A stretch of DNA of 57,469 nt from Acidimicrobiaceae bacterium. Lineage in GTDB: Bacteria; Actinomycetota; Acidimicrobiia; Acidimicrobiales; Aldehydirespiratoraceae. A program made the position numbers and the translations under genes. Positions 1 to 57,469 of this stretch are shown here, piece by piece (positions within the stretch are counted from its first letter, which is position 1; each line of letters starts with the position of its first letter). The notes beneath the pieces are model-generated. The model saw only the letters and a list, made by a program, of their open reading frames with translations. It was not told where the DNA came from and did no database searches. Where the stretch lies: contig VYCW01000136.1 of assembly GCA_009843735.1 (NCBI GenBank), forward strand, positions 1 to 57,469. The letters are read 5' to 3'.

Positions 1-44
1 GCCGGCCGCCCCACGGCAGCTACAACCAGCACACCAACCGCTGA
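1..44 (+). CDS. C-terminal tail of an upstream gene (rplO expected from gene order)
   Basis: The third reading frame is open from the left edge and stops at TGA 42-44, giving a basic tail that ends HGSYNQHTNR. In bacterial spc operons the gene before secY is usually rplO (ribosomal protein L15), and a basic C-terminus would suit that. I cannot recognise L15 from fourteen residues, so the identity rests on gene order only. Confidence 0.35.
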   Translation, partial: RPPHGSYNQHTNR

Positions 45-60
45 GAGGAGAGGGCCGGCC

Positions 61-128
61 GTGCTGAACATGTTCCGCCAGGGATCGGGGAGGCGTCCGT
101 GCTGAACCGCGTGCTGAACATGTTCCGC
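61..128 (+). repeat. 18-bp direct repeat of the secY 5' end
   Basis: The 18 bases GTGCTGAACATGTTCCGC occur at 61-78 and again at 111-128, inside the start of secY. The upstream copy follows an AGGAG-type ribosome site (about 46-53) and opens a 14-codon reading frame ending at TGA 103-105, which overlaps the GTG start of secY at 99. This looks like a local duplication of the gene start; the short frame could be a coupling leader or a relic. Confidence 0.6.
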
Positions 129-1427
129 ATCCCGGATCTGCGCAACAAGATCCTCTTCACGCTGTTCATCATCGCGGTCTACCGCCTCGGCGCCTTCATC
201 CCGGCGCCCTACGTGGACACCGACGCGGTCCAGTTGATGCGGGACCAGGCCAACACGTCGGGCGGGATCCTCGGGTTCGTGCAGCTGTTCTCGGGCGGCG
301 CGCTCACCCAGTTCGCCATCTTCGCGCTGGGGATCATGCCCTACATCACGGCATCGATCATCATGCAGATCCTGGGTGTGGTCATCCCCCGCATCGAGCA
401 GTGGCAGCAGCAGGGTGCGGTGGGTCAGCGCAAGATCACCCAATGGACGCGGTACCTCACCGTCGGCATCGCCCTTCTCCAGTCGACCAGCTTCGCGTTC
501 CTGTTCCACAGCGGCGCGCTGGTCGGCGGGATCGACCTGCTGCCCGACTTCACCGTCTGGGTGGTGTTCGTGGTGGTCCTGACGCTCACCACCGGCACGG
601 CCCTGCTCATGTGGATGGGGGAGCTCATCACCCAGCGGGGCATCGGCAACGGCATGTCTATGCTGATCTTCACAAGCGTCGTGTCGACGATGCCGGCCCA
701 GCTCACCGCCGTCCACGCCAACCACGGGGTCGACGCCCTGATCGGCTTCATCGCGGTGGCGGTCATCCTGACGGTGTGCATCGTCTTCGTGGAGCAGGGG
801 CAGCGCCGCATACCGGTGCAGTTCGCCAAGCGGGTCGTGGGCCGGCGCATGTACGGCGGGCAGAGCACCTACATCCCGCTGAAGGTCAACCAGTCGGGCG
901 TTATCCCGATCATCTTCGCAAGTTCGGTGCTGTACCTGCCCACGCTGATCGGAGCGGCCATGCCCGACGGCGGCATCGGCGGCAGCATCAAGGACTTCGT
1001 CAACGACCATCTCACCCTGCCGACCAGCCCGGTGTACATGTTCTTCTACGGGCTGATGATCATCGGGTTCGCGTACTTCTACACCGCAATCACCTTCGAT
1101 CCGGTCAAGCAGGCCGACACGATCCGCAAGCAGGGCGGTTTCATCCCCGGCATCCGGCCCGGCGTCCAGACCGAGCGCTACCTGGCCAGGATCCTGTCGC
1201 GTATCACCCTGCCCGGGGCTCTGTTCATCGCCGCCGTCGCGCTGGTTCCCACTGTCCTGGTGGCGGTCACCATCGGCACCGATCTGGATCCCGGAGCGGG
1301 CGCGGCAGCCTTCAACCTCGCCTTCGGCGGCATCTCGCTGCTGATCGCCGTCGGCGTCTCCCTCGAGACGATGAAGCAGATCGACAGCCAGCTGATGATG
1401 AGGAACTACGAAGGCTTCCTGAAGTGA
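99..1427 (+). CDS. secY: Preprotein translocase subunit SecY
   Basis: SecY is the channel-forming subunit of the SecYEG translocon in the plasma membrane. The 442-residue product has the normal family length and about ten hydrophobic segments. It begins with the typical actinobacterial N-terminus ([13 protein letters not shown]), has the cytosolic loop ending in [10 protein letters not shown] and the conserved [10 protein letters not shown] stretch, and closes with the family signature [16 protein letters not shown] use GTG at 99 because GGGGAGG lies 5 bases upstream. The gene sits before adk and infA as in other actinobacteria. Both ends are partly duplicated next to the gene: 18 bases at the start and about 60 at the end. 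Confidence 0.97.
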
Positions 1428-1492
1428 CGCGCTCGAAGCAGATCGACAGCCAGCTGATGATGAGGCAGCCACGAAGGGGCTTCCTGAAGTAG
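1373..1492 (+). repeat. Tandem duplication of the secY 3' end
   Basis: Positions 1373-1403 are repeated exactly (31 bases) at 1435-1465. The following bases are repeated imperfectly (1404-1427 against 1466-1492), so the second unit encodes a degenerate copy of the SecY C-terminus ending GFLK and its own TAG stop. The period is 62 bases. It fills most of the secY-adk gap and probably arose by slippage, or is an assembly artefact. Confidence 0.85.
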
Positions 1493-1498
1493 CTGTAG

Positions 1499-2080
1499 AT
1501 GGCTCCTCTGCGCATGGTGATCCTGGGCCGGCAGGGTTCGGGCAAGGGCACGCAATCCGAGCGCCTGACAGACAGGTACGGATGCGTGCATCTGTCCACG
1601 GGCGACGCCCTGCGGGCCGCGGTGGCGGCCGGCACCGGACTGGGTCGGCAGGCCAAGGCCATCATGGACGAAGGCGGGCTGGTGGGCGACGACATCATGA
1701 ACGGGATCGTTCGCGACCGGCTGGCCCGCGACGACGTCGCCGAGGCCGGGGTGCTGCTCGACGGCTACCCGCGGACCGCCGATCAGGCCGATGCCCTGGA
1801 GGCCGTCCTGGACGAGGGGGGCCGCCGTCTCGACGTGGCGCTGAACATCGACGTGCCCATCGCCGAGGTCACGGCCCGGATGCTGGACCGGGGCCGCTCC
1901 GACGACACTCTCGAGGCGATACAGCGCCGCCTGGAGCTGTACGAGGAGCAGACCGCCCCGCTGCGCGACTGGTTCGAGGCCCGCGGCCTGCTCGCCACCG
2001 TGGACGGTGTCGGCACGCCCGACCAAGTGTTCGAACGGGTGGTGGCCGCCGTCGAACGAAGCCGCGGAAGCGGCGGTTGA
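1499..2080 (+). CDS. adk: Adenylate kinase
   Basis: Adenylate kinase catalyses ATP + AMP to 2 ADP in the cytosol. The 193-residue protein has the P-loop GRQGSGKGT at residues 10-18, the AMP-binding STGD motif, and LLDGYPRT, which corresponds to the usual DGFPR motif with Tyr for Phe. The lid is short, with RGRSDDT followed by [13 protein letters not shown], and lacks the zinc-binding cysteines of the long form. This is typical of actinobacterial short-form enzymes. No strong ribosome site precedes the ATG, and the region just before it is the duplicated secY tail. The map gene often found between adk and infA is absent. Confidence 0.96.
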
Positions 2081-2178
2081 CAGGTTGGATGGCCGGCCGG
2101 TCACAGATAGCGTTGCACTTCGGCTTTGGCCGGTGCTGGCGCGCGCCGACCGGGGCTCATCCTGCAGGAGGACAGACA

Positions 2179-2403
2179 CTGCCGAAGCCGAAAGAGGACG
2201 CGATCGTATTGGAGGGAACCGTCACGGAATCCCTTCCCAACGCAATGTTCCGCGTCGAACTCGAGAATGGCCACTACGTGCTGGCCCACATCTCGGGCAA
2301 GATGCGGATGCACTACATCCGGATACTGCCCGGGGACCGCGTCCAAGTCGAGGTGACGCCGTACGACCTCCAGAGGGGCCGTATCACCTACCGCTACAAG
2401 TGA
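2179..2403 (+). CDS. infA: Translation initiation factor IF-1, probable CTG start
   Basis: IF-1 binds the ribosomal A site during initiation. The frame encodes a complete 74-residue OB-fold protein: [18 protein letters not shown] near the start, AHISGKMR in the middle and the invariant end RGRITYRYK. No ATG or GTG lies in frame near the expected N-terminus. The codon aligned with the usual initial Met (MPK...) is CTG 2179-2181, preceded at 7 bases by a perfect AGGAGG at 2166-2171. An in-frame TTG at 2209 would lose ten conserved residues. I therefore infer CTG initiation, which is rare and may be regulatory. The gene lies in the usual place before rpmJ. Confidence 0.9.
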
Positions 2404-2416
2404 GCATCAACCAACC

Positions 2417-2530
2417 ATGAAGGTCCGACCCAGCGTCAAGAAGATTTGCGACCGGTGCAAGGTCATCCGCCGGCGCGGGCGCGTCATGGTGATCTGCGAC
2501 AACGCTCGCCACAAGCAGAGGCAGGGCTGA
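2417..2530 (+). CDS. rpmJ: 50S ribosomal protein L36
   Basis: L36 is a small zinc-ribbon protein of the large subunit. The 37-residue product starts [11 protein letters not shown] and carries the C11-x2-C14 pair, C27 and H32, the four zinc ligands of the cysteine-containing form. It ends in the typical basic tail HKQRQG. It follows infA by 13 bases and precedes rpsM, the standard order. The length is normal for the family. Confidence 0.96.
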
Positions 2531-2531
2531 G

Positions 2532-2567
2532 ATGGCGCCCGTGCCCGTAGTCGAGAGGCTCCGCTGA
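2532..2567 (+). other. 11-codon mini-ORF ending just before rpsM
   Basis: ATG 2532 opens an 11-codon frame ([11 protein letters not shown]) whose TGA at 2565-2567 is separated by one base from the rpsM ATG at 2569. The 13 bases GCTGAGATGGCGC at 2526-2538 recur at 2563-2575, so the rpmJ stop and mini-ORF start context is repeated at the rpsM start. It could couple translation of rpmJ and rpsM, or be a simple duplication relic. Confidence 0.35.
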
Positions 2568-2568
2568 G

Positions 2569-2946
2569 ATGGCGCGCATCTCCGGCGTCGACATCCCGCG
2601 CGAGAAGCGGGTGGAGATCTCCCTCACCTACATCTACGGGATCGGCCGAAGCACCGCGCAGCAGGTCTGCGAGGCCACCGAGATCAACCCCGACACCAGG
2701 GTGCGCAACCTCACCGATGACGAGGTGGCGAAGGTCCGGGGCTTCATCGACGCCAACCTCCGGGTGGAGGGCGACCTGCGGCGCGCCGTCTCCCAGGACA
2801 TCAAGCGGAAGATGGAGATCGGCTGCTACCAGGGCCTCCGTCACCGTCGGGGCCTTCCCGTGCGGGGTCAGCGGACCCATACCAATGCCCGCACCCGGAA
2901 GGGCCCGAAGCGGACCGTCGCCGGCAAGAAGAAGGTCAAGAAGTAG
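2569..2946 (+). CDS. rpsM: 30S ribosomal protein S13
   Basis: S13 sits in the small-subunit head and contacts the P-site tRNA and the bridge to the large subunit. The 125-residue protein begins [14 protein letters not shown], contains [12 protein letters not shown] (helix-two-turn-helix region) and the diagnostic [20 protein letters not shown] near the C-terminus, followed by a lysine-rich tail. Length and sequence are normal. GAGAGG at 2553-2558 is the likely ribosome site. It is followed by rpsK after 5 bases, as in the alpha operon. Confidence 0.97.
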
Positions 2947-2951
2947 GCGCA

Positions 2952-3350
2952 ATGGCGAAACCATCGTCGGACAGAAGGCGCACACGCAAGCGTGAACGCA
3001 AGAACGTGACGCACGGCGTGGCTCACATCAAGAGCTCGTTCAACAACACGATCATCACCATCACCGACCTTCAGGGCAACGTCGTGTCGTGGGCGTCGGC
3101 CGGCAACGTGGGCTTCAAGGGCTCCCGCAAGTCGACGCCGTTCGCGGCGCAGATGGCGGCCGAGCAGGCGGCCCGCAAGGCCATGGAGCACGGCCTGCGC
3201 AAGGTCGACGTTCAGGTCAAGGGACCCGGCTCGGGTCGCGAGACCGCCATCCGCTCGCTGCAGAACGTCGGCATCGACGTGACCGGCATCACCGATGTGA
3301 CGCCCGTGCCCCACAACGGCTGCCGGCAGCCCAAGCGCAGAAGGGTCTGA
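2952..3350 (+). CDS. rpsK: 30S ribosomal protein S11
   Basis: S11 forms part of the small-subunit platform near the mRNA exit. The 132-residue product has the family core [29 protein letters not shown] and the C-terminal [17 protein letters not shown]. The N-terminal arm is basic ([11 protein letters not shown]). It is separated from rpsM by 5 bases and from rpsD by 1 base, so the three are almost certainly co-translated from one operon mRNA. Confidence 0.97.
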
Positions 3351-3351
3351 C

Positions 3352-3969
3352 ATGTCGCGCTACACAGGACCCAAGGCGCGGGTGTCGCGCCGGCTCAACA
3401 CCAACATCTGGGGCACCAAGGGCGAGGCGATCGCCCTCGACCGGCGACCGTACCCTCCCGGCGAGCGGGGCCGCTCCCGGCGGCGCAACACCGCCTCAGA
3501 GTTCCTGGTGCAGATGCAGGAGAAGCAGAAGGCCCGCCACACCTACGGGCTCACCGAGCGCCAGTTCCGCAACCTCTTCGCGGAGGCCAGCCGTCGCCAG
3601 GGTGTGACCGGCGAGAACATGCTGCGCTTCCTGGAGTTGCGGCTCGACAACTTCGTCTACCGCATGGGCTGGGGCGCTACCCGGCCCCAGGCCCGCCAGA
3701 TGGTCAACCACGGCCATGTCAACGTGAACGGCTCCCGGGTGACGATCCCCAGCTACCGGCTGCGCAAGGGCGATGTCGTCGAGATGCGGGCCAAGATCCG
3801 CGACTCGTCCACGATCCAGTGGAACGTGGACGTGCTCGATCGCAACCCGCCCGCCTGGATCGACGGCGGCGCCGATGCCTTCACGGCCACGGTACGCGAC
3901 CTGCCCATCCGCGAGCAGATCGACGTGCCGATCCGGGAGCAGCTCATCGTCGAGCTGTACTCGAAGTAG
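3352..3969 (+). CDS. rpsD: 30S ribosomal protein S4
   Basis: S4 is a primary 16S rRNA-binding protein that starts small-subunit assembly, and in some bacteria it represses the alpha operon. The 205-residue protein starts MSRYTGPKARVSRRL, has the S4 RNA-binding domain around residues 95-155 (LRLDNFVYRMGW, ARQMVNHGHVNVNG) and ends QLIVELYSK, all diagnostic. The N-terminal zinc-binding cysteines of some S4 forms are absent, so this is the Cys-free type. Confidence 0.97.
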   Translation: MSRYTGPKARVSRRLNTNIWGTKGEAIALDRRPYPPGERGRSRRRNTASEFLVQMQEKQKARHTYGLTERQFRNLFAEASRRQGVTGENMLRFLELRLDNFVYRMGWGATRPQARQMVNHGHVNVNGSRVTIPSYRLRKGDVVEMRAKIRDSSTIQWNVDVLDRNPPAWIDGGADAFTATVRDLPIREQIDVPIREQLIVELYSK

Positions 3970-4043
3970 TTGGATCCCATACCCACGTGGCAGCACCCGG
4001 CGCCGGACGGGTCCTGCCCGACGCAGCAGAGTCGAGGAGTCCC

Positions 4044-4985
4044 ATGCTTGTAATGCAGCGCCCCACGGTCGAGCTTCGCGAGGCGACCGAGGGCCACCGT
4101 CAGCAATTCGAGATCGGCCCGCTCGAGCCCGGCTTCGGGCACACGATCGGCAACTCGCTGCGGCGCACGCTGCTCTCGTCGATCCCCGGAGCGGCCGTGA
4201 CCCAGGTCCGCTTCGACAGCGCCCTCCACGAGTTCGCGACCATCGCAGGCGTGGCTGAGGACGTCACCGACATCATCCTGAACCTCAAGGACCTGGTGCT
4301 GGTCGTCCTCTGTGAGGAGCCCGTGACGCTGCGGCTCGATGTCCGTGGCCCGGCCGACGTCACTGCAACCGACATCCAGCGCCATCCCGACGTCGAGATC
4401 CTCAACCCGGAGGCACCGATCGCCACCCTGAACCGGGCCGGCCGCCTGGCGGTCGACATCACCGTCGCCCGGGGCCGGGGCTACGTGTCCGCGGAGGAGA
4501 ACAAGGAGTTGACGGCAGCCATCGGCGTGATACCGGTCGACTCGATCTACTCGCCGGTGCGGAGGGTCGCCTTCAACGTCGAGGCCACCCGAGTGGAGCA
4601 GTCGACCGACTACGACCTGCTGGTGCTGGACGTCGAGACCGACGGGTCGATCTCGCCGGCCGAGGCGGTGGCCTCAGCCGGTGCCACCCTGCGTAGCCTC
4701 ATCGAGCTGGTCGAGGATCTCAGCGACGACCCTCGCGGCCTCGAACTCGGCGAGGTGGCAGCCGCGCCCCAGGGCGAGGCTGAGGCCGAGCTCATGGTGG
4801 ACGATCTGGAGTTGACCGAGCGTCCCCGCAACTGTCTCAAGCGGGCGCAGATCAACACGCTGAGCGAGCTGCTGGACAAGACCCCCGACGATCTGCTGGC
4901 CATCACCAATTTCGGCGAGAAGAGCCTCGACGAGGTCATCGCCAAGCTCGACGAGCGGGGCTTGTCGCTGCGGGGCGGGGCCTGA
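4044..4985 (+). CDS. rpoA: DNA-directed RNA polymerase alpha subunit
   Basis: The alpha subunit dimerises to nucleate RNA polymerase and binds UP elements and activators through its C-terminal domain. The 313-residue product has the N-terminal domain with GFGHTIGNSLRRTLLSSIPG near residues 30-48 and the C-terminal domain with LTERPRNCLKRAQINTLSELL and FGEKSLDEV. I take ATG 4044 as start because GAGGAG lies 5 bases upstream and the N-terminus (MLVMQRPTVE) matches the family. An acidic, Ala/Glu-rich linker joins the domains. It is followed by rplQ after one base. Confidence 0.97.
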   Translation: MLVMQRPTVELREATEGHRQQFEIGPLEPGFGHTIGNSLRRTLLSSIPGAAVTQVRFDSALHEFATIAGVAEDVTDIILNLKDLVLVVLCEEPVTLRLDVRGPADVTATDIQRHPDVEILNPEAPIATLNRAGRLAVDITVARGRGYVSAEENKELTAAIGVIPVDSIYSPVRRVAFNVEATRVEQSTDYDLLVLDVETDGSISPAEAVASAGATLRSLIELVEDLSDDPRGLELGEVAAAPQGEAEAELMVDDLELTERPRNCLKRAQINTLSELLDKTPDDLLAITNFGEKSLDEVIAKLDERGLSLRGGA

Positions 4986-4986
4986 C

Positions 4987-5340
4987 ATGCCGGCCCGTCC
5001 CCGCAAGGGACGCCGCTTCGGGGGCAGCAGCCGCCACCAGAAGCTGATGATGGCCAACCTGGTGGCGTCCCTGATCGCGGCCGAGGGCATCACCACCACC
5101 GAGGCGAAGGCCAAGGCGATGCGTCCCATCGCGGAGAAAATGATCACCAAGGCTCGCCGCGGCGGGGTTCACAACCACCGTCAGGTCGTCAGGTTCCTGG
5201 GCGACCGGGAGATGGCCTCGAAGCTCTTCGACGACATCGGCCCCCGCTACGTGGACCGTCCCGGCGGCTACACCCGGATCGTCAAACTCGGGCCCCGCCA
5301 CGGCGACAACGCCCCGATGGCCCGCATCGAACTGGTCTGA
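4987..5340 (+). CDS. rplQ: 50S ribosomal protein L17
   Basis: L17 lies near the peptide exit tunnel. The 117-residue protein begins MPARPRKGRRFGGSSRHQ, which is a variant of the family start, and has NLVASLIAAEGITTTEAKAK and a C-terminus GPRHGDNAPMARIELV. This is the compact form without the long C-terminal extension of some actinobacteria. The start codon is one base after the rpoA stop, so the two genes are translationally linked. Confidence 0.96.
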   Translation: MPARPRKGRRFGGSSRHQKLMMANLVASLIAAEGITTTEAKAKAMRPIAEKMITKARRGGVHNHRQVVRFLGDREMASKLFDDIGPRYVDRPGGYTRIVKLGPRHGDNAPMARIELV

Positions 5341-5408
5341 GAGACCGAGCGGACCGGCGCCGGGGCCTCTGATTGGCTTCCCGTCCTGAACCGGTGGGTG
5401 TCGTCCGA

Positions 5409-6173
5409 ATGCGGATGACGGTCGCCTACGACGGCTCGGAGTTCCACGGATTCGCCCGCAATGAGGGAGTCCCCACGGTGGCCGGGTCACTCGGCGACGC
5501 CTTGGCCAGCGTGCTGGGCCATCCGGTCGAGATCGTCTGCGCGGGCCGGACCGACCGCGGCGTGCACGCCCGGGCTCAGGTGATCTCCTTCGACGCCGAC
5601 ATGGAGAGGGCCGACCCCGTCCGGCTGGTGCGAGCCATCAACCGCATGTGCGCGCCCCGCATCTCGGTGTCGAGAGCCAGCATCGAGTCCCCCGATTTCG
5701 ACGCCCGCCGGTCGTGCACCGGCCGGGTCTATCGCTACCGGGTGCTGAACTCGCCGGTGCCGAACCCGCTGGCGGCCGGCCTGTGCTGGCATGTCGAGCG
5801 GCCGCTGGATCTGCGGGCCATGCGCACCGCCGCCGACCGGCTGCTGGGCGTACACGACTTCAGCTCGTTCTGCCGCCGCAACCCGTCGAAGGAACACCAG
5901 TCGATGGTGCGCACCGTGCGGCGGGCCGTGTGGTGGCTCGAGGGCGACGTCGCCGTGTTCGAGATCGAGGCCAGCGCGTTCTGCCACCAGATGGTGCGCT
6001 CGCTGGTGGCGCTGCTGGTGTCGGTCGGGCTGGGCCGCCACAAGCCCTCCGACGTCGGCGCCATCATCGCGGCCCGCGACCGCAGCGCCACGCCCAGCCC
6101 GGCCCCTCCCCACGGCCTGGTCCTCTGGGCCGCCCTCTACGACGCCGCCGCGACGGCTGATCATCACCGCTGA
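5409..6173 (+). CDS. truA: tRNA pseudouridine(38-40) synthase
   Basis: TruA converts uridines 38-40 of the tRNA anticodon arm to pseudouridine. The product (254 residues from ATG 5409) has the N-terminal VAYDGSEFHGFARN, the catalytic-aspartate motif AGRTDRGVHA, RVYRYRVLN and the C-terminal HQMVRSLVALLV. The frame extends 12 codons upstream to a TTG at 5373, but homologues begin at the MRMTVAYDG stretch, so ATG 5409 or 5415 is preferred. It is commonly found directly after rplQ, as here. Confidence 0.95.
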   Translation: MRMTVAYDGSEFHGFARNEGVPTVAGSLGDALASVLGHPVEIVCAGRTDRGVHARAQVISFDADMERADPVRLVRAINRMCAPRISVSRASIESPDFDARRSCTGRVYRYRVLNSPVPNPLAAGLCWHVERPLDLRAMRTAADRLLGVHDFSSFCRRNPSKEHQSMVRTVRRAVWWLEGDVAVFEIEASAFCHQMVRSLVALLVSVGLGRHKPSDVGAIIAARDRSATPSPAPPHGLVLWAALYDAAATADHHR

Positions 6174-6216
6174 CCCAGGGGCCGTGCGGGTAGGCAAGCG
6201 AATCCGGTTCATACGG

Positions 6217-6264
6217 GCGAGGCCGTGGCCCGAGCGGCCCGTGAGCGCAGCGAACAAGAGCGGG
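6217..6264 (+). repeat. 48-bp dispersed repeat, copy A
   Basis: This stretch in the truA-rplM gap matches the reverse complement of 32796-32843 at 46 of 48 positions by eye. It starts GCGAGGCCGTGGCCC and ends AGCGAACAAGAGCGGG. Both copies are intergenic. It may be one member of a family of short interspersed repeats in this genome; function unknown. Confidence 0.8.
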
Positions 6265-6293
6265 GAACCGGTGTCGTTTGGCGGGGTCGGCCG

Positions 6294-6299
6294 TAGCCT
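6294..6299 (+). promoter_or_regulatory. Possible -10 box for rplM-rpsI
   Basis: TAGCCT fits the TANNNT core of actinobacterial housekeeping promoters and lies 75 bases before the rplM start. No clear -35 hexamer is visible at 16-18 bases upstream. A separate promoter is expected because truA and rplM are 200 bases apart. Confidence 0.3.
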
Positions 6300-6373
6300 G
6301 AGGAGCCGGTCTGTGCGACGGTCTGGACCGTGGCGCCAGCCTCAGCCCAATCATGAACCCGACGGGAGCGAAC

Positions 6374-6820
6374 GTGGCGACCTACAGCCCCAAAGCCTCA
6401 GAGATCGAGCGCAGCTGGCACCTCGTCGACGCCGAGGGCATGGTGCTCGGGCGGCTGGCCTCCGAGGTTGCCGGCCTGCTGCGAGGCAAGCACAAGCCCA
6501 CCTTCGCCCCTCACATCGACACCGGCGACCATGTGATCATCGTCAACGCCGGCAAGGTGGTGCTCACCGCCAACAAGGCCGACACCAAGCTGGTGTACCG
6601 CCACTCCGGTTACCCGGGTGGCCTCCGCACCGAGACCTACGGCTCCAAGATGGCCCGCCGTCCCGAAGAGGCGGTGCGCGACACGGTCCGGGGCATGCTG
6701 CCCAAGACCCGTCTCGGCCGGGCGCAGATCCGCAAGTTGAAGGTCTATGCCGGCCCCACCCATCCCCACGCGGCCCAGCGGCCCCAGCCCTACGTCGTCG
6801 AGCACGCTCGGGCTCGATGA
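6374..6820 (+). CDS. rplM: 50S ribosomal protein L13
   Basis: L13 is an early-assembly protein of the large subunit. The 148-residue product from GTG 6374 begins [22 protein letters not shown], with [29 protein letters not shown] and [10 protein letters not shown], all family hallmarks. An in-frame ATG lies at 6353, but the GTG matches the usual N-terminus and has GGGAG 5 bases upstream. rplM and rpsI form a conserved two-gene operon, here 39 bases apart. Confidence 0.96.
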
Positions 6821-6859
6821 GGGGCGATCGGCGTACGGCACGATTGAGGTGATCGAACG

Positions 6860-7252
6860 ATGAGCGCACCACTGGTACAAGCCACCGGACGCCGCAAGCG
6901 GTCCGTCGCCCGGGTCCGGCTCCGCGCCGGTGTCGGCAAGATCGTGGTCAACGGCCGGCCGGTGGAGGACTACTTCCCGTCGCAGACCCACCGGATGCAG
7001 ATACTTGAGCCGCTGACGGTCACGGCCACCGAGGGCCGCTACGACATCGACGCCAGCATCGGCGGCGGCGGGTCCAGCGGCCAGGCCGGCGCTCTGCGCC
7101 TGGGCATCTCCCGGGGGCTCGTCGAGGTCGAGCCCGAGCTGCGGGACACGCTCAAGAAGGGCGGATACCTCACCCGCGACCCGCGCAAGAAGGAATCGAA
7201 GAAGTACGGCCTCAAGAAGGCTCGCAAGGCGCCGCAGTACAGCAAGCGCTGA
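6860..7252 (+). CDS. rpsI: 30S ribosomal protein S9
   Basis: S9 reaches the P site through its C-terminal tail. The 130-residue protein has the N-terminal [15 protein letters not shown], the central [17 protein letters not shown] and the invariant C-terminus [12 protein letters not shown], in which the last Arg contacts P-site tRNA. The length is normal. It follows rplM, with GAGGTG upstream as a possible ribosome site. Confidence 0.97.
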
Positions 7253-7301
7253 GAGGCCGAGCGCCAGCAGAGGGAGCCCTGCGGGCGCGGCAGGAGTCGG
7301 C

Positions 7302-7343
7302 GTGACTGCGGTCGCGAGCGAACCGGGCGAGGCGCGGTCGTGA
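7302..7343 (+). other. 13-codon mini-ORF overlapping the glmM start
   Basis: GTG 7302 has an AGGAG at about 7292-7296 and opens a 13-codon frame ending at TGA 7341-7343, which overlaps the glmM GTG at 7340 in a GTGA junction. The glmM start itself lacks a good ribosome site, so ribosomes could reach it by termination-reinitiation. Seen in sequence; the coupling role is inferred. Confidence 0.35.
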
Positions 7344-8689
7344 CGCTGGCGTTCGGCACCGACGGGATACGGGGTGACACTCGCCGCGAGTTGACAGGCG
7401 AGGCGGTGGAGGCCCTGGGCCGGACCGCAGCCGATGTTCTCGGCGCGGAGCGTTTTGCGGTGGGGCGGGACACCAGGATCTCAGGCCCTGGCCTTGTCGA
7501 GGCCCTGAGCCGGGGCGTACGGCAAGTCGGAGGGTCCGCGGTGGACCTGGGCGTGGTGCCCACCCCCGCGGTGGCCCGCTGGTGCCAGGACGAGCGGGTG
7601 GCCGGGGCGATGGTGTCGGCCTCGCACAACCCGTGGCACGACAATGGCGTCAAGCTGTTCGCGTCCGGGGGACGCAAGTTGAGCGACGGGGCCCAGCACG
7701 AGATCGAGCGGCGGGTCGCCGAGTTGCTCGGCGGTGCTCCACCAGCCTCCGGAGATGACCTCGGCACCGGACACGACTCCGGCGGAGCCCAACCGGACCT
7801 GGCGCTCGGCCGCCACATCGGGGCCGTGGCTGCGAGCCTCGAGGGGCGCGACCTGACCGGGCTGCGCATCGTGGTCGATGCCGCCAACGGGGCTGTCTTC
7901 CGTTCCGCCCCGGAGTGTCTGCGGCGCTTGGGCGCCGACGTGGAGACGGTCCACGCCGCGCCGGACGGCTACAACATCAACGATGGTTGCGGGTCGCTGC
8001 ACCCTGAGAGCCTCCAGGCCGAGGTGGTGTCGTCGGGCGCTCACGCCGGTCTCGCCTTCGACGGCGACGCCGACCGGGTGCTGGCCGTCGACGACCGCGG
8101 CGCGCTGGTCGACGGGGACCAGATCCTCGCCGTCTGTGCCATTGACCGGGCCGGTCGGGGGCGGCTCACCGGCAGTGCGGTCGTGGTGACGGTGATGGCC
8201 AACCTCGGTCTGCGACAGGCCATGGCCGCCCACGGCATCAATGTGGTAGAGACCCCCGTCGGCGACCGTCACGTGCTCGGTGCGCTGGAGGACCACGGTC
8301 TGGTGCTCGGCGGCGAGCAGTCGGGCCATCTGATCTTCCGCGACCTGGCGACGACCGGTGACGGGCTGCTCACCGCGGTGCACCTGCTGGACGCAGTGAA
8401 GCGCTCCGGCAGCAGCCTGCGAGATCTCGCGGCCGCGGCCATGACCCGGCTGCCGCAGGTGCTGGTGGGGGTGCCGATGCCCGCCTCGGCGCGACCTGCT
8501 GACCTCGACGAGGCGCTCGGCGCGATCGCCTCGGAGGCCATGGCTCGCCTCGGGGACTCGGGCCGGGTGCTGGTGCGCCCGTCGGGAACCGAGCCGCTGG
8601 TCCGGGTGATGGTGGAGGCCGCCGACACTGGCACGGCCCAAGCCGAGGCCGATCGACTGGCGGCGAGGATCGAGGCGGTGCTGGCCTGA
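7340..8689 (+). CDS. glmM: Phosphoglucosamine mutase
   Basis: GlmM interconverts glucosamine-6-phosphate and glucosamine-1-phosphate on the way to UDP-GlcNAc and peptidoglycan. The 449-residue protein has FGTDGIRG at the N-terminus, the phosphoserine loop SASHNP with the active Ser at residue 95, the metal loop DGDADR, the sugar-binding GGEQSGHLI and the phosphate-binding RPSGTEP near the C-terminus. Length is normal. The start GTG 7340 gives the family N-terminus. Its stop is one base before glmS, so the two consecutive pathway steps are made from one message. Confidence 0.97.
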   Translation: MTLAFGTDGIRGDTRRELTGEAVEALGRTAADVLGAERFAVGRDTRISGPGLVEALSRGVRQVGGSAVDLGVVPTPAVARWCQDERVAGAMVSASHNPWHDNGVKLFASGGRKLSDGAQHEIERRVAELLGGAPPASGDDLGTGHDSGGAQPDLALGRHIGAVAASLEGRDLTGLRIVVDAANGAVFRSAPECLRRLGADVETVHAAPDGYNINDGCGSLHPESLQAEVVSSGAHAGLAFDGDADRVLAVDDRGALVDGDQILAVCAIDRAGRGRLTGSAVVVTVMANLGLRQAMAAHGINVVETPVGDRHVLGALEDHGLVLGGEQSGHLIFRDLATTGDGLLTAVHLLDAVKRSGSSLRDLAAAAMTRLPQVLVGVPMPASARPADLDEALGAIASEAMARLGDSGRVLVRPSGTEPLVRVMVEAADTGTAQAEADRLAARIEAVLA

Positions 8690-8690
8690 C

Positions 8691-11600
8691 ATGTGCGGGA
8701 TCATCGCCATAGTGCGCCGTCCGGCGTCGCGGCCCGTCCCCGAGGCCGCCGATGTCACGAGCCTGGTGGAGGCCGCTGCGTCGGTTCTCACCGAGGGCGC
8801 GGCCGCGGCGTCCAGCGGCGCTCTGGAGGGTGTGGCCGGGACCTTGGAGGCGGCCGCTGACCGCCTGCAGGAGGCCAACGGCCTGCTGGGCGGGGTTCCG
8901 GGCCTACGACTCCTGCTGGCGTCACCGGCGACGGTTCAGGCTCTGAAGAGCCTCATCGAGGCGGCCACGGCTGCGGTCGCCGCCATGGAGTCCCGCCTGG
9001 ACGCGGACACCTCGCTGGGCCCGGGCGAGCTGGAGCACTTCAACGAGCAACTGGTGCGGATGCGCGACGGCCTGTGGGCGATCGGGCGGGACCGGCTGCG
9101 GGCGGTGCGGGCCGTGTCGGATCTGCTGTCGGCGGCCGGGTTGAGCGGTGGCTCGGCTCCGGCTGCCGCCGTCGAGGGCTACCTGTCGGTCCACCAGGCC
9201 CTCTCCGCGCTGGACCGGCTCGAGGTACGGGGCCGCGACTCGGCCGGGCTGCACCTGCAGATCAGCGGTCACGGACTCGACCCCGACGATCCCGCCGTGG
9301 CTGAGGCTCTGGTGCGCCGAGCCGGCGACGAGTCCTTCGGCTCGGGCTCGGTCCGCCTCGTCGACGGTGTCCTCAGCATCGTCCACAAGACCGCGGCCGA
9401 GATCGGCGAGCTCGGAGACAACACTGCGACCCTGCAGGCCGCGGTCGCCTCGGACGACCTCCTGGCGGCCGCGCTGGCCTCCACCGAAGCCCGGGTGCTG
9501 GTGCTGGGCCATACCCGCTGGGCCTCGGTCGGCATCATCTCGGAGGCGAACGCCCACCCGCTCAACAGCGAACTGCTCGGAGAGGACACTCCGTACGTGG
9601 TCGGCGCCATCAACGGCGACGTCGACAACTACGCCGAACTGCTCGACGCGGCCGGGGTGCGAGTGCCGCCCGCCATCACCACCGACTCCAAGACGGTCCC
9701 CGCCCTGATGAGCCGCCGCACGGCCCAGGGACTGGATCCGGGCGAAGCGTTCCGCCGCACGGTGGCTGAATGCGAGGGCTCGGTGGCCGTGGCCGTCTGC
9801 GCCGCGGAGTCCCCCGGCCGTCTGCAGCTCGCGCTGCGGGGCAGCGGCCAGGCGCTGTACGTGGGGCTCGCCGACGATGCCTTCATCGTGGCCAGCGAGC
9901 CCTACGGCGTGGTCGAGGAGACGTCGCGCTATCTGCGTATGGACGGCGAGGCTGTGGCTGCCGGCGCCAATCCCAGCACCGGCCGCGGCCAGATCGTCGA
10001 ACTGGACGCAACCCGGGCCGGCCTGCTCTCCGGCGTGGCCCGGCATTCCTATGACGGCACCAGCCTGCCGGTGGCCTCGACCGAGATCTCGACCGCGTCC
10101 ATCACCACCCGCGACGTCGACCGCGGCGACTACCGCCACTACCTGCTCAAGGAGATCAGCGAGGCTCCGTCGTCGTTCCGCAAGACGCTCCGAGGCAGGA
10201 TCATCGACACTCCGGTGGGCCCGGACCTGTCGATCGGGCCCGACACGGTGCCCGACGAGGTCCGAGCCGGCCTCCGGGACGGCACGGTGTCGTCGGTGCT
10301 GGCCATCGGGCAGGGCACCGCCGCGGTGGCGGGGGAGAGCTTCGCGCTGTGCCTCAGAACGCTGATGGCCACCGCCGGCGGGCAGGCGGCGCTCGACGTC
10401 AAGGCGCTGCCGGCCACGGAGCTGTCCGCGTTCGGTCTGCGGGCCGACATGTCCGACACCCTGGTGGTGGCCATCTCGCAGTCGGGGACCACCACCGACA
10501 CCAACCGCACGGTGGAGTTGGTGAAGGCCCGAGGAGCGTCGGTAGTGGCCGTGGTCAACCGTCGCAACAGCGACCTCACCGATCGGGCCGACGGAGTGCT
10601 GTACACCTCTGACGGCCGGGACGTGGAGATGAGCGTGGCCTCCACCAAAGCCTTCTACTCCCAGGTGGCGGCCGGTTGCCTGCTGGCCGTCGCCATCGCC
10701 AACGAGTCGGCCGGCGACACGGCGATGACCGCCGGACGCGGCCTCCTCGAGTCGCTCCGGTCCATGCCCGGCGTTCTGGAGACGGTGCTGCAACGGCGCA
10801 CGGCCATCGGCGAGGCCGCCCGGAGCCTCGCCCTGAACCGCCGCCACTGGGCGGTGGTGGGCAACGGCCCCAACCAGGTGGCGGCCCGCGAGGTGCGCAT
10901 CAAGCTCTCGGAGCTCTGCTACATGTCGATCTCCAGCGACATCACCGAGGACAAGAAGCACATCGACCTGTCGGCTGAGCCGCTGGTGGTGGTGTGCGCG
11001 GCGGGGCTGTCGGGCTCGGTGGCCGACGACGTGGCCAAGGAGGTGGCCATCTTCGGCGCCCATCGGGCCGCGCCCGTGGTGGTGGCCGACGATGGAGACG
11101 CCCGCTTCGACGGCGCGTCGACGGTGCTCGGCGTGCCGGCGGTCGACCCGCGGCTCGCGTTCCTGCCAGCGACGATGGTGGGTCACCTGTTCGGCTACGA
11201 GGCGGCCCTGGCCATCGACGCCGGAGCCCGGCCCCTGCGGGAGGCCCGAGCCGCAATCGAGGCGGCCGCGGCCCGCTCCGACACGACCGCGGAGGAGGTC
11301 CTGAGACTGGCCCGGCCCGCGCTGGAGACCGGCGCGGCCGCGTTCTCTGCGGGCCTGCGTCGAGGCGCCTACGACGGCCACATGGAGGCGTCCACCGCGG
11401 TGCGCATCACGACGCTGATGCGTTACGCGTTGGGTCTGGTGCCGCTTGACACCTACGAACTCGAGCTGGGCCGGGTCGGCACCCCCGAGGCTGTCGTCGA
11501 CGATCTGGCCGGGGCGCTCAGCGTCGGGATCGACGAGCTGACCCGGCCGATCGACGCCATCCGTCACCAGGCCAAGACCGTCACGGTGGGGATCTCGCGC

Positions 11601-12158
11601 TCGGACCAGACCCTGCTGGAGGCACCGCTGATCCAGGCCGTGCTGGCCGCGGGAGCGCCCCGGGATCGGCTCTCCTACTCGACGATCCGAGCCCTGGCCG
11701 ATCTGAGTCCCGCCGTGGTCGAGGTGCTGGGCCACACCCGCTACCGCCTCGATGGGCTGGACACCATCGCGGTGGTGGACCAGGGAGGCGTCGCGTCGAG
11801 CATCGCCTCGCGAACGGCGGCCTCGCCCGCGCTGACCGGCAGCAAGCACCGGGTGGCGGTGGAGCGCCGGGTGCTGGCGGCACGGGGCCGCCACGACGGC
11901 CGCACGGTCGTGTTCGTTCCAGAGGTCGCCGCGGGATCGGCGGTCGGCATAACCCTGCTGCACGTCCGCTTCGCGGAGTCGCTGCCGGTGGCCGCAGCCC
12001 GGGGCGTGCTCCAGGGGTACCACAACCGCTACTCGGAGCTGCGCGACGCCGTCACCGAGACCGAGCCCGATTTCGACGAGGAACGCCTGGCCGGCATTGC
12101 CCCCGTCGACCTGCTCACCTCGCCCATCGGGGACCTAGCCGACCACTGGCGCTCCTGA
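8691..12158 (+). CDS. glmS: Enlarged glucosamine-fructose-6-phosphate aminotransferase (GlmS-like, 1155 residues)
   Basis: GlmS makes glucosamine-6-phosphate from fructose-6-phosphate and glutamine. The protein is almost twice the usual ~610 residues. Cys2 of MCGIIAI is the glutaminase nucleophile. RGRDSAG (180-186), GHTRWAS (273-279), NAHP and the NGD loop (308-310) complete the glutaminase domain. SIS1 carries SQSGTTTDT (596-604) and SVASTKAF (648-655); SIS2 carries KLSEL (738-742) and KKHIDL (755-760), aligning with the isomerase Lys, Glu and His. HQAKTVTV (959-966) resembles the normal GlmS C-terminus AKSVTVE. Extra material is a helical Ala/Leu-rich insert (about 13-168), an insert after SIS2 (about 845-945) and about 190 residues after the AKTVTV tail. 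Position after glmM supports the role; function of the extra parts is unknown. Confidence 0.88.
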   Translation: MCGIIAIVRRPASRPVPEAADVTSLVEAAASVLTEGAAAASSGALEGVAGTLEAAADRLQEANGLLGGVPGLRLLLASPATVQALKSLIEAATAAVAAMESRLDADTSLGPGELEHFNEQLVRMRDGLWAIGRDRLRAVRAVSDLLSAAGLSGGSAPAAAVEGYLSVHQALSALDRLEVRGRDSAGLHLQISGHGLDPDDPAVAEALVRRAGDESFGSGSVRLVDGVLSIVHKTAAEIGELGDNTATLQAAVASDDLLAAALASTEARVLVLGHTRWASVGIISEANAHPLNSELLGEDTPYVVGAINGDVDNYAELLDAAGVRVPPAITTDSKTVPALMSRRTAQGLDPGEAFRRTVAECEGSVAVAVCAAESPGRLQLALRGSGQALYVGLADDAFIVASEPYGVVEETSRYLRMDGEAVAAGANPSTGRGQIVELDATRAGLLSGVARHSYDGTSLPVASTEISTASITTRDVDRGDYRHYLLKEISEAPSSFRKTLRGRIIDTPVGPDLSIGPDTVPDEVRAGLRDGTVSSVLAIGQGTAAVAGESFALCLRTLMATAGGQAALDVKALPATELSAFGLRADMSDTLVVAISQSGTTTDTNRTVELVKARGASVVAVVNRRNSDLTDRADGVLYTSDGRDVEMSVASTKAFYSQVAAGCLLAVAIANESAGDTAMTAGRGLLESLRSMPGVLETVLQRRTAIGEAARSLALNRRHWAVVGNGPNQVAAREVRIKLSELCYMSISSDITEDKKHIDLSAEPLVVVCAAGLSGSVADDVAKEVAIFGAHRAAPVVVADDGDARFDGASTVLGVPAVDPRLAFLPATMVGHLFGYEAALAIDAGARPLREARAAIEAAAARSDTTAEEVLRLARPALETGAAAFSAGLRRGAYDGHMEASTAVRITTLMRYALGLVPLDTYELELGRVGTPEAVVDDLAGALSVGIDELTRPIDAIRHQAKTVTVGISRSDQTLLEAPLIQAVLAAGAPRDRLSYSTIRALADLSPAVVEVLGHTRYRLDGLDTIAVVDQGGVASSIASRTAASPALTGSKHRVAVERRVLAARGRHDGRTVVFVPEVAAGSAVGITLLHVRFAESLPVAAARGVLQGYHNRYSELRDAVTETEPDFDEERLAGIAPVDLLTSPIGDLADHWRS

Positions 12159-12203
12159 CCGCCCGCAGTTCGGGGGAACGGCGAGGCCATGCCAGGGGCT
12201 CGG

Positions 12204-12209
12204 TATCGT
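12204..12209 (+). promoter_or_regulatory. -10 box for a leaderless acpS transcript
   Basis: TATCGT lies 7 bases before GTG 12217, the spacing expected when transcription starts at the start codon. No convincing -35 is seen. The same TANNNT-N6-8-RTG layout recurs at other genes in the window. Confidence 0.5.
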
Positions 12210-12216
12210 TGTGAGG

Positions 12217-12624
12217 GTGGCGAGGAGTGCAGGTGAGCCTGCGAACGCCGGGGTTGTCGGGATCGGCACCGATCTGGTGGACGTCGACCGGTTCCGCACG
12301 GTGCTGCGGCGCCGGCCGTCGGTGGCCGAGCGACTGTTCACCGCGAACGAGCGAACCTACGCACACCGGGCCGTCGACCCGGCCGCCCGGCTAGCCGCCC
12401 GTTTCGCGGCCAAGGAGGCTGCTCTCAAGGCCCTCGGCTACGGCCTGGGCGGGATGCGGATGGCCGAGATCGAGGTGGTCCGTGACGACGACGGCCGTCC
12501 GGAGATCCTGCTTCACGGCGCGGCCCGCTCGAGGGCGGCGGAGCACGGCGTGAGTCGCTGGCTCGTCTCCCTCTCTCACACCGACCGTCTCGCCCAAGCC
12601 ACTGTGGTAGCGCTGGCCCGATGA
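12217..12624 (+). CDS. acpS: Holo-[acyl-carrier-protein] synthase
   Basis: AcpS transfers 4'-phosphopantetheine from CoA to the serine of acyl carrier protein. The product (about 135 residues) has GIGTDLVDVDRF with the magnesium-binding Asp, RFAAKEAALKALG with the conserved Glu, and VSLSHTD near the C-terminus. GTG 12211 and GTG 12217 are both in frame. I prefer 12217 because a TATCGT box sits 7 bases upstream, fitting a leaderless start. The stop overlaps the next gene by 4 bases (ATGA). Clustering with nnrD and alr is common in actinobacteria. Confidence 0.95.
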   Translation: MARSAGEPANAGVVGIGTDLVDVDRFRTVLRRRPSVAERLFTANERTYAHRAVDPAARLAARFAAKEAALKALGYGLGGMRMAEIEVVRDDDGRPEILLHGAARSRAAEHGVSRWLVSLSHTDRLAQATVVALAR

Positions 12625-13970
12625 TTCCGGTTGTCACTCCGGCTCGGATGGCCGAGATCGACGCAGCCGCGCCCAAGCCCGTCGACGTGCTGATCGAGCG
12701 GGCCGGCGCGGCAGTGGCACGGGCCGCAGTGGAGATGATGGGCGGCACCTACGGGCGGCGTGTCGTGGTGCTGGCCGGTCCCGGCAACAACGGCGCCGAC
12801 GGCAGGGCTGCCGCCCGCCGGCTGAGGCGGCGCGGGGCGCGGGTTCGCGTCATCTCCGCCACTGATGCTCCTGAGACGCTGCCGGTTGCGGCTCTCTACA
12901 TCGACGCGGCCTTCGGCACGGGCCTGTCAAGGCCCTACACCCCGCCCCAGAGGGGCCGGCCCGACGCGCCGGTGCTGGCCGTCGACATACCCAGCGGTCT
13001 CGACGGGCTCACCGGTGAGCCGCTGGGCGGGCCGGTATGGATAGCCCGGCGCACGGTCACCTTCGCGGCGCTGAAGCCCGGCCTGCTGTTCGGCGGTGGC
13101 CCGGCCGCCTGCGGTTCCACGACCGTCGCCGACATCGGCCTGGCTGTCAGCGCTGAGGACCTCGATAACTGCGCCCTGATGACCGACGCCGACATCGAGT
13201 CACTGCCCGCTGGCACCGGCACCACTCACAAGTGGCACTCCGCCGCCCTGGTCGTGGCCGGCTCGCCGGGAATGGGCGGCGCCGCCGCGCTGGCGTGCGA
13301 GGCGGCCGTGCGCAGCGGGGCCCGCATGATCCACCTCAGCACTTCCGCCGAGGCAGCCACAGTCTCATTCATCGAAGCGGTGCGATCCGAGCCGCCCCTG
13401 GCGGTGGATGCGGACCGCTTCGCGGTGTGCGCGGCCGGGCCGGGCCTGGCCACCGGCGAGCAGGCTGCGAAGCGTCTCGCCGACGCCTTGGCGCTCGACC
13501 TGCCTACGGTGATCGACGCCGACGGGCTGCGCCTGCTGCACGACCCGGCGGTGGCGGCGGCCATGGATCAGCGCCTGAGCCGCTCAGTGCCCATCGTGCT
13601 CACCCCGCACGACGCGGAGTTGGAGGCGGTGACGGGCAGCAGGCCCGGACCGGACCGCATCGCCGCAACCAGAGCCGCCGCGGCACAGACCCAAGCCGTC
13701 GTACTGCTCAAGGGCGGACCCACCGTGGTCGCCGACCCGCACGGGCGGGCCAGGATCGTGTCCAGCGGCGACGCCCGTCTGGCCACCGCCGGCACCGGCG
13801 ATGTCCTCACCGGCATGATCGCGGGCCGCCTAGCGGCCTTGGGGTCGCAGGGGCTGCTTCACCGCGTGGCCGAGGCCGCGCACCTCCACGGGAGGGCTGC
13901 GTCCACCGTTGGGGGCGCCCGCCCGGTGGCGAGCGACCTCCTTGGCGCCCTGCGCACGGTCACGCAGTGA
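12621..13970 (+). CDS. nnrD: Bifunctional NAD(P)H-hydrate epimerase / ADP-dependent dehydratase
   Basis: The enzyme repairs hydrated NADH and NADPH: the N-terminal YjeF_N domain epimerises the hydrate and the C-terminal ribokinase-like domain dehydrates it using ADP. The 449-residue product shows both parts: GPGNNGADGRAAAR and VDIPSGLDG in the first half, then GSPGMGGAAALA, PHDAELEAVTG, LLKGGPTVV and the catalytic TAGTGDVLTG in the second. The first domain looks short, with little sequence before the GPGNNG loop. Start ATG 12621 overlaps the acpS stop; the stop overlaps the alr GTG. Confidence 0.94.
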   Translation: MIPVVTPARMAEIDAAAPKPVDVLIERAGAAVARAAVEMMGGTYGRRVVVLAGPGNNGADGRAAARRLRRRGARVRVISATDAPETLPVAALYIDAAFGTGLSRPYTPPQRGRPDAPVLAVDIPSGLDGLTGEPLGGPVWIARRTVTFAALKPGLLFGGGPAACGSTTVADIGLAVSAEDLDNCALMTDADIESLPAGTGTTHKWHSAALVVAGSPGMGGAAALACEAAVRSGARMIHLSTSAEAATVSFIEAVRSEPPLAVDADRFAVCAAGPGLATGEQAAKRLADALALDLPTVIDADGLRLLHDPAVAAAMDQRLSRSVPIVLTPHDAELEAVTGSRPGPDRIAATRAAAAQTQAVVLLKGGPTVVADPHGRARIVSSGDARLATAGTGDVLTGMIAGRLAALGSQGLLHRVAEAAHLHGRAASTVGGARPVASDLLGALRTVTQ

Positions 13971-15103
13971 CTTCGCCCGGCCTCTCACCGACGGCGGCCC
14001 GGGTGCGACCGGTCGCCATCGAGTCCAACGCCCGGCGCCTGTCTGAGCTGGCCGGCGGCGCGGCGCTGTGCGCGGTGGTCAAGGCTGACGGCTACGGGCA
14101 CGGCGGGCTCACCGCGGCCCGAGCCGCTCTCGCTGGCGGCGCCTCATGGCTGGCGGTGGCCACCGTCGACGAGGCCCTGGAGGTGGTTGAGGGCACCGAC
14201 AGCGACGCGCCGGTGCTCATGCTGTCGGAGGTCGCCCCCAGTCTCGCCGCGGAGGCGGCCGCAGTGTGCCCGGAGCGGGTCCGGTTCACGGTCGCGTCGG
14301 GAGCCGGCGTACGTGCGCTGGCATCATCGGGCGGCGCCGAGCACGCCGTCCATCTCAAGGTGGACACCGGCATGCACCGCATGGGTGCGGTGCCCGGCGA
14401 ACTCGGGGCGGTGGCCGGGGCTCTACTGGAGGCCGGATCCACGCTGCACATCGAGGGCGTGTGGACGCATCTAGCCGTGGCTGACGCTCCCGACGATCCC
14501 TTCACGGCCGAGCAGTTGCGGCGGTTCGATGAGGCCCTGGCCACGCTGCGCGGATACGGACTGCGCACAGGGGTAGTCCACGCCGCCAACTCGGCGGGGC
14601 TGCTGGCCCATGCCGACGCCCGCCGCGATCTGGTCCGGGCCGGGATCGCGGTCTACGGCGTCCCGCCATCGCCGGAACTGGACGGCGTAGTGCCCCTCGA
14701 ACCGGCGATGGAGCTTGTGTCGCGGGTCACCGCGGTGCGCACGGTGGCGCCTGGTGAGAGCGTGTCCTACGGCCGGCACTGGTGGGCCGCCGAGCCGACT
14801 CGCGTGGCCACCGTGGCCATCGGGTACGCCGACGGCATCCGGCGGAGCAGCGGCCCCGCGGGGGTGGAAGTGCTCGTGCGGGGCCGGCGGTGCCCGATCG
14901 TGGGCGTAGTGACGATGGACCAGCTCATGGTCGCTATCGATCCGGCCATCTCCGACCAGGTCATTCCCGGTGACGAAGTCGTGCTCATCGGCCGCCAGGG
15001 CGCGGAGGAGATCACTGCCACCGAGATCGCCCGAAGGCTCGGCACCATCGCCTACGAAGTGCTGACCTCCGTCTCGGCCCGGGTTCCCCGGGTGGTGATC
15101 TAG
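13967..15103 (+). CDS. alr: Alanine racemase
   Basis: Alr supplies D-alanine for peptidoglycan using PLP. The 378-residue protein has the PLP-lysine motif VVKADGYGHG (residues about 37-46), HLKVDTGMHRMG, and the second catalytic region SYGRHWWA with the tyrosine, then GYADGIRR and VTMDQLMV. GTG 13967 overlaps the nnrD stop (GTGA). The reading frame extends far upstream, but that part is the shadow of nnrD. Length is normal. Confidence 0.95.
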   Translation: MTSPGLSPTAARVRPVAIESNARRLSELAGGAALCAVVKADGYGHGGLTAARAALAGGASWLAVATVDEALEVVEGTDSDAPVLMLSEVAPSLAAEAAAVCPERVRFTVASGAGVRALASSGGAEHAVHLKVDTGMHRMGAVPGELGAVAGALLEAGSTLHIEGVWTHLAVADAPDDPFTAEQLRRFDEALATLRGYGLRTGVVHAANSAGLLAHADARRDLVRAGIAVYGVPPSPELDGVVPLEPAMELVSRVTAVRTVAPGESVSYGRHWWAAEPTRVATVAIGYADGIRRSSGPAGVEVLVRGRRCPIVGVVTMDQLMVAIDPAISDQVIPGDEVVLIGRQGAEEITATEIARRLGTIAYEVLTSVSARVPRVVI

Positions 15104-15111
15104 GTACACCC

Positions 15112-15993
15112 GTGCCGGTCGACCTGTTGATTCCCGGCGTCGAGATCGGCCACTGGACGGATCCGGTCGCACGCACCGGCTGCACCGTGATCGTGCTGCC
15201 TCCGGGCACGGTCGCCTCCGGGGAAGTCCGCGGCGGTGCTCCGGCCACCCGCGACTTCGCCCTCCTTGCGCCCGAGCGCATGGTCGAGTGCGTGGACGCC
15301 GTCGTGCTGGCCGGTGGGTCCGCCTTCGGCCTGGCTGCGGCCGACGGGGTGATGGAGGTACTTGAGGGCGAGGGCCGCGGGTTCGAGACGCCCCACGGGC
15401 CGGTGCCGATCGTGGTGGCCATGGCCCTCTACGACCTCGGCGTTGGGGATCCGGCCGTGCGTCCCGATGCCGCCGCCGGCCGCCACGCGGCCACCAACCG
15501 GGCGACATCGGCGGACACCGGGCCGGTGGGGGCCGGCGTGGGCGCCACCGTGTCCAAGTGGCTCGGCGCCGAGAACACCGAGCCCGGGGGACTGGGCATC
15601 GCCACCGTGCAACGGGACGAGATGGCGGTCAGCGCCATCGTGGCGCTCAACGCGGCCGGCACCCCGCCGCCGGGAGCACACCGGACGTTCGAGCAAGTGG
15701 CCGACGGGTCGTTCCAGCAGTGGAACGACCGGTCCAGCCCGTTCACCAATACCACGCTGTGCGCGGTCATCACCAACGCTGCGCTGTCCAAGACCGGCTG
15801 CTTCTGGGTGGCCCAGGGAGGTCACGACGGCATGGCCCGTGAACTGGTCCCGGCCCACACCCGCAGCGACGGCGACGCGGTGGTGGCCGCCGCCACCGGC
15901 GGCGTGCCTGCCGACACCGACGATGTCCGGCTGATGGCGGTAGCCGCCGTTGCCAAGGCTGTACGCAGCGCCGTCGGTACGATCGAAGGGTGA
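15112..15993 (+). CDS. P1 (DmpA-like) family peptidase
   Basis: This is a member of the DmpA/BapA family of self-processing N-terminal-nucleophile aminopeptidases and amidases (MEROPS S58). The 293-residue product starts with the characteristic PGVEIGHWTD, has GCTVIVLPPG, the long stretch DAVVLAGGSAFGLAAADGVM, and the processing region FTNTTLCAVITNA, where the Thr before LC would be the nucleophile after autocleavage. It has no signal peptide, so it is probably cytosolic. The substrate is unknown. It lies 8 bases after alr and in the same direction; whether it acts on D-Ala peptides is only a guess. Confidence 0.88.
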   Translation: MPVDLLIPGVEIGHWTDPVARTGCTVIVLPPGTVASGEVRGGAPATRDFALLAPERMVECVDAVVLAGGSAFGLAAADGVMEVLEGEGRGFETPHGPVPIVVAMALYDLGVGDPAVRPDAAAGRHAATNRATSADTGPVGAGVGATVSKWLGAENTEPGGLGIATVQRDEMAVSAIVALNAAGTPPPGAHRTFEQVADGSFQQWNDRSSPFTNTTLCAVITNAALSKTGCFWVAQGGHDGMARELVPAHTRSDGDAVVAAATGGVPADTDDVRLMAVAAVAKAVRSAVGTIEG

Positions 15994-16029
15994 GATCGTC
16001 ACTCATATGCGGGCCGGCGCGGGGTACGG

Positions 16030-16512
16030 ATGCTCGGGTGTAGAACCGCCGGGGTCGGCGAGACGCGGGCGCTGGGAGGCGCAGTGGCTGCTCTCGTCGA
16101 TGTGGGCGATGTCGTGGTGCTGGTCGGCGACCTGGGCGCGGGCAAGACCGCCTTCGTGCAGGGCTTCGCGGCCTCGTTGGGGGTGACCGCCCCCGTCACC
16201 AGCCCCACCTTCACCCTGGCCAACCGTTACGAGGGGCGTCTGGTGGTCAACCACCTCGACGTGTACCGCTTCGACTGCCCCGAAGAGGTGAGCGACCTGG
16301 CCCTGCCCGAGCTCCTCGACGACGGTGTGACCCTGGTGGAGTGGGGAGACACCATCGCGTCGGCGCTTCCGTCCGAGCACCTGTCGGTGACGATCCGCTT
16401 CGGTGACGGCGACGACGACCGCAATTTCGAGCTGCGAGGCCGGGGCGAGACCTGGAACCGCCGTGCCGGCCGGTTGAGGGCCGCGCTCGAAGGGTGGGCC
16501 GTGCCGTGCTGA
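16030..16512 (+). CDS. tsaE: tRNA threonylcarbamoyladenosine biosynthesis ATPase TsaE
   Basis: TsaE is the ATPase that supports the TsaB-TsaD complex making t6A37 on ANN-decoding tRNAs. The 160-residue protein has the P-loop [13 protein letters not shown] (about 39-51), [17 protein letters not shown] and LVEWGD, which are family signatures. ATG 16030 gives a normal N-terminus ([11 protein letters not shown]). A TACGAT box at 15978-15983 could be its promoter -10. It overlaps tsaB by 19 bases. Confidence 0.95.
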
Positions 16513-17207
16513 TCCTCGGCATCGAGTCGGCCACCGGCCGCGTGGGCTGCGCCATCGGAGGCCACGAGGGCGTGCGGGCCTCGGTTCAGACCACCCGCGA
16601 CCGCCACCACGCCGAGTTGCTCGCCCCGCAGATCCAGGCTGCGTGCAGTCACGCCGGCGTGGCCCTGCGGGACCTGGGAGCGGTCGCGGTCGATGTGGGT
16701 CCGGGGCTCTATACCGGTCTGCGGGTGGGTGTGACCACCGCCGTCACCATGGCACACGCCCTGCGGGTGCCCATGGTCGCGGTCAGCAGCCTCGACCTGG
16801 TCGCCTACCCGCTGCGCCACACCGGCCGCACCATCGCGGTGGTGATCGACGCTCGCCGCGGCGAGGTGTTCCATGCCCGCTACGGATGCCTGCCCGGAGG
16901 GGTGCAGCGCCTCGACGGGCCCGAGGTCGGTCGCCCCGAACACGTTGTGTCACAGCTCCTGGCCACCGGCGACGAGACGCTCGTGGTGGGTGACGGCGCG
17001 GAGCGCTACGCGTCGATGTTCGAGGGACTGCGAGGCGTGGAGCTGGCCGATCCCGGCTTCGCCCATCCCTCGGCTGAGTCCCTGGTGCTGCTGGCCCACG
17101 CCCTCGCGCTGCGCGAGGAGTTCGTGCGGCCCGACGAGATCCAGCCTCTGTACCTGCGTCGCCCGGATGCCCAGCCCCAGTCCCACCAGATTGCGAGTTC
17201 GTCATGA
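16494..17207 (+). CDS. tsaB: tRNA threonylcarbamoyladenosine biosynthesis protein TsaB
   Basis: TsaB is the inactive ASKHA-fold partner that dimerises with TsaD. The 237-residue product has [17 protein letters not shown] at the N-terminus and VAVDVGPGLYTGLRVGVTTA, the family signature. The C-terminus (EIQPLYLRRPDAQ) is also typical. GTG 16494 is the longest start; GTG 16506 (VLILGIES) sits nearer to the tsaE stop and is an alternative. The rimI gene that often follows tsaB in actinobacteria is missing; tsaD comes next with a 4-base overlap. Confidence 0.94.
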   Translation: MGRAVLILGIESATGRVGCAIGGHEGVRASVQTTRDRHHAELLAPQIQAACSHAGVALRDLGAVAVDVGPGLYTGLRVGVTTAVTMAHALRVPMVAVSSLDLVAYPLRHTGRTIAVVIDARRGEVFHARYGCLPGGVQRLDGPEVGRPEHVVSQLLATGDETLVVGDGAERYASMFEGLRGVELADPGFAHPSAESLVLLAHALALREEFVRPDEIQPLYLRRPDAQPQSHQIASSS

Positions 17208-18232
17208 CCGAGTCCGGGCCGCTCGTGGCCGACGGCGAGCCGATCCTGGGCATCGAGACCTCCTGCGACGAGACCGCCGCGGCGGTGGTCGCCGGGGGCA
17301 GGCAGGTGCTGTCGTCGGTGGTGTCCAGCCAGATCGATCTGCACGCCCGCTACGGCGGGGTCGTTCCCGAGGTGGCAGGCCGGGCCCATGTCGAGCGCAT
17401 GGTCCCGGTGGTGTCGCAGGCGCTGGTGGAGTCGGCGGTCGACGACTCCGACATCGCCGCAGTGGGGGCCACCGCGGGACCGGGCCTGGTGGGAGCGCTG
17501 CTGGTCGGCGTGTCGGCGGCCAAGGCGCTGGCGCTGGTATGGGATGTGCCGTTCGTCGCCGTCAACCATCTCGAGGCCCACCTCCACGCGGCCTTCCTGG
17601 ACGAGCCGAGCCTGGAGCTGCCCGTGGTCGTGGTGCTGGTCTCGGGAGGCCACACCATGCTCGTGCTGATGGAGGAACGGCTGCGCTACCGGATCCTGGG
17701 CGCCACCGTCGACGACGCTGGCGGGGAGGCGTTCGACAAGGTGGCCCGCTACATGGGCCTCGGATACCCGGGCGGCCCGGCCATCGACCGGCTGAGCGGG
17801 CAGGGCGACCGTGACGCGATCGCCTTTCCCAGAGCGATGCTGCACGACGGCTGGAACTTCTCCTTCAGCGGGCTCAAGACCTCGGTCATCAACTACCTGC
17901 GCCGCCAGCCCGACGCCCCGGCCGCCGATGTCGCCGCGTCGTTCCAGGAGGCGGTGGCCGACGTGCTGGTAGCCAAGGCCCGCCGGGCTGCCGCCGAGCA
18001 TGGGGCGCTGGGTCTGTGCCTGGCCGGCGGGGTGGCCGCCAACAGCCGCCTGCGGGAGATGACGCTCGACGCCTGCACAGCCGACGGGCTGGCCGCCTAC
18101 CTGCCGAGCCGGGCCATGTGCACCGACAACGCGGCCATGGTGGCCGCGGCAGCGTGGTGGCGTCTGAAGGCCGACGGGCCCTCGCCGCTCAACGTGGGCG
18201 CCGATCCGTCCCTGAGCCTGCCGGAGGGCTGA
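17204..18232 (+). CDS. tsaD: tRNA N6-adenosine threonylcarbamoyltransferase TsaD
   Basis: TsaD transfers the threonylcarbamoyl group from its adenylate to A37 of tRNA. The 342-residue protein has GIETSCDETAAAVV, the iron-binding HLEAH (HxxxH), VSGGHTMLV, DDAGGEAFDKVAR, GYPGGPAIDRL and CLAGGVAANSRLR, all family hallmarks. ATG 17204 overlaps the tsaB stop (ATGA). It ends about 46 bases before the groES promoter region; the tsaD-groES order is widely seen in actinobacteria. Confidence 0.97.
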   Translation: MTESGPLVADGEPILGIETSCDETAAAVVAGGRQVLSSVVSSQIDLHARYGGVVPEVAGRAHVERMVPVVSQALVESAVDDSDIAAVGATAGPGLVGALLVGVSAAKALALVWDVPFVAVNHLEAHLHAAFLDEPSLELPVVVVLVSGGHTMLVLMEERLRYRILGATVDDAGGEAFDKVARYMGLGYPGGPAIDRLSGQGDRDAIAFPRAMLHDGWNFSFSGLKTSVINYLRRQPDAPAADVAASFQEAVADVLVAKARRAAAEHGALGLCLAGGVAANSRLREMTLDACTADGLAAYLPSRAMCTDNAAMVAAAAWWRLKADGPSPLNVGADPSLSLPEG

Positions 18233-18249
18233 AACGCCCAGTTCGCGCG

Positions 18250-18278
18250 TTGTGGCCCACCCCGACGCGCCCTATCGT
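18250..18278 (+). promoter_or_regulatory. groESL promoter
   Basis: TTGTGG (18250-18255) and TATCGT (18273-18278) are spaced 17 bases apart, a good housekeeping sigma-factor layout. The predicted transcription start falls inside the CIRCE operator immediately downstream. Confidence 0.6.
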
Positions 18279-18304
18279 TGGCACTCGTCACGGGAGAGTG
18301 CTAA
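18278..18304 (+). promoter_or_regulatory. CIRCE operator (HrcA site)
   Basis: TTGGCACTC, nine bases, then GAGTGCTAA. This matches the CIRCE consensus TTAGCACTC-N9-GAGTGCTAA at 17 of 18 positions. HrcA binding here would repress groESL until heat shock. hrcA is not in the window. Confidence 0.92.
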
Positions 18305-18355
18305 CGCCCGTGTTCAGTCCAAGAAACATCAAGAACACCGAGTCCGGGAGGACAC

Positions 18356-18646
18356 ATGAACCTGCAGCCACTCGAGGATCGCATCGTTGTGCGGCCCGGC
18401 GACGCCGAGGAGACCACGGCCAGTGGTCTCGTCATCCCCGACACCGCCAAAGAGAAGCCCCAGCAGGGCGACGTACTGGCGGTAGGCCCCGGTCGCCGGT
18501 CCGACGACAGCGGCGAACTCATCCCCATGGATGTCGGCGTGGGCGACACCGTCGTCTACTCGAAGTACGGCGGCACCGAGATCACCGTCGACGGTGAGGA
18601 CCTGCTGATCCTCAACGCCCGCGACGTGCTCGCCAAGGTCGTCTGA
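18356..18646 (+). CDS. groES: Co-chaperonin GroES
   Basis: GroES is the heptameric lid of the GroEL folding chamber. The 96-residue protein starts [19 protein letters not shown], has the mobile loop [16 protein letters not shown] and ends [14 protein letters not shown]. All are typical. It lies about 50 bases after a CIRCE operator and 8 bases before groEL, so the pair is one heat-shock operon. Confidence 0.97.
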
Positions 18647-18651
18647 GGTAG

Positions 18652-20301
<1,650 letters not shown>

Positions 20302-20326
20302 CCGTTCGCCCCCAGCGAACCCCCCA

Positions 20327-20355
20327 AGGAGCCCGAGCGATGAGCTCGGGCTCCT
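20327..20355 (+). terminator. Hairpin terminator after groEL
   Basis: A perfect 12-bp stem (20327-20338 with 20344-20355, arms AGGAGCCCGAGC and GCTCGGGCTCCT) with the 5-base loop GATGA stands 25 bases after the groEL stop. There is no U tract, as is common in high-G+C actinobacteria. Confidence 0.8.
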
Positions 20356-20401
20356 CCGCGTTCCGCCCGGACGGCTGTGACAGGAGTCACCGCGTCAAGC
20401 A

Positions 20402-20430
20402 TTGACAGGGGGCGCACACAAGTGAAGCAT
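20402..20430 (+). promoter_or_regulatory. Possible promoter for the secreted repeat lipoprotein
   Basis: A perfect TTGACA (20402-20407) is followed after 17 bases by AAGCAT (20425-20430), a poor -10. The transcript would have a leader of about 55 bases before ATG 20493. The region 20356-20492 holds nothing else that I can recognise. Confidence 0.3.
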
Positions 20431-20492
20431 TCGGGAGAGCGCCGCGGCTTCGGTCACGACAGCTCTTGCAGAATCCGAGGGAGAAGACCCCA

Positions 20493-22388
20493 ATGTCCAC
20501 ATCTCGCCATCGCGCCGGCCGTCTCGTTCGAGAGCGGGTGGCCGGAACGGCTCTGGTCCTTGCTCTAGCGGTCTCGGCCTGCGGCACTGATGACCCGATC
20601 ATCGAGCCTGTCGCGGAGGCTACGACGACCACTTCGGCGGGCGCAGCGGAGGCTACGACGGCCACTTCGGCGGCAGCGCCCGAACCTACCGAAGTGCCGC
20701 CGGCCAGCACTGCTGCGGTGGCTGGGGCGAGTCCCGGGTCGGAGGGGTCGAACGGCGCCCAGGTGTCCGCCGGCATCGCTGGCGGGTCCAGTTGGTCGGA
20801 CATTCTGGACCGTTTGGACGCGTCCGAGCAGTCCTGCATCCGCGGGGTGCTGGATGAGGCAGGGCTGGATGAGGCGGGGCGGGAGTCGGCTATGAGCCGG
20901 CGTCTCTTCTCTGACGACTTCCCGGTGGCCGAGGACGCTGCGATGTTCGCGTGCCTCGCGGCTGACACGGCTACCGACGTGTTCGTCACCTCCATGGTCG
21001 CGGCGATGGAGCCGGAGCTCGGTGTGGAGGTGAGCGACGATGAGAGGGCCTGCTTTCGAGATCGGTTGACAGGCATCGACCTGGCCGCCCTGGTCTCGGC
21101 CAGCGAGATATCCGACGACGATGCGAGCGTGATGGTGCTCCTGGGCGCCCTGGTGAGCTGCATTCCGGATGCGTTCATCTCGTCGGTTCTCGCCGACTTC
21201 GACATGGGCTTCGACGATCTGAGCGAGGATGAGAAGGCTTGTGCACGTGAGCTGTTGGTTGGATTGGACTTGGACGGTCTGGCCAGCTCGGACGACAACG
21301 GGGAGGCGGCTGTCGAAGCGATCTTGGCGCTCTCCTTCGGCCTGATCGAGTGCCTACCGGATCTAGCGGAGGGCGGGATGGCTCTGCCATCCGGAGAGTT
21401 CTCACCCGAGGGGGCAACACCGGCGGCAGTGGGCGAGCCGATCGAGGGCGCCCTGGATTCCGCCGACGACACCGAGCTCTATGTGTTCGAGGCTGTGGAG
21501 GGCGAGTTCTATGAGATAGGTGTGGAGCCGGTGACGTTGGATGATCCGACGGTCACGCTGTACGGCGCCGATGGAGCGTGGCTGGGTTACAACGACGACT
21601 CGGGAGACTCGCTGGCGTCGCGACTGTACTGGTCCGCTGACGGCTCGGGTCCGCTGTATGTGGAGGTGGGCGGCTACGGCGCCGGGTCCTACACCCTGAC
21701 GGTTGAGGTCTCCGACGTCGATGATGATCATGCCAACTCGTCGGCGGGAGCCACCGCGGCGGAGGTTGGCGAAGCGGTCGGGGGTTCACTGGAATACGGC
21801 GATGACGCTGACTTCTTTGTGTTCGAGGCTGTGGAGGGCGAGTTCTATGAGATAGGTGTGGAGCCGGTGACGTTGGAGGATCCGACGGTCGCGCTCTACG
21901 ACGCCGATGGAGCGTGGCTGGACTACAACGACGACTCGGGAGACTCGCTGGCGGCGCGCCTGATCTGGCCGGCGGGCAGCTCTGGTCCGCTGTATGTGGA
22001 GGTGGGCGGCTACGGAGTCGGCTCCTACACGTTGACGGTCGCGGTCAGTGACGTCGTTGACGACCATGCCAATGCGCCCGAAGGGGCCACTGCGGCGGAG
22101 GTGGGCGAAGCAGTCGAGGGTTCGCTGGAATACGACGGCGATGTCGACTACTTCGTGTTCGATGCTGTCGAGGGCGAGCTGTATGAGTTGAGCGTGTCGC
22201 CGGTGACGTTGGAGGATCCGACAGTTGAGCTGTACGACGCCGATGGAGCGTGGCTGGACTATGACGACGACTCGGGAGGCGCGCTGGCGCCCCGCCTGTA
22301 CTGGCCGGCGGACGTTTCGGGTCCGCTCTATGTGGAGGTGGGCGGCTACGGCGCCGGCTCCTACTCCCTGACCATCACACGCCGCTGA
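20493..22388 (+). CDS. Secreted lipoprotein with Cys-paired helical repeats and three PPC-like repeats
   Basis: No known protein is recognised as a whole. From ATG 20493 (GAGGGAGAAG just upstream) the 631-residue product has a basic start, a hydrophobic stretch and the lipobox VSAC with Cys30, so it should be a lipoprotein. A Thr/Ala/Pro-rich linker follows. DNA 20805-21370 encodes three related acidic helical units of about 60-75 residues, each with two cysteines (SCIRG/FACLA, ACFRD/SCIPD, ACARE/ECLPD). Then come three ~105-residue repeats (about 21431, 21766 and 22101 onward) with YVFEAVEGEFYEI, DPTV.LY.ADGAWL and GPLYVEVGGYG.GSY.LT, resembling bacterial pre-peptidase C-terminal (PPC) beta domains. 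No catalytic domain is visible. Likely a surface adhesion or stress protein; function not assignable. Confidence 0.8.
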   Translation: MSTSRHRAGRLVRERVAGTALVLALAVSACGTDDPIIEPVAEATTTTSAGAAEATTATSAAAPEPTEVPPASTAAVAGASPGSEGSNGAQVSAGIAGGSSWSDILDRLDASEQSCIRGVLDEAGLDEAGRESAMSRRLFSDDFPVAEDAAMFACLAADTATDVFVTSMVAAMEPELGVEVSDDERACFRDRLTGIDLAALVSASEISDDDASVMVLLGALVSCIPDAFISSVLADFDMGFDDLSEDEKACARELLVGLDLDGLASSDDNGEAAVEAILALSFGLIECLPDLAEGGMALPSGEFSPEGATPAAVGEPIEGALDSADDTELYVFEAVEGEFYEIGVEPVTLDDPTVTLYGADGAWLGYNDDSGDSLASRLYWSADGSGPLYVEVGGYGAGSYTLTVEVSDVDDDHANSSAGATAAEVGEAVGGSLEYGDDADFFVFEAVEGEFYEIGVEPVTLEDPTVALYDADGAWLDYNDDSGDSLAARLIWPAGSSGPLYVEVGGYGVGSYTLTVAVSDVVDDHANAPEGATAAEVGEAVEGSLEYDGDVDYFVFDAVEGELYELSVSPVTLEDPTVELYDADGAWLDYDDDSGGALAPRLYWPADVSGPLYVEVGGYGAGSYSLTITRR

Positions 22389-22414
22389 TCGGGGGCGGTG
22401 CCCGGCAGGCTCGG

Positions 22415-22420
22415 TAGCCT
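22415..22420 (+). promoter_or_regulatory. -10 box for a leaderless small-ORF transcript
   Basis: TAGCCT ends exactly 7 bases before ATG 22428, so the predicted transcription start coincides with the start codon. This supports 22428 rather than the longer in-frame GTG 22398. Confidence 0.55.
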
Positions 22421-22427
22421 CACCGGG

Positions 22428-22595
22428 ATGGATCGCCCGGCGCCGGACCCGCGTAAGCTGCTGGACCACTGGGAGGAGTGGGAGCGGGGCGAGACCCCGC
22501 CCGGCCGGGTGATGAGCGACCTCAAGACCGGCGGGCTACGGGACCTCCTCCAAGACCTCGCCGCGACCGCGGGCGGCGGCGGGGACGAGTCCTGA
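22428..22595 (+). CDS. Small conserved acidic protein of unknown function
   Basis: The 55-residue product reads DPRKLLDHWEEWERGETPPG then RVMSDLKTGGLRDLLQDLA. I recall similar short proteins in other actinobacteria (a WxxWE-G-xxPGR-xxDLKTGGLRxLL pattern) but know of no function. It has one predicted amphipathic helix at each end and no membrane segment. The start is supported by a -10 box 7 bases upstream. The following Nudix gene is in the same direction, so the two may be co-transcribed. Confidence 0.65.
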   Translation: MDRPAPDPRKLLDHWEEWERGETPPGRVMSDLKTGGLRDLLQDLAATAGGGGDES

Positions 22596-22690
22596 CCGAT
22601 CCGGTCGCCCCGGCGGCGGCATTCGAGCCGCCACCGGCTCCTGGGGGCAGGGGCGGCTCCCAGCACATCCCCCGCCCGGAGCAGGCCAGG

Positions 22691-23338
22691 ATGGGCGGAG
22701 CGGCTCCGTGGGCAGAGCTTCCCGAGCATCGGCGCCGACCCAGCCTGGAACGGGTGGTCCAGGCGGTCGCGACCGCGCCTTCCACGCTCCTTCCGTCTCC
22801 CGCTTCGGCGGTGCCGGGATCGGCTCCATCGGGTGTGCTGGTCCTGCTCTATGAGCATGGCGGCGAGCCGTGGGTGGTTCTCACCCGGCGGGCCTGGCAC
22901 CTGCGCCACCACGCTGGCGAGGTGTCGTTCCCCGGTGGCAGGCGGGAGCCGGGCGACGCCGACCTGTGGGCCACCGCGGTGCGGGAGGCATCCGAGGAGA
23001 TCGGGCTGGACCCAGGCGCGGTGCGGAAGGTCGGCCGGCTGGACCGCTTCGTCACCGTGGGGTCGCGCTCGCTGGTGTGCCCCTTCGTGGCCACCGTCGG
23101 CGAGCGCCCCGAGCTGGTGCCCGACCCGGCCGAGGTCGAGCGGGTGCTGCACGTCCGGCTGTCCGAGCTGACCGACCCAGACACCTGGCGCGAGGAGGTC
23201 TGGTCGCTGGGCGAGGCATTCGGAGGCGAGCGCACCATGACGTTCTTCGAGCTGCCGGGCGACACCGTGTGGGGGGCGACCGCAGCCGTGCTGCGCAGGC
23301 TCCTGACTGTCGCGACCGCTGCCCCCGTCGCCGGGTAG
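22691..23338 (+). CDS. CoA-type Nudix hydrolase
   Basis: The product belongs to the Nudix family that cleaves CoA or related diphosphates (NudL/YeaB, NUDT7/8). LTRRAWHLRHHAGEVSFPGG is the NuCoA signature and overlaps the Nudix box GG.REPGDADLWATAVREASEEIGL, which holds the metal-binding glutamates. The expanded spacing inside the box is usual for this subfamily. The start is uncertain: ATG 22691 gives 215 residues, but the frame is open upstream to about 22593, just after the preceding gene, and a non-ATG start there is possible. It would recycle CoA or remove toxic CoA derivatives in the cytosol. Confidence 0.85.
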   Translation: MGGAAPWAELPEHRRRPSLERVVQAVATAPSTLLPSPASAVPGSAPSGVLVLLYEHGGEPWVVLTRRAWHLRHHAGEVSFPGGRREPGDADLWATAVREASEEIGLDPGAVRKVGRLDRFVTVGSRSLVCPFVATVGERPELVPDPAEVERVLHVRLSELTDPDTWREEVWSLGEAFGGERTMTFFELPGDTVWGATAAVLRRLLTVATAAPVAG

Positions 23339-23440
23339 GATCGTTCGGTGCCCGGCTTGCGGCGCCTCGGTTTCTTGGTGTCTAGCCCTATGAGCGAACC
23401 CGTGCGAGGGTCGCAGTGCCAGGGGAGTCTCGATGGCTGA
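23336..23440 (+). promoter_or_regulatory. guaB3-guaA promoter -10 and possible leaderless upstream ORF
   Basis: TAGGAT (23336-23341) overlaps the Nudix stop codon. GTG 23348 lies 6 bases after it and starts a 30-codon frame ending at TGA 23438-23440, which overlaps the guaB3 ATG at 23433. guaB3 has its own AGGGGAG at 23421-23427. The upstream frame may be a regulatory leader peptide or chance. Confidence 0.35.
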
Positions 23441-24542
23441 GACAGAGATCGGGTTGGGCAAGTCCGGTCGCCGCGCCTACCGGTTGGATGAGATCGCCAT
23501 CATCCCCAGCCGGCGCACCCGGGATCCCGAGGACGTGGACATCTCCTGGCAGATCGACGCCTACCGCTTCGACATTCCCGTACTGGCGGCCTCCACCGAC
23601 AGCGTCACCAGCCCGGCCACCGCGGTGCAGATGGGCGAGCTCGGCGGGGTCGGGGTGCTGGATCTCGAGGGCGTTTGGACCCGCTGCGAAGACCCCACCT
23701 CCGAGCTGGCCGAGCTGGGCGCCATGCCGGTGGACACCGCGGCCGGCCGTCTGCGTGAGCTCTACTCCCGGCCGATCCAGCCCGAGCTGGTGGCGGCCCG
23801 CATCGCAGAGATCGCCGAGACAGGCGTCCGCACCGCGGGCCGGGTCCGGCCCCAGCGGGCGGTCGAGCTGGCCCCACACGCCATCGGTGCGGAGATCGAC
23901 CTGCTGGTCATCTCGGGCACGATCGTGTCGGCCGAGCATGTGTCGTCGTCGGTGGACCCGCTCAACCTCAAGACGTTCATCCGCCGGATGCAGACGCCGG
24001 TGATCGTCGGCGGCTGCGTGAGCTACCAGGCTGCCCTGCACCTGATGCGCACCGGAGCCGCCGGTGTGCTCGTCGGGGCCGGCTCGGGCCATGTCGGCAC
24101 CAGTCGCCAGGTGCTGGGACTGGACGCGCCCCAGGCCACCGCCATCGCCGATGCGCGTGCCGCCCGTATGCGCCACCTCGACGAGACCGGCGTGTACTGC
24201 CACGTGATCGCAGACGGGACCATGCGTACCGCGGGAGACGTCGCCAAGGCCATCGTGTGCGGCGCCGACGCCGTGATGCTGGGCCTGCCACTGGCGTCGG
24301 CGTCGGACTCACCCTGCCCGGGGCGCCACTGGGACCTTGCGGCCGGACACCCGACGCTGCCGAGAGGACGGATCACCGATGTCGAGCCGCACGGCACGCT
24401 GGCGGAGATCCTGCACGGCCCGGCCCTCGGTCCCGGGGGCACCACCAACATGATGGGTGGGCTGCGGACGTCGCTGGCCAAGTGCGGCTACACCGATGTG
24501 AAGGACTTCCAGCGGGCCGCGGTAGCCATCGTCTCGCCGTGA
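23433..24542 (+). CDS. guaB3: GuaB3 family IMP dehydrogenase-related protein
   Basis: The 369-residue TIM-barrel protein belongs to the GuaB3 subgroup, related to IMP dehydrogenase but lacking the CBS pair. It has [44 protein letters not shown], the loop [15 protein letters not shown], and [26 protein letters not shown]. In standard IMPDH the equivalent loop carries the catalytic Cys (GSICTT); here no Cys is present, as I recall for other actinobacterial GuaB3 proteins. Its activity is therefore uncertain. It lies directly upstream of guaA with a GTGA overlap, which supports a guanine-nucleotide role. The canonical guaB is not in this window. Confidence 0.88.
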
Positions 24543-26110
24543 CCGCCGGGACCGCGGCGGGCGCCGCCCGCGGGTTCGACACCGTGCTGGTGGTCGACTT
24601 CGGCGCCCAGTACGCGCAGCTGATCGCCCGGCGGGTGCGCGAGTGCGCGGTGTACAGCGAGATCGTGCCCTCCTCGATCACGGCGGGCGAGGTGGCGGCC
24701 CGTCGGCCGTCCGGGGTGATCCTCAGCGGCGGTCCCGCCTCTGTGCATGTCGACGGGGCGCCCAGCCTCGACCCCGAGATCTACGGTCTCGGCGTCCCCG
24801 TCCTCGGCATCTGCTACGGCGCCCAGCTCATCGCCGAGCAGCTCGGCGGCACCGTCGGCCCCAACGAGCGGGGCGAGTACGGCCGGGCCGAGATGACGGT
24901 GGCCCGTGACGGCGGCGGGACGCTGCTGTCGGGCCTTCCGGCGTGCCAGCCGGTGTGGATGAGCCATTTCGACGCCATCGTCGATCCGCCTCCGGGCGCG
25001 GCCGTCACCGCGTCCACGGCGGCCTCGCCGGTGGCCGCCTTCGAGGACCCCGGCCGGGGCCTCTACGGCGTGCAGTTCCATCCCGAGGTACAGCACACGC
25101 CCCACGGGCTCCAGGTCATCGAGCGGTTCCTGCGGCGGGGCTGCGGCGCCGGGCCGAGCTGGTCGATGGACTCGATCATCGACGCCTCGACGGCCTCGGT
25201 CCGTGAGCAGGTCGGTGAGGGCCGGGCCATCTGCGGGCTGTCGGGGGGCGTGGACTCCGCGGTGGCCGCCGCCTTGGTGCACCGGGCCATCGGTGACCAG
25301 CTCAAGTGCGTGCTGGTCGACACCGGCCTGCTGCGCCTGGGCGAGGCCGATCAGGTGGAGGAGACCTTCGCGCGTCACGTCGGCATCGACCTGGTACGCG
25401 TCGACGCGGCCACCGAGTTCTTCAGCGCCCTGGCAGGGGTCACCGAGCCCGAGACCAAGCGCAAGATCGTGGGCGAGCAGTTCATCAGGGCTTTCGAACG
25501 GGCCCGCCACCAGGTCCCCGACGCGGGGTTCCTGGTGCAGGGAACGCTGTATCCCGACGTGATCGAGTCGGGGGCCACCACCCACTCGTCCACCATCAAG
25601 AGCCACCACAACGTGGGCGGGCTGCCCGACGACCTGGACTTCGAGCTGGTCGAGCCGCTGCGGCTGCTGTTCAAGGACGAGGTGCGGGCCGTGGGCGCCG
25701 AGCTGGGCCTGCCCGACGAGATCGTGCACCGCCAGCCGTTCCCAGGCCCCGGACTGGCGGTGCGCATCATCGGAGAGGTGACCCCCTCCGCGGCCGGCAC
25801 CCTGCGTCAGGCCGACGCCATCGTCCGTGAGGAGCTGCGCAACGCCGGTCTGGAGCGCGAGATCTGGCAGTCGTTCGCGGTCCTGCCCGACATCCGCACG
25901 GTGGGGGTGATGGGCGACGAGCGCACCTACGGACGGCCGGTGGTGATACGGGCCGTGACCAGCGCAGACGCCATGACCGCCGACTGGGCCCGGCTGCCCC
26001 ACGACGTGCTGGAGGCCATGAGCAGCCGGGTGATCGCCGAGGTTCCCGGCGTGAACCGGGTGGTCTACGACATCACGTCCAAGCCCCCGGCCACCATCGA
26101 GTGGGAGTGA
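24539..26110 (+). CDS. guaA: GMP synthase (glutamine-hydrolysing)
   Basis: GuaA aminates XMP to GMP using glutamine and ATP. The 523-residue protein has the class I amidotransferase domain with Cys in GICYGAQ and His in QFHPEV, the ATP-pyrophosphatase P-loop [10 protein letters not shown], the [10 protein letters not shown] segment and the C-terminal dimerisation domain ending [12 protein letters not shown] 24539 overlaps the guaB3 stop. The longer in-frame extension upstream is a shadow of guaB3. It converges with the gamma-synthase gene on -. Confidence 0.97.
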
Positions 26111-26135
26111 TCCGGGCCGGGCGCGGCCGGCAGCG

Positions 26136-27278
26136 CTAGCGCAGGGCCTGGTCGAGGTCGGCGAGCAGGTCGTCGATGGACTCGATGCCCACGGACAGGC
26201 GGATCAGGCCGGGGTCGACGGCCAGGGGCGAGTCGGCCACCGAGAGGTGGGTCATGGTGGAGGGCTGCTCGATCAGCGACTCCACCGCCCCGAGCGACTC
26301 GGCCAGCTGGAACACCCGTGTCGAGCTGACCGCAGCCACCGCGGCCGCCTCCCCTCCGGTCAGGATGCACGACACCATCCCGCCGAAGCCGCTCATCTGG
26401 CGGGTCGCGACCTGATGGCCGGGATGGTCCACGAGGCCCGGGTACAGCACCCGGGCCACCGCGGGGTGGTCGTCGAGGTAGCTGGCGACCTCCACCGCGT
26501 TGTCGCAGTGCCGGTCCATCCGCACGCCGAGCGTCTTGATGCCCCGCAGCAGCAGGTAGCAGTCGAACGGGCTTGGAACGGCTCCGGCCGCGTTCTGGAC
26601 GAAGGCCAGCTGCTCGGCCAGCCCGTCGTCGTCGACCGCGATGAAGCCGCCCACCACATCGGAGTGCCCGCCCAGGTACTTGGTGGAGGAGTGGACCACG
26701 ACGTCGGCGCCCAGCCCCAGCGGGTTCTGGAGGTACGGGGTGGCGAAGGTGTTGTCCACCACTAGGTGGGCCCCGACCGAGTGGGCCGCGCCGGCTGTGG
26801 CCGCGATGTCGACCACGGTCAGCATGGGGTTGGTGGGGGTCTCTATCCACACCTGGCGGGTCTCGGGGCGCAGGGCGTCGGCCAGGGCGGCCGCGTCGGT
26901 CAGGTCCACCGCCGACCACTCGATCCCCCGCTCGCCGTAGACACGGGCGATCAGCCGGAAGGTCCCGCCGTAGGCGTCGTTTCCGAGCACAACGTGGTCG
27001 CCGGGGCGCAGCATGCCGACCAGAGCGTCCTCGGCGGCCATGCCGCTGGCGAACGCGAATCCGTGGGCGGCACCCTCGAGCCCGGCCACGCTGCGCTCCA
27101 GCGCGGCCCGGGTCGGGTTCGACGTGCGCGAGTACTCGTAGCCCCGGGGCTGCCCCGGCGCCGGCTGCACGAAGGTGGTGGCCAGATGGATGGGCACGGT
27201 GATCGCGCCGGTGGCCTCGTCGGGCTCCTGGCCGGCATGGATGGCCCGGGTCTCGAATCCCCAGGTGCTCTCGCTCAC
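26136..27278 (-). CDS. metB: Cystathionine gamma-synthase/lyase family PLP enzyme
   Basis: This 380-residue PLP enzyme belongs to the Cys/Met-metabolism family. It has FETRAIHAG at the N-terminus, PIHLATTF, EYSRTSNPTRAALE, ASGMAA, ETPTNP and VDNTFATPYLQNPL, and the PLP lysine in SSTKYLGGHSD. GTG 27278 overlaps the stop of the upstream beta-synthase gene (GTGA). Pairing with cystathionine beta-synthase suggests either the gamma-synthase of methionine synthesis or the gamma-lyase that completes reverse transsulfuration; the sequence alone does not decide. The ORF runs far upstream but that is the shadow of the neighbour. Confidence 0.92.
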   Translation of the reverse strand: MSESTWGFETRAIHAGQEPDEATGAITVPIHLATTFVQPAPGQPRGYEYSRTSNPTRAALERSVAGLEGAAHGFAFASGMAAEDALVGMLRPGDHVVLGNDAYGGTFRLIARVYGERGIEWSAVDLTDAAALADALRPETRQVWIETPTNPMLTVVDIAATAGAAHSVGAHLVVDNTFATPYLQNPLGLGADVVVHSSTKYLGGHSDVVGGFIAVDDDGLAEQLAFVQNAAGAVPSPFDCYLLLRGIKTLGVRMDRHCDNAVEVASYLDDHPAVARVLYPGLVDHPGHQVATRQMSGFGGMVSCILTGGEAAAVAAVSSTRVFQLAESLGAVESLIEQPSTMTHLSVADSPLAVDPGLIRLSVGIESIDDLLADLDQALR

Positions 27279-28666
27279 AGCAGCTGTCCCTGCGAGAGCC
27301 CGCCGTCGGCGTTGGCCGACAGGTAGCTGAGCACGTCGGTGCTGGAGACCACCGCTCGCGGCCTGCCCCCGTCGAGCACCAGCAGCGCCGGCGACCGCTC
27401 CAGCTTGGTCACTGCCAGCGCCACCGGCTCGCCGATCCCGATCTGCTCCAGCGGCCGGCTCATCACGTTCTCCACCGGCTGGCCCAGCAGGTCGCCGTTG
27501 AAGGCCAGGGCCATGAGCCGCAGCTCGTGCACCGCGCCCATCACCTCGGCCGCGGCCAGTGGCATCTCGCCCTTGGCCACCGGCAGCTGGCTCAGCCCGT
27601 TGTCCCGCAGGCGGGTTACGGCCAGGCTCACCGGGTCGGTGGGATTGACGTACACCAGCGGCGGCAGGTCGTCCTCCTTGGCGTCGAGCACGTCCTTGAC
27701 GCACGGGTGCTCGCCGATCAAGAAACCGTGGGACGCCATCCAGTCGTCGTCGAACACCTTGGAGAGGTAGCCGCGCCCGGAGTCGGGCAGCAGCACAACA
27801 ACCACCGCATCGGGGCCGCAGTCCGAGGCCACCTCGACGGCCCCGCACACCGCGGTCCCACCCGAGCCGCCGATCAGGAGGCCCTCGCGGTGCGAGACCA
27901 GCCGGGCCATGTCGAACGACGCCTGGTCGGACACCGCGATGACCCTGTCCACCCACTCGGGGTGGTAGGTCTCGGGCCAGAAGTCCTCGCCGATGCCCTC
28001 TACCAGGTAGGGACGTCCCGATCCGCCGCTGAACACCGAGCCCTCCGGGTCGGCCGCGATCACCTGCACCGCGGGGTTCCGGCCCTTGAGGTACCGGCCC
28101 ACGCCGCTGAGTGTCCCGCCGGTGCCCGCACCGGCCACGAAGTGGGTGATCCGCCCGCCGGTCTGGCGCCACAGCTCGGGTCCGGTGGTCTGCTCGTGGG
28201 CCAGCGGGTTGGCCTGGTTGAAGTACTGGTTGGGCTGGTAGGCGCCGGGAGTGGAGCGCATGAGGCGCTCGGCCGTGGAGTAGTAGGAGTCCGGGTCGTC
28301 GGGGGCGACCGCCACCGGGCACACCACCACCTCGGCGCCGTAGGCTCGCAGCAGCTGCACCTTCTCGGTGCTCACCTTGTCGGTCATCACGAAGATGCAC
28401 CGGTAGCCCCGCTGGGCGGCCACCATGGCCAGGCCGACGCCGGTGTTGCCCGAAGTGGGCTCGATGATCGTCCCGCCCGGCCCGAGCAGCCCGTCGCGCT
28501 CGGCGGCGTCGATCATCGTCATGGCGATGCGGTCCTTGACGCTGCCGCCCGGGTTGAGCATCTCCAGCTTGGCCACGAGCTCACAGCCGGCCTCGGGAAT
28601 CGCCCGCCGCATCCGCACCAGCGGTGTGTTCCCGATGAGGTCGAGGACGGAATCGGCGACCTCCAC
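27275..28666 (-). CDS. cbs: Cystathionine beta-synthase with CBS-domain pair
   Basis: The enzyme condenses serine (or O-acetylserine) with homocysteine to cystathionine. The 463-residue protein has the PLP-fold type II core with IGNTPLVRM, the PLP lysine in NPGGSVKDRIA, EPTSGNTGVGLAM and GAGTGGTLSGVGRYLK. From about residue 335 two CBS domains follow, as in human and actinobacterial CBS; they may sense an adenosyl ligand. The start GTG 28666 lies 6 bases after a TAGCCT box on -, suggesting a leaderless message. Confidence 0.93.
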   Translation of the reverse strand: MEVADSVLDLIGNTPLVRMRRAIPEAGCELVAKLEMLNPGGSVKDRIAMTMIDAAERDGLLGPGGTIIEPTSGNTGVGLAMVAAQRGYRCIFVMTDKVSTEKVQLLRAYGAEVVVCPVAVAPDDPDSYYSTAERLMRSTPGAYQPNQYFNQANPLAHEQTTGPELWRQTGGRITHFVAGAGTGGTLSGVGRYLKGRNPAVQVIAADPEGSVFSGGSGRPYLVEGIGEDFWPETYHPEWVDRVIAVSDQASFDMARLVSHREGLLIGGSGGTAVCGAVEVASDCGPDAVVVVLLPDSGRGYLSKVFDDDWMASHGFLIGEHPCVKDVLDAKEDDLPPLVYVNPTDPVSLAVTRLRDNGLSQLPVAKGEMPLAAAEVMGAVHELRLMALAFNGDLLGQPVENVMSRPLEQIGIGEPVALAVTKLERSPALLVLDGGRPRAVVSSTDVLSYLSANADGGLSQGQLL

Positions 28667-28672
28667 GCCCCG

Positions 28673-28678
28673 AGGCTA
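28673..28678 (-). promoter_or_regulatory. -10 box of the cbs-metB operon
   Basis: On the minus strand TAGCCT lies 6 bases before the GTG start of cbs. This is consistent with a leaderless transcript of the two overlapping genes. Confidence 0.45.
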
Positions 28679-28693
28679 TCGACAGCCGCGCCG

Positions 28694-29624
28694 CTAGAGG
28701 CCGGCCAGGCGCTCCACTACGGGGGCCATCTCCTCGGCGGCGCTGCCCATGAGGGAGATGTACGAGATTCCCCAGCGCTCCCGCCAACGTTGGACCGTGT
28801 CCACGCACTCGTCCACGGTTCCCATCAGGGCGTGGGGCGAGGCCAGGGCCTGCTCGCCGGTGATCCCGAAAGCCGGGGCGGCCGCGGCGGCGAGGGAGTG
28901 GGCGTCGTCGGTGATCACGGCCAGATGGATCCGGGTCTGCAGCTCGATGGATCCGAATCGTTCGCCCGCGGCCTCCCGCACCACCTCGAGCTTGCGGTCG
29001 GTGGCCTCCGCGGTGGCGGTGGGTCCGGCGTGCTCGTCGATCGCCCCCGAGTGCAGGCTGGGGTTGATCCCGATGATGTCGGCCCGGCGGGCCGCTAGAG
29101 CCAGCTCCGGTGGCCCCCACCGGCTATGAGCAGCGGTGGGCGGGGCTTCTGGACCGGCTTGGGCTGCGAATCGAGCCCGGAGATCCGGTAGTGGTCGCCC
29201 TCGAAGTCGAAGGCGCCGTCGCCGAAGCAGCCCTCCAGCACGGTGACCGCCTCGTCGAGCCGCTCAATGCGCACGCCGGGCCGGTCGAACTCGAGGCCCG
29301 CTTGTTCGTAATCGGAGGCCATCCATCCTGCTCCGATGCCGATCTCCAGGCGCCGCCCGAGATCACATCGAGAGAGGCCAACTCCTTGGCCAGCACGGCC
29401 GGGTGCCGGTAGTCGTTGGCTAGCACGAGGGTCCCCACCCTCAGCGTGTTGGTCGCCAGCGCGACGGCCGCCATGGTCACCAGGGGCGCATGCCGGTTGT
29501 CGAAGTGATCGGTCATCACCACCGACGAGTACCCCATGTCCTCGGCCCGGCGGGCCCGTGCCGCGATCTCGTCGGGCCCGTCCAACCCGTCCAGGCTGAA
29601 CCCGAAGCGGAACGGACGGCTCAC
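28694..29624 (-). pseudogene. Broken luciferase-like (LLM) monooxygenase gene
   Basis: Three reading frames together give one complete LLM-family flavin oxidoreductase. Frame 1 runs from GTG 29624 (RFGFSLDG..., TDHFDNR, RVGTLVLANDYRHP, LASLDVISGG). Near 29350-29357 one base appears missing, and the protein continues in a second frame (MASDYEQAGLEF..., KPRPPLLIAGGG). Near 29107-29112 another base is missing; frame 2 stops at once and frame 3 carries on (LALAARRADIIGIN... to ERLAGL, stop at 28694). The similarity on each side is uninterrupted, so this is either a recent pseudogene or two sequencing errors. The family uses F420 or FMN; substrate unknown. Confidence 0.85.
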
Positions 29625-29630
29625 GAGGGA

Positions 29631-29737
29631 ATCAATCCACTGGCGGCAGGCACCCGCCGAACGCTGCCCGGCTCGACGCCTGGCGGCCGCACGCCCCCGA
29701 GGATCAATCCACTGGCGGCAGGCACCCGCCGAACGCT
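29631..29737 (+). repeat. 35-bp direct repeat, period 72
   Basis: The 35 bases beginning ATCAATCCACTGGCGGCAGG are found exactly at 29631-29665 and 29703-29737. Each copy contains a small inverted repeat (GGCGG ... CCGCC). The two copies fill most of the gap between the broken LLM gene and the helicase gene. No target-site or transposase is seen. The gap 29625-29798 holds nothing else apart from the helicase -10 box. Confidence 0.9.
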
Positions 29738-29785
29738 ACCGGTGTGCCGTCGTGACAGGCGTCCGGCGCTGTCGGGTGGCGACAG

Positions 29786-29791
29786 TAGGGT
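29786..29791 (+). promoter_or_regulatory. -10 box for a leaderless helicase transcript
   Basis: TAGGGT lies exactly 7 bases before ATG 29799, matching the layout seen at other genes in this window. No clear -35 is present. Confidence 0.45.
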
Positions 29792-29798
29792 GGCCTTG

Positions 29799-32021
29799 AT
29801 GGCGGAATCGGCGATTCTGGAGGACCTGAACCCGGCCCAGTACGAGGCGGTCACCCATACCGGCGGACCGCTCCTGGTGGTGGCCGGAGCGGGGTCGGGC
29901 AAGACCCGCGTGCTCACCCATCGCATCGCCCACCTGATCGACCATCACGGCCTGTCGCCGTTCGAGATCCTGGCCATCACCTTCACCAACAAGGCCGCCG
30001 GCGAGATGCGCGACCGCGTCGGCGCCCTCGTCGGGCCGGTGGCCGAGAGCATGTGGGTGTCGACGTTCCACGCGGCCTGCGTACGCCTCCTGCGCCGCGA
30101 CGCCGACTACATCGACTACCCGAGCCACTTCACCATCTACGACCAGGGCGACGCGGTGCGCCTGTGCGGCTACGTGCTGCGCGACCTGAACCTCGACCAG
30201 AAGCGGTTCCCGCCCCGGGCGATCCACGCCGCCATCTCCGCGGCCAAGAACGACAACATCGGCGCCGAGGAGTACGCCGAGCGGGCCTCCAACGTCTTCG
30301 AGCGGCGCATCGCCGAGGTGTTCATCCGCTACCAGCGCCGCCTGACCGCGGCCGCGGCCATGGACTTCGACGATCTGCTGCTGCGCACGGTCGAGCTGTT
30401 CCGGAACTGCCCGGAGGTGCTGGAACGCTGGCGGCAGCGGTTCGCCCATGTGCTGGTGGACGAGTACCAGGACACCAACCCGGTGCAGAACGAGCTGGTG
30501 ATCAGCCTGGGCGCCGAGAGCCGCCAGGTGACCGCGGTGGGCGACGCCGACCAGTCGATCTACGCCTTCCGGGGCGCCGACATCCGCAACATCCTCGAGT
30601 TCGAGCGGGCCTTCGACGACGTCCGCATCGTGGTGCTGGAGCAGAACTACCGCAGCACCCAGAACATCCTCGACGCCGCCAACTCGGTGATCGTCAACAA
30701 CGCCGGCCGCAAGCCCAAGGACCTGTGGACCGACCAGGGGTCGGGGCCGGCCATCGTCCGCTACCACGCCGACGACGAGGAGGACGAGGCCCGCTACGTG
30801 GTCAGCGAGATCGTGCGCCGCTGCGACACCGAGCAGATGCGTTTGGACGAGACGGCCGTCTTCTACCGCACCAACGCGCAGTCGCGGGCGGTGGAGGAGC
30901 AGCTCATCAAGGCCGAGATCCCCTACCGGCTGGTGGGCGGCACCCGCTTCTACGACCGCCGCGAGGTGCGCGACGCCATGGCCTACCTCAAGACGGTCAC
31001 AAACCCCGGCGACGAGGTGAGCGTGAAACGGGCGCTGGGCGTGCCCAAACGGGGTGTGGGCGCTACCTCGGTGGCCAAGATCGACGCCTACGCAGCGGAG
31101 AACGGGCTCACCTTCTACGAAGCTCTCCGCCACTGCGCCGAGGCCGGCGTCACCGGACGCTCGGCGGCCGGCATCCGGCAGTTCTGCACGCTGATCGACG
31201 GAGCTGTCGGCCTGGAGGCGTCGCCGGCCGCGGTGCTGCAGGAGCTGCTGGAGCGCTCCGGGTACCTGGACGAGCTGCGCTCCGAGAAGTCGGTCGAGGC
31301 TGACGGCCGCTTGGAGAACCTGGCGGAGCTGGTGGGGGTGGCCGGCGAGCACGAAACCCTCGACGAGTTGCTGGAGGCGGTGGCGCTGGTGGCCGACACC
31401 GACGAACTGGCCGACACCGGTTCCGATGAGTCCGCGGTCACGCTCATGACCATCCATTCGGCCAAGGGCCTCGAGTACCCCGACGTGTACATGGTCGGGA
31501 TGGAGGACGGTGTGTTCCCCCACATCCGGGCATTGGGCGAGCCTCACGAGCTGGAGGAGGAGCGCCGCCTCGCCTACGTCGGGATCACCCGGGCCATGCG
31601 CCAGCTCACCCTCACCCACGCCTGGAGCCGGCTGCTGTACGGCAGCCGGCAGTACAACCCGCCGAGCCGGTTCCTCAAGGAGATCCCCGACGAGCTGCTG
31701 CAGACCGTCGACGGATCCCGCGTGGTGCGGAGCCGCTACTACAGCCGAAGTCGGCGTGAGCGCAACCTCGACCGGCGGTCGGCCAACCGCGACGAGATCG
31801 TTCAGCGCGCCCTCGACGCCGGCCGGCGACCCGCGCCATCGGTGTCAGGTGCCGACCGCCTGGGCCTCAAGGTGGGAGACGACGTGCGCCACGCCCAGTG
31901 GGGCGAGGGCGTGATCCTTAACATCGAGGGCGCGGGGGACGACGCGCAGGCGTCGGTGCGTTTCCCCACCGTGGGCGAGAAGCAGCTGCTGCTGTCGTGG
32001 GCCCCGCTTGAGAAGATCTAG
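29799..32021 (+). CDS. pcrA: UvrD/PcrA-type ATP-dependent DNA helicase
   Basis: This superfamily 1A 3'-5' helicase acts in repair and in removing proteins from DNA. The 740-residue product has all motifs: LNPAQYEAV, Walker A GAGSGKTRVL, TFTNKAAGEMRDRV, Walker B VDEYQDTNPVQ, GDADQSIYAFRGAD, LEQNYRST, TIHSAKGLEYPDVY and VGITRAM. The C-terminal segment GLKVGDDVRHAQWGEGVI is typical of PcrA. I take ATG 29799; the longer frame upstream only translates the 35-bp repeats. It converges with the alaX gene, leaving 11 bases between stops. Confidence 0.96.
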   Translation: MAESAILEDLNPAQYEAVTHTGGPLLVVAGAGSGKTRVLTHRIAHLIDHHGLSPFEILAITFTNKAAGEMRDRVGALVGPVAESMWVSTFHAACVRLLRRDADYIDYPSHFTIYDQGDAVRLCGYVLRDLNLDQKRFPPRAIHAAISAAKNDNIGAEEYAERASNVFERRIAEVFIRYQRRLTAAAAMDFDDLLLRTVELFRNCPEVLERWRQRFAHVLVDEYQDTNPVQNELVISLGAESRQVTAVGDADQSIYAFRGADIRNILEFERAFDDVRIVVLEQNYRSTQNILDAANSVIVNNAGRKPKDLWTDQGSGPAIVRYHADDEEDEARYVVSEIVRRCDTEQMRLDETAVFYRTNAQSRAVEEQLIKAEIPYRLVGGTRFYDRREVRDAMAYLKTVTNPGDEVSVKRALGVPKRGVGATSVAKIDAYAAENGLTFYEALRHCAEAGVTGRSAAGIRQFCTLIDGAVGLEASPAAVLQELLERSGYLDELRSEKSVEADGRLENLAELVGVAGEHETLDELLEAVALVADTDELADTGSDESAVTLMTIHSAKGLEYPDVYMVGMEDGVFPHIRALGEPHELEEERRLAYVGITRAMRQLTLTHAWSRLLYGSRQYNPPSRFLKEIPDELLQTVDGSRVVRSRYYSRSRRERNLDRRSANRDEIVQRALDAGRRPAPSVSGADRLGLKVGDDVRHAQWGEGVILNIEGAGDDAQASVRFPTVGEKQLLLSWAPLEKI

Positions 32022-32032
32022 CGCCCTGACCC

Positions 32033-32761
32033 TCAGGCGTCGTGTACTGCGATGCGCAGGCGCTTGTTGGACTTGCCCTTCGATTCGGTCTTGACCACCT
32101 CGAAGCGGCCCACCTCTCCGGTGGAGGGCAAGTGGGTGCCCCCGTCGGCCTGCTTGTCCAGCCCGACGATGTCGACCACCCGGATCTCGGTCACCGACTC
32201 CGGTATGAGGTTGACCTTGGTGCGGATCAGGTCCTCGTCGGCCAGGGCCTCGGCCCGGGGCAGGAACGAGATCTCGATCGGACGGTCGGCGGCGATCTCG
32301 GCGTTGACCAGTTCGGTGACCTGGGCCGCGAAGCCCTCGGGCAGGGGATCGAACTCGAAGTCCATGCGGGCCGAGAGCGGAGCCATGTTGCCGCCGGTCA
32401 CCGACACGCCCCACGTGTTGTAGATCACCCCGCACAGGATGTGCAGCGCGGTGTGGGTGCGCATCAGGGCATGGCGGCGCTCCCAGTCGAGCTCCCCGCG
32501 CACCGGCGTGCCTGCCGGCGGCGCCGGGGCGTCGAGGGTGTGCCACACCACGTCGTGGCCCCTCACGTCGGTCACCGTCGCCGTGCCGCCGCCCCAGCTC
32601 AGCGTTCCCGTGTCGTGGGGCTGGCCGCCGCTGGTGGCGTAGAAGGCGGTGGCGTCGAGGGCCACCCGCCCGTCGTCGTCGACCGCCGCCACGGTGGCGT
32701 CGAAGGCCCGGCACTGGGCGTCGCGCAGGAATATCCGGTCGGTGGGGTTCACGTCAGCCAT
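32033..32761 (-). CDS. Alanyl-tRNA editing protein (AlaX-like)
   Basis: AlaX proteins are free-standing relatives of the AlaRS editing domain that hydrolyse mischarged Ser- or Gly-tRNA(Ala). The 242-residue product has YATSGGQPHDTG, the zinc-binding RTHTALHIL (HxxxH), and DIVGLDKQADGGTHLPSTGEVG, where the His of GGTH is a further ligand. In AlaRS the motif is CxGTH; here Ala-Asp replaces the Cys position, as in some AlaX types. ATG 32761 is preceded by GGAGG at 4 bases; the longer frame to 32794 is less likely. Confidence 0.9.
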   Translation of the reverse strand: MADVNPTDRIFLRDAQCRAFDATVAAVDDDGRVALDATAFYATSGGQPHDTGTLSWGGGTATVTDVRGHDVVWHTLDAPAPPAGTPVRGELDWERRHALMRTHTALHILCGVIYNTWGVSVTGGNMAPLSARMDFEFDPLPEGFAAQVTELVNAEIAADRPIEISFLPRAEALADEDLIRTKVNLIPESVTEIRVVDIVGLDKQADGGTHLPSTGEVGRFEVVKTESKGKSNKRLRIAVHDA

Positions 32762-32795
32762 GGATCCTCCAGTGTGCCAAGTCAGGCGTGCCATG

Positions 32796-32843
32796 CCCGC
32801 TCTTGTTCGCTTCGCTCACGGGCCGCTTGGGCCACGGCCTCGC
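32796..32843 (-). repeat. 48-bp dispersed repeat, copy B (inverted)
   Basis: On the minus strand this matches 6217-6264 at 46 of 48 positions by eye (differences G/A and C/A). It lies in the gap between the AlaX-like gene and the small membrane-anchored gene. The two copies are about 26.5 kb apart in opposite orientation. Confidence 0.8.
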
Positions 32844-32863
32844 TCGGTGGACCGCCCATGCTC

Positions 32864-33355
32864 TCACGGATCGCGGTTTGTCCGCTCGGCCTCTGGGTTG
32901 ATGTCGACCCGGACGTCGCCGTCCACGACAGCCACGCTGAAGTGGCGCAAGCCGGTGCCGGCCGCGTCCACGACGTCGTCGGGGTCGCAAGTGTTCACGA
33001 ATTCAGCCTGCCCGGCCTGCCACTCGAAGAAGCAGTCCCGGCTCTGGCCCGGCCGGCGGGCCTCGAAGGCCAGCCATCCCGACTCGGGATCGTCCCCGAG
33101 GTGCTGCAGGATGATGTCGCGCTCTCCGTCGGCGACGTCACCGAACAGGATCGGCCCCCGGTCGGCGATCTCGGCGCTGATCCGGCCGGTCTCCATGTCG
33201 CGGAAGTCCCGGTCGCCGAGGCGGATCTCAACGTCGGTACCGCCCCGGGTCAGCAGCAGCACGCCCAGGACCAGGCCCAACGCGACCACCACCCCGGCCA
33301 AGCCCACCACCACGACGGTGCGCAGGTCGGGACGGGGACCGCTGGAAACGGGCAT
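32864..33355 (-). CDS. Membrane-anchored protein of unknown function
   Basis: I do not recognise this 163-residue protein. It has a short N-terminal region, one strongly hydrophobic segment (about residues 14-36, TVVVVGLAGVVVALGLVLG) and an extracytoplasmic domain of about 125 residues with two cysteines (DCFFEW, VNTCDP) that could pair. The domain is acidic and probably beta-rich (RHFSVAVVDGDVRVDIN). It is divergent from sucC with only 21 bases between the start codons, so it shares the promoter region with the TCA-cycle operon. Confidence 0.7.
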   Translation of the reverse strand: MPVSSGPRPDLRTVVVVGLAGVVVALGLVLGVLLLTRGGTDVEIRLGDRDFRDMETGRISAEIADRGPILFGDVADGERDIILQHLGDDPESGWLAFEARRPGQSRDCFFEWQAGQAEFVNTCDPDDVVDAAGTGLRHFSVAVVDGDVRVDINPEAERTNRDP

Positions 33356-33362
33356 CGCGGCC

Positions 33363-33369
33363 TAGTATC
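33363..33369. promoter_or_regulatory. Overlapping divergent -10 boxes between sucC and the membrane protein
   Basis: Read on +, TAGTAT (33363-33368) lies 8 bases before the sucC GTG at 33377. Read on -, GATACT (33369-33364) lies 8 bases before the ATG at 33355. The two boxes share five base pairs. Both transcripts would start at or within a base or two of their start codons. Confidence 0.5.
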
Positions 33370-33376
33370 GCCGCTC

Positions 33377-34540
33377 GTGGATCTGTTCGAGCACCAGGGC
33401 AAGGAACTGTTCGCCCGGTACGGACTGCCGGTGCCCACGGGCGAAGTGGCGTACTCGCCCGACGACGCAGTAGCCGCGGCCCAGCGGCTCGGAGTGCCCG
33501 TGGTGGTGAAGGCCCAGGTCCACACCGGAGGGCGGGGCAAGGCCGGAGGCGTGAAGCTCGCCGCCGACCTCGACGCCGTGCGCAGCCATGCCTCCGGCAT
33601 CCTGGGCCTCGACATCTCGGGTCACATCGTGCGCCGCCTCTGGATGGAGCAGGCGTCCGACATCGCCGAGGAGTACTACGCCAGCTTCACTCTCGACCGC
33701 TCCGCCCGCAAGCACCTGGGGATGCTGTCGGCCGAGGGCGGCGTGGACATCGAGACCGTGGCCGCCCTCGACCCCGACGCCATCGCCCGCATCCACATCG
33801 ACCCGGTGGACGGCCTGACGCAGCCTGCGTGCCGCCAGTGGGTGCGGGCTGCCCGCATCCCCGGATCCGCCGCGGACGCGGTGGCCGATGTGCTGGTGAC
33901 CCTGTACGGCGCCTACGTGGACGCCGACGCCGACCTGGTCGAGGTCAACCCGCTCATCGTGACCTCCGGCGGCGACGTGGTGCTGCTCGACTCCAAGGTC
34001 ACCCTGGACGCCAACAGCACGTTCCGCCACGACGACTACGCCCAGTACGAAGCCACGCAGACGCGCGACGAGCGGGAGCAGGCCGCCCACTCCAAGCGGC
34101 TGCAGTATGTGGGCCTGGACGGCTCGGTCGGGGTGATCGCCAACGGCGCGGGCTTGGCCATGAGCACCGTGGACGTCGTGAACCAGGTGGGGGGCAGTCC
34201 CGCCAACTTCCTCGACATCGGCGGAGGCGCCAACGCGGAGGTCATGGCGGGCGCGCTGGAGGTCATCAACAACGATCCCGCGGTCAGGGCCATCCTGATC
34301 AACATCTTCGGGGGCATCACCCGGGGCGAGGAGATCGCCGCCGGCATCATCGAGGCCACCCGCCGGGTCGACATCGACTCGCCCATCGTGATCCGCCTCG
34401 ACGGCACCAACGCGGCCGAGGGCCGGGAACTGCTGGAGCCCCACCTGGGCGGTGCCCTGATGATGGAGCCGACGATGCTGGACGCCGCCCGCCGGGCGGT
34501 GGAACTGGCCGGAGCTGCCGGCGGGCAGGTGCAGCCATGA
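33377..34540 (+). CDS. sucC: Succinyl-CoA synthetase beta subunit (ADP-forming type)
   Basis: SucC with SucD interconverts succinyl-CoA and succinate with substrate-level phosphorylation in the TCA cycle. The 387-residue protein has VDLFEHQGKELFARYGLPVP, VVVKAQVHTGGRGKAGGVKLA (ATP-grasp), NPLIVTSGGDVVLLDSK, DIGGGANAEV and NIFGGITRGEEIA. GTG 33377 gives the family N-terminus. There is no ribosome site, consistent with a leaderless start. The long in-frame upstream extension crosses other genes and is rejected. The stop overlaps sucD (ATGA). Confidence 0.96.
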   Translation: MDLFEHQGKELFARYGLPVPTGEVAYSPDDAVAAAQRLGVPVVVKAQVHTGGRGKAGGVKLAADLDAVRSHASGILGLDISGHIVRRLWMEQASDIAEEYYASFTLDRSARKHLGMLSAEGGVDIETVAALDPDAIARIHIDPVDGLTQPACRQWVRAARIPGSAADAVADVLVTLYGAYVDADADLVEVNPLIVTSGGDVVLLDSKVTLDANSTFRHDDYAQYEATQTRDEREQAAHSKRLQYVGLDGSVGVIANGAGLAMSTVDVVNQVGGSPANFLDIGGGANAEVMAGALEVINNDPAVRAILINIFGGITRGEEIAAGIIEATRRVDIDSPIVIRLDGTNAAEGRELLEPHLGGALMMEPTMLDAARRAVELAGAAGGQVQP

Positions 34541-35421
34541 GCATCTTCGTGGACGAGAACACCCGGGTGGTGTACCAGGGGCTCACCGGCTCCCAGGGCC
34601 GCTACTACGGACTGCTCAACCGCGACTACGGCACCAAGGTGGTGGCGGGCACCAACCCCCGCAAGGCCGGCACCGACGTGGACGGTGTGCCGATATTCGC
34701 CACCGTCGCCGAGGCCGCCGAGGCCACCGGCGCCACTGCCAGCTGCGTGTTCATCCCCGCGCCGGGGGTGCGGGGAGCGGTGCTGGAGGCCGCCGAGGCG
34801 CAGATGGAGTTGGTGGTGGTCATCACCGAGGGGGTGCCCGCCCACGACGAGGCGTTCCTGTTCAACAAGCTGCGGCGTGACCATCCCACCGTCCGGCTGC
34901 TGGGCCCCAACTGCCCGGGCATCATCACGCCGGGCCAGTGCAACATCGGCATCACCGCAGGGCACATCGCCAAGCCGGGCGGCCCGGTGGGCATCGTGAG
35001 CCGCTCGGGCACGCTCACATACCAGGCTCTGTACGAACTCCAGCAGCAGGGAATCGGGGTCACCACCTGCGTGGGCATCGGCGGCGATCCGGTGCCCGGC
35101 ACCAGCTTCATCGACTGCCTGGCCGCGTTCGAGGCCGACCCGGAGACCCGGGCGGTGATGATGATCGGCGAGATCGGCGGATCGGCTGAGGAGGAGGCGG
35201 CCGAGTTCATCGCCGAGCACATGACCAAGCCGGTGGCCGCCTACATCGCCGGGGTCACCGCCCCGCCGGGAAAGAAGATGGGCCACGCCGGCGCCATTGT
35301 GTCGGGCGGCAAGGGAACGGCCGCGGCCAAGATGGAGGCTCTGGCCGCCGCTGGGGCCCGAGTGGGCCAGAACCCCACCGAGGCCGGCGACTTGATGGTG
35401 GAGATCGTCGCTGGCTTGTAG
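34537..35421 (+). CDS. sucD: Succinyl-CoA synthetase alpha subunit
   Basis: SucD binds CoA and carries the phosphohistidine intermediate. The 294-residue product has [66 protein letters not shown] and the active-site [14 protein letters not shown] with the phosphorylated His. ATG 34537 overlaps the sucC stop. Length is normal. purH begins 12 bases downstream in the same direction. Confidence 0.96.
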
Positions 35422-35433
35422 ACACTGGCCGAG

Positions 35434-36978
35434 ATGGATGCACCGCCGCGGGCGCTGATCTCCGTCTACGACAAGGCGGGCGTGGTCGATCTGGCCGCGG
35501 GGCTAGTCGGGCTGGGCTGGGATCTCATCGCCAGCGGGGGCACGGCCCGTGTCATCGAGGCCGCTCGTCTGCCCGTCGCCGACACCGCCGACTACACGGG
35601 CTCGCCGACCATGCTGGGGCATCGGGTGGTGACCCTGCATCCCCGCATCCACGGCGGGATCCTGGCCGACCGCGACGACCCGTCCCACCGGGCCGACCTG
35701 GAGGCCAACGGCATCGATCCGATCGACCTGGTGGTGGTGAACCTCTACCCGTTCGAGGAATCGCCGGGCATCGAGACGATCGACATCGGCGGCCCGACCA
35801 TGGTGCGGGCCGCGGCCAAGAACCATGCTCATGTCGGCGTGGTGGTCGACCCGGCCGACTACGAGTCGGTCATTGACGAACTCCGCTCAGCAGGGCGGCT
35901 GTCGGCCGTCACCCGCCGCCGTCTGGCCCGCAAGGCCTTCGCCCACACGGCGGCGTACGAGGCCGCGATTGCCGGATGGTTCGACGCCGGGGACGAGTCG
36001 GACGACTCAGACGAGCTTGGCCTGCCGTCGGCAATCCGCTTGGAACTCGAGCGGGCCGAGACCCTTCGCTACGGCGAGAACCCGCACCAGCAGGGCGCCC
36101 GCTACCGAGCACGCGGAGCCTTCGGTTTCTTCGATGGCATGGTGCAGCACGGCGGTCCGGCCTTGAGCTACCTCAACCTGATGGACGCCGAGGCGGCTTG
36201 GGGGCTGGCCCACAACCTGGGCGACGGACCGGCCGCCGTGATCGTCAAGCACGCCAACCCGTGCGGAGCAGCGGTCGCCGGTGATCTGGCCACCGCCTAC
36301 TCGCGGGCCTTCGACTGCGATCCCCGCAGCGCCTTCGGCGGGGTGGTGGCCCTCAACGCGGTGATCGACGAGGCCACCGCCGAGGCCATGGTGGCGGCGG
36401 CCCAGGCCGACGTGGTGATCGCCCCGGGCTATGCCGGCGGCGTGCTCGAGCGGCTGGCGGCCCGCCGAGCCAACACCCGTCTGCTGGAAGCAGCCGCTGA
36501 CGTTGCTGGCGAGCCTGCGTGGGAGCTGCGCAGCCTCGGATCGGATAACGACTTCCTGCTGCAGTCGCCACGCCGGCTGGAGGCCGACCCGGCCTCCTGG
36601 CAAGTGGTTACCGCCAGGAGGCCCACCGATTCCGAGTTGGCCGACGCCGTGTTCGCTTGGCGGGTGTGCGCCCACACGAGCTCCAACGCGGTGGTGCTGG
36701 CCCGCGACCGGACCGCTTGGGGCATTGGCGCCGGCCAGCAGAACCGGGTGCAGGCCGGCGAGATCGCAGCCGCCAAGGCCGCGGGCCGGGCCGCCGGCGG
36801 GGCCTGCGCCAGCGACGGCTTCTACCCCTTCCTCGACGGCGTCGGTGCCGCGGCCGACGCCGGAGCCGCGGTGGTCGTGCAGCCCGGCGGCTCAGTCAAC
36901 GACGCCGCGGTGATCGCCGCGGCCGACGAGCGCAACATAGCCATGCTCCTAACCGGAGAACGCCAGTTCCGCCACTGA
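35434..36978 (+). CDS. purH: Bifunctional AICAR transformylase / IMP cyclohydrolase
   Basis: PurH carries out the last two steps of IMP synthesis. The 514-residue protein has the IMP cyclohydrolase domain first ([47 protein letters not shown]) and the transformylase domain second ([30 protein letters not shown], and the C-terminal segment [25 protein letters not shown]). It follows sucD closely. The neighbour purN often found before it is absent here. It converges with the methyltransferase gene. Confidence 0.96.
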
Positions 36979-36989
36979 GTCCCGGGCCC

Positions 36990-37979
36990 TCACCCGCGTC
37001 GGCGGCGGGTGCGGCGCCGGGCCAGGCGGTCCTCGGTTGCGGGCGCAGCCGGGGCCGCTGACTCGACGTCGGGCGGGGGTTCGTCACCCCTCAGTACAGC
37101 GGCGATCTTGGCGGTGTGGGCCGGGGTGCTGCCGCAGCAGCTGCCGATGACGCCCACGCCCGCGGCCCGGGCCCGGTGGGCGTGGGCGGCCAGCACCTCG
37201 GGGGTGCCGTCGTATACCAGGCTGTCGCCGCTCCACACCGGAACGCCGGCGTTGGGCTTGGAGATCACCGGGGTTCCCGCTGATGCGGCCGTCGCCGCGA
37301 TCACGGCGGCTTCGGTGTCGGCGATGTTGTTGCCGCAGTTGGCGCCCATCGCGGCCAGGCCCAGCCCGCCGAGCCGTTCGGCCAACTCGGCGCCGGTGAC
37401 GCCCATCATGGTGCGCCCGGCGGTGTCGAAGCTCATGGTCGCGGCGACGGGCAGGTCGCACGCTGATCGGGCTCCCCGCACCGCGGCCTCCACCTCGTCG
37501 AGGTCGCTCATCGTCTCGATCCACAGCAGGTCCGCACCGCCGGCGGCCAGACCCGAGGCCTGCTCGGCGAAGGCGGCCTCGCACGCAGCCGCCGACATGT
37601 TGCCCAACGGCTCCAGCAGCTCACCGGTCGGTCCCATCGAGCCGGCCACCAGCACCAGCCGGCCCGTCCGCACCATCTCGGCGTCGGCCTCGACACGGGC
37701 GACGCCGGCTGCGGCCCAATTCAGGGTGACCACCTGATCCTGGAGGCCGTGCAGGGCCAGGCGGAAACTCGTCCCGCCGAAGCTGTTGGTCACCACCAGG
37801 TCGGCCCCGGCCTGGAGGTAGGCGCGGTGGATGGCCCGAACCTCGTCGGCGTGATGAACGTTCCACGCCTCGGGAGGATCGCCCGCGCTGAGGCCGACGG
37901 CGAAGAGCTGGGTGCCCATAGCCCCGTCGGCCACGACGTATCCCTTGGCATCCAGGAGCGCACCAATGGGGACTGTCAT
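36990..37979 (-). CDS. Homocysteine S-methyltransferase family protein
   Basis: The 329-residue protein is a zinc-dependent homocysteine S-methyltransferase of the MetH-N/BHMT/MmuM type. It has VVADGAMGTQLFAVGL, TNSFGGTSFRL, GSMGPTGELL, and zinc ligands in MGANCGNN and GSCCGSTPAH. The methyl donor (betaine, S-methylmethionine or a methylated corrinoid) cannot be told from the motifs; a glycine-betaine-type transporter 8 kb away makes a betaine donor an attractive guess. ATG 37979 has GGAG 8 bases upstream. The last 20 residues are an Arg-rich tail. Confidence 0.88.
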   Translation of the reverse strand: MTVPIGALLDAKGYVVADGAMGTQLFAVGLSAGDPPEAWNVHHADEVRAIHRAYLQAGADLVVTNSFGGTSFRLALHGLQDQVVTLNWAAAGVARVEADAEMVRTGRLVLVAGSMGPTGELLEPLGNMSAAACEAAFAEQASGLAAGGADLLWIETMSDLDEVEAAVRGARSACDLPVAATMSFDTAGRTMMGVTGAELAERLGGLGLAAMGANCGNNIADTEAAVIAATAASAGTPVISKPNAGVPVWSGDSLVYDGTPEVLAAHAHRARAAGVGVIGSCCGSTPAHTAKIAAVLRGDEPPPDVESAAPAAPATEDRLARRRTRRRRG

Positions 37980-38087
37980 GGACTCAGCTCCAACATGTTG
38001 CAGGTCCCCTCGTCGCGCGGGCCTGTACTCGTTCGCCGCCTGCCACGGTAGCGCCGCCTCCCGTCGGCTCCGGCGCAGCACCACCGG

Positions 38088-38093
38088 TACGCT
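38088..38093 (+). promoter_or_regulatory. -10 box for a leaderless TauD-like transcript
   Basis: TACGCT lies exactly 7 bases before ATG 38101. The upstream methyltransferase start is 121 bases away on the other strand, so each gene has its own promoter. Confidence 0.55.
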
Positions 38094-38100
38094 GACAGCC

Positions 38101-39000
38101 ATGACGCTTGCCCCGCCCAAGCCCTCCGATCCCGCCGCAGGCGTGCAACTCGACATCTCGCCGGTGGCCGGGGCGCTGGGCGCCGAGGTCCGGGGACTCG
38201 ACCCCGACGGCCTCGACGAGCAGGCCGCCGACGCGCTGCGCGAGGCCCTCGACACCCACCTCGTGCTGTTCCTGCCGGGCCTGAACCCCAGCGTGCAGCA
38301 ACTGCGCGACATCGGCGCGCTATTCGGCGAGCTGGAGGTCCACCCCTACATCGACAAGGTCGACGAGAACACTCCCGAGGTGTGCGTGCTCGACACGTCG
38401 GCCACCCCCAAGGCCGACATCTGGCACACCGACGTCACCTACAGCGAGCATCCACCCATCGCCGCGCTTCTCCACATGGTGCAGTGCCCGCCCGCGGGCG
38501 GCGACACCATGTGGATCAACTGCTACGACGTGCACGATTCGCTGTCGGCGCCTCTGCAGGCCTTCCTGGCCGGGCTCACGTGCATCCACGACGACGGCAA
38601 GCAGGGGTCGCTGCGGGCCGAGCACCCGGTGGTGCGCATCCATCCCGGCACCGGCCGGCGCAGTCTGTACGTCAACAAGCAGCACGGGCGGCGCATCCCC
38701 CAGCTGTCCCGGCCCGAGAGCCAGGCACTGCTGGGCTTCCTGTACCGCTGGCAGGAGCAGGTCAAGTTCAGCTGCCGCTGGCGCTGGTCGCCCGGCGATG
38801 TGGCGCTGTGGGACGAGCGCGTCACGCTGCACTCCATCGTGGACGACATCGGTGAAGCGGACAAGACCCGGATCCTGCACCGGGTGACGGTGCTGGGCGA
38901 CGATCCGCAACCGCCCGCGGACGCTGCGGCGTGGGACCGCCACCGCAGCGACAAGACTGCGGCCAGCGGCTACTTCGGCATGGCCGGCTTCGAGTTCTGA
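38101..39000 (+). CDS. TauD/TfdA-family Fe(II)/2-oxoglutarate dioxygenase
   Basis: The 299-residue protein belongs to the TauD/TfdA hydroxylases, which oxidise taurine, other sulfonates, aryloxyacids or related small acids. It has the iron motif WHTD (HxD) around residue 108-111, the distal iron His in RVTLHS, and the 2-oxoglutarate-binding Arg in TRILHRVTVLG. The central CPPAGGDTMWIN stretch is also typical. No taurine transporter is adjacent, so the substrate is open. The next gene is a luciferase-like enzyme in the same direction. Confidence 0.92.
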   Translation: MTLAPPKPSDPAAGVQLDISPVAGALGAEVRGLDPDGLDEQAADALREALDTHLVLFLPGLNPSVQQLRDIGALFGELEVHPYIDKVDENTPEVCVLDTSATPKADIWHTDVTYSEHPPIAALLHMVQCPPAGGDTMWINCYDVHDSLSAPLQAFLAGLTCIHDDGKQGSLRAEHPVVRIHPGTGRRSLYVNKQHGRRIPQLSRPESQALLGFLYRWQEQVKFSCRWRWSPGDVALWDERVTLHSIVDDIGEADKTRILHRVTVLGDDPQPPADAAAWDRHRSDKTAASGYFGMAGFEF

Positions 39001-39047
39001 AACCGCGGTTCATGGCCCCGCAAGGCCGCTGGTCAGGTTGACGGGCC

Positions 39048-40296
39048 GTGCGATTCGGCGTCTTCTACGAGTTGCAGATGCCCCGTCCCTGGGCCCCCGA
39101 CTCCGAGCAGCGGCTTCTGGCCGAGGCGATCGAGCAGGTCGAGGTGGCCGACGAAGTCGGCATCGATGTGGCTTGGGCGGTCGAGCACCACTTCCTGGAG
39201 GAGTACTCGCACTGCTCGGCGCCGGAGGTGTTCCTGGCCGCCTGCGCGGCCCGCACCAAGCGCATCCGCCTCGGCCACGGCATCCGCCAGGCACCGCCTC
39301 CGTACAACCACCCCGCCCGCACCGCCGAGTGCGTCGCCACCCTCGACCTGATCTCCGGGGGCAGGGTGGAGTACGGCATCGGTGAGGGAGCCACCCGCCT
39401 GGAACTGGGCGGCTTTGGCATCCCGGCCAAGCAGAAGCGGGCCATGAGCCTCGAGGCGGGCGAGCAGATCGCCAACATGATGGCCATGTCGCCCTACCCC
39501 GGCTTCGAGGGGGGAGTTCTTCTCGATGCCGTGCCGCGACGTGATACCGAAACCGGTGCAGAAGCCCCATCCGCCCATGTGGATCGCCTGCACCAACCGC
39601 ACCACCATCGAGTTGGCCGCTCGGCGGGGTCTCGGAGCCCTGGCCTTCGCTTTCGTGGACCCGGCCGAGGCCCGGCACTGGGCTGACGTGTACTACGACA
39701 TCATCCGCAGCGACGAGTGCGTGCCGCTCGGCCACAGCGTCAACGCCAACATCGCGGTGGTCACCGGCTTCTCGCTGCACTCCGAGCGGGCCGAGGCCAT
39801 CCGGCGAGGCTTCGACGGGTTCCACTTCTTCGCCTACGCCCTGCGACAGCTGGTGGTGCACCACACCATCCCGGGCCACTCCGACATCTGGGACCGCTAC
39901 GAGGCCCAGCGGGGCTCGGCCCTGGAGGATGCGGTGGCCGCCGCCCGCGACGCCGGCGACGACTACGCGGACACCATCGGCACCCCCGCCGACGCCGTCC
40001 GCTGGCTCAAGGAGGCCGAGGGTTCCGGTATCGACCACGTCATCTTCCTCCAGCAGGGCGGCAAGAACCGCCACATCGACATCTGCGACAGCCTGCGCCT
40101 GTTCGGATCGGACGTGCTGGGCGAGTTCACGACCGGACGTGAAGAGCGCGACGCGGCCAAGGCCGACGAACTGGCCCCCTACATCGAGAAGGCTCTGGCC
40201 CGCAAGGAGTGGATGCGCCCGCTGGAGCGCGACGAGGTGCCGGTGGTGGAGGCCTCAGTGGTGCACGCCGTCGTCCCCTCCAGTCCCATCAGCTGA
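39048..40296 (+). pseudogene. Luciferase-like monooxygenase gene with a single frameshift
   Basis: Two overlapping frames make one LLM-family protein of about 415 residues. The first (from GTG 39048: RFGVFYELQMPRPW, DVAWAVEHHFLEEYSH, GHGIRQAPPPYNHP, LDLISGGRVEYG) is lost at the G6 run 39509-39514. The second continues with EFFSMPCRDVIPKPVQKPHPPMWIA and runs to SSPIS at 40296. Reading one G fewer restores the frame without loss of conserved sequence. This may be a sequencing or assembly error, phase variation, or a fresh mutation. The N-terminal AVEHHF motif is common in F420- or FMN-dependent alkanal or ketone oxidisers. Confidence 0.88.
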
Positions 40297-40349
40297 CCCC
40301 CACGCGCTCTGGGTTCCGGCCTGCTCCGGCAAGACTTGCGGCGGGCTGC

Positions 40350-40389
40350 TTGCGCAGGTATCTTCCTAGGAAGTAATCTTCCTGGGAAG
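40350..40389 (+). promoter_or_regulatory. P450 promoter with twin palindromic operators
   Basis: TTGCGC (40350-40355) and TAATCT (40374-40379) are 18 bases apart. CTTCCTAGGAAG (40362-40373), a perfect palindrome, sits in the spacer. CTTCCTGGGAAG (40378-40389), nearly identical, covers the start region. The centres are 16 bases apart, the same helix face by about one and a half turns. This looks like a repressor site; no regulator gene lies next to it. Confidence 0.65.
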
Positions 40390-40415
40390 GTAAATCCGGG
40401 AGCCCGCCGCCACGG

Positions 40416-41807
40416 ATGGGAGGTGCGGAGGTGACGATCGTCGACAAGGAACCGACTGCCTGTCCAGTGGACCACGGCCAGCAGTCCTGTCCAGCCGCGG
40501 ACGCTGACCTCTGGGACTTCGACATGTTCCAGCGCCAGGACCACCACGCGGTTCTGGAGCGGCTGCGGGAGACAGACCCGGGCATCCACTGGGTTGACGA
40601 GGGAGACAAGGGCTCGGGTTACTGGGCCATCACCCGCCAGGCCCACCTCAAGGAGGTCAACCGCCGGGCCGACGTGTTCTCGTCCAGCCACAGCGGCACC
40701 CAGATGCGCGATCCCGATCAGCGGGAGTGGGCGTCGGGCATCATGAACGACCTGACGCTGATCGACATGGACGCGCCCCGCCACACCCGCTACCGCAAAC
40801 TCGTCAACCGGGGCTTCACCCCCCGCATGATCAACCTGCTCGAGGACTACCTCCAGAACCGCACCGACATAATCCTGGACCGGGTGGTGGAGGCAGGCCG
40901 CTGCGACTTCGTGCGGGACATCTCGGCCGAGCTGCCCCTCCAGGCCATCGCCGAGATGATGGGCATCCCCGTCGAGGACCGCTCCAAGGTGTTCGACTGG
41001 ACCAACGCCATGGTCGGCGGCGAGGACCCCGACTTTGTCAAGAGCCGCGACGACATCCTCCAGAACGCGGCCGAGCTCTTCGGCTATTCCCACCAGCTCC
41101 AGATGGAACGTCGCAGCACGCCCTCGGACGACATAGTCACCACGCTGCTGTCGGCCGACATCGACGGCGAGGCCCTGTCCGAGATCGAGTTCGACATGTT
41201 CTTCCTGATCCTGTGCGTGGCCGGCAACGAGACCACCCGCAACTCGATTACCCGGGGGATGATGGCCTTCTTCGAATTTGGTGACCAATGGGAGAAGTTT
41301 GTGGCCGACCCCGACCGCCACATGGAGACCGCGGTCGAGGAGATCGTGCGCTGGGCCACTCCGGTCATGTACTTCCGTCGCCAGGCCCTGTCCGACTACG
41401 AGATCGGCGGGGTCAAGATTGCCGCGGGCGACAAGGTGCTCATGTGGCACGTGGCCGCCAACCGCGACCCACGGGCCTTCGAGAACCCGTGGCGCTTCGA
41501 CATCGAGCGCACCCCCAACGACCATGTCGGCTTCGGCGGCGGCGGACCGCACTACTGCCTGGGCGCCAGCCTGGCCCGCATGGAGATCCGCCTGATGTTC
41601 CGCGAGATCGCCCGGCGCATGCCCGACATCCGCCTCGACGGCGAGCCCGACTACCTGCGCTCCAACTTCATCGGCGGCGTCAAGCGGCTGCCGGTGGCCT
41701 ACACCCCGTCACCGTCGTACGACACCGTGTCTCTGCACCGTCTCGGCTCGGCGGCCGGCGTGTCCGGGACCGTCGGCTACGGCGGCAACGTGGAGCGGTC
41801 GGTCTGA
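40416..41807 (+). CDS. Cytochrome P450
   Basis: A soluble bacterial class I P450 of 463 residues. It has the I-helix AGNETTRNSITRGM (oxygen activation), the K-helix EEIVR (ExxR), the meander RDPRAFENPWRFDIER and the heme loop FGGGGPHYCLGASLARMEIR with the thiolate Cys. ATG 40416 and GTG 40431 are both possible starts. The N-terminal segment has several Cys residues (ACPVDHGQQSCPA), unusual and of unknown role. The family resemblance is to CYP125/CYP142-like or related steroid/terpene hydroxylases, but I cannot assign it. A twin palindrome upstream implies substrate induction. Confidence 0.93.
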   Translation: MGGAEVTIVDKEPTACPVDHGQQSCPAADADLWDFDMFQRQDHHAVLERLRETDPGIHWVDEGDKGSGYWAITRQAHLKEVNRRADVFSSSHSGTQMRDPDQREWASGIMNDLTLIDMDAPRHTRYRKLVNRGFTPRMINLLEDYLQNRTDIILDRVVEAGRCDFVRDISAELPLQAIAEMMGIPVEDRSKVFDWTNAMVGGEDPDFVKSRDDILQNAAELFGYSHQLQMERRSTPSDDIVTTLLSADIDGEALSEIEFDMFFLILCVAGNETTRNSITRGMMAFFEFGDQWEKFVADPDRHMETAVEEIVRWATPVMYFRRQALSDYEIGGVKIAAGDKVLMWHVAANRDPRAFENPWRFDIERTPNDHVGFGGGGPHYCLGASLARMEIRLMFREIARRMPDIRLDGEPDYLRSNFIGGVKRLPVAYTPSPSYDTVSLHRLGSAAGVSGTVGYGGNVERSV

Positions 41808-41842
41808 CCTCGATTCTCCTTGCATCGCTAGTGCTCCGGGTT

Positions 41843-41855
41843 GGGGGTTGCCCCC
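41843..41855. terminator. Small hairpin between convergent genes
   Basis: GGGGG-TTG-CCCCC forms a short stem 36 bases after the P450 stop and before the end of the - strand gene. It could serve as a bidirectional terminator, but the stem is short and without a U tract. Confidence 0.3.
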
Positions 41856-41898
41856 GCTCGGCTGCAGGCGGCAGATCTCCGGATCCTCCGACGCGCAG

Positions 41899-42462
41899 TT
41901 ACTCGATCTGATCGAGCACGCTCTCAGCAACCAGGAACCCAGCGGCGTCAGCCTCCAGCCGGCTGAACACATCCCGGTCGACCTCGATGCCGAGACGATG
42001 GGCGGCCTCGTCGGCCTCGGCGATGCGGGCTCGGCCTGGCGGTGAGACCTCGCCGTCGACTCGGTGCAGTCCCACAGAACTCACCGCTCTGTCGCCTCGG
42101 GTGCGGTGGTCGGGTCCGGTGTTAGCCACACCCCGCATCCGGCCCTGCCAAAGGGTGGCGGCGATCGTGGCCAGTGGCACGGCCGGCTCGAACGTGACTG
42201 AGGCGCTGCCAGCGGCACGGACCGCCGTCTCGGCAGCCAGCAGTGCGTCGGGTGCTGTCACCCACGGCGATACGGGCAGTTCGCCGGAGGCGAGCGATCC
42301 GCAGAAGGCGCCGATCGCCCCGCCGTGGTGAATCTCCCCGAACTCAACGCTCTGGGCGATCTGTTCTGCGGTCCCAGGATCGCACCCGGCGATGCGGCTG
42401 GCCCGATACACGAGATCGCGGACCTCGCGAGGGGCCACGAAAACGGTCTGAGACTTGTCCAT
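41899..42462 (-). CDS. Small conserved protein, possibly DUF3726-like
   Basis: The 187-residue product begins MDKSQTVFVAPREVRDLVYRASRIAG and has no membrane segment or known motif. Its N-terminal pattern (EVRDL..RASR.AG...G.AEQIA) loosely resembles DUF3726 proteins, which I recall beside membrane-dipeptidase homologues; this is a weak, unverified match. The C-terminal half contains GPDHRTRGDRAVSSVG and a Pro/Gly-rich stretch. It lies 18 bases after the dipeptidase-like gene and is the last gene of the three-gene block. Confidence 0.6.
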   Translation of the reverse strand: MDKSQTVFVAPREVRDLVYRASRIAGCDPGTAEQIAQSVEFGEIHHGGAIGAFCGSLASGELPVSPWVTAPDALLAAETAVRAAGSASVTFEPAVPLATIAATLWQGRMRGVANTGPDHRTRGDRAVSSVGLHRVDGEVSPPGRARIAEADEAAHRLGIEVDRDVFSRLEADAAGFLVAESVLDQIE

Positions 42463-42480
42463 CGCCGCTTCGTTGGGCTG

Positions 42481-43431
42481 TCAGCCGAACACGGTCTCGA
42501 ACAGGCGCAGCCAGTTGCCGCCGAGGATCGCATCACGCTCCGTACCTGAGAACCCGGCCTCGTCGAGACCCTCGGCGAGTGAGCCGAAGTCCCTGGGTCC
42601 CCGGAACCACTCAGGCCACGGTGGGAACGCCGGTACCGCGCTGGGGTCAACCGGCCGGTCCCATCGGCCGCTGCGCATCCAGCCGAGGGAATCCTCGCGC
42701 CATCCGAGCACAGCGTCAGTGCCGATCGCGACGTGCTCGGGGCCGATCTGCTCGGCCAGCCGGGCGACCATGGCGCAGTACCGGGCCCTACTGACCCCAG
42801 CCCCACCCATGAACAGCGGATACAGCGTGCACCCGACTACCCCGCCGCGGGCCGCGACAGATTCGAGTACCTCGTCAGGCTTGTTGCGGGGTGAGTCGCA
42901 GAACCACAGCGGGTTGCCGTGGGTGATTGCGGTGGGCTGCGCCGATGCGTGCACCGCTTCGAGGCTGGTCCGGTTGCCGACATGGGAGAGGTCGATGAGC
43001 ACGCTCGCGTCGTTGAGCGCGGCCACCATCCGGTGCCCGGTCCGGGTCAGCCCGCCGTCGACCGGCTCGAAACAGCTCGCTCCCAGGTGGTTGGCGATGT
43101 TGTAGGTGAGCTGCACCACCCGGATTCCGACATCCGCAAAGATCTGGGCCATCTCCGGGTCGTCGCCGAGCATGGTGCTGTTCTGGAACCCGAGGAGCAC
43201 GCCGAGCACACCGTCCGCGGCCGCGTCGCGCATCTGTTCTGCGCTGGTCACGATCCTGACGATGTCGGCGTTATGGCGGCACAGGTGGCGAAAGGCTCCG
43301 ATCCGCGTCATCGCGCCGGCCAGGTCCTCCCATACCCCGACGGTGGCGTGGACGACGTCGACTCCGCCCGATCGCACCTCCTGGATGACAGTGCGGGACC
43401 AGTCGTTGATCTCGAGCCCGTCGATGATCAT
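42481..43431 (-). CDS. Atypical membrane-dipeptidase (peptidase M19) homologue
   Basis: The 316-residue protein has the TIM-barrel M19 fold: GVLLGFQNST, RVVQLTYNIANHLGASCFE, IDLSHVGNRTSLEAV, AITHGNPLWFCDSPRNK and AIGTDAVLGW. Against renal dipeptidase, the His of LSH, the His of ITHGNP and the Asp of GTD are kept. The N-terminal HxD (DGHND) is replaced by DGLEIND, and the bridging Glu (GxEG) by Gln (GFQN). The binuclear zinc site is thus altered. Similar variants occur beside dimethylglycine and betaine catabolic genes in proteobacteria (for example the PA5396 region in Pseudomonas, from memory). ATG 43431 overlaps the previous stop (ATGA). Confidence 0.88.
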   Translation of the reverse strand: MIIDGLEINDWSRTVIQEVRSGGVDVVHATVGVWEDLAGAMTRIGAFRHLCRHNADIVRIVTSAEQMRDAAADGVLGVLLGFQNSTMLGDDPEMAQIFADVGIRVVQLTYNIANHLGASCFEPVDGGLTRTGHRMVAALNDASVLIDLSHVGNRTSLEAVHASAQPTAITHGNPLWFCDSPRNKPDEVLESVAARGGVVGCTLYPLFMGGAGVSRARYCAMVARLAEQIGPEHVAIGTDAVLGWREDSLGWMRSGRWDRPVDPSAVPAFPPWPEWFRGPRDFGSLAEGLDEAGFSGTERDAILGGNWLRLFETVFG

Positions 43432-45146
43432 GAGGCCGTCCCCGGCCGCGGCGGCAGCACCCAGGCATCTTCCTCGTTGTTCCCAAGATCGCTGAAGCGG
43501 GGCGCCCCCTGGAACAGCGTGACCCTCAGCCAGTCGGTGGACTTGGGCTTGAAGTTGTCCATCCCGTACATCGCGAGCTGGAACCTCTGCAGCAGCAGCG
43601 GCAGGTAGTGCACCGAGCAGGCGTTGTCGCGGGGCTCTCCGTAGGCGCGGTCGCTCACTATGAGCCGTTCGGCCGCGATGCGATGCTCCGGATGCTCCCT
43701 CAGCACGCGGTGAACGGGTGAGCTGTCCGGGTAGGCCGCGAGCGCGGAGCGCATCCTCCATAGGCGTAGAGCGATGTCGATGGCCACGTCCCGGTTCGCG
43801 GGGTTGAGCCGGGAGCGCAGCGCCCGCCGCGGCTCCTCGTTGTTGTCGCTGATGACCCACCACCACGCGTCACCGGACGGGTCGTCGAGATCGAGTTGCG
43901 CCAGCCAGTCGAACCGGGCGTCGAGCAGCGCTCGCATCTCCCCAACAGTCAAGGCGGGATCGAGCGAGGCGTGCTCGTCGACGGTCAGCAGGTCGTCGAT
44001 CAGATCGTCGTCGGCTTCGTGGAGCTCCAGCAGCAGCGACACCACCAACTCGGTGGTCTCGGGGTTGTGACCCTCGGACCAGCGGTACAGGGCGTCGAAC
44101 GGCCGTGACTCGTGGCGGCAGCGCTCGAACGCGTCCCGGACTCGTGCCACCACCGAGGCCACCTCCACGGAGTTGAGGAACGGGCGACAATCGTCTTCGG
44201 TTCCGCGGAGGAAGTGCGAGTACGCCCTCTCGATCCACGCCTCGAGCCGGGCCAACCGCTCGCCCGTGCCCGTCAGCGACCGAACATCGGCCAGCGCCAG
44301 CTCCCGGATGGCGACCCAGGCGTGGATGACCCTCGGATGCTTGAATGCGAACGGCACCAATCCCAGCCCGGTGGCATTCCCCAGCCCGAAGTAGCGGCGC
44401 CAGCACGGGTCGAAGGTGACCGAGGCGGATCCGCCCCTGAACCGCGCGCACCGCTCCACCAAGTCGTAGCCGAGCTCCCGGAACATCCAGGCGCACACGA
44501 ACTGCGCCCTGTAGGGCACCCGGAGAGGATGGCCGTCGGGATACCCCTCGAAGGAGCGCATGCCGTACTTGCCGTTGGCGTAGAAGGCGGTGCTGCGCAG
44601 GATGTAGCCCGCGTCGGCCACCAGGCGAGGATCGGGCTGCTCGCCGCGGGCGAGGGCACCGACCAGGTAGTCGAAGAACCGGACGCTCCGGTTGCCTCGG
44701 GTGAGCACCAGCACCCGGGGATCAAGCCGCCCGGCCTCCTGGAGAGGGACCTCACGCCGGAGCATTGCGAGGAGGTCGCCGGTCGCCTCACCATCGACGA
44801 GCGCGGCTGCAATCTCCCACCGTTCGGCGATGACCCGGTCGGTGTGCTCAGCCTCGTCGATGGTGGTGGTGAAGGCCACGAAGCTGAAGCAGCAGTCGCC
44901 GGTGCGGAGTTCGTAGACGGCCTCGCCGTGGCCGTAGCCGTCTACGTCGAAGCGGGCTCGGCGGGCGCGCCACCCGTCCCGTGAGGCCCTGCGCAGCATG
45001 GTGCGACTGAAGCTGTAGCGGGTCAGCCGGGCCGCGCCCATCATCGCCGGTTGCATCACCACCTCTGGGGGGCGCAAACGGGACTGCCGCCGGTCGAGCT
45101 CGGTCTGGAGCCCGTCCCGAGACGTGACGGTCGCGCTCACTGACAC
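43428..45146 (-). CDS. Large conserved protein of unknown function (572 residues)
   Basis: No known domain is recognised. The protein is mainly alpha-helical by composition, soluble and without signal peptide. Recognisable blocks are SFSRTMLRRASRDGWRARR, the turn CCFSFVAFTTTIDEAEHTDRVIAERWE, LVDGEATGDLLAMLRREVPLQEAGR, VLTRGNRSVRFFDYLVGAL and ADAGYILRSTAFYANGKYG, then a C-terminal part with VISDNNEEPRR and SVHYLPLLLQRFQ. I recall homologues in proteobacteria encoded beside similar dipeptidase-like genes, without a function. GTG 45146 has GGAGG 9 bases upstream. The stop overlaps the dipeptidase-like gene, which implies a joint role. A strong hairpin separates it from proX. Confidence 0.8.
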   Translation of the reverse strand: MSVSATVTSRDGLQTELDRRQSRLRPPEVVMQPAMMGAARLTRYSFSRTMLRRASRDGWRARRARFDVDGYGHGEAVYELRTGDCCFSFVAFTTTIDEAEHTDRVIAERWEIAAALVDGEATGDLLAMLRREVPLQEAGRLDPRVLVLTRGNRSVRFFDYLVGALARGEQPDPRLVADAGYILRSTAFYANGKYGMRSFEGYPDGHPLRVPYRAQFVCAWMFRELGYDLVERCARFRGGSASVTFDPCWRRYFGLGNATGLGLVPFAFKHPRVIHAWVAIRELALADVRSLTGTGERLARLEAWIERAYSHFLRGTEDDCRPFLNSVEVASVVARVRDAFERCRHESRPFDALYRWSEGHNPETTELVVSLLLELHEADDDLIDDLLTVDEHASLDPALTVGEMRALLDARFDWLAQLDLDDPSGDAWWWVISDNNEEPRRALRSRLNPANRDVAIDIALRLWRMRSALAAYPDSSPVHRVLREHPEHRIAAERLIVSDRAYGEPRDNACSVHYLPLLLQRFQLAMYGMDNFKPKSTDWLRVTLFQGAPRFSDLGNNEEDAWVLPPRPGTAS

Positions 45147-45164
45147 CTGTCTGCGCCTCCAAGT

Positions 45165-45199
45165 GCTGATCGGGCGGGGAGGTGCCCCGCCCGATCAGC
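45165..45199 (-). terminator. Strong hairpin between proX and the unknown-protein block
   Basis: A perfect 15-bp stem (45165-45179 with 45185-45199, arms GCTGATCGGGCGGGG and its complement) with a 5-base loop lies 21 bases downstream of the proX stop on -. No T tract follows. It may end or attenuate the transporter transcript, or protect the 3' end of its mRNA. Confidence 0.75.
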
Positions 45200-45220
45200 C
45201 TAGGAACGTGTGCGTTCGAG

Positions 45221-46387
45221 TCAGCCAGCAGCCAGCGCGGCCTCGATCCACGGATCGATGATGTCGCGGTTGCCGGCGATCCAATCGGCGGCCGCCGCGG
45301 CGATCTCCTCGTTGGAGTTTGCGCCGGCGTCGATGGCGACAGCCTGAACGGCCACCGCCAGCGGGTCCAACTCGAAGTTCTCGAGCAGGCTCGCGGCCGC
45401 CGGGTTGGCGGCGAGGAACTCGTTGTTGGCCGTCACGACGATGTCCGAGGGAGTGAACATCGTCGTGCACGGGTCGTTGGTGCAGGCGTCGCCCACGTTG
45501 GACACGCCGTCCTGGCCCTCGAGGGCGTGCGCCGGCTCGATGGCGAGCCATAGCACGTCCCGACCGGGGACCAGCTTGCCGACGAAGGCGGTGGGCGTCC
45601 ACACGTACTGTAGGACGGGCCCGCCTTCCCGGAAGCTCGCCTCCGACTCCGCGAACAGCGCCGAGTGGGTGGCCGAGACCTGCGCGACGCGATCGTCCCA
45701 GCCGTTCTGGGAGATCGTGTCGTTGATCACCTTCTGGCAGCCCCAGCCGTCGTCGCAGCCGTTGATGTCGGCCTTGCCGTCGCCGTCGGAGTCGAAGTGC
45801 GCGATCGCGTCGGCGTTGTCCAGCAACTCCTCGAGCGTCTGGAAGCCGAACTGCTCCACGCTCGCAATGTCGACGAGGAGTCCCTGAAGCGCTCCCGAGG
45901 CCATCATCGTGCCGATGTACCGGGCCTTGTCGCCGAACGTTCCTCCGTCGGGGCTCTCGCCCTCCAGGAGAGGCGTGTGGTTGAGCGGCCACGACGAGGC
46001 CCAGAGGTCGTAGTCGCCCTGCGCGACGGCCGGGTAGAAGGTCGCAGGCGTGATCTCCTCAGGATCGGTGACTTCGTAGCCGAGCTCCTGGAGGAGTTGC
46101 TGGACCACGTAGTTCTGGAAGTTGGTCTCGATCCAGTTGCCTCTGGCCATGGTGACGGTCACGCCCTCGCCGGGCAGGGCGGCTTCGGGTTCTGCCGGCT
46201 CAGGCGAGGCGTCGGGTTCTGCCGCTTCGGGTTCTGCCGGCTCAGGCGCGGCTTCGGGCTCGGCGGCTTCGGGTTCTGCCGGCTCGGGTGCGGCTTCCGT
46301 TGTCGAACTGTCGTCGCCGCAGGCGGCTGCGAACAGCCCGAACGTGACAAGGAGCGCGATGAGCGCTCTCCATCGGCCGGTGTGCAT
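45221..46387 (-). CDS. proX: Glycine betaine-type ABC transporter substrate-binding lipoprotein
   Basis: The 388-residue protein is the periplasmic-type binding component of a quaternary-amine (OpuA/ProU class) importer. Its signal peptide ends in AAAC, giving a lipid-anchored Cys. About 45 residues of Glu-Pro-Ala repeats follow as a flexible tether. The binding domain has MARGNWIETNFQNYVVQQLL, YDLWASSWPLNHTPLL and DGWGCQKVIND; the Trp residues would form the aromatic cage for a trimethylammonium group. ATG 46387 has GGGAGGGG 5 bases upstream. It follows the permease gene by 191 bases. Confidence 0.9.
   Translation of the reverse strand: MHTGRWRALIALLVTFGLFAAACGDDSSTTEAAPEPAEPEAAEPEAAPEPAEPEAAEPDASPEPAEPEAALPGEGVTVTMARGNWIETNFQNYVVQQLLQELGYEVTDPEEITPATFYPAVAQGDYDLWASSWPLNHTPLLEGESPDGGTFGDKARYIGTMMASGALQGLLVDIASVEQFGFQTLEELLDNADAIAHFDSDGDGKADINGCDDGWGCQKVINDTISQNGWDDRVAQVSATHSALFAESEASFREGGPVLQYVWTPTAFVGKLVPGRDVLWLAIEPAHALEGQDGVSNVGDACTNDPCTTMFTPSDIVVTANNEFLAANPAAASLLENFELDPLAVAVQAVAIDAGANSNEEIAAAAADWIAGNRDIIDPWIEAALAAG
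46182..46298 (-). repeat. Glu-Pro-Ala coding repeats in the proX linker
   Basis: Short imperfect tandem units encode EPAEPEAA-like octapeptides between the lipobox and the binding domain. This is low-complexity coding sequence and may vary in copy number between strains. Confidence 0.8.
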
Positions 46388-46485
46388 GTTGGGTTCCCCT
46401 CCCGGTTGCCTCGGGGCATGGGCCCCGACGGTTGGTTTGTAGAAACACGCGTTGTGCTTCGTAGGCCACCCTCTCGCGGATGTCT

Positions 46486-46526
46486 CGTCCGAAACGTCCG
46501 AAAAAGCGAGGTCGCTATCGAGTCTA
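46486..46526 (-). promoter_or_regulatory. Possible proX internal promoter and tandem 9-mer
   Basis: On - a TAGACT box (46526-46521) is followed by two head-to-tail copies of TTTCGGACG (46503-46486), about 100 bases before the proX ATG. The -35 is weak. The tandem 9-mers could be a regulator site. The rest of the 191-base gap to the permease gene shows nothing else. Confidence 0.35.
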
Positions 46527-46578
46527 GTTTCGAGCCAGGCTCCACTGCCAGGGGTGATGCCGATTGCAGGCGCGAAAG

Positions 46579-48549
46579 CTAGGCGGCCTGGCTGGCCCGC
46601 CAGCCCCGAGCGGCGAGTATCAGTCCACCCACGACTGCGAGGAAGGAGCTGGCGCCGGGCGAAAGCGCCGGGGTCGCCAACCGGACGAAAGTGGCAATCC
46701 ATGCCAGTCCCACCGCAGTGATCGCGCATCCCAGCCCGAACACGGCGACGCCCAGCAAGCGTTGGGACGCGGCGTTACGCACCAGTCGTGCCAGCGCCGC
46801 CACGGTGCTGACCACCGTGAGTGCCAGGACCATGTAGCCGATCCGGGGCCCTTCTGCGTCGAGGCCGCGGGTGGTCACACGCCGTGTCTGCGCCATGGCC
46901 TCGGCCAGGACTTCGGCTGCGAGGCCGCCCTGGTCGGCGCCCTCAGCCTCCGCGGCTAGTTCGGCAGCGATCTGGGCTGCGTCGCTCCGCTGGTCAAGGA
47001 TCCACGATCCTGACGCTCCGGCCAGTCCCAGGAACAGCGCCAGCACGATAATGCCGAGGACTTCCCGCACCCCCACTCGGGCTGTCTCGTAGTCGCCCTT
47101 GGACCGGAGGGCGGCGGCCGCGCCACCGCCGAGAACAATGAGGGCACCGAGCAGAGCCAGCCACGGGCCCGGGCCGTGGCTGTAGTTGTCCCCGCGCGGC
47201 GCGACGGTCAAATAGGCGCCGGCCAGCGCGGTCAGGACCAGGCCCGAGGCGAGGAACGCGGTCGCCCCGGCGACGAACTTGTCACGGCTGCGCGGGCGAA
47301 ACAGCGCTGAGGCGCCGCCGAAGAGGGCGGCCAGGGCAACCAGGCCGAACACGATCCCGAACCATGAGCCGCCGGTCGCGTCCAGCCCGCTGTGGGGGCC
47401 GGGGAGGTCGTTGTCATCGAATCTGGCGTAGCCCGAGAGCAGGCCGGCGTCGTTTCCCCACACCAGCAGCACGGACACTCCGCCCACCAGACCCCCCACA
47501 GCCGCGGCCACCGCCCCGATGCGGTGCGATGCGGTCAGCGCAGGCGCCGCCGGCGCGGCTGCCGGCCTGGGCATGTCCGTCTCGGCGACCGTGCCGGGAA
47601 CCGCCGGCACGACCGGATCGATCCGCGTGGCCCACGCTTGGCGGATGCGGGCGAAGAGACTGCGTCGATCGACATCGTCCTCGGGCTGAGAGATCCGGTC
47701 GAGAAGCACTCCCACGAAGTACAGGCCGGCACCGGCTGACGCTCCGATAGGGATGTCGGCGGTGTTGAGAGCAGTGAGGATGGGCTTGCCGAGACCGCCA
47801 CCGGCGATGATCGCCACGATCCCGACCATCGACAGCGACAGCAGCAGGGTCTGGTTGAGCCCCGCCATGATGGCCGGACGGGCCAGCGGCAACTGCACCT
47901 CCCGCAGCACCCGGGGCTCTGTAGCTCCGAAGGCTCGGGCCGCCTCCACCACATCGGGCGGAACCTGGCGTACGCCCAGGTTGGTGAGGCGGACGATGGG
48001 GGGAAGGGCGAACACCAGGGTGGCCAGCACTCCGGGAGTCCGGCGGACGCCGAACAGGAAGATGATGGGGAGCAGGTAGACGAAGGGGTGAATCACCTGC
48101 ATGCCGTCGAGGATCGGGCGCAGCCGGCTCCAGAACACATCCACGCGCGCAGCCAGGATCCCGAGCGGGATACCGATCGCCGTGCAGATGATCACCGCCA
48201 CGATGATCATCCCGAGCGTCTCCATGGTCAGGTTCCAGTACTCGTCGCCGAGCAGCCCGCATACCAAGAGGCCGCCAGCACTGAACAGCCCTACCAGGAT
48301 GTTCCGGGTGACCACCCCGAGCAGGAAGAACAGCAGCAGGACGACGGGCCAGGGCAGCCACGTCTGGAGCAGGTTGTCGATGATCAGTTCCAGCAGCTTG
48401 TCGACCGGCCACTTGACGGCGTCAAGCAGACCCTTGATGTGGGTGGTCAGCCAGAAGACGATCTCCTCGATCCAGAGGCCGAAGGGAATCTCCCAGGCGT
48501 CGAGGTTGTCGTTGTCCCAGAATGGGGTGGCGAGCATGCCAGCACTCAT
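46579..48549 (-). CDS. proW: Glycine betaine-type ABC permease with a fused membrane domain
   Basis: The 656-residue protein is about twice the length of normal ProW. Residues 1-300 are the permease: several membrane helices, then DVFWSRLRPILDGMQVIHPFVYLLP and the coupling-helix region VRQVPPDVVEAARAFGATEPRVLREVQLPLARPAIMAGLNQ. An acidic/Pro-Ala-rich linker follows, then a second half (about 340-656) with six or seven further hydrophobic segments, including GAVAAAVGGLVGGVSVLLVW, GIVFGLVALAALFGG and GYMVLALTVVSTVAALARLV, and a helical soluble loop (SDAAQIAAELAAEAEGADQ). The second half is unlike any transporter part I know. Start ATG 48549 overlaps the proV stop. Confidence 0.9.
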   Translation of the reverse strand: MSAGMLATPFWDNDNLDAWEIPFGLWIEEIVFWLTTHIKGLLDAVKWPVDKLLELIIDNLLQTWLPWPVVLLLFFLLGVVTRNILVGLFSAGGLLVCGLLGDEYWNLTMETLGMIIVAVIICTAIGIPLGILAARVDVFWSRLRPILDGMQVIHPFVYLLPIIFLFGVRRTPGVLATLVFALPPIVRLTNLGVRQVPPDVVEAARAFGATEPRVLREVQLPLARPAIMAGLNQTLLLSLSMVGIVAIIAGGGLGKPILTALNTADIPIGASAGAGLYFVGVLLDRISQPEDDVDRRSLFARIRQAWATRIDPVVPAVPGTVAETDMPRPAAAPAAPALTASHRIGAVAAAVGGLVGGVSVLLVWGNDAGLLSGYARFDDNDLPGPHSGLDATGGSWFGIVFGLVALAALFGGASALFRPRSRDKFVAGATAFLASGLVLTALAGAYLTVAPRGDNYSHGPGPWLALLGALIVLGGGAAAALRSKGDYETARVGVREVLGIIVLALFLGLAGASGSWILDQRSDAAQIAAELAAEAEGADQGGLAAEVLAEAMAQTRRVTTRGLDAEGPRIGYMVLALTVVSTVAALARLVRNAASQRLLGVAVFGLGCAITAVGLAWIATFVRLATPALSPGASSFLAVVGGLILAARGWRASQAA

Positions 48550-49772
48550 GTCTGGGAATCCTGTGCCTTGGCGAGCTCGAGCTGCTCCGAGATGCTCTCG
48601 ACCCTCCCCAACTCAGCGAGCACTTCGAGAGGCTGCACAGAGCCGATGAGCCGACCCTCGCCGTCGACCACCGCCACGGGCAGCCCGGATTCGAACAACT
48701 GGTAGACCTTGGCCAGCATGGTGTCGCTGGTAACGGCCGGCGTGGCCTCGATGAGGCCCTTCACGTCGCTGGTGCCGCTGGCTCGCGCCCGTTCGACGGA
48801 CTCGCGGGTCACCACGCCGAGCGGACGCCCGTCGTTGTCGACGACATGGGCCGCATCGGTCTCACCGCTGTCGATGGCCTGGAGCACATCGGCCGGAGTC
48901 GCGTTCGCCGCCACCATGACGGCATCCTCACGCACCGTTTCGACCGCCAAGACCCGGCCCTGGTCGACATCCTGGACAAACTCGGCCACGTAGTCGGTCT
49001 CCGGCCGCATCAGGATGTCCTCGGGCGTACCGATCTGATGGATGGCGCCGTCCTTCATGATGCACACCCGAGAACCGACGCGGAGGGCCTCGTTGAGGTC
49101 GTGCGTAATGAACAGGATCGTCTTGCGGAGCTCGCTCTGGATCTCCATCAACTCGTCCTGCATCTGGCGCCGGATGAGCGGATCGAGAGCGCTGAAGGCC
49201 TCGTCCATCAACAGGATGTCGGGGTCGGTGGCGAGAGCGCGGGCCAGCCCCACCCTCTGCTGCATGCCTCCGCTGAGCTGTCTCGGGAAACTGCTCTCGT
49301 AGCCTCCGAGCCCCACCAGTGCGAGCGCCCTCTCGGCGGCCGCCATCCTGCTCGCACGGTCCATGCCCTTGACCTTCAGGCCGAAGGCCACGTTCGAGCG
49401 GATGTCCTGGTGAGGGAACAGCGCGAAGTGCTGGAACACCATGCCGGTGCTCTCGCGGCGAAAGACTTGGAGTTTCTTCGGGTCCAGTGCGGTGACGTCG
49501 GTGTCGTCGACGACGATTCTTCCGGCCGTTGGCTCGTACAGCCGATTCACACACCGGATGAGGGTGGACTTGCCTGAGCCCGAGAGGCCCATCACGACGA
49601 AGATCTCCCCTTCTTCGATGTCGATATTGGCGTTGTCCACTCCCACGACATGACCGGTGATCTCTCGGATCACATCCTTCGAGTGGCCGGCTCGCAGCAG
49701 TTCGAGGGCCTCGCCTTCCGGCTCGTCACCGAAGATCTTGATGACACTCTCGATCTTGATCTTCGTTGGCAT
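48546..49772 (-). CDS. proV: Glycine betaine-type ABC transporter ATP-binding protein
   Basis: The 408-residue ATPase drives the ProU/OpuA importer. It has the family-specific leader (VIKIFGDEPEGEALELLRAGHSK), Walker A GLSGSGKST, the Q-loop FQHFALFPH, the signature LSGGMQQRVGLARAL, Walker B ILLMDEAFSALDPLIR and the H-loop FITHDL. A tandem CBS pair fills the C-terminus (about 275-400); in OpuA such pairs sense ionic strength. Start ATG 49772 begins the transporter operon; a TAGGGT box on - (49833-49828) may be its -10. Confidence 0.95.
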   Translation of the reverse strand: MPTKIKIESVIKIFGDEPEGEALELLRAGHSKDVIREITGHVVGVDNANIDIEEGEIFVVMGLSGSGKSTLIRCVNRLYEPTAGRIVVDDTDVTALDPKKLQVFRRESTGMVFQHFALFPHQDIRSNVAFGLKVKGMDRASRMAAAERALALVGLGGYESSFPRQLSGGMQQRVGLARALATDPDILLMDEAFSALDPLIRRQMQDELMEIQSELRKTILFITHDLNEALRVGSRVCIMKDGAIHQIGTPEDILMRPETDYVAEFVQDVDQGRVLAVETVREDAVMVAANATPADVLQAIDSGETDAAHVVDNDGRPLGVVTRESVERARASGTSDVKGLIEATPAVTSDTMLAKVYQLFESGLPVAVVDGEGRLIGSVQPLEVLAELGRVESISEQLELAKAQDSQT

Positions 49773-49882
49773 GCTGTCTCAATGCCTCGGCACGTGCAGC
49801 TCGCAAGCTCGACGACGGGAGCACGCGACCCTAGCACGGGGAATCCCGTCACTAGGTTGGGGTGCGACCTGGATCGGGGCAG

Positions 49883-50590
49883 TCAGGCTGACGCTGCGTT
49901 CACGAGCCAGTCGAAGACGGGGTCGGAGTCGCGGGAGGCCATCAACTCGGGGTGCCACTGCACGCCGATCCATGGCCGGCGGCGGGACTCGATCACCTCG
50001 ACGGCGCCGTCGTCGCTGTGGCCCGTCACCTCGAAGCCGTCGGCGAGTTCGTCGATCGTCTGGTGGTGCAGCGAGTTGACCTCGACCGAAGGCCCGTACA
50101 GCGAGGCGGCCAACGAGCCCGCGGCCAGATCGACACGGTGGACGAGCAAGTTGGGGCCCCGGTCGTGACAGGCATGGGGGGCGACGTGCTGGTGGAGCGT
50201 GCCTCCGCCGTGCACGTTCAGCACCTGGATCCCCCGGCAGATGCCGAGCACTGGCTTCCCGGTGGCCACCGCACCGTCGAGCAGGGCCATCTCGAAGGCG
50301 TCGCGATCCGGTTCGCGGGCATAGAGCTCAGGGCACGGCTGCTGGCCGTAGCGCTCCGGTTCGATGTCGGTTCCGCCGCTCAGCAGCAGACCGTCGAGGC
50401 GGTCCGCGTAGTGGGCCGGGTCGGCGCTGCCGGGCAGAAAGACCGGCAAGCCACCCGCTGCGATTACCGCTCGGGCGTAGTCGCAGTAGTACACGTCCAA
50501 GTCCAGGTCCCGGAAGGACTCGGGCTTCATGTTGAGTTCGCCCGCGGTCTTGGTCCGACCCGTGATGCCGATCAATGGTGCTCTCGCCAC
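49883..50590 (-). CDS. Class I glutamine amidotransferase-like hydrolase (peptidase C26, PuuD-like)
   Basis: The 235-residue protein belongs to the gamma-glutamyl-gamma-aminobutyrate hydrolase group. It has the nucleophile Cys in GICRGIQVLNVHGGGTLHQHV, the catalytic His/Glu in QWHPEL, and LLLSGGTDIEPERYG near the start. Such enzymes release glutamate from gamma-glutamylated amines. GTG 50590 lies 7 bases after a TACACT box, so the message is probably leaderless. A glutamine-synthetase homologue 2.2 kb away could supply the glutamylated substrate. Confidence 0.88.
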   Translation of the reverse strand: MARAPLIGITGRTKTAGELNMKPESFRDLDLDVYYCDYARAVIAAGGLPVFLPGSADPAHYADRLDGLLLSGGTDIEPERYGQQPCPELYAREPDRDAFEMALLDGAVATGKPVLGICRGIQVLNVHGGGTLHQHVAPHACHDRGPNLLVHRVDLAAGSLAASLYGPSVEVNSLHHQTIDELADGFEVTGHSDDGAVEVIESRRRPWIGVQWHPELMASRDSDPVFDWLVNAASA

Positions 50591-50597
50591 GGCCAAG

Positions 50598-50607
50598 AGT
50601 GTAGGTT
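50598..50607. promoter_or_regulatory. Overlapping divergent -10 boxes (amidotransferase / hydrolase)
   Basis: On -, TACACT (50603-50598) is 7 bases before the amidotransferase GTG at 50590. On +, TAGGTT (50602-50607) is 6 bases before the hydrolase GTG at 50614. They share two base pairs, giving the symmetrical AGTGTAGGTT. The 23-base gap leaves no room for leaders. Confidence 0.6.
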
Positions 50608-50613
50608 CCGACC

Positions 50614-51462
50614 GTGCCCGCACCGTCGGTCCCCACGAGAACGGCAGGCGCCATGGATGTGGATGGGTCGCTGGCCTGGCGAGAGTGCGGCCGGGGCGAG
50701 CCGGTGGTGTTCCTGCACGGGCTGGGCGGGTCCCGGACCTCGTGGGAGCCCCAGCTCGCCGGCCTGAGCGCCGGTTTCCGCTGCGTCGCCTGGGACATGC
50801 CCGGCTACGGCGTCTCGGCCCCCGTGGAGCCACTGACCTTCGCTTCCATCGCCGACTCGGTGGCCCGGCTGCTCGACGCGGCCGGGGTGGAGCGGGCCCA
50901 TCTCGTAGGCGAATCCTTCGGCGGGATGCATGCCCTGCATACCGCGCTGCGCCATCCGGAACGGGTCGCCCGCCTCGTGCTGGCCAACACCAGCCCCGCG
51001 TTCGGCATCGACGGCACCGACCCCGACGCATGGCGGGCCGCCCGCCTCGCTCCTCTGGACGCAGGACTCACCCCCGCCGACATCGCGGAAGACGTCCTGA
51101 CCTCCGTCGCGGGCCCCGCTCTCGGCGACGGTGCCCTCGCCATGCGGGTAGCGGGCTTCGCTCGCATCCCGGCAGCCGGGCTGCGAGCGGCCATCGAGTG
51201 CCTGCCCGCCCATGACGTGCGCGAGCGGCTGGGCGCGGTTGCCTCACCCGCGCTGGTGGTGGCTGGGGAACTCGACGCTGAGACGCCGGTCGGCTACTCC
51301 CGCATCCTCGCCGATGGACTGCAGAACGCCGAGCTGATCGTGCTGGAGGGTGTCGGACACCTGGCGGTCTCGGAGGTTCCGCAGACCTTCAACCGCCTGG
51401 TACGAGACTTCCTCAACCGCGGTCGAGGGTTGGGACCCTCGGGCCCCAGGTGGGCGATATAG
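50614..51462 (+). CDS. Alpha/beta-fold hydrolase
   Basis: The 282-residue enzyme has the oxyanion HGLGGSRTSW, the nucleophile elbow GESFGGMHAL with Ser, the acid region VAGELDAETPV and the His in GVGHLAVSE. It resembles 3-oxoadipate enol-lactonase/BphD-like hydrolases, but the substrate is not evident. GTG 50614 is supported by a -10 box 6 bases upstream. The first ~15 residues are Pro/Thr-rich, and an in-frame ATG at 50653 is an alternative start. It is divergent from the amidotransferase gene. Confidence 0.88.
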   Translation: MPAPSVPTRTAGAMDVDGSLAWRECGRGEPVVFLHGLGGSRTSWEPQLAGLSAGFRCVAWDMPGYGVSAPVEPLTFASIADSVARLLDAAGVERAHLVGESFGGMHALHTALRHPERVARLVLANTSPAFGIDGTDPDAWRAARLAPLDAGLTPADIAEDVLTSVAGPALGDGALAMRVAGFARIPAAGLRAAIECLPAHDVRERLGAVASPALVVAGELDAETPVGYSRILADGLQNAELIVLEGVGHLAVSEVPQTFNRLVRDFLNRGRGLGPSGPRWAI

Positions 51463-51486
51463 GCCAATCCGGGTCGTGTCACGACG

Positions 51487-51508
51487 CAATCGCCATGCGT
51501 AGCGATTG
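51487..51508. promoter_or_regulatory. Inverted repeat upstream of the acyl-CoA dehydrogenase
   Basis: CAATCGC (51487-51493) and GCGATTG (51502-51508) form a perfect 7-bp inverted repeat with an 8-base spacer. It ends 12 bases before the GTG start and is of the size of TetR-family operators. A short terminator for the preceding gene is the alternative. Confidence 0.45.
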
Positions 51509-51520
51509 AATGGTTCGCTC

Positions 51521-52729
51521 GTGGGAGTAGCCACAGACATCCTCACGCCCGAGCGGGCCAAGCTGGTGGAGCGGATGGCGTCCCTGGGGCCGCGCTTCGC
51601 CGAGCGGTCCGGCGCCCACGACCGCGACGCCACCTTCCCCACACAGAATTGGGCCGATCTGCGGGATGCCGGACTGCTTGGCCTGTGCATCCCTGTTGCC
51701 GAGGGCGGGCTCGGCGGAGACTTCGTGGGCTACGCCCTGGTCGCCGAGGAGCTGGGCCGCCACTGCGCCACCACCGCCCTCACGTTCAACATGCACACCG
51801 CCACCACCATCCTCGTGGGCCAGATCGCCGACGATCTGGACCTGACGGCCACGGAGCGGTCGCTGCTGGTCGAGCGCCGGGCCGAGTTGCGCCGCGGCAT
51901 CACCGAGAACGGCGCGATCCACAGCCAGCCCTTCTCGGAGGGAGCGGCCGCGGGCGCCACCGCGGGCTACTCCACCCGGGCGGTGCCTGTCGAGGGCTCC
52001 GGCGGCGGCTACCGGGTGACGGGACGCAAGATCTTCGCCTCGCTGTCGGGCGCGGCCGACATCCACAACGTCGTCTGCCTGGTGCCCGGCGACGACCGGA
52101 TCCGCTTCATGGGCGTCCCCGCCGCCGCGGCCGGGGCGACCATCGAAGGGGAGTGGGACCCGCTCGGCATGCGGGGCACCGACTCGCGCACCCTGGTGCT
52201 CGACGGCGCGCTGGTCCCGGCCGACAACGAGTGGCTCCCGCCCGGCGCCTTCGACCAGGCCGCCACCCGCTGGCCCTACTTCTACATGACGCTGTCGTTC
52301 GCCTACCTGGGCCTCATGCGGGGCATCCTGGACGCCACCGCCGCCTACCTCCGGGGCGATGGCGGCGGGGGCCCGGCCCGGCGGGACCATCCCATCAAGC
52401 AGCAGGGCTGGGCCCAGATGAACCTGACCTACGACCGGGCCCAGTCGCTCACCTACCGGGTGCTGGGCGAGTGCGGGATCGATCCCAGCGCCGCGCAGGT
52501 GCGGCGGGCCTGGTCCTCGGTGGTCACCGTCATGGAAGGAGCGCCCGCGGTGGCATCGCAGGCCCTCCAGGTCTGCGGTGGTCGCAGCATGCTGCGGCCC
52601 TCCTACCTCGAGCAGGCCTACCGCGACGCCCGGTGCGGGGCCGCCATGCTGCCCTGGAGCGTCGAGGTGTGTCTCGAGCGCCTTGGTCGCACGGGCCTCT
52701 ACCCCGAACAGGACGAAGCGCCGGTCTGA
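51521..52729 (+). CDS. Acyl-CoA dehydrogenase family protein
   Basis: The 402-residue flavoprotein has the three-domain ACAD arrangement: N-terminal helices (LRDAGLLGLCIPVAEGGLGGDFVGYALVAEELGR), the beta domain (ITENGAIHSQPF, YRVTGRKIFASLSGAAD, DPLGMRGTDSRTLVLDG) and C-terminal helices ending YRDARCGAAMLPWSVEVCLERLG. The catalytic Glu position cannot be fixed by eye. I prefer GTG 51521 to the TTG at 51506, which lies inside an inverted repeat. The substrate is unknown; it may act on a short-chain or modified acyl group in the neighbouring catabolic set. Confidence 0.9.
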   Translation: MGVATDILTPERAKLVERMASLGPRFAERSGAHDRDATFPTQNWADLRDAGLLGLCIPVAEGGLGGDFVGYALVAEELGRHCATTALTFNMHTATTILVGQIADDLDLTATERSLLVERRAELRRGITENGAIHSQPFSEGAAAGATAGYSTRAVPVEGSGGGYRVTGRKIFASLSGAADIHNVVCLVPGDDRIRFMGVPAAAAGATIEGEWDPLGMRGTDSRTLVLDGALVPADNEWLPPGAFDQAATRWPYFYMTLSFAYLGLMRGILDATAAYLRGDGGGGPARRDHPIKQQGWAQMNLTYDRAQSLTYRVLGECGIDPSAAQVRRAWSSVVTVMEGAPAVASQALQVCGGRSMLRPSYLEQAYRDARCGAAMLPWSVEVCLERLGRTGLYPEQDEAPV

Positions 52730-52745
52730 GGACGACGGGTCCGGC

Positions 52746-52787
52746 GTGACTGCGGCGAAGGGGCGCGGTACCGTTTGGGACCGAACG
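52746..52787 (+). promoter_or_regulatory. Promoter and palindrome upstream of the glutamine-synthetase homologue
   Basis: GTGACT (52746-52751) and TACCGT (52769-52774) are spaced 17 bases apart. The 16-bp near-palindrome CGTTTGGGACCGAACG (52772-52787, one mismatch) overlaps the -10 and the predicted transcription start, as a repressor site would. Confidence 0.5.
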
Positions 52788-52816
52788 TTTAAATGCCCGC
52801 GACCAGGGGAGCTGCC

Positions 52817-54175
52817 ATGACCGACTGGGACCGCGTCCGCGCCCTGTGGCCCGACCACCTCGGGCTGGCCCGGGGCAAGTACCTGCCGGCCCGGCTGGCC
52901 CACAAGGGCACCAGCCACTGCGTGACTGTGTTCGGGCTCGGCTATGACCGCAGCATGGCGCCCGCACCGGGCGCCTACCTCCTCGACGGCCTGCCCGACA
53001 CCCAGATCAGCTTCGACACCGCCGACATCCGCCAGGGCTGGGACGACGACGCCACCGGGGTCGTCATCGGTGACCTGTCGATGCACGGCGAGGCCTTGCC
53101 GGAGTCGTCCCGCGGGGCGCTGCGCCGGGCGGTGACCGACTGGGAGACCCTGGGCTATACCCCCAAGGTCGGCATCGAGCTCGAGGCCTACGTGTTCAGC
53201 GGGGGACTGGAGGACCCCCGGCCCTACGAGACGCCCCGCTCCATGGTCTACGGGACCGGGGTCGGGTCCGACCCCGCTGGGGTCGTCACCAAGCTGGTGC
53301 GCCGGGCGGAGGCGTCCGGCATCGCCATGGAGTCGGTCAACGCCGAGTACGACGAGGGCCAGTTCGAGCTCACCCTCGAGTACGGCGACGCCATGTGGGC
53401 CGCCGACAACGCCTTCCTGTTCCGGCTGCTGGCCCGCGAGACCGTGCTGACCGCCACCGACGCCGCGGGCCAGCCTCTGGGCCTTGACTTGACCTTCCTG
53501 GGCAAGCCGTTCCCGGGCATCTCCGGCACCGGCGTCCACGTGAACTTCTCGCTGGTCGACGCGCAGGGCGACAACGCCATGTCGGACACCGGGGGCGCCC
53601 ACGGCATGTCCGACTTGGCCCGGGGCTGCATGGCGGGACTGATCGACCACCACCTGGGCATGACCGCACTGGCCGCACCGACCGTCAACGCCTACCGGCG
53701 CCTTCGCCCCGGCGAACTCAACGGGTACTGGGCCAACTGGGGCGTCGAGCACCGCTGCGCCGGCAACCGCGTGCCCCGGGGCGCCGGCCCCCACATGCGC
53801 ATCGAGAGCCGCATCGGCGACGGCGCCGCCAACGTCCACACCCTGATCGCCGCCGTGCTGCAGGCGGCCCGTCTCGGCATGGTCGGCGGGCTGGACTGCC
53901 CCGAGCCGATGACAACCGACGGCTTCGACGATGTCAACACCGATGTCCACTGTGCCCACAGCCTCAGCGAGGCCCTTGACGAGATGGAGGCCGACGAGGC
54001 CCTCTGCGAGGCGGTCGGCAAGGAGCTCTGCGACAACTTCGTGTTCAACAAGCGGGCCGAGTGGGACCGCTACATCGCCGGGGCCGGCGACGAGGCCGTC
54101 GATGACTGGGACGCCATCGGTGGCACCGAACCCCTCCTGGAATGGGAGTTGAAGCAGTACCTGCCCTACCACTGA
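52817..54175 (+). CDS. Glutamine synthetase family protein (gamma-glutamyl-amine ligase-like)
   Basis: The 452-residue protein has the glutamine-synthetase catalytic core: KVGIELEAYVF (metal Glu), EYDEGQFELTLEYGDAMWAADNAFLFR, GTGVHVNFSLVD (KPxxGxGxHxH-like region with KPFPGISG), NAYRRLRPGE and a C-terminal RIESRIGDGAANVHTLIAA. It lacks the canonical beta-Grasp start and the adenylylation Tyr region of GlnA, and it is nearer to PuuA/GlnA3/GlnA4-like enzymes that glutamylate amines. ATG 52817 has AGGGGAG 5 bases upstream. Position near a PuuD-like hydrolase supports the amine role. Confidence 0.88.
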   Translation: MTDWDRVRALWPDHLGLARGKYLPARLAHKGTSHCVTVFGLGYDRSMAPAPGAYLLDGLPDTQISFDTADIRQGWDDDATGVVIGDLSMHGEALPESSRGALRRAVTDWETLGYTPKVGIELEAYVFSGGLEDPRPYETPRSMVYGTGVGSDPAGVVTKLVRRAEASGIAMESVNAEYDEGQFELTLEYGDAMWAADNAFLFRLLARETVLTATDAAGQPLGLDLTFLGKPFPGISGTGVHVNFSLVDAQGDNAMSDTGGAHGMSDLARGCMAGLIDHHLGMTALAAPTVNAYRRLRPGELNGYWANWGVEHRCAGNRVPRGAGPHMRIESRIGDGAANVHTLIAAVLQAARLGMVGGLDCPEPMTTDGFDDVNTDVHCAHSLSEALDEMEADEALCEAVGKELCDNFVFNKRAEWDRYIAGAGDEAVDDWDAIGGTEPLLEWELKQYLPYH

Positions 54176-54188
54176 GCAGTCGTCTGAC

Positions 54189-55148
54189 ATGACCCCTCCC
54201 CGGCTGATGCTGATCCTGACCGAGAACCACACGCTGGTGGACCCCGACGACCTGGTCGGCCTGGTCCGCCTGGCCACCGACGCCGAGGAGGCCGGGTTCG
54301 ACGCGGTGATGGCCAGTGAGCATGTTGTCCTCGGCCCGGCCGCCGGCGCGCTCGGCCGGCCCCGCAACCCCAGGGAATACGCGGCCCCCGGCAACCAGGA
54401 TCCGGCCACCTGCTGGCCGAGTTCCAACGTGCTGCTGGCCGCGGTGGCCGCGGCCACCCGGCGGGTGCGGCTGGTGATGGGAGCGGTGATCGCGCCGCTG
54501 CGCCATCCGGTGCTGCTGGCCAAGGAGCTGGCAACCCTTGACCGGCTCAGCCAGGGCAGGCTGGTGGTGCAGCCCACCGTGTCGTGGCACCGCGACGAGT
54601 ACGACGCCCTGGGCGTGCCCTTCGCCGAACGGGGCGCCATCCTCGACGAGCAGCTCGAGGCCATGTCGGCGCTTTGGGAGCACACTCCGGCATCGCACGC
54701 AGGGCCCCGCTTCGCCTTCGAGGACGTGTATTGCGTGCCCAAGCCCTGGCGGACCGACCCGGCCCGACCCCGGATGTGGTTCGGCGGCCAGTCCATGCAC
54801 CCGGCGCTGTTGCGACGACTGGTGCGCTACGGGGACGGCTTCCACCCGTTCGGCGCGGCCAGCGGAGAGGACCTCGCCACGCTGAGGGCCGGGCTGGCCG
54901 CCGCGGGTCGGGACCCGGACGGGATCGAGATGGTGGGCGGCACCCGGGCCGTCTTCGCCGGCCCCGACGACACCGCCGACATCGACGCCGCCATGGCCGG
55001 CTTCGGCGACCAGATCGAGGCCGGCTTCACCACGTTCTGCGTCAAGCCGTCACAGCACACCGACGACCCGGCCGAGGTCCGGGCCCTGTGCGAGCACATC
55101 GTCGCCCGAGCCTCGCTCCTCGACGCCGGAGCGCCGCGTTCGCTCTAG
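54189..55148 (+). CDS. Luciferase-like (LLM) class flavin-dependent oxidoreductase
   Basis: The 319-residue enzyme is an intact LLM-family oxidoreductase, dependent on F420 or FMN. It shows FDAVMASEHVVLG, LVMGAVIAPLRHPVLLAKELATLDRLSQGRLVVQPTVSW (family core), YDALGVPFAERGAILDEQLEAMSALW and MWFGGQSMHPALLRRLVRYGDGF. It lies 13 bases after the glutamine-synthetase homologue and in the same direction, so it probably belongs to that operon. It overlaps the convergent amidotransferase gene by 4 bases. Confidence 0.9.
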   Translation: MTPPRLMLILTENHTLVDPDDLVGLVRLATDAEEAGFDAVMASEHVVLGPAAGALGRPRNPREYAAPGNQDPATCWPSSNVLLAAVAAATRRVRLVMGAVIAPLRHPVLLAKELATLDRLSQGRLVVQPTVSWHRDEYDALGVPFAERGAILDEQLEAMSALWEHTPASHAGPRFAFEDVYCVPKPWRTDPARPRMWFGGQSMHPALLRRLVRYGDGFHPFGAASGEDLATLRAGLAAAGRDPDGIEMVGGTRAVFAGPDDTADIDAAMAGFGDQIEAGFTTFCVKPSQHTDDPAEVRALCEHIVARASLLDAGAPRSL

Positions 55149-55885
55149 GAGTGCGCGACCTCGTCGAGGAACCAATCGACCAAGGCGAAGCACTGGCGGG
55201 CGTTGCGGGCCTCGTGATGGCGGATGCCCTCGAGGAGCGTCTGCCGGTTCAGTCCATGCGCCGCCAGGTACTCGTCGTCGGCTCCCGTCAGGAAGCTCTC
55301 GACGTGGTCGTAGGTCACCTCGGGATGGAACTGGGTGCCGACGCAGCGGCCCAGTCGGAACAGCTGCACGGCGTTCTCGTTGACCGCCAGCACCTCGGCT
55401 TCCGGCGGAGGGGTGAACCGGTCGTGGTGCCACTGGAACCACGGTCCGGGTCCGAGCGGGTTGTGGGCCCCGTTGAACGAGCCGTCGGGCTCACGGATCT
55501 CGTACCAGCCGATCTCCGGCTCCGGCGCCTGCTCGACGGAGCCGCCGAGGGCTGCCGCCAGCAGCTGGCCCCCGAAGCACACGCCGAGCATCGGCGTACC
55601 CCGGGCGTGGGCGGCTCGCACCATGTTGAGTTCGTCGAAGATCCATGTGTCGATCTCGCCGGTGTTGGTGAGCGAGCGGACCGAGCCCATCGGCACCAGC
55701 ATGTCGTAGTCGGCGAGGTCGGGGAAGCGAGCGGCGTCATTGGGGCGGTCCAGGTCGGCGGTCACCACGTGCTCGTGCACGTCGTAGCCGCGCTGCGCCA
55801 GCCGCTCGCCCACCAGCGCGCTGGTGCCTTGCGGTTCGTGGGCGAGAACTAGGGCCCGCTTCGGCCGGTTCACAGGTCGAACCAT
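55145..55885 (-). CDS. Type 1 glutamine amidotransferase (GMP-synthase-like)
   Basis: The 246-residue protein is a free-standing class I amidotransferase-like domain: VLAHEPQGTSALVGERL, DMLVPMGSVRSL, the nucleophile Cys in LGVCFGGQLLAAALGG, the FQWHHDRFTPPP segment and the catalytic His/Glu in TQFHPEV. Such proteins hydrolyse glutamine or gamma-glutamyl compounds; the synthase partner is unknown. Start ATG 55885 overlaps the upstream LigB-type gene by 16 bases, so it is translated in that operon. Confidence 0.87.
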   Translation of the reverse strand: MVRPVNRPKRALVLAHEPQGTSALVGERLAQRGYDVHEHVVTADLDRPNDAARFPDLADYDMLVPMGSVRSLTNTGEIDTWIFDELNMVRAAHARGTPMLGVCFGGQLLAAALGGSVEQAPEPEIGWYEIREPDGSFNGAHNPLGPGPWFQWHHDRFTPPPEAEVLAVNENAVQLFRLGRCVGTQFHPEVTYDHVESFLTGADDEYLAAHGLNRQTLLEGIRHHEARNARQCFALVDWFLDEVAHS

Positions 55886-56730
55886 ACGTGGGCCTGGCCG
55901 GTCCCCGACACCGACTCGTACCGGCCGAACTGGGTTCCCTTGGCGGTGCAGGCCGCTCCCCCCAGCGCGCCCACCATGATCAGGTAGTGGCCGAAGTAGC
56001 CCTCGGGGGCGTGTCCGGAGTACTCGGGCAGGAAGTCGATGATGGCCGCGTGGTCGCCTTCAGCCATCCACCCCAGCACCCGCCGGTCGGCGGCGGCGGC
56101 CTCGGGGGTTCGGATGTGGAGGTCGGGATCGGCGCCCTCGTGGTCGCGGAACTGGCGCAGCGGCCAGAACCGGTGGCTGAGCCCGCCGCTGGCCAGGATC
56201 ACCACCCGGCGGTCCAGCCCGGCCACTGCGGCGGCCAGAAGCTCGCCGGCCAGCAGAAAATCGGTGGCCTCGGCGGTCTGGCACACGCCGATCGACACCC
56301 AGCGCTCGTCGCCCTGCAGGAACCCGAGCAGGTTGACGGTGGGGTAGTGCACCGGTAGGTGCGGGTCGTCGATGGCGGTCACCCAGGTGTCGTCGCGGCC
56401 CTCCGCCGCGGCCGCGAAGGCGTGGGCCAGCTCCGGGTCGCCGGGCATGTCGTAGGGCATGGCACTCATGCCCCGGGGCAGCTCGTCGGAGGTGTAGAGG
56501 CCCTTGCGGCGCTCGTGGGCCGAGATCACATGCTCGATGGTGGTGAACCAGTGGGTGTCGACCACCACCACGGTGTCGGCCTCGACCGGGCCCAGGCGCT
56601 CGGCCCGCAGCTCGTGCAGGCCCGCGAACAGGGAGGTGTCCTCACCGCCGTTAAGGGCCCGGCGCTCGTGCTCGGGCATAACCAGCGGCGGCACGTGTGA
56701 CACCACCGCGGCGCCCGCTATCGACCCCAT
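55870..56730 (-). CDS. Class III extradiol dioxygenase (LigB superfamily)
   Basis: The 286-residue protein is a LigB/MEMO-superfamily enzyme that cleaves catecholic or related rings with non-heme iron. It has AAVVSHVPPLV (first His), VVVVDTHWFTTIEH, PHLPVHYPTVNLLGF, VVILASGGLSHRF with the conserved SHR and a C-terminal EGYFGHYLIMVGALGG. An alternative is a related amidase-like member. ATG 56730 overlaps the P450 stop by 4 bases, and the longer frame upstream is a shadow of the P450. The P450-dioxygenase order suggests hydroxylation followed by ring cleavage. Confidence 0.88.
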   Translation of the reverse strand: MGSIAGAAVVSHVPPLVMPEHERRALNGGEDTSLFAGLHELRAERLGPVEADTVVVVDTHWFTTIEHVISAHERRKGLYTSDELPRGMSAMPYDMPGDPELAHAFAAAAEGRDDTWVTAIDDPHLPVHYPTVNLLGFLQGDERWVSIGVCQTAEATDFLLAGELLAAAVAGLDRRVVILASGGLSHRFWPLRQFRDHEGADPDLHIRTPEAAAADRRVLGWMAEGDHAAIIDFLPEYSGHAPEGYFGHYLIMVGALGGAACTAKGTQFGRYESVSGTGQAHVWFDL

Positions 56731-57469
56731 CAGGCCACCACCCGCACGGGCAGGTGCTTGATGCCGGCGATGAAGTTCGAGCGCAGGTACTGGGGCTCGC
56801 CGTCGGGCTCGAGGCGGTCGACCCGCTTCATCAACTCCTCGTACACCAGCCGGGCCTCCATGCGGGCCAGCCAGGCGCCCAGGCACAGGTGCGGTCCGTT
56901 GCGCCCGAAGGCCATGTGGTCGTTGGGATCGCGGGCCAGATCGAACCGCCAGGGGTTCGGGAAGCCGTCGCTGTCATGATTGGCGGAGCAGAACCACATC
57001 ACCACCTTGTCCCCAGGGGCGATTTCCTTTCCGCCGATGTTGGCGGCCCGGGTGGCGGTGCGGCGGAAGTGCATGGTCACCGCGCTGGTGCGCAGAACCT
57101 CCTCCACCGCGGTGTGGGTGAGGGTCGGATCGGCCCGCCAGGCCCGCCAAAGCTCGGGATGCTGCATCATCGTACGCAGCCCGTGAGTCATGGTGTAGCG
57201 GGTGGTGTCGTTGCCGGCCGCGATCAGAAGCAGGAAGAAGTTCTTGAACTCCAGGTCAGTCAGCGGCTCGCCGTCGCGTGTGGGAGCCAGCAGCTGGGTG
57301 ATCACGTCGTCGCGGGGGCAGGCCCGGCGCTCGGCTGCCTGGTGTTCGGCGTACTCGAACACCTCGGCCGCGGCCGGGCTGCGAAACGGCATCAGCCGGA
57401 ACTCCTCGGTGTCGACCGTGTCCACGACGTGGGTGGTGAACTCGGGGTCGCTGTTGCCCAGGAAGGCGT
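56730..57469 (-). CDS. Cytochrome P450, 5' part beyond the right edge
   Basis: The frame is open to the right edge and continues past GTG 57425 (FLGNSDPEFTTHVVDT upstream), so the N-terminus is missing. The visible ~246 residues carry the I-helix AAGNDTTRYTMTHGL, the K-helix EEVLR, the meander PNPWRFDLARDPNDH and the heme loop FGRNGPHLCLGAWLARMEAR. It resembles the P450 at 40.4 kb closely in the C-terminal part (EPQYLRSNFIAGIKHLPV against EPDYLRSNFIGGVKRLPV), so they are probably paralogues. It is the first visible gene of the operon with the LigB-type enzyme. Confidence 0.93.
   Translation of the reverse strand, partial: AFLGNSDPEFTTHVVDTVDTEEFRLMPFRSPAAAEVFEYAEHQAAERRACPRDDVITQLLAPTRDGEPLTDLEFKNFFLLLIAAGNDTTRYTMTHGLRTMMQHPELWRAWRADPTLTHTAVEEVLRTSAVTMHFRRTATRAANIGGKEIAPGDKVVMWFCSANHDSDGFPNPWRFDLARDPNDHMAFGRNGPHLCLGAWLARMEARLVYEELMKRVDRLEPDGEPQYLRSNFIAGIKHLPVRVVA

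Follow-up and report, generated by a model that had tools for sequence, protein, structure and literature searches.

Among the systems described so far, the closest to the locus analysed here appears to be the homarine operon of Ferrer-Gonzalez et al. (2026, Nat Microbiol, doi 10.1038/s41564-026-02313-7), which is said to comprise a regulator and five genes (homABCDER), with N-methylglutamate and glutamate reported as homarine intermediates and a link to mgdABCD. A frequent cassette of the Jannaschia family resembles it, joining a LysR regulator to genes for an aldehyde dehydrogenase, an M19-like protein, a 572-residue orphan, a DUF3726 protein and an Ldh2 reductase, with Sox/mgd-type genes adjoining some copies. 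The homarine operon and this cassette are probably the same operon. The original prediction regarded the set of genes as undescribed, which is probably wrong, since the 2026 paper probably covers it. The window, by which we mean the whole 57,469-nucleotide stretch (contig VYCW01000136.1 of an Acidimicrobiaceae bacterium), carries the 572-residue, M19-like and DUF3726-like genes as a trio with a ProXWV importer and differs from the homarine operon in that no aldehyde dehydrogenase, Ldh2 or LysR gene adjoins the trio; RidA is likewise absent beside it. If the two operons are indeed one, the window would represent an actinobacterial version of a widespread pathway that does without the reductase. 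A literature search on homarine genes returned one paper, and searches on trigonelline and on gene clusters yielded nothing useful apart from PMC12093977.

All six predicted reading frames are present on the minus strand. The first three resemble a ProU/OpuA betaine importer. The proV-like ATPase (48546-49772) contains an ABC_tran and two CBS domains (PF00005, PF00571) and exceeds the cut-off of NCBIfam TIGR01186 (378.9 bits against 326.6). It overlaps by 4 bases the gene of a ProW-like permease (46579-48549), in which PF00528 covers residues 126-282 of 656; the ChoW/ProW NCBIfam models stay under their cut-offs (TIGR03416, 242.5 bits against 363). The proX gene, listed as an open reading frame at 45221-46729, probably starts at the lipoprotein ATG at 46387 and then spans 45221-46387. 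Its product passes NF008334 (252.3 bits against 215) and aligns to E. coli ProX (1r9l, E 1.4e-45) with Trp on Trp at three places, which we take to be the betaine cage. A ProU set of ATPase, permease and ProX-type binding protein is thus complete in the window, with the permease below the NCBIfam cut-off, and ProXWV can be inferred to import a betaine. The set departs from ProU/OpuA in the long extra C-terminal part fused to the permease and in being joined to the trio.

Between proX and the 572-residue gene lies a hairpin (45165-45199, minus strand) with a perfect 15-bp stem and no U-tract. The 86-nt stretch that holds it folds at -46.7 kcal/mol (z -5.5), and it is absent from the output of a terminator scan. 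A single, even transcript of the six genes is therefore not assured. This hairpin, together with the many trios that adjoin other transporters, could suggest that the adjacency of importer and trio is accidental, but we consider this very improbable, given that 12 of 111 homologous trios have a ProX gene no more than 4.5 kb away, that the ProX cluster, in the ten loci listed for it, comprises only the window, its relatives and Acidimicrobiia assemblies, and that other trios have BCCT or glycine-betaine ABC genes. BCCT transporters occur near 38 of the 111 loci and permeases of the glycine-betaine type near 16, the count used here because the broader glycine-betaine ABC label (29/111) is inflated by an ATPase seed that catches other ABC ATPases, PotD-type loci included. 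The expected recurrence of betaine-type transporters beside the trio was thus found, and N-methyl-amine genes adjoin some loci; at least 37 of the 111 loci, short contigs among them, have none of the sought transporter types in view.

The core of the trio is the 572-residue protein (43428-45146, GTG start), for which neither Pfam and NCBIfam nor the PDB offers a notable match. Its family counts at least 563 confirmed relatives and occurs in 114 of the 248 Jannaschia-family genomes sampled; compared with the profiles of cassette neighbours, its own profile gave only matches of probability 0.2 or lower. The gene overlaps that of the M19-like protein by 4 bases, as predicted, if the latter is read from its 316-residue start at 43431 (42481-43431); the listed frame of 461 residues overruns. 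After a further 18 bases follows the 187-residue protein (41899-42462), which matches no Pfam or NCBIfam family and does not reach the Pfam cut-off for DUF3726 (PF12525). It is nevertheless readable as a divergent DUF3726 protein, as its group of 14 sequences aligns with the Vibrio-type DUF3726 group (hhalign probability 93.6, E 2e-7, 172 columns) and its gene holds the position occupied by DUF3726 in other loci. DUF3726 itself looks like a shortened, remote relative of the Ldh_2 reductases (profile comparison, probability 91.3; seven controls, 0.1-0.2). A literature search on DUF3726 found nothing.

The three genes travel together. Counted with profiles built from the 111 loci themselves, the 572 family has a DUF3726-like gene beside it in 108 and an M19-like gene in 100; the three loci lacking DUF3726 are all near contig ends. 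Forty further Jannaschia-family loci gave 40/40 and 38/40, respectively. In one locus (L133) the 572 and DUF3726 proteins are fused in one coding sequence, and in 10 of 12 annotated plasmid loci their genes overlap by exactly 4 bases. Duplicates (L030, L035, L037, L039, L040 and L041) were removed before counting, alignment A2 was made without L098, L107, L113 and L122 (stops or a frame break) and without L061, and all locus and genome counts are raw, ignoring kinship between genomes. The predicted co-occurrence is borne out in both sets of loci, and neither a lack of recurrence nor a consistent absence of betaine transporters and N-methyl-amine genes was observed. At the level of gene neighbourhoods, the 572, M19-like and DUF3726 genes are shown to behave as one inherited unit, tied to apparent betaine importers and a putative imine-handling enzyme.

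The M19-like protein matches PF01244 at 215.7 bits (cut-off 26), and its nearest PDB structure is 2i5g (E 2.7e-49), which we take to be PA5396; a literature search on PA5396/PA5397 found nothing. The alteration of its metal site was correctly foreseen: at the presumed ligand positions, the HxD motif is missing and the bridging Glu is replaced by Gln, and two His and one Asp are kept. Across 84 aligned cassette sequences, Leu stands at the first ligand position in 77 and Gln at the bridging position in 79, the remainder being mostly gaps. On the evidence of this site, a classical dipeptidase was rejected. Despite the PF01244 match, ordinary peptide uptake with dipeptidase activity is scarcely credible in view of these substitutions at presumed ligand positions and of recurrent transporters that are of betaine types. 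The gene context, in its transporters and altered M19 site, agrees with the prediction of an N-methylated or betainised substrate instead of a peptide; the specific substrate is a matter of inference.

The same alteration (HxD absent, Glu to Gln, His/His/Asp retained) is found in 2i5g and in the M19 proteins of dimethylglycine (dgc) operons, two copies of which (L149, L154) have an NADH:flavin oxidoreductase nearby. According to the available part of one report, pepD and a hypothetical gene precede dgcAB (PMC12093977). To that extent, the M19 variant is, as predicted, of the type found beside dimethylglycine-type genes. These likenesses, with a ProX that is glycine-betaine-like, would also suit a trio that is an accessory of glycine betaine or dimethylglycine breakdown. 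We judge this quite improbable. A profile of cassette M19 members scores cassette proteins at 489-559 bits and the two dgc-type proteins at 321-327, the two types coexist in one Pseudomonas and one Halomonas genome, and their neighbours differ, with no 572 or DUF3726 match within 1.5 kb around the two dgc-type copies. Moreover, an aldehyde dehydrogenase of the alpha-ketoglutarate-semialdehyde type and an imine reductase, both found near trios, have no role in a dimethylglycine route.

The trio is usually found in the company of betaine-class transporters and an aldehyde dehydrogenase, together with either RidA or an imine reductase. In all four aldehyde dehydrogenases scanned, the top NCBIfam model was alpha-ketoglutarate-semialdehyde (KGSA)/2,5-dioxovalerate dehydrogenase, at 443-564 bits and below the cut-offs of 750-770; in the PDB, betaine-aldehyde, succinate-semialdehyde and other dehydrogenases outscore the KGSA enzyme 5x5t. 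RidA and the imine reductase (Ldh2) exclude each other: of 82 loci with 5 kb of sequence on both sides, 36 had RidA only, 19 Ldh2 only, 27 neither and none both, and the 40 Jannaschia-family loci gave 5, 21, 14 and 0. The solved structure nearest to Ldh2 is a delta1-piperideine-2-carboxylate reductase (E 5.3e-59), the enzyme type that we take DpkA to be. DpkA has been used to make N-methyl amino acids, as stated in the accessible parts of two reports (PMC8070496, PMC6775277). Outside the window's genus, Ldh2 is present in 18 of 18 cassette genomes (on another contig in seven) against 0 of 66 others. In contrast, none of the five cassette genomes of the window's genus has a match at E 1e-40, and the best Ldh_2 of the window's own genome is 32% identical. 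An imine reductase of this kind is reportedly part of the homarine operon.

An alpha subunit of the sarcosine-oxidase/N-methylglutamate-dehydrogenase type, the two not being told apart, occurs in 21 of 23 cassette genomes and 21 of 77 others, and adjoins the cassette in Phaeobacter inhibens 2.10. Inside the window's genus there is no association (4/5 against 9/11), and the other alpha class is associated equally strongly in the Jannaschia family (48/114 against 28/134 among the matches listed). A second subfamily of trio loci has PotD-type ABC transporters, RidA, and gabT/SSADH or acetolactate-synthase-like genes, so that the trio is not bound to a single substrate. A GmaS-like gene in the window was rejected as a cassette member, being near only one of the 111 loci, the window itself.

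Taken together, the chances seem evenly balanced that the six genes serve the uptake and breakdown of an N-methylated betaine, most likely homarine (N-methylpicolinate). ProXWV would take up the betaine, from which the trio would form an open-chain product, an N-methyl enamine or imine of a C5 oxo-acid (semialdehyde). The bond that the M19-like protein perhaps hydrolyses would be an N-acyl (N-formyl) one or a C-N bond of the ring. No enzyme for ring opening can be recognised. The aldehyde would be oxidised by the KGSA-type dehydrogenase. For the imine there would then be two fates: RidA could hydrolyse it, giving 2-oxoglutarate and methylamine, or the DpkA-like Ldh_2 could reduce it to N-methylglutamate, from which N-methylglutamate dehydrogenase would yield glutamate. 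The window's genus appears to have kept importer and trio, and since the imine reductase is missing there, the imine is presumably hydrolysed. The absence of aldehyde dehydrogenase, RidA and Ldh2 beside the window's trio counts against this reading.

Hydroxyproline catabolism, too, ends with a KGSA-type aldehyde dehydrogenase, and the cassette might degrade a different N-methylated betaine (that of proline or hydroxyproline, for example), the imine logic being the same and the ring another. Rieske (7), FAD/GcvT-type (9, some partial), MttB (5) and BHMT-like (6) genes near the 111 loci point the same way; the Rieske, MttB and BHMT-like genes would fit multiply methylated betaines and count against homarine. 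We hold this alternative to be rather unlikely, as a demethylase is never a constant partner, the recurrent set being the trio, an aldehyde dehydrogenase and RidA or imine reductase, and as N-methylglutamate dehydrogenase is reportedly tied to homarine. Going beyond the homarine proposal, it is possible, if doubtful, that we are dealing with a new enzyme of several subunits (the 572 protein, the M19-like protein with its half metal site and the Ldh_2-derived DUF3726), whose reaction is the opening of N-methylated, pyridinium-type betaines to give N-methyl imines. The enzyme would serve at least two substrate lines, one through KGSA-type aldehyde dehydrogenase to 2-oxoglutarate and one through SSADH/gabT-type enzymes to succinate, and the window's genus would use it without the imine reductase.

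A large family without a match in the domain libraries searched is thus given a context, partners and a reaction that can be tested. Tests also come within reach for how actinobacteria turn over betaines, for the descent of DUF3726 from a reductase and for what altered M19 proteins do in betaine operons.

The family of the 572-residue window protein (the 572 family) has members in 23 of 100 related genomes, among them the window's own, and in 168 records of the plasmid collection. A 19-member alignment scanned against the named genome collection gave at least 590 stretches, at least 563 of them confirmed, and the best 80 of these were used; the closest named relatives among the matches listed are Acidimicrobiia assemblies. 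After removal of six duplicates, 111 loci were compared (103, and 8 regions from annotated plasmids), with profiles made from the same loci. The original prediction had set three linked unknowns beside a betaine-type importer, and this genome-neighbourhood check shows that the three recur together: on the same strand and within 4.5 kb of the 572 gene, an M19-like gene was found at 100 of 111 loci and a DUF3726-like gene, relative of the 187-residue window protein, at 108. The three DUF3726 misses (L034, L050, L078) are all near contig ends; of the eleven M19 misses (L045, L046, L047, L063, L064, L066, L078, L099, L109, L129, L132), L046, L047 and L132 have the gene on the opposite strand. A further 40 Jannaschia-family loci all have DUF3726, and 38 of them M19. 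Gene order varies, with M19-like upstream in 54 loci and downstream in 46. At 12 annotated plasmid loci, 572 and DUF3726 share exactly 4 bases in ten cases and 1 base in one, with a gap in the remaining one; in Mesorhizobium the two are fused in a single CDS. This recurrence indicates that the 572, M19-like and DUF3726-like genes form one unit.

In the window, all six predicted ORFs are present on the minus strand in the order claimed, and the 4-base overlap proposed for the first two unknowns is the one between the 572-residue gene and its M19-like neighbour, which starts at 43431. Domain searches confirmed ProV, ProX and, through PF01244, the M19 homologue, with a ProW-like permease; the 572-residue and 187-residue proteins had no family match in Pfam or NCBIfam. 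ProX is of the glycine-betaine-binding type, and its Trp residues align with those of E. coli ProX. A perfect 15-bp hairpin (45165-45199) lies between proX and the 572 gene. A betaine-homocysteine methyltransferase-like gene (36990-38312, minus strand) scores 337.6 bits with NF005718, for a cut-off of 338, and L050-L054 have a homologue 1.5-2 kb away from their 572 gene. Near the cassette are also a C26 gamma-glutamyl hydrolase-like gene (49883-51031, minus strand) and a type III glutamine-synthetase-like gene (52793-54175, plus strand), which could handle gamma-glutamyl-methylamide; among the compared loci the latter was seen beside no other cassette.

Across 84 cassette M19-like proteins, D4, E35, Q83-N84, H150, H171, D239 and a WxRxGRW stretch are kept and HxD is absent, in agreement with the altered metal site predicted, judged by the ligand positions of M19 enzymes. 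The nearest solved structure is 2i5g, PA5396 of the dimethylglycine catabolic (dgc) operon. Pseudomonas (L154) and Halomonas (L149) each have another M19 gene, its product altered at the metal site in the same way, near an NADH:flavin oxidoreductase gene. This supports the proposed association of the variant with dimethylglycine-type genes, in line with the available text of PMC12093977.

At 52 of 111 loci there is an aldehyde dehydrogenase (ALDH) gene in the same orientation, no more than 4.5 kb away. In the four enzymes scanned, the top model was alpha-ketoglutarate-semialdehyde (KGSA)/2,5-dioxovalerate dehydrogenase, below cut-off in all; a KGSA-type assignment is soft, because PDB matches are generic and betaine-aldehyde and succinate-semialdehyde dehydrogenases rank above the KGSA enzyme. 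RidA and the cassette-type Ldh_2 reductase (Ldh2) exclude each other: with related sequences counted repeatedly, RidA only, Ldh2 only, both and neither number 36, 19, 0 and 27 of 82 loci (Fisher 2e-6), and 5, 21, 0 and 14 of 40 Jannaschia-family loci (p 0.018). The closest solved structure to Ldh2 is delta1-piperideine-2-carboxylate reductase, an enzyme type to which DpkA belongs. In the accessible parts of PMC8070496 and PMC6775277, DpkA is termed an imine reductase and is used for making N-methyl amino acids. The exclusion would make sense if RidA hydrolysed, and Ldh2 reduced, one and the same N-methyl imine.

Ldh2 was called in the 100 relatives as cassette type at E 1e-40 or better (57-100% identity). 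Outside the window's genus it is present in 18/18 cassette genomes vs 0/66 non-cassette genomes, two of which hold distant paralogues (33-36% identity). Ldh2 and cassette are on different contigs in 7 of the 18, one such cassette contig being only 7.5 kb, and co-occurrence thus exceeds mere neighbourhood. Within the window's genus, cassette-type Ldh2 is absent from all five cassette genomes (completeness 85-87% in four, 95% in one); the window's own genome, in 140 contigs, is 85% complete. In pairwise hhalign, DUF3726 resembles the N-terminal part of Ldh_2 reductases (probability 91.3, E 9.5e-7, 132 columns; 0.1-0.2 for seven other cassette profiles as controls), and a mixed DUF3726 alignment gave 79.8. 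The window's own subgroup alone gave 1.8, with no likeness seen, so the kinship applies to the window only through the DUF3726 family. For the 572 family, Pfam, NCBIfam and the PDB yielded no noteworthy match.

Sarcosine oxidase/N-methylglutamate dehydrogenase-type (Sox/Mgd) alpha subunits, counted only where the match extends beyond the shared GcvT part, occur within about 10 kb at 3 of 111 loci (L136, L065, L095) and at 5 of 40 Jannaschia-family loci, four of the 40 having been chosen for a nearby Sox/Mgd-type gene. At these eight loci no RidA was seen; Ldh2 is beside the cassette in six and elsewhere in the genome for L065, and the eighth locus is on a short contig. Across the Jannaschia family, the Phaeobacter-type alpha class (at least 60% identity) is found in 46/114 cassette genomes vs 27/134 others (p 7e-4), and four of the former have it no more than 10 kb from the cassette; among the matches listed, the other class is found in at least 48/114 vs at least 28/134 (p 3e-4), never within 10 kb. 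Among the 100 relatives the subunit is present in 21/23 cassette genomes vs 21/77 others, and in 18/20 vs 18/31 within the window's family (p 0.026), with no difference inside its genus (4/5 vs 9/11).

Taken together, the importer and its ProX with aligned Trp, the imine step, the KGSA-like aldehyde step and the connection with oxidation of N-methyl amino acids agree with a betaine in which the carboxyl group sits on a ring carbon bonded to the methylated nitrogen, and homarine would fit as such a substrate. Ring opening with loss of its C6 would leave the five carbons of 2-oxoglutarate, with C2 in an N-methyl imine. Ferrer-Gonzalez et al. 2026 reportedly describe homABCDER, with N-methylglutamate as intermediate; its five genes and regulator would equal the frequent LysR/ALDH/M19/572/DUF3726/Ldh2 cassette. 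In the text available, N-methylglutamate dehydrogenase participates in homarine catabolism (PMC13390433, citing Ferrer-Gonzalez et al. 2026) and homarine drawdown by Ruegeria pomeroyi is fast (PMC12817926).

Other surroundings were also observed. A DMSP demethylase gene set adjoins the cassette in Phaeobacter inhibens P10 (L137), and ALDH and BCCT genes adjoin the 572 family on a haloarchaeal (Natrinema) plasmid (L129). Near another cassette, at about 15960-19900 of L219, are candidate genes of the beta-hydroxyaspartate cycle. Replicons of Sinorhizobium, Alloyangia and Aminobacter (L138, L140, L141) belong to a second trio subfamily and carry IclR, 572, DUF3726-like, M19, PotD-type ABC and RidA genes plus SSADH/gabT or acetolactate-synthase-like genes. 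Some Jannaschia-family loci make up a third group, which retains 572 and DUF3726, and mostly M19, with no ALDH, RidA or Ldh2 in view. The trio may act on more than one substrate, given that PotD-type transporters and genes of the SSADH/gabT kind adjoin the second subfamily (near 30% identity).
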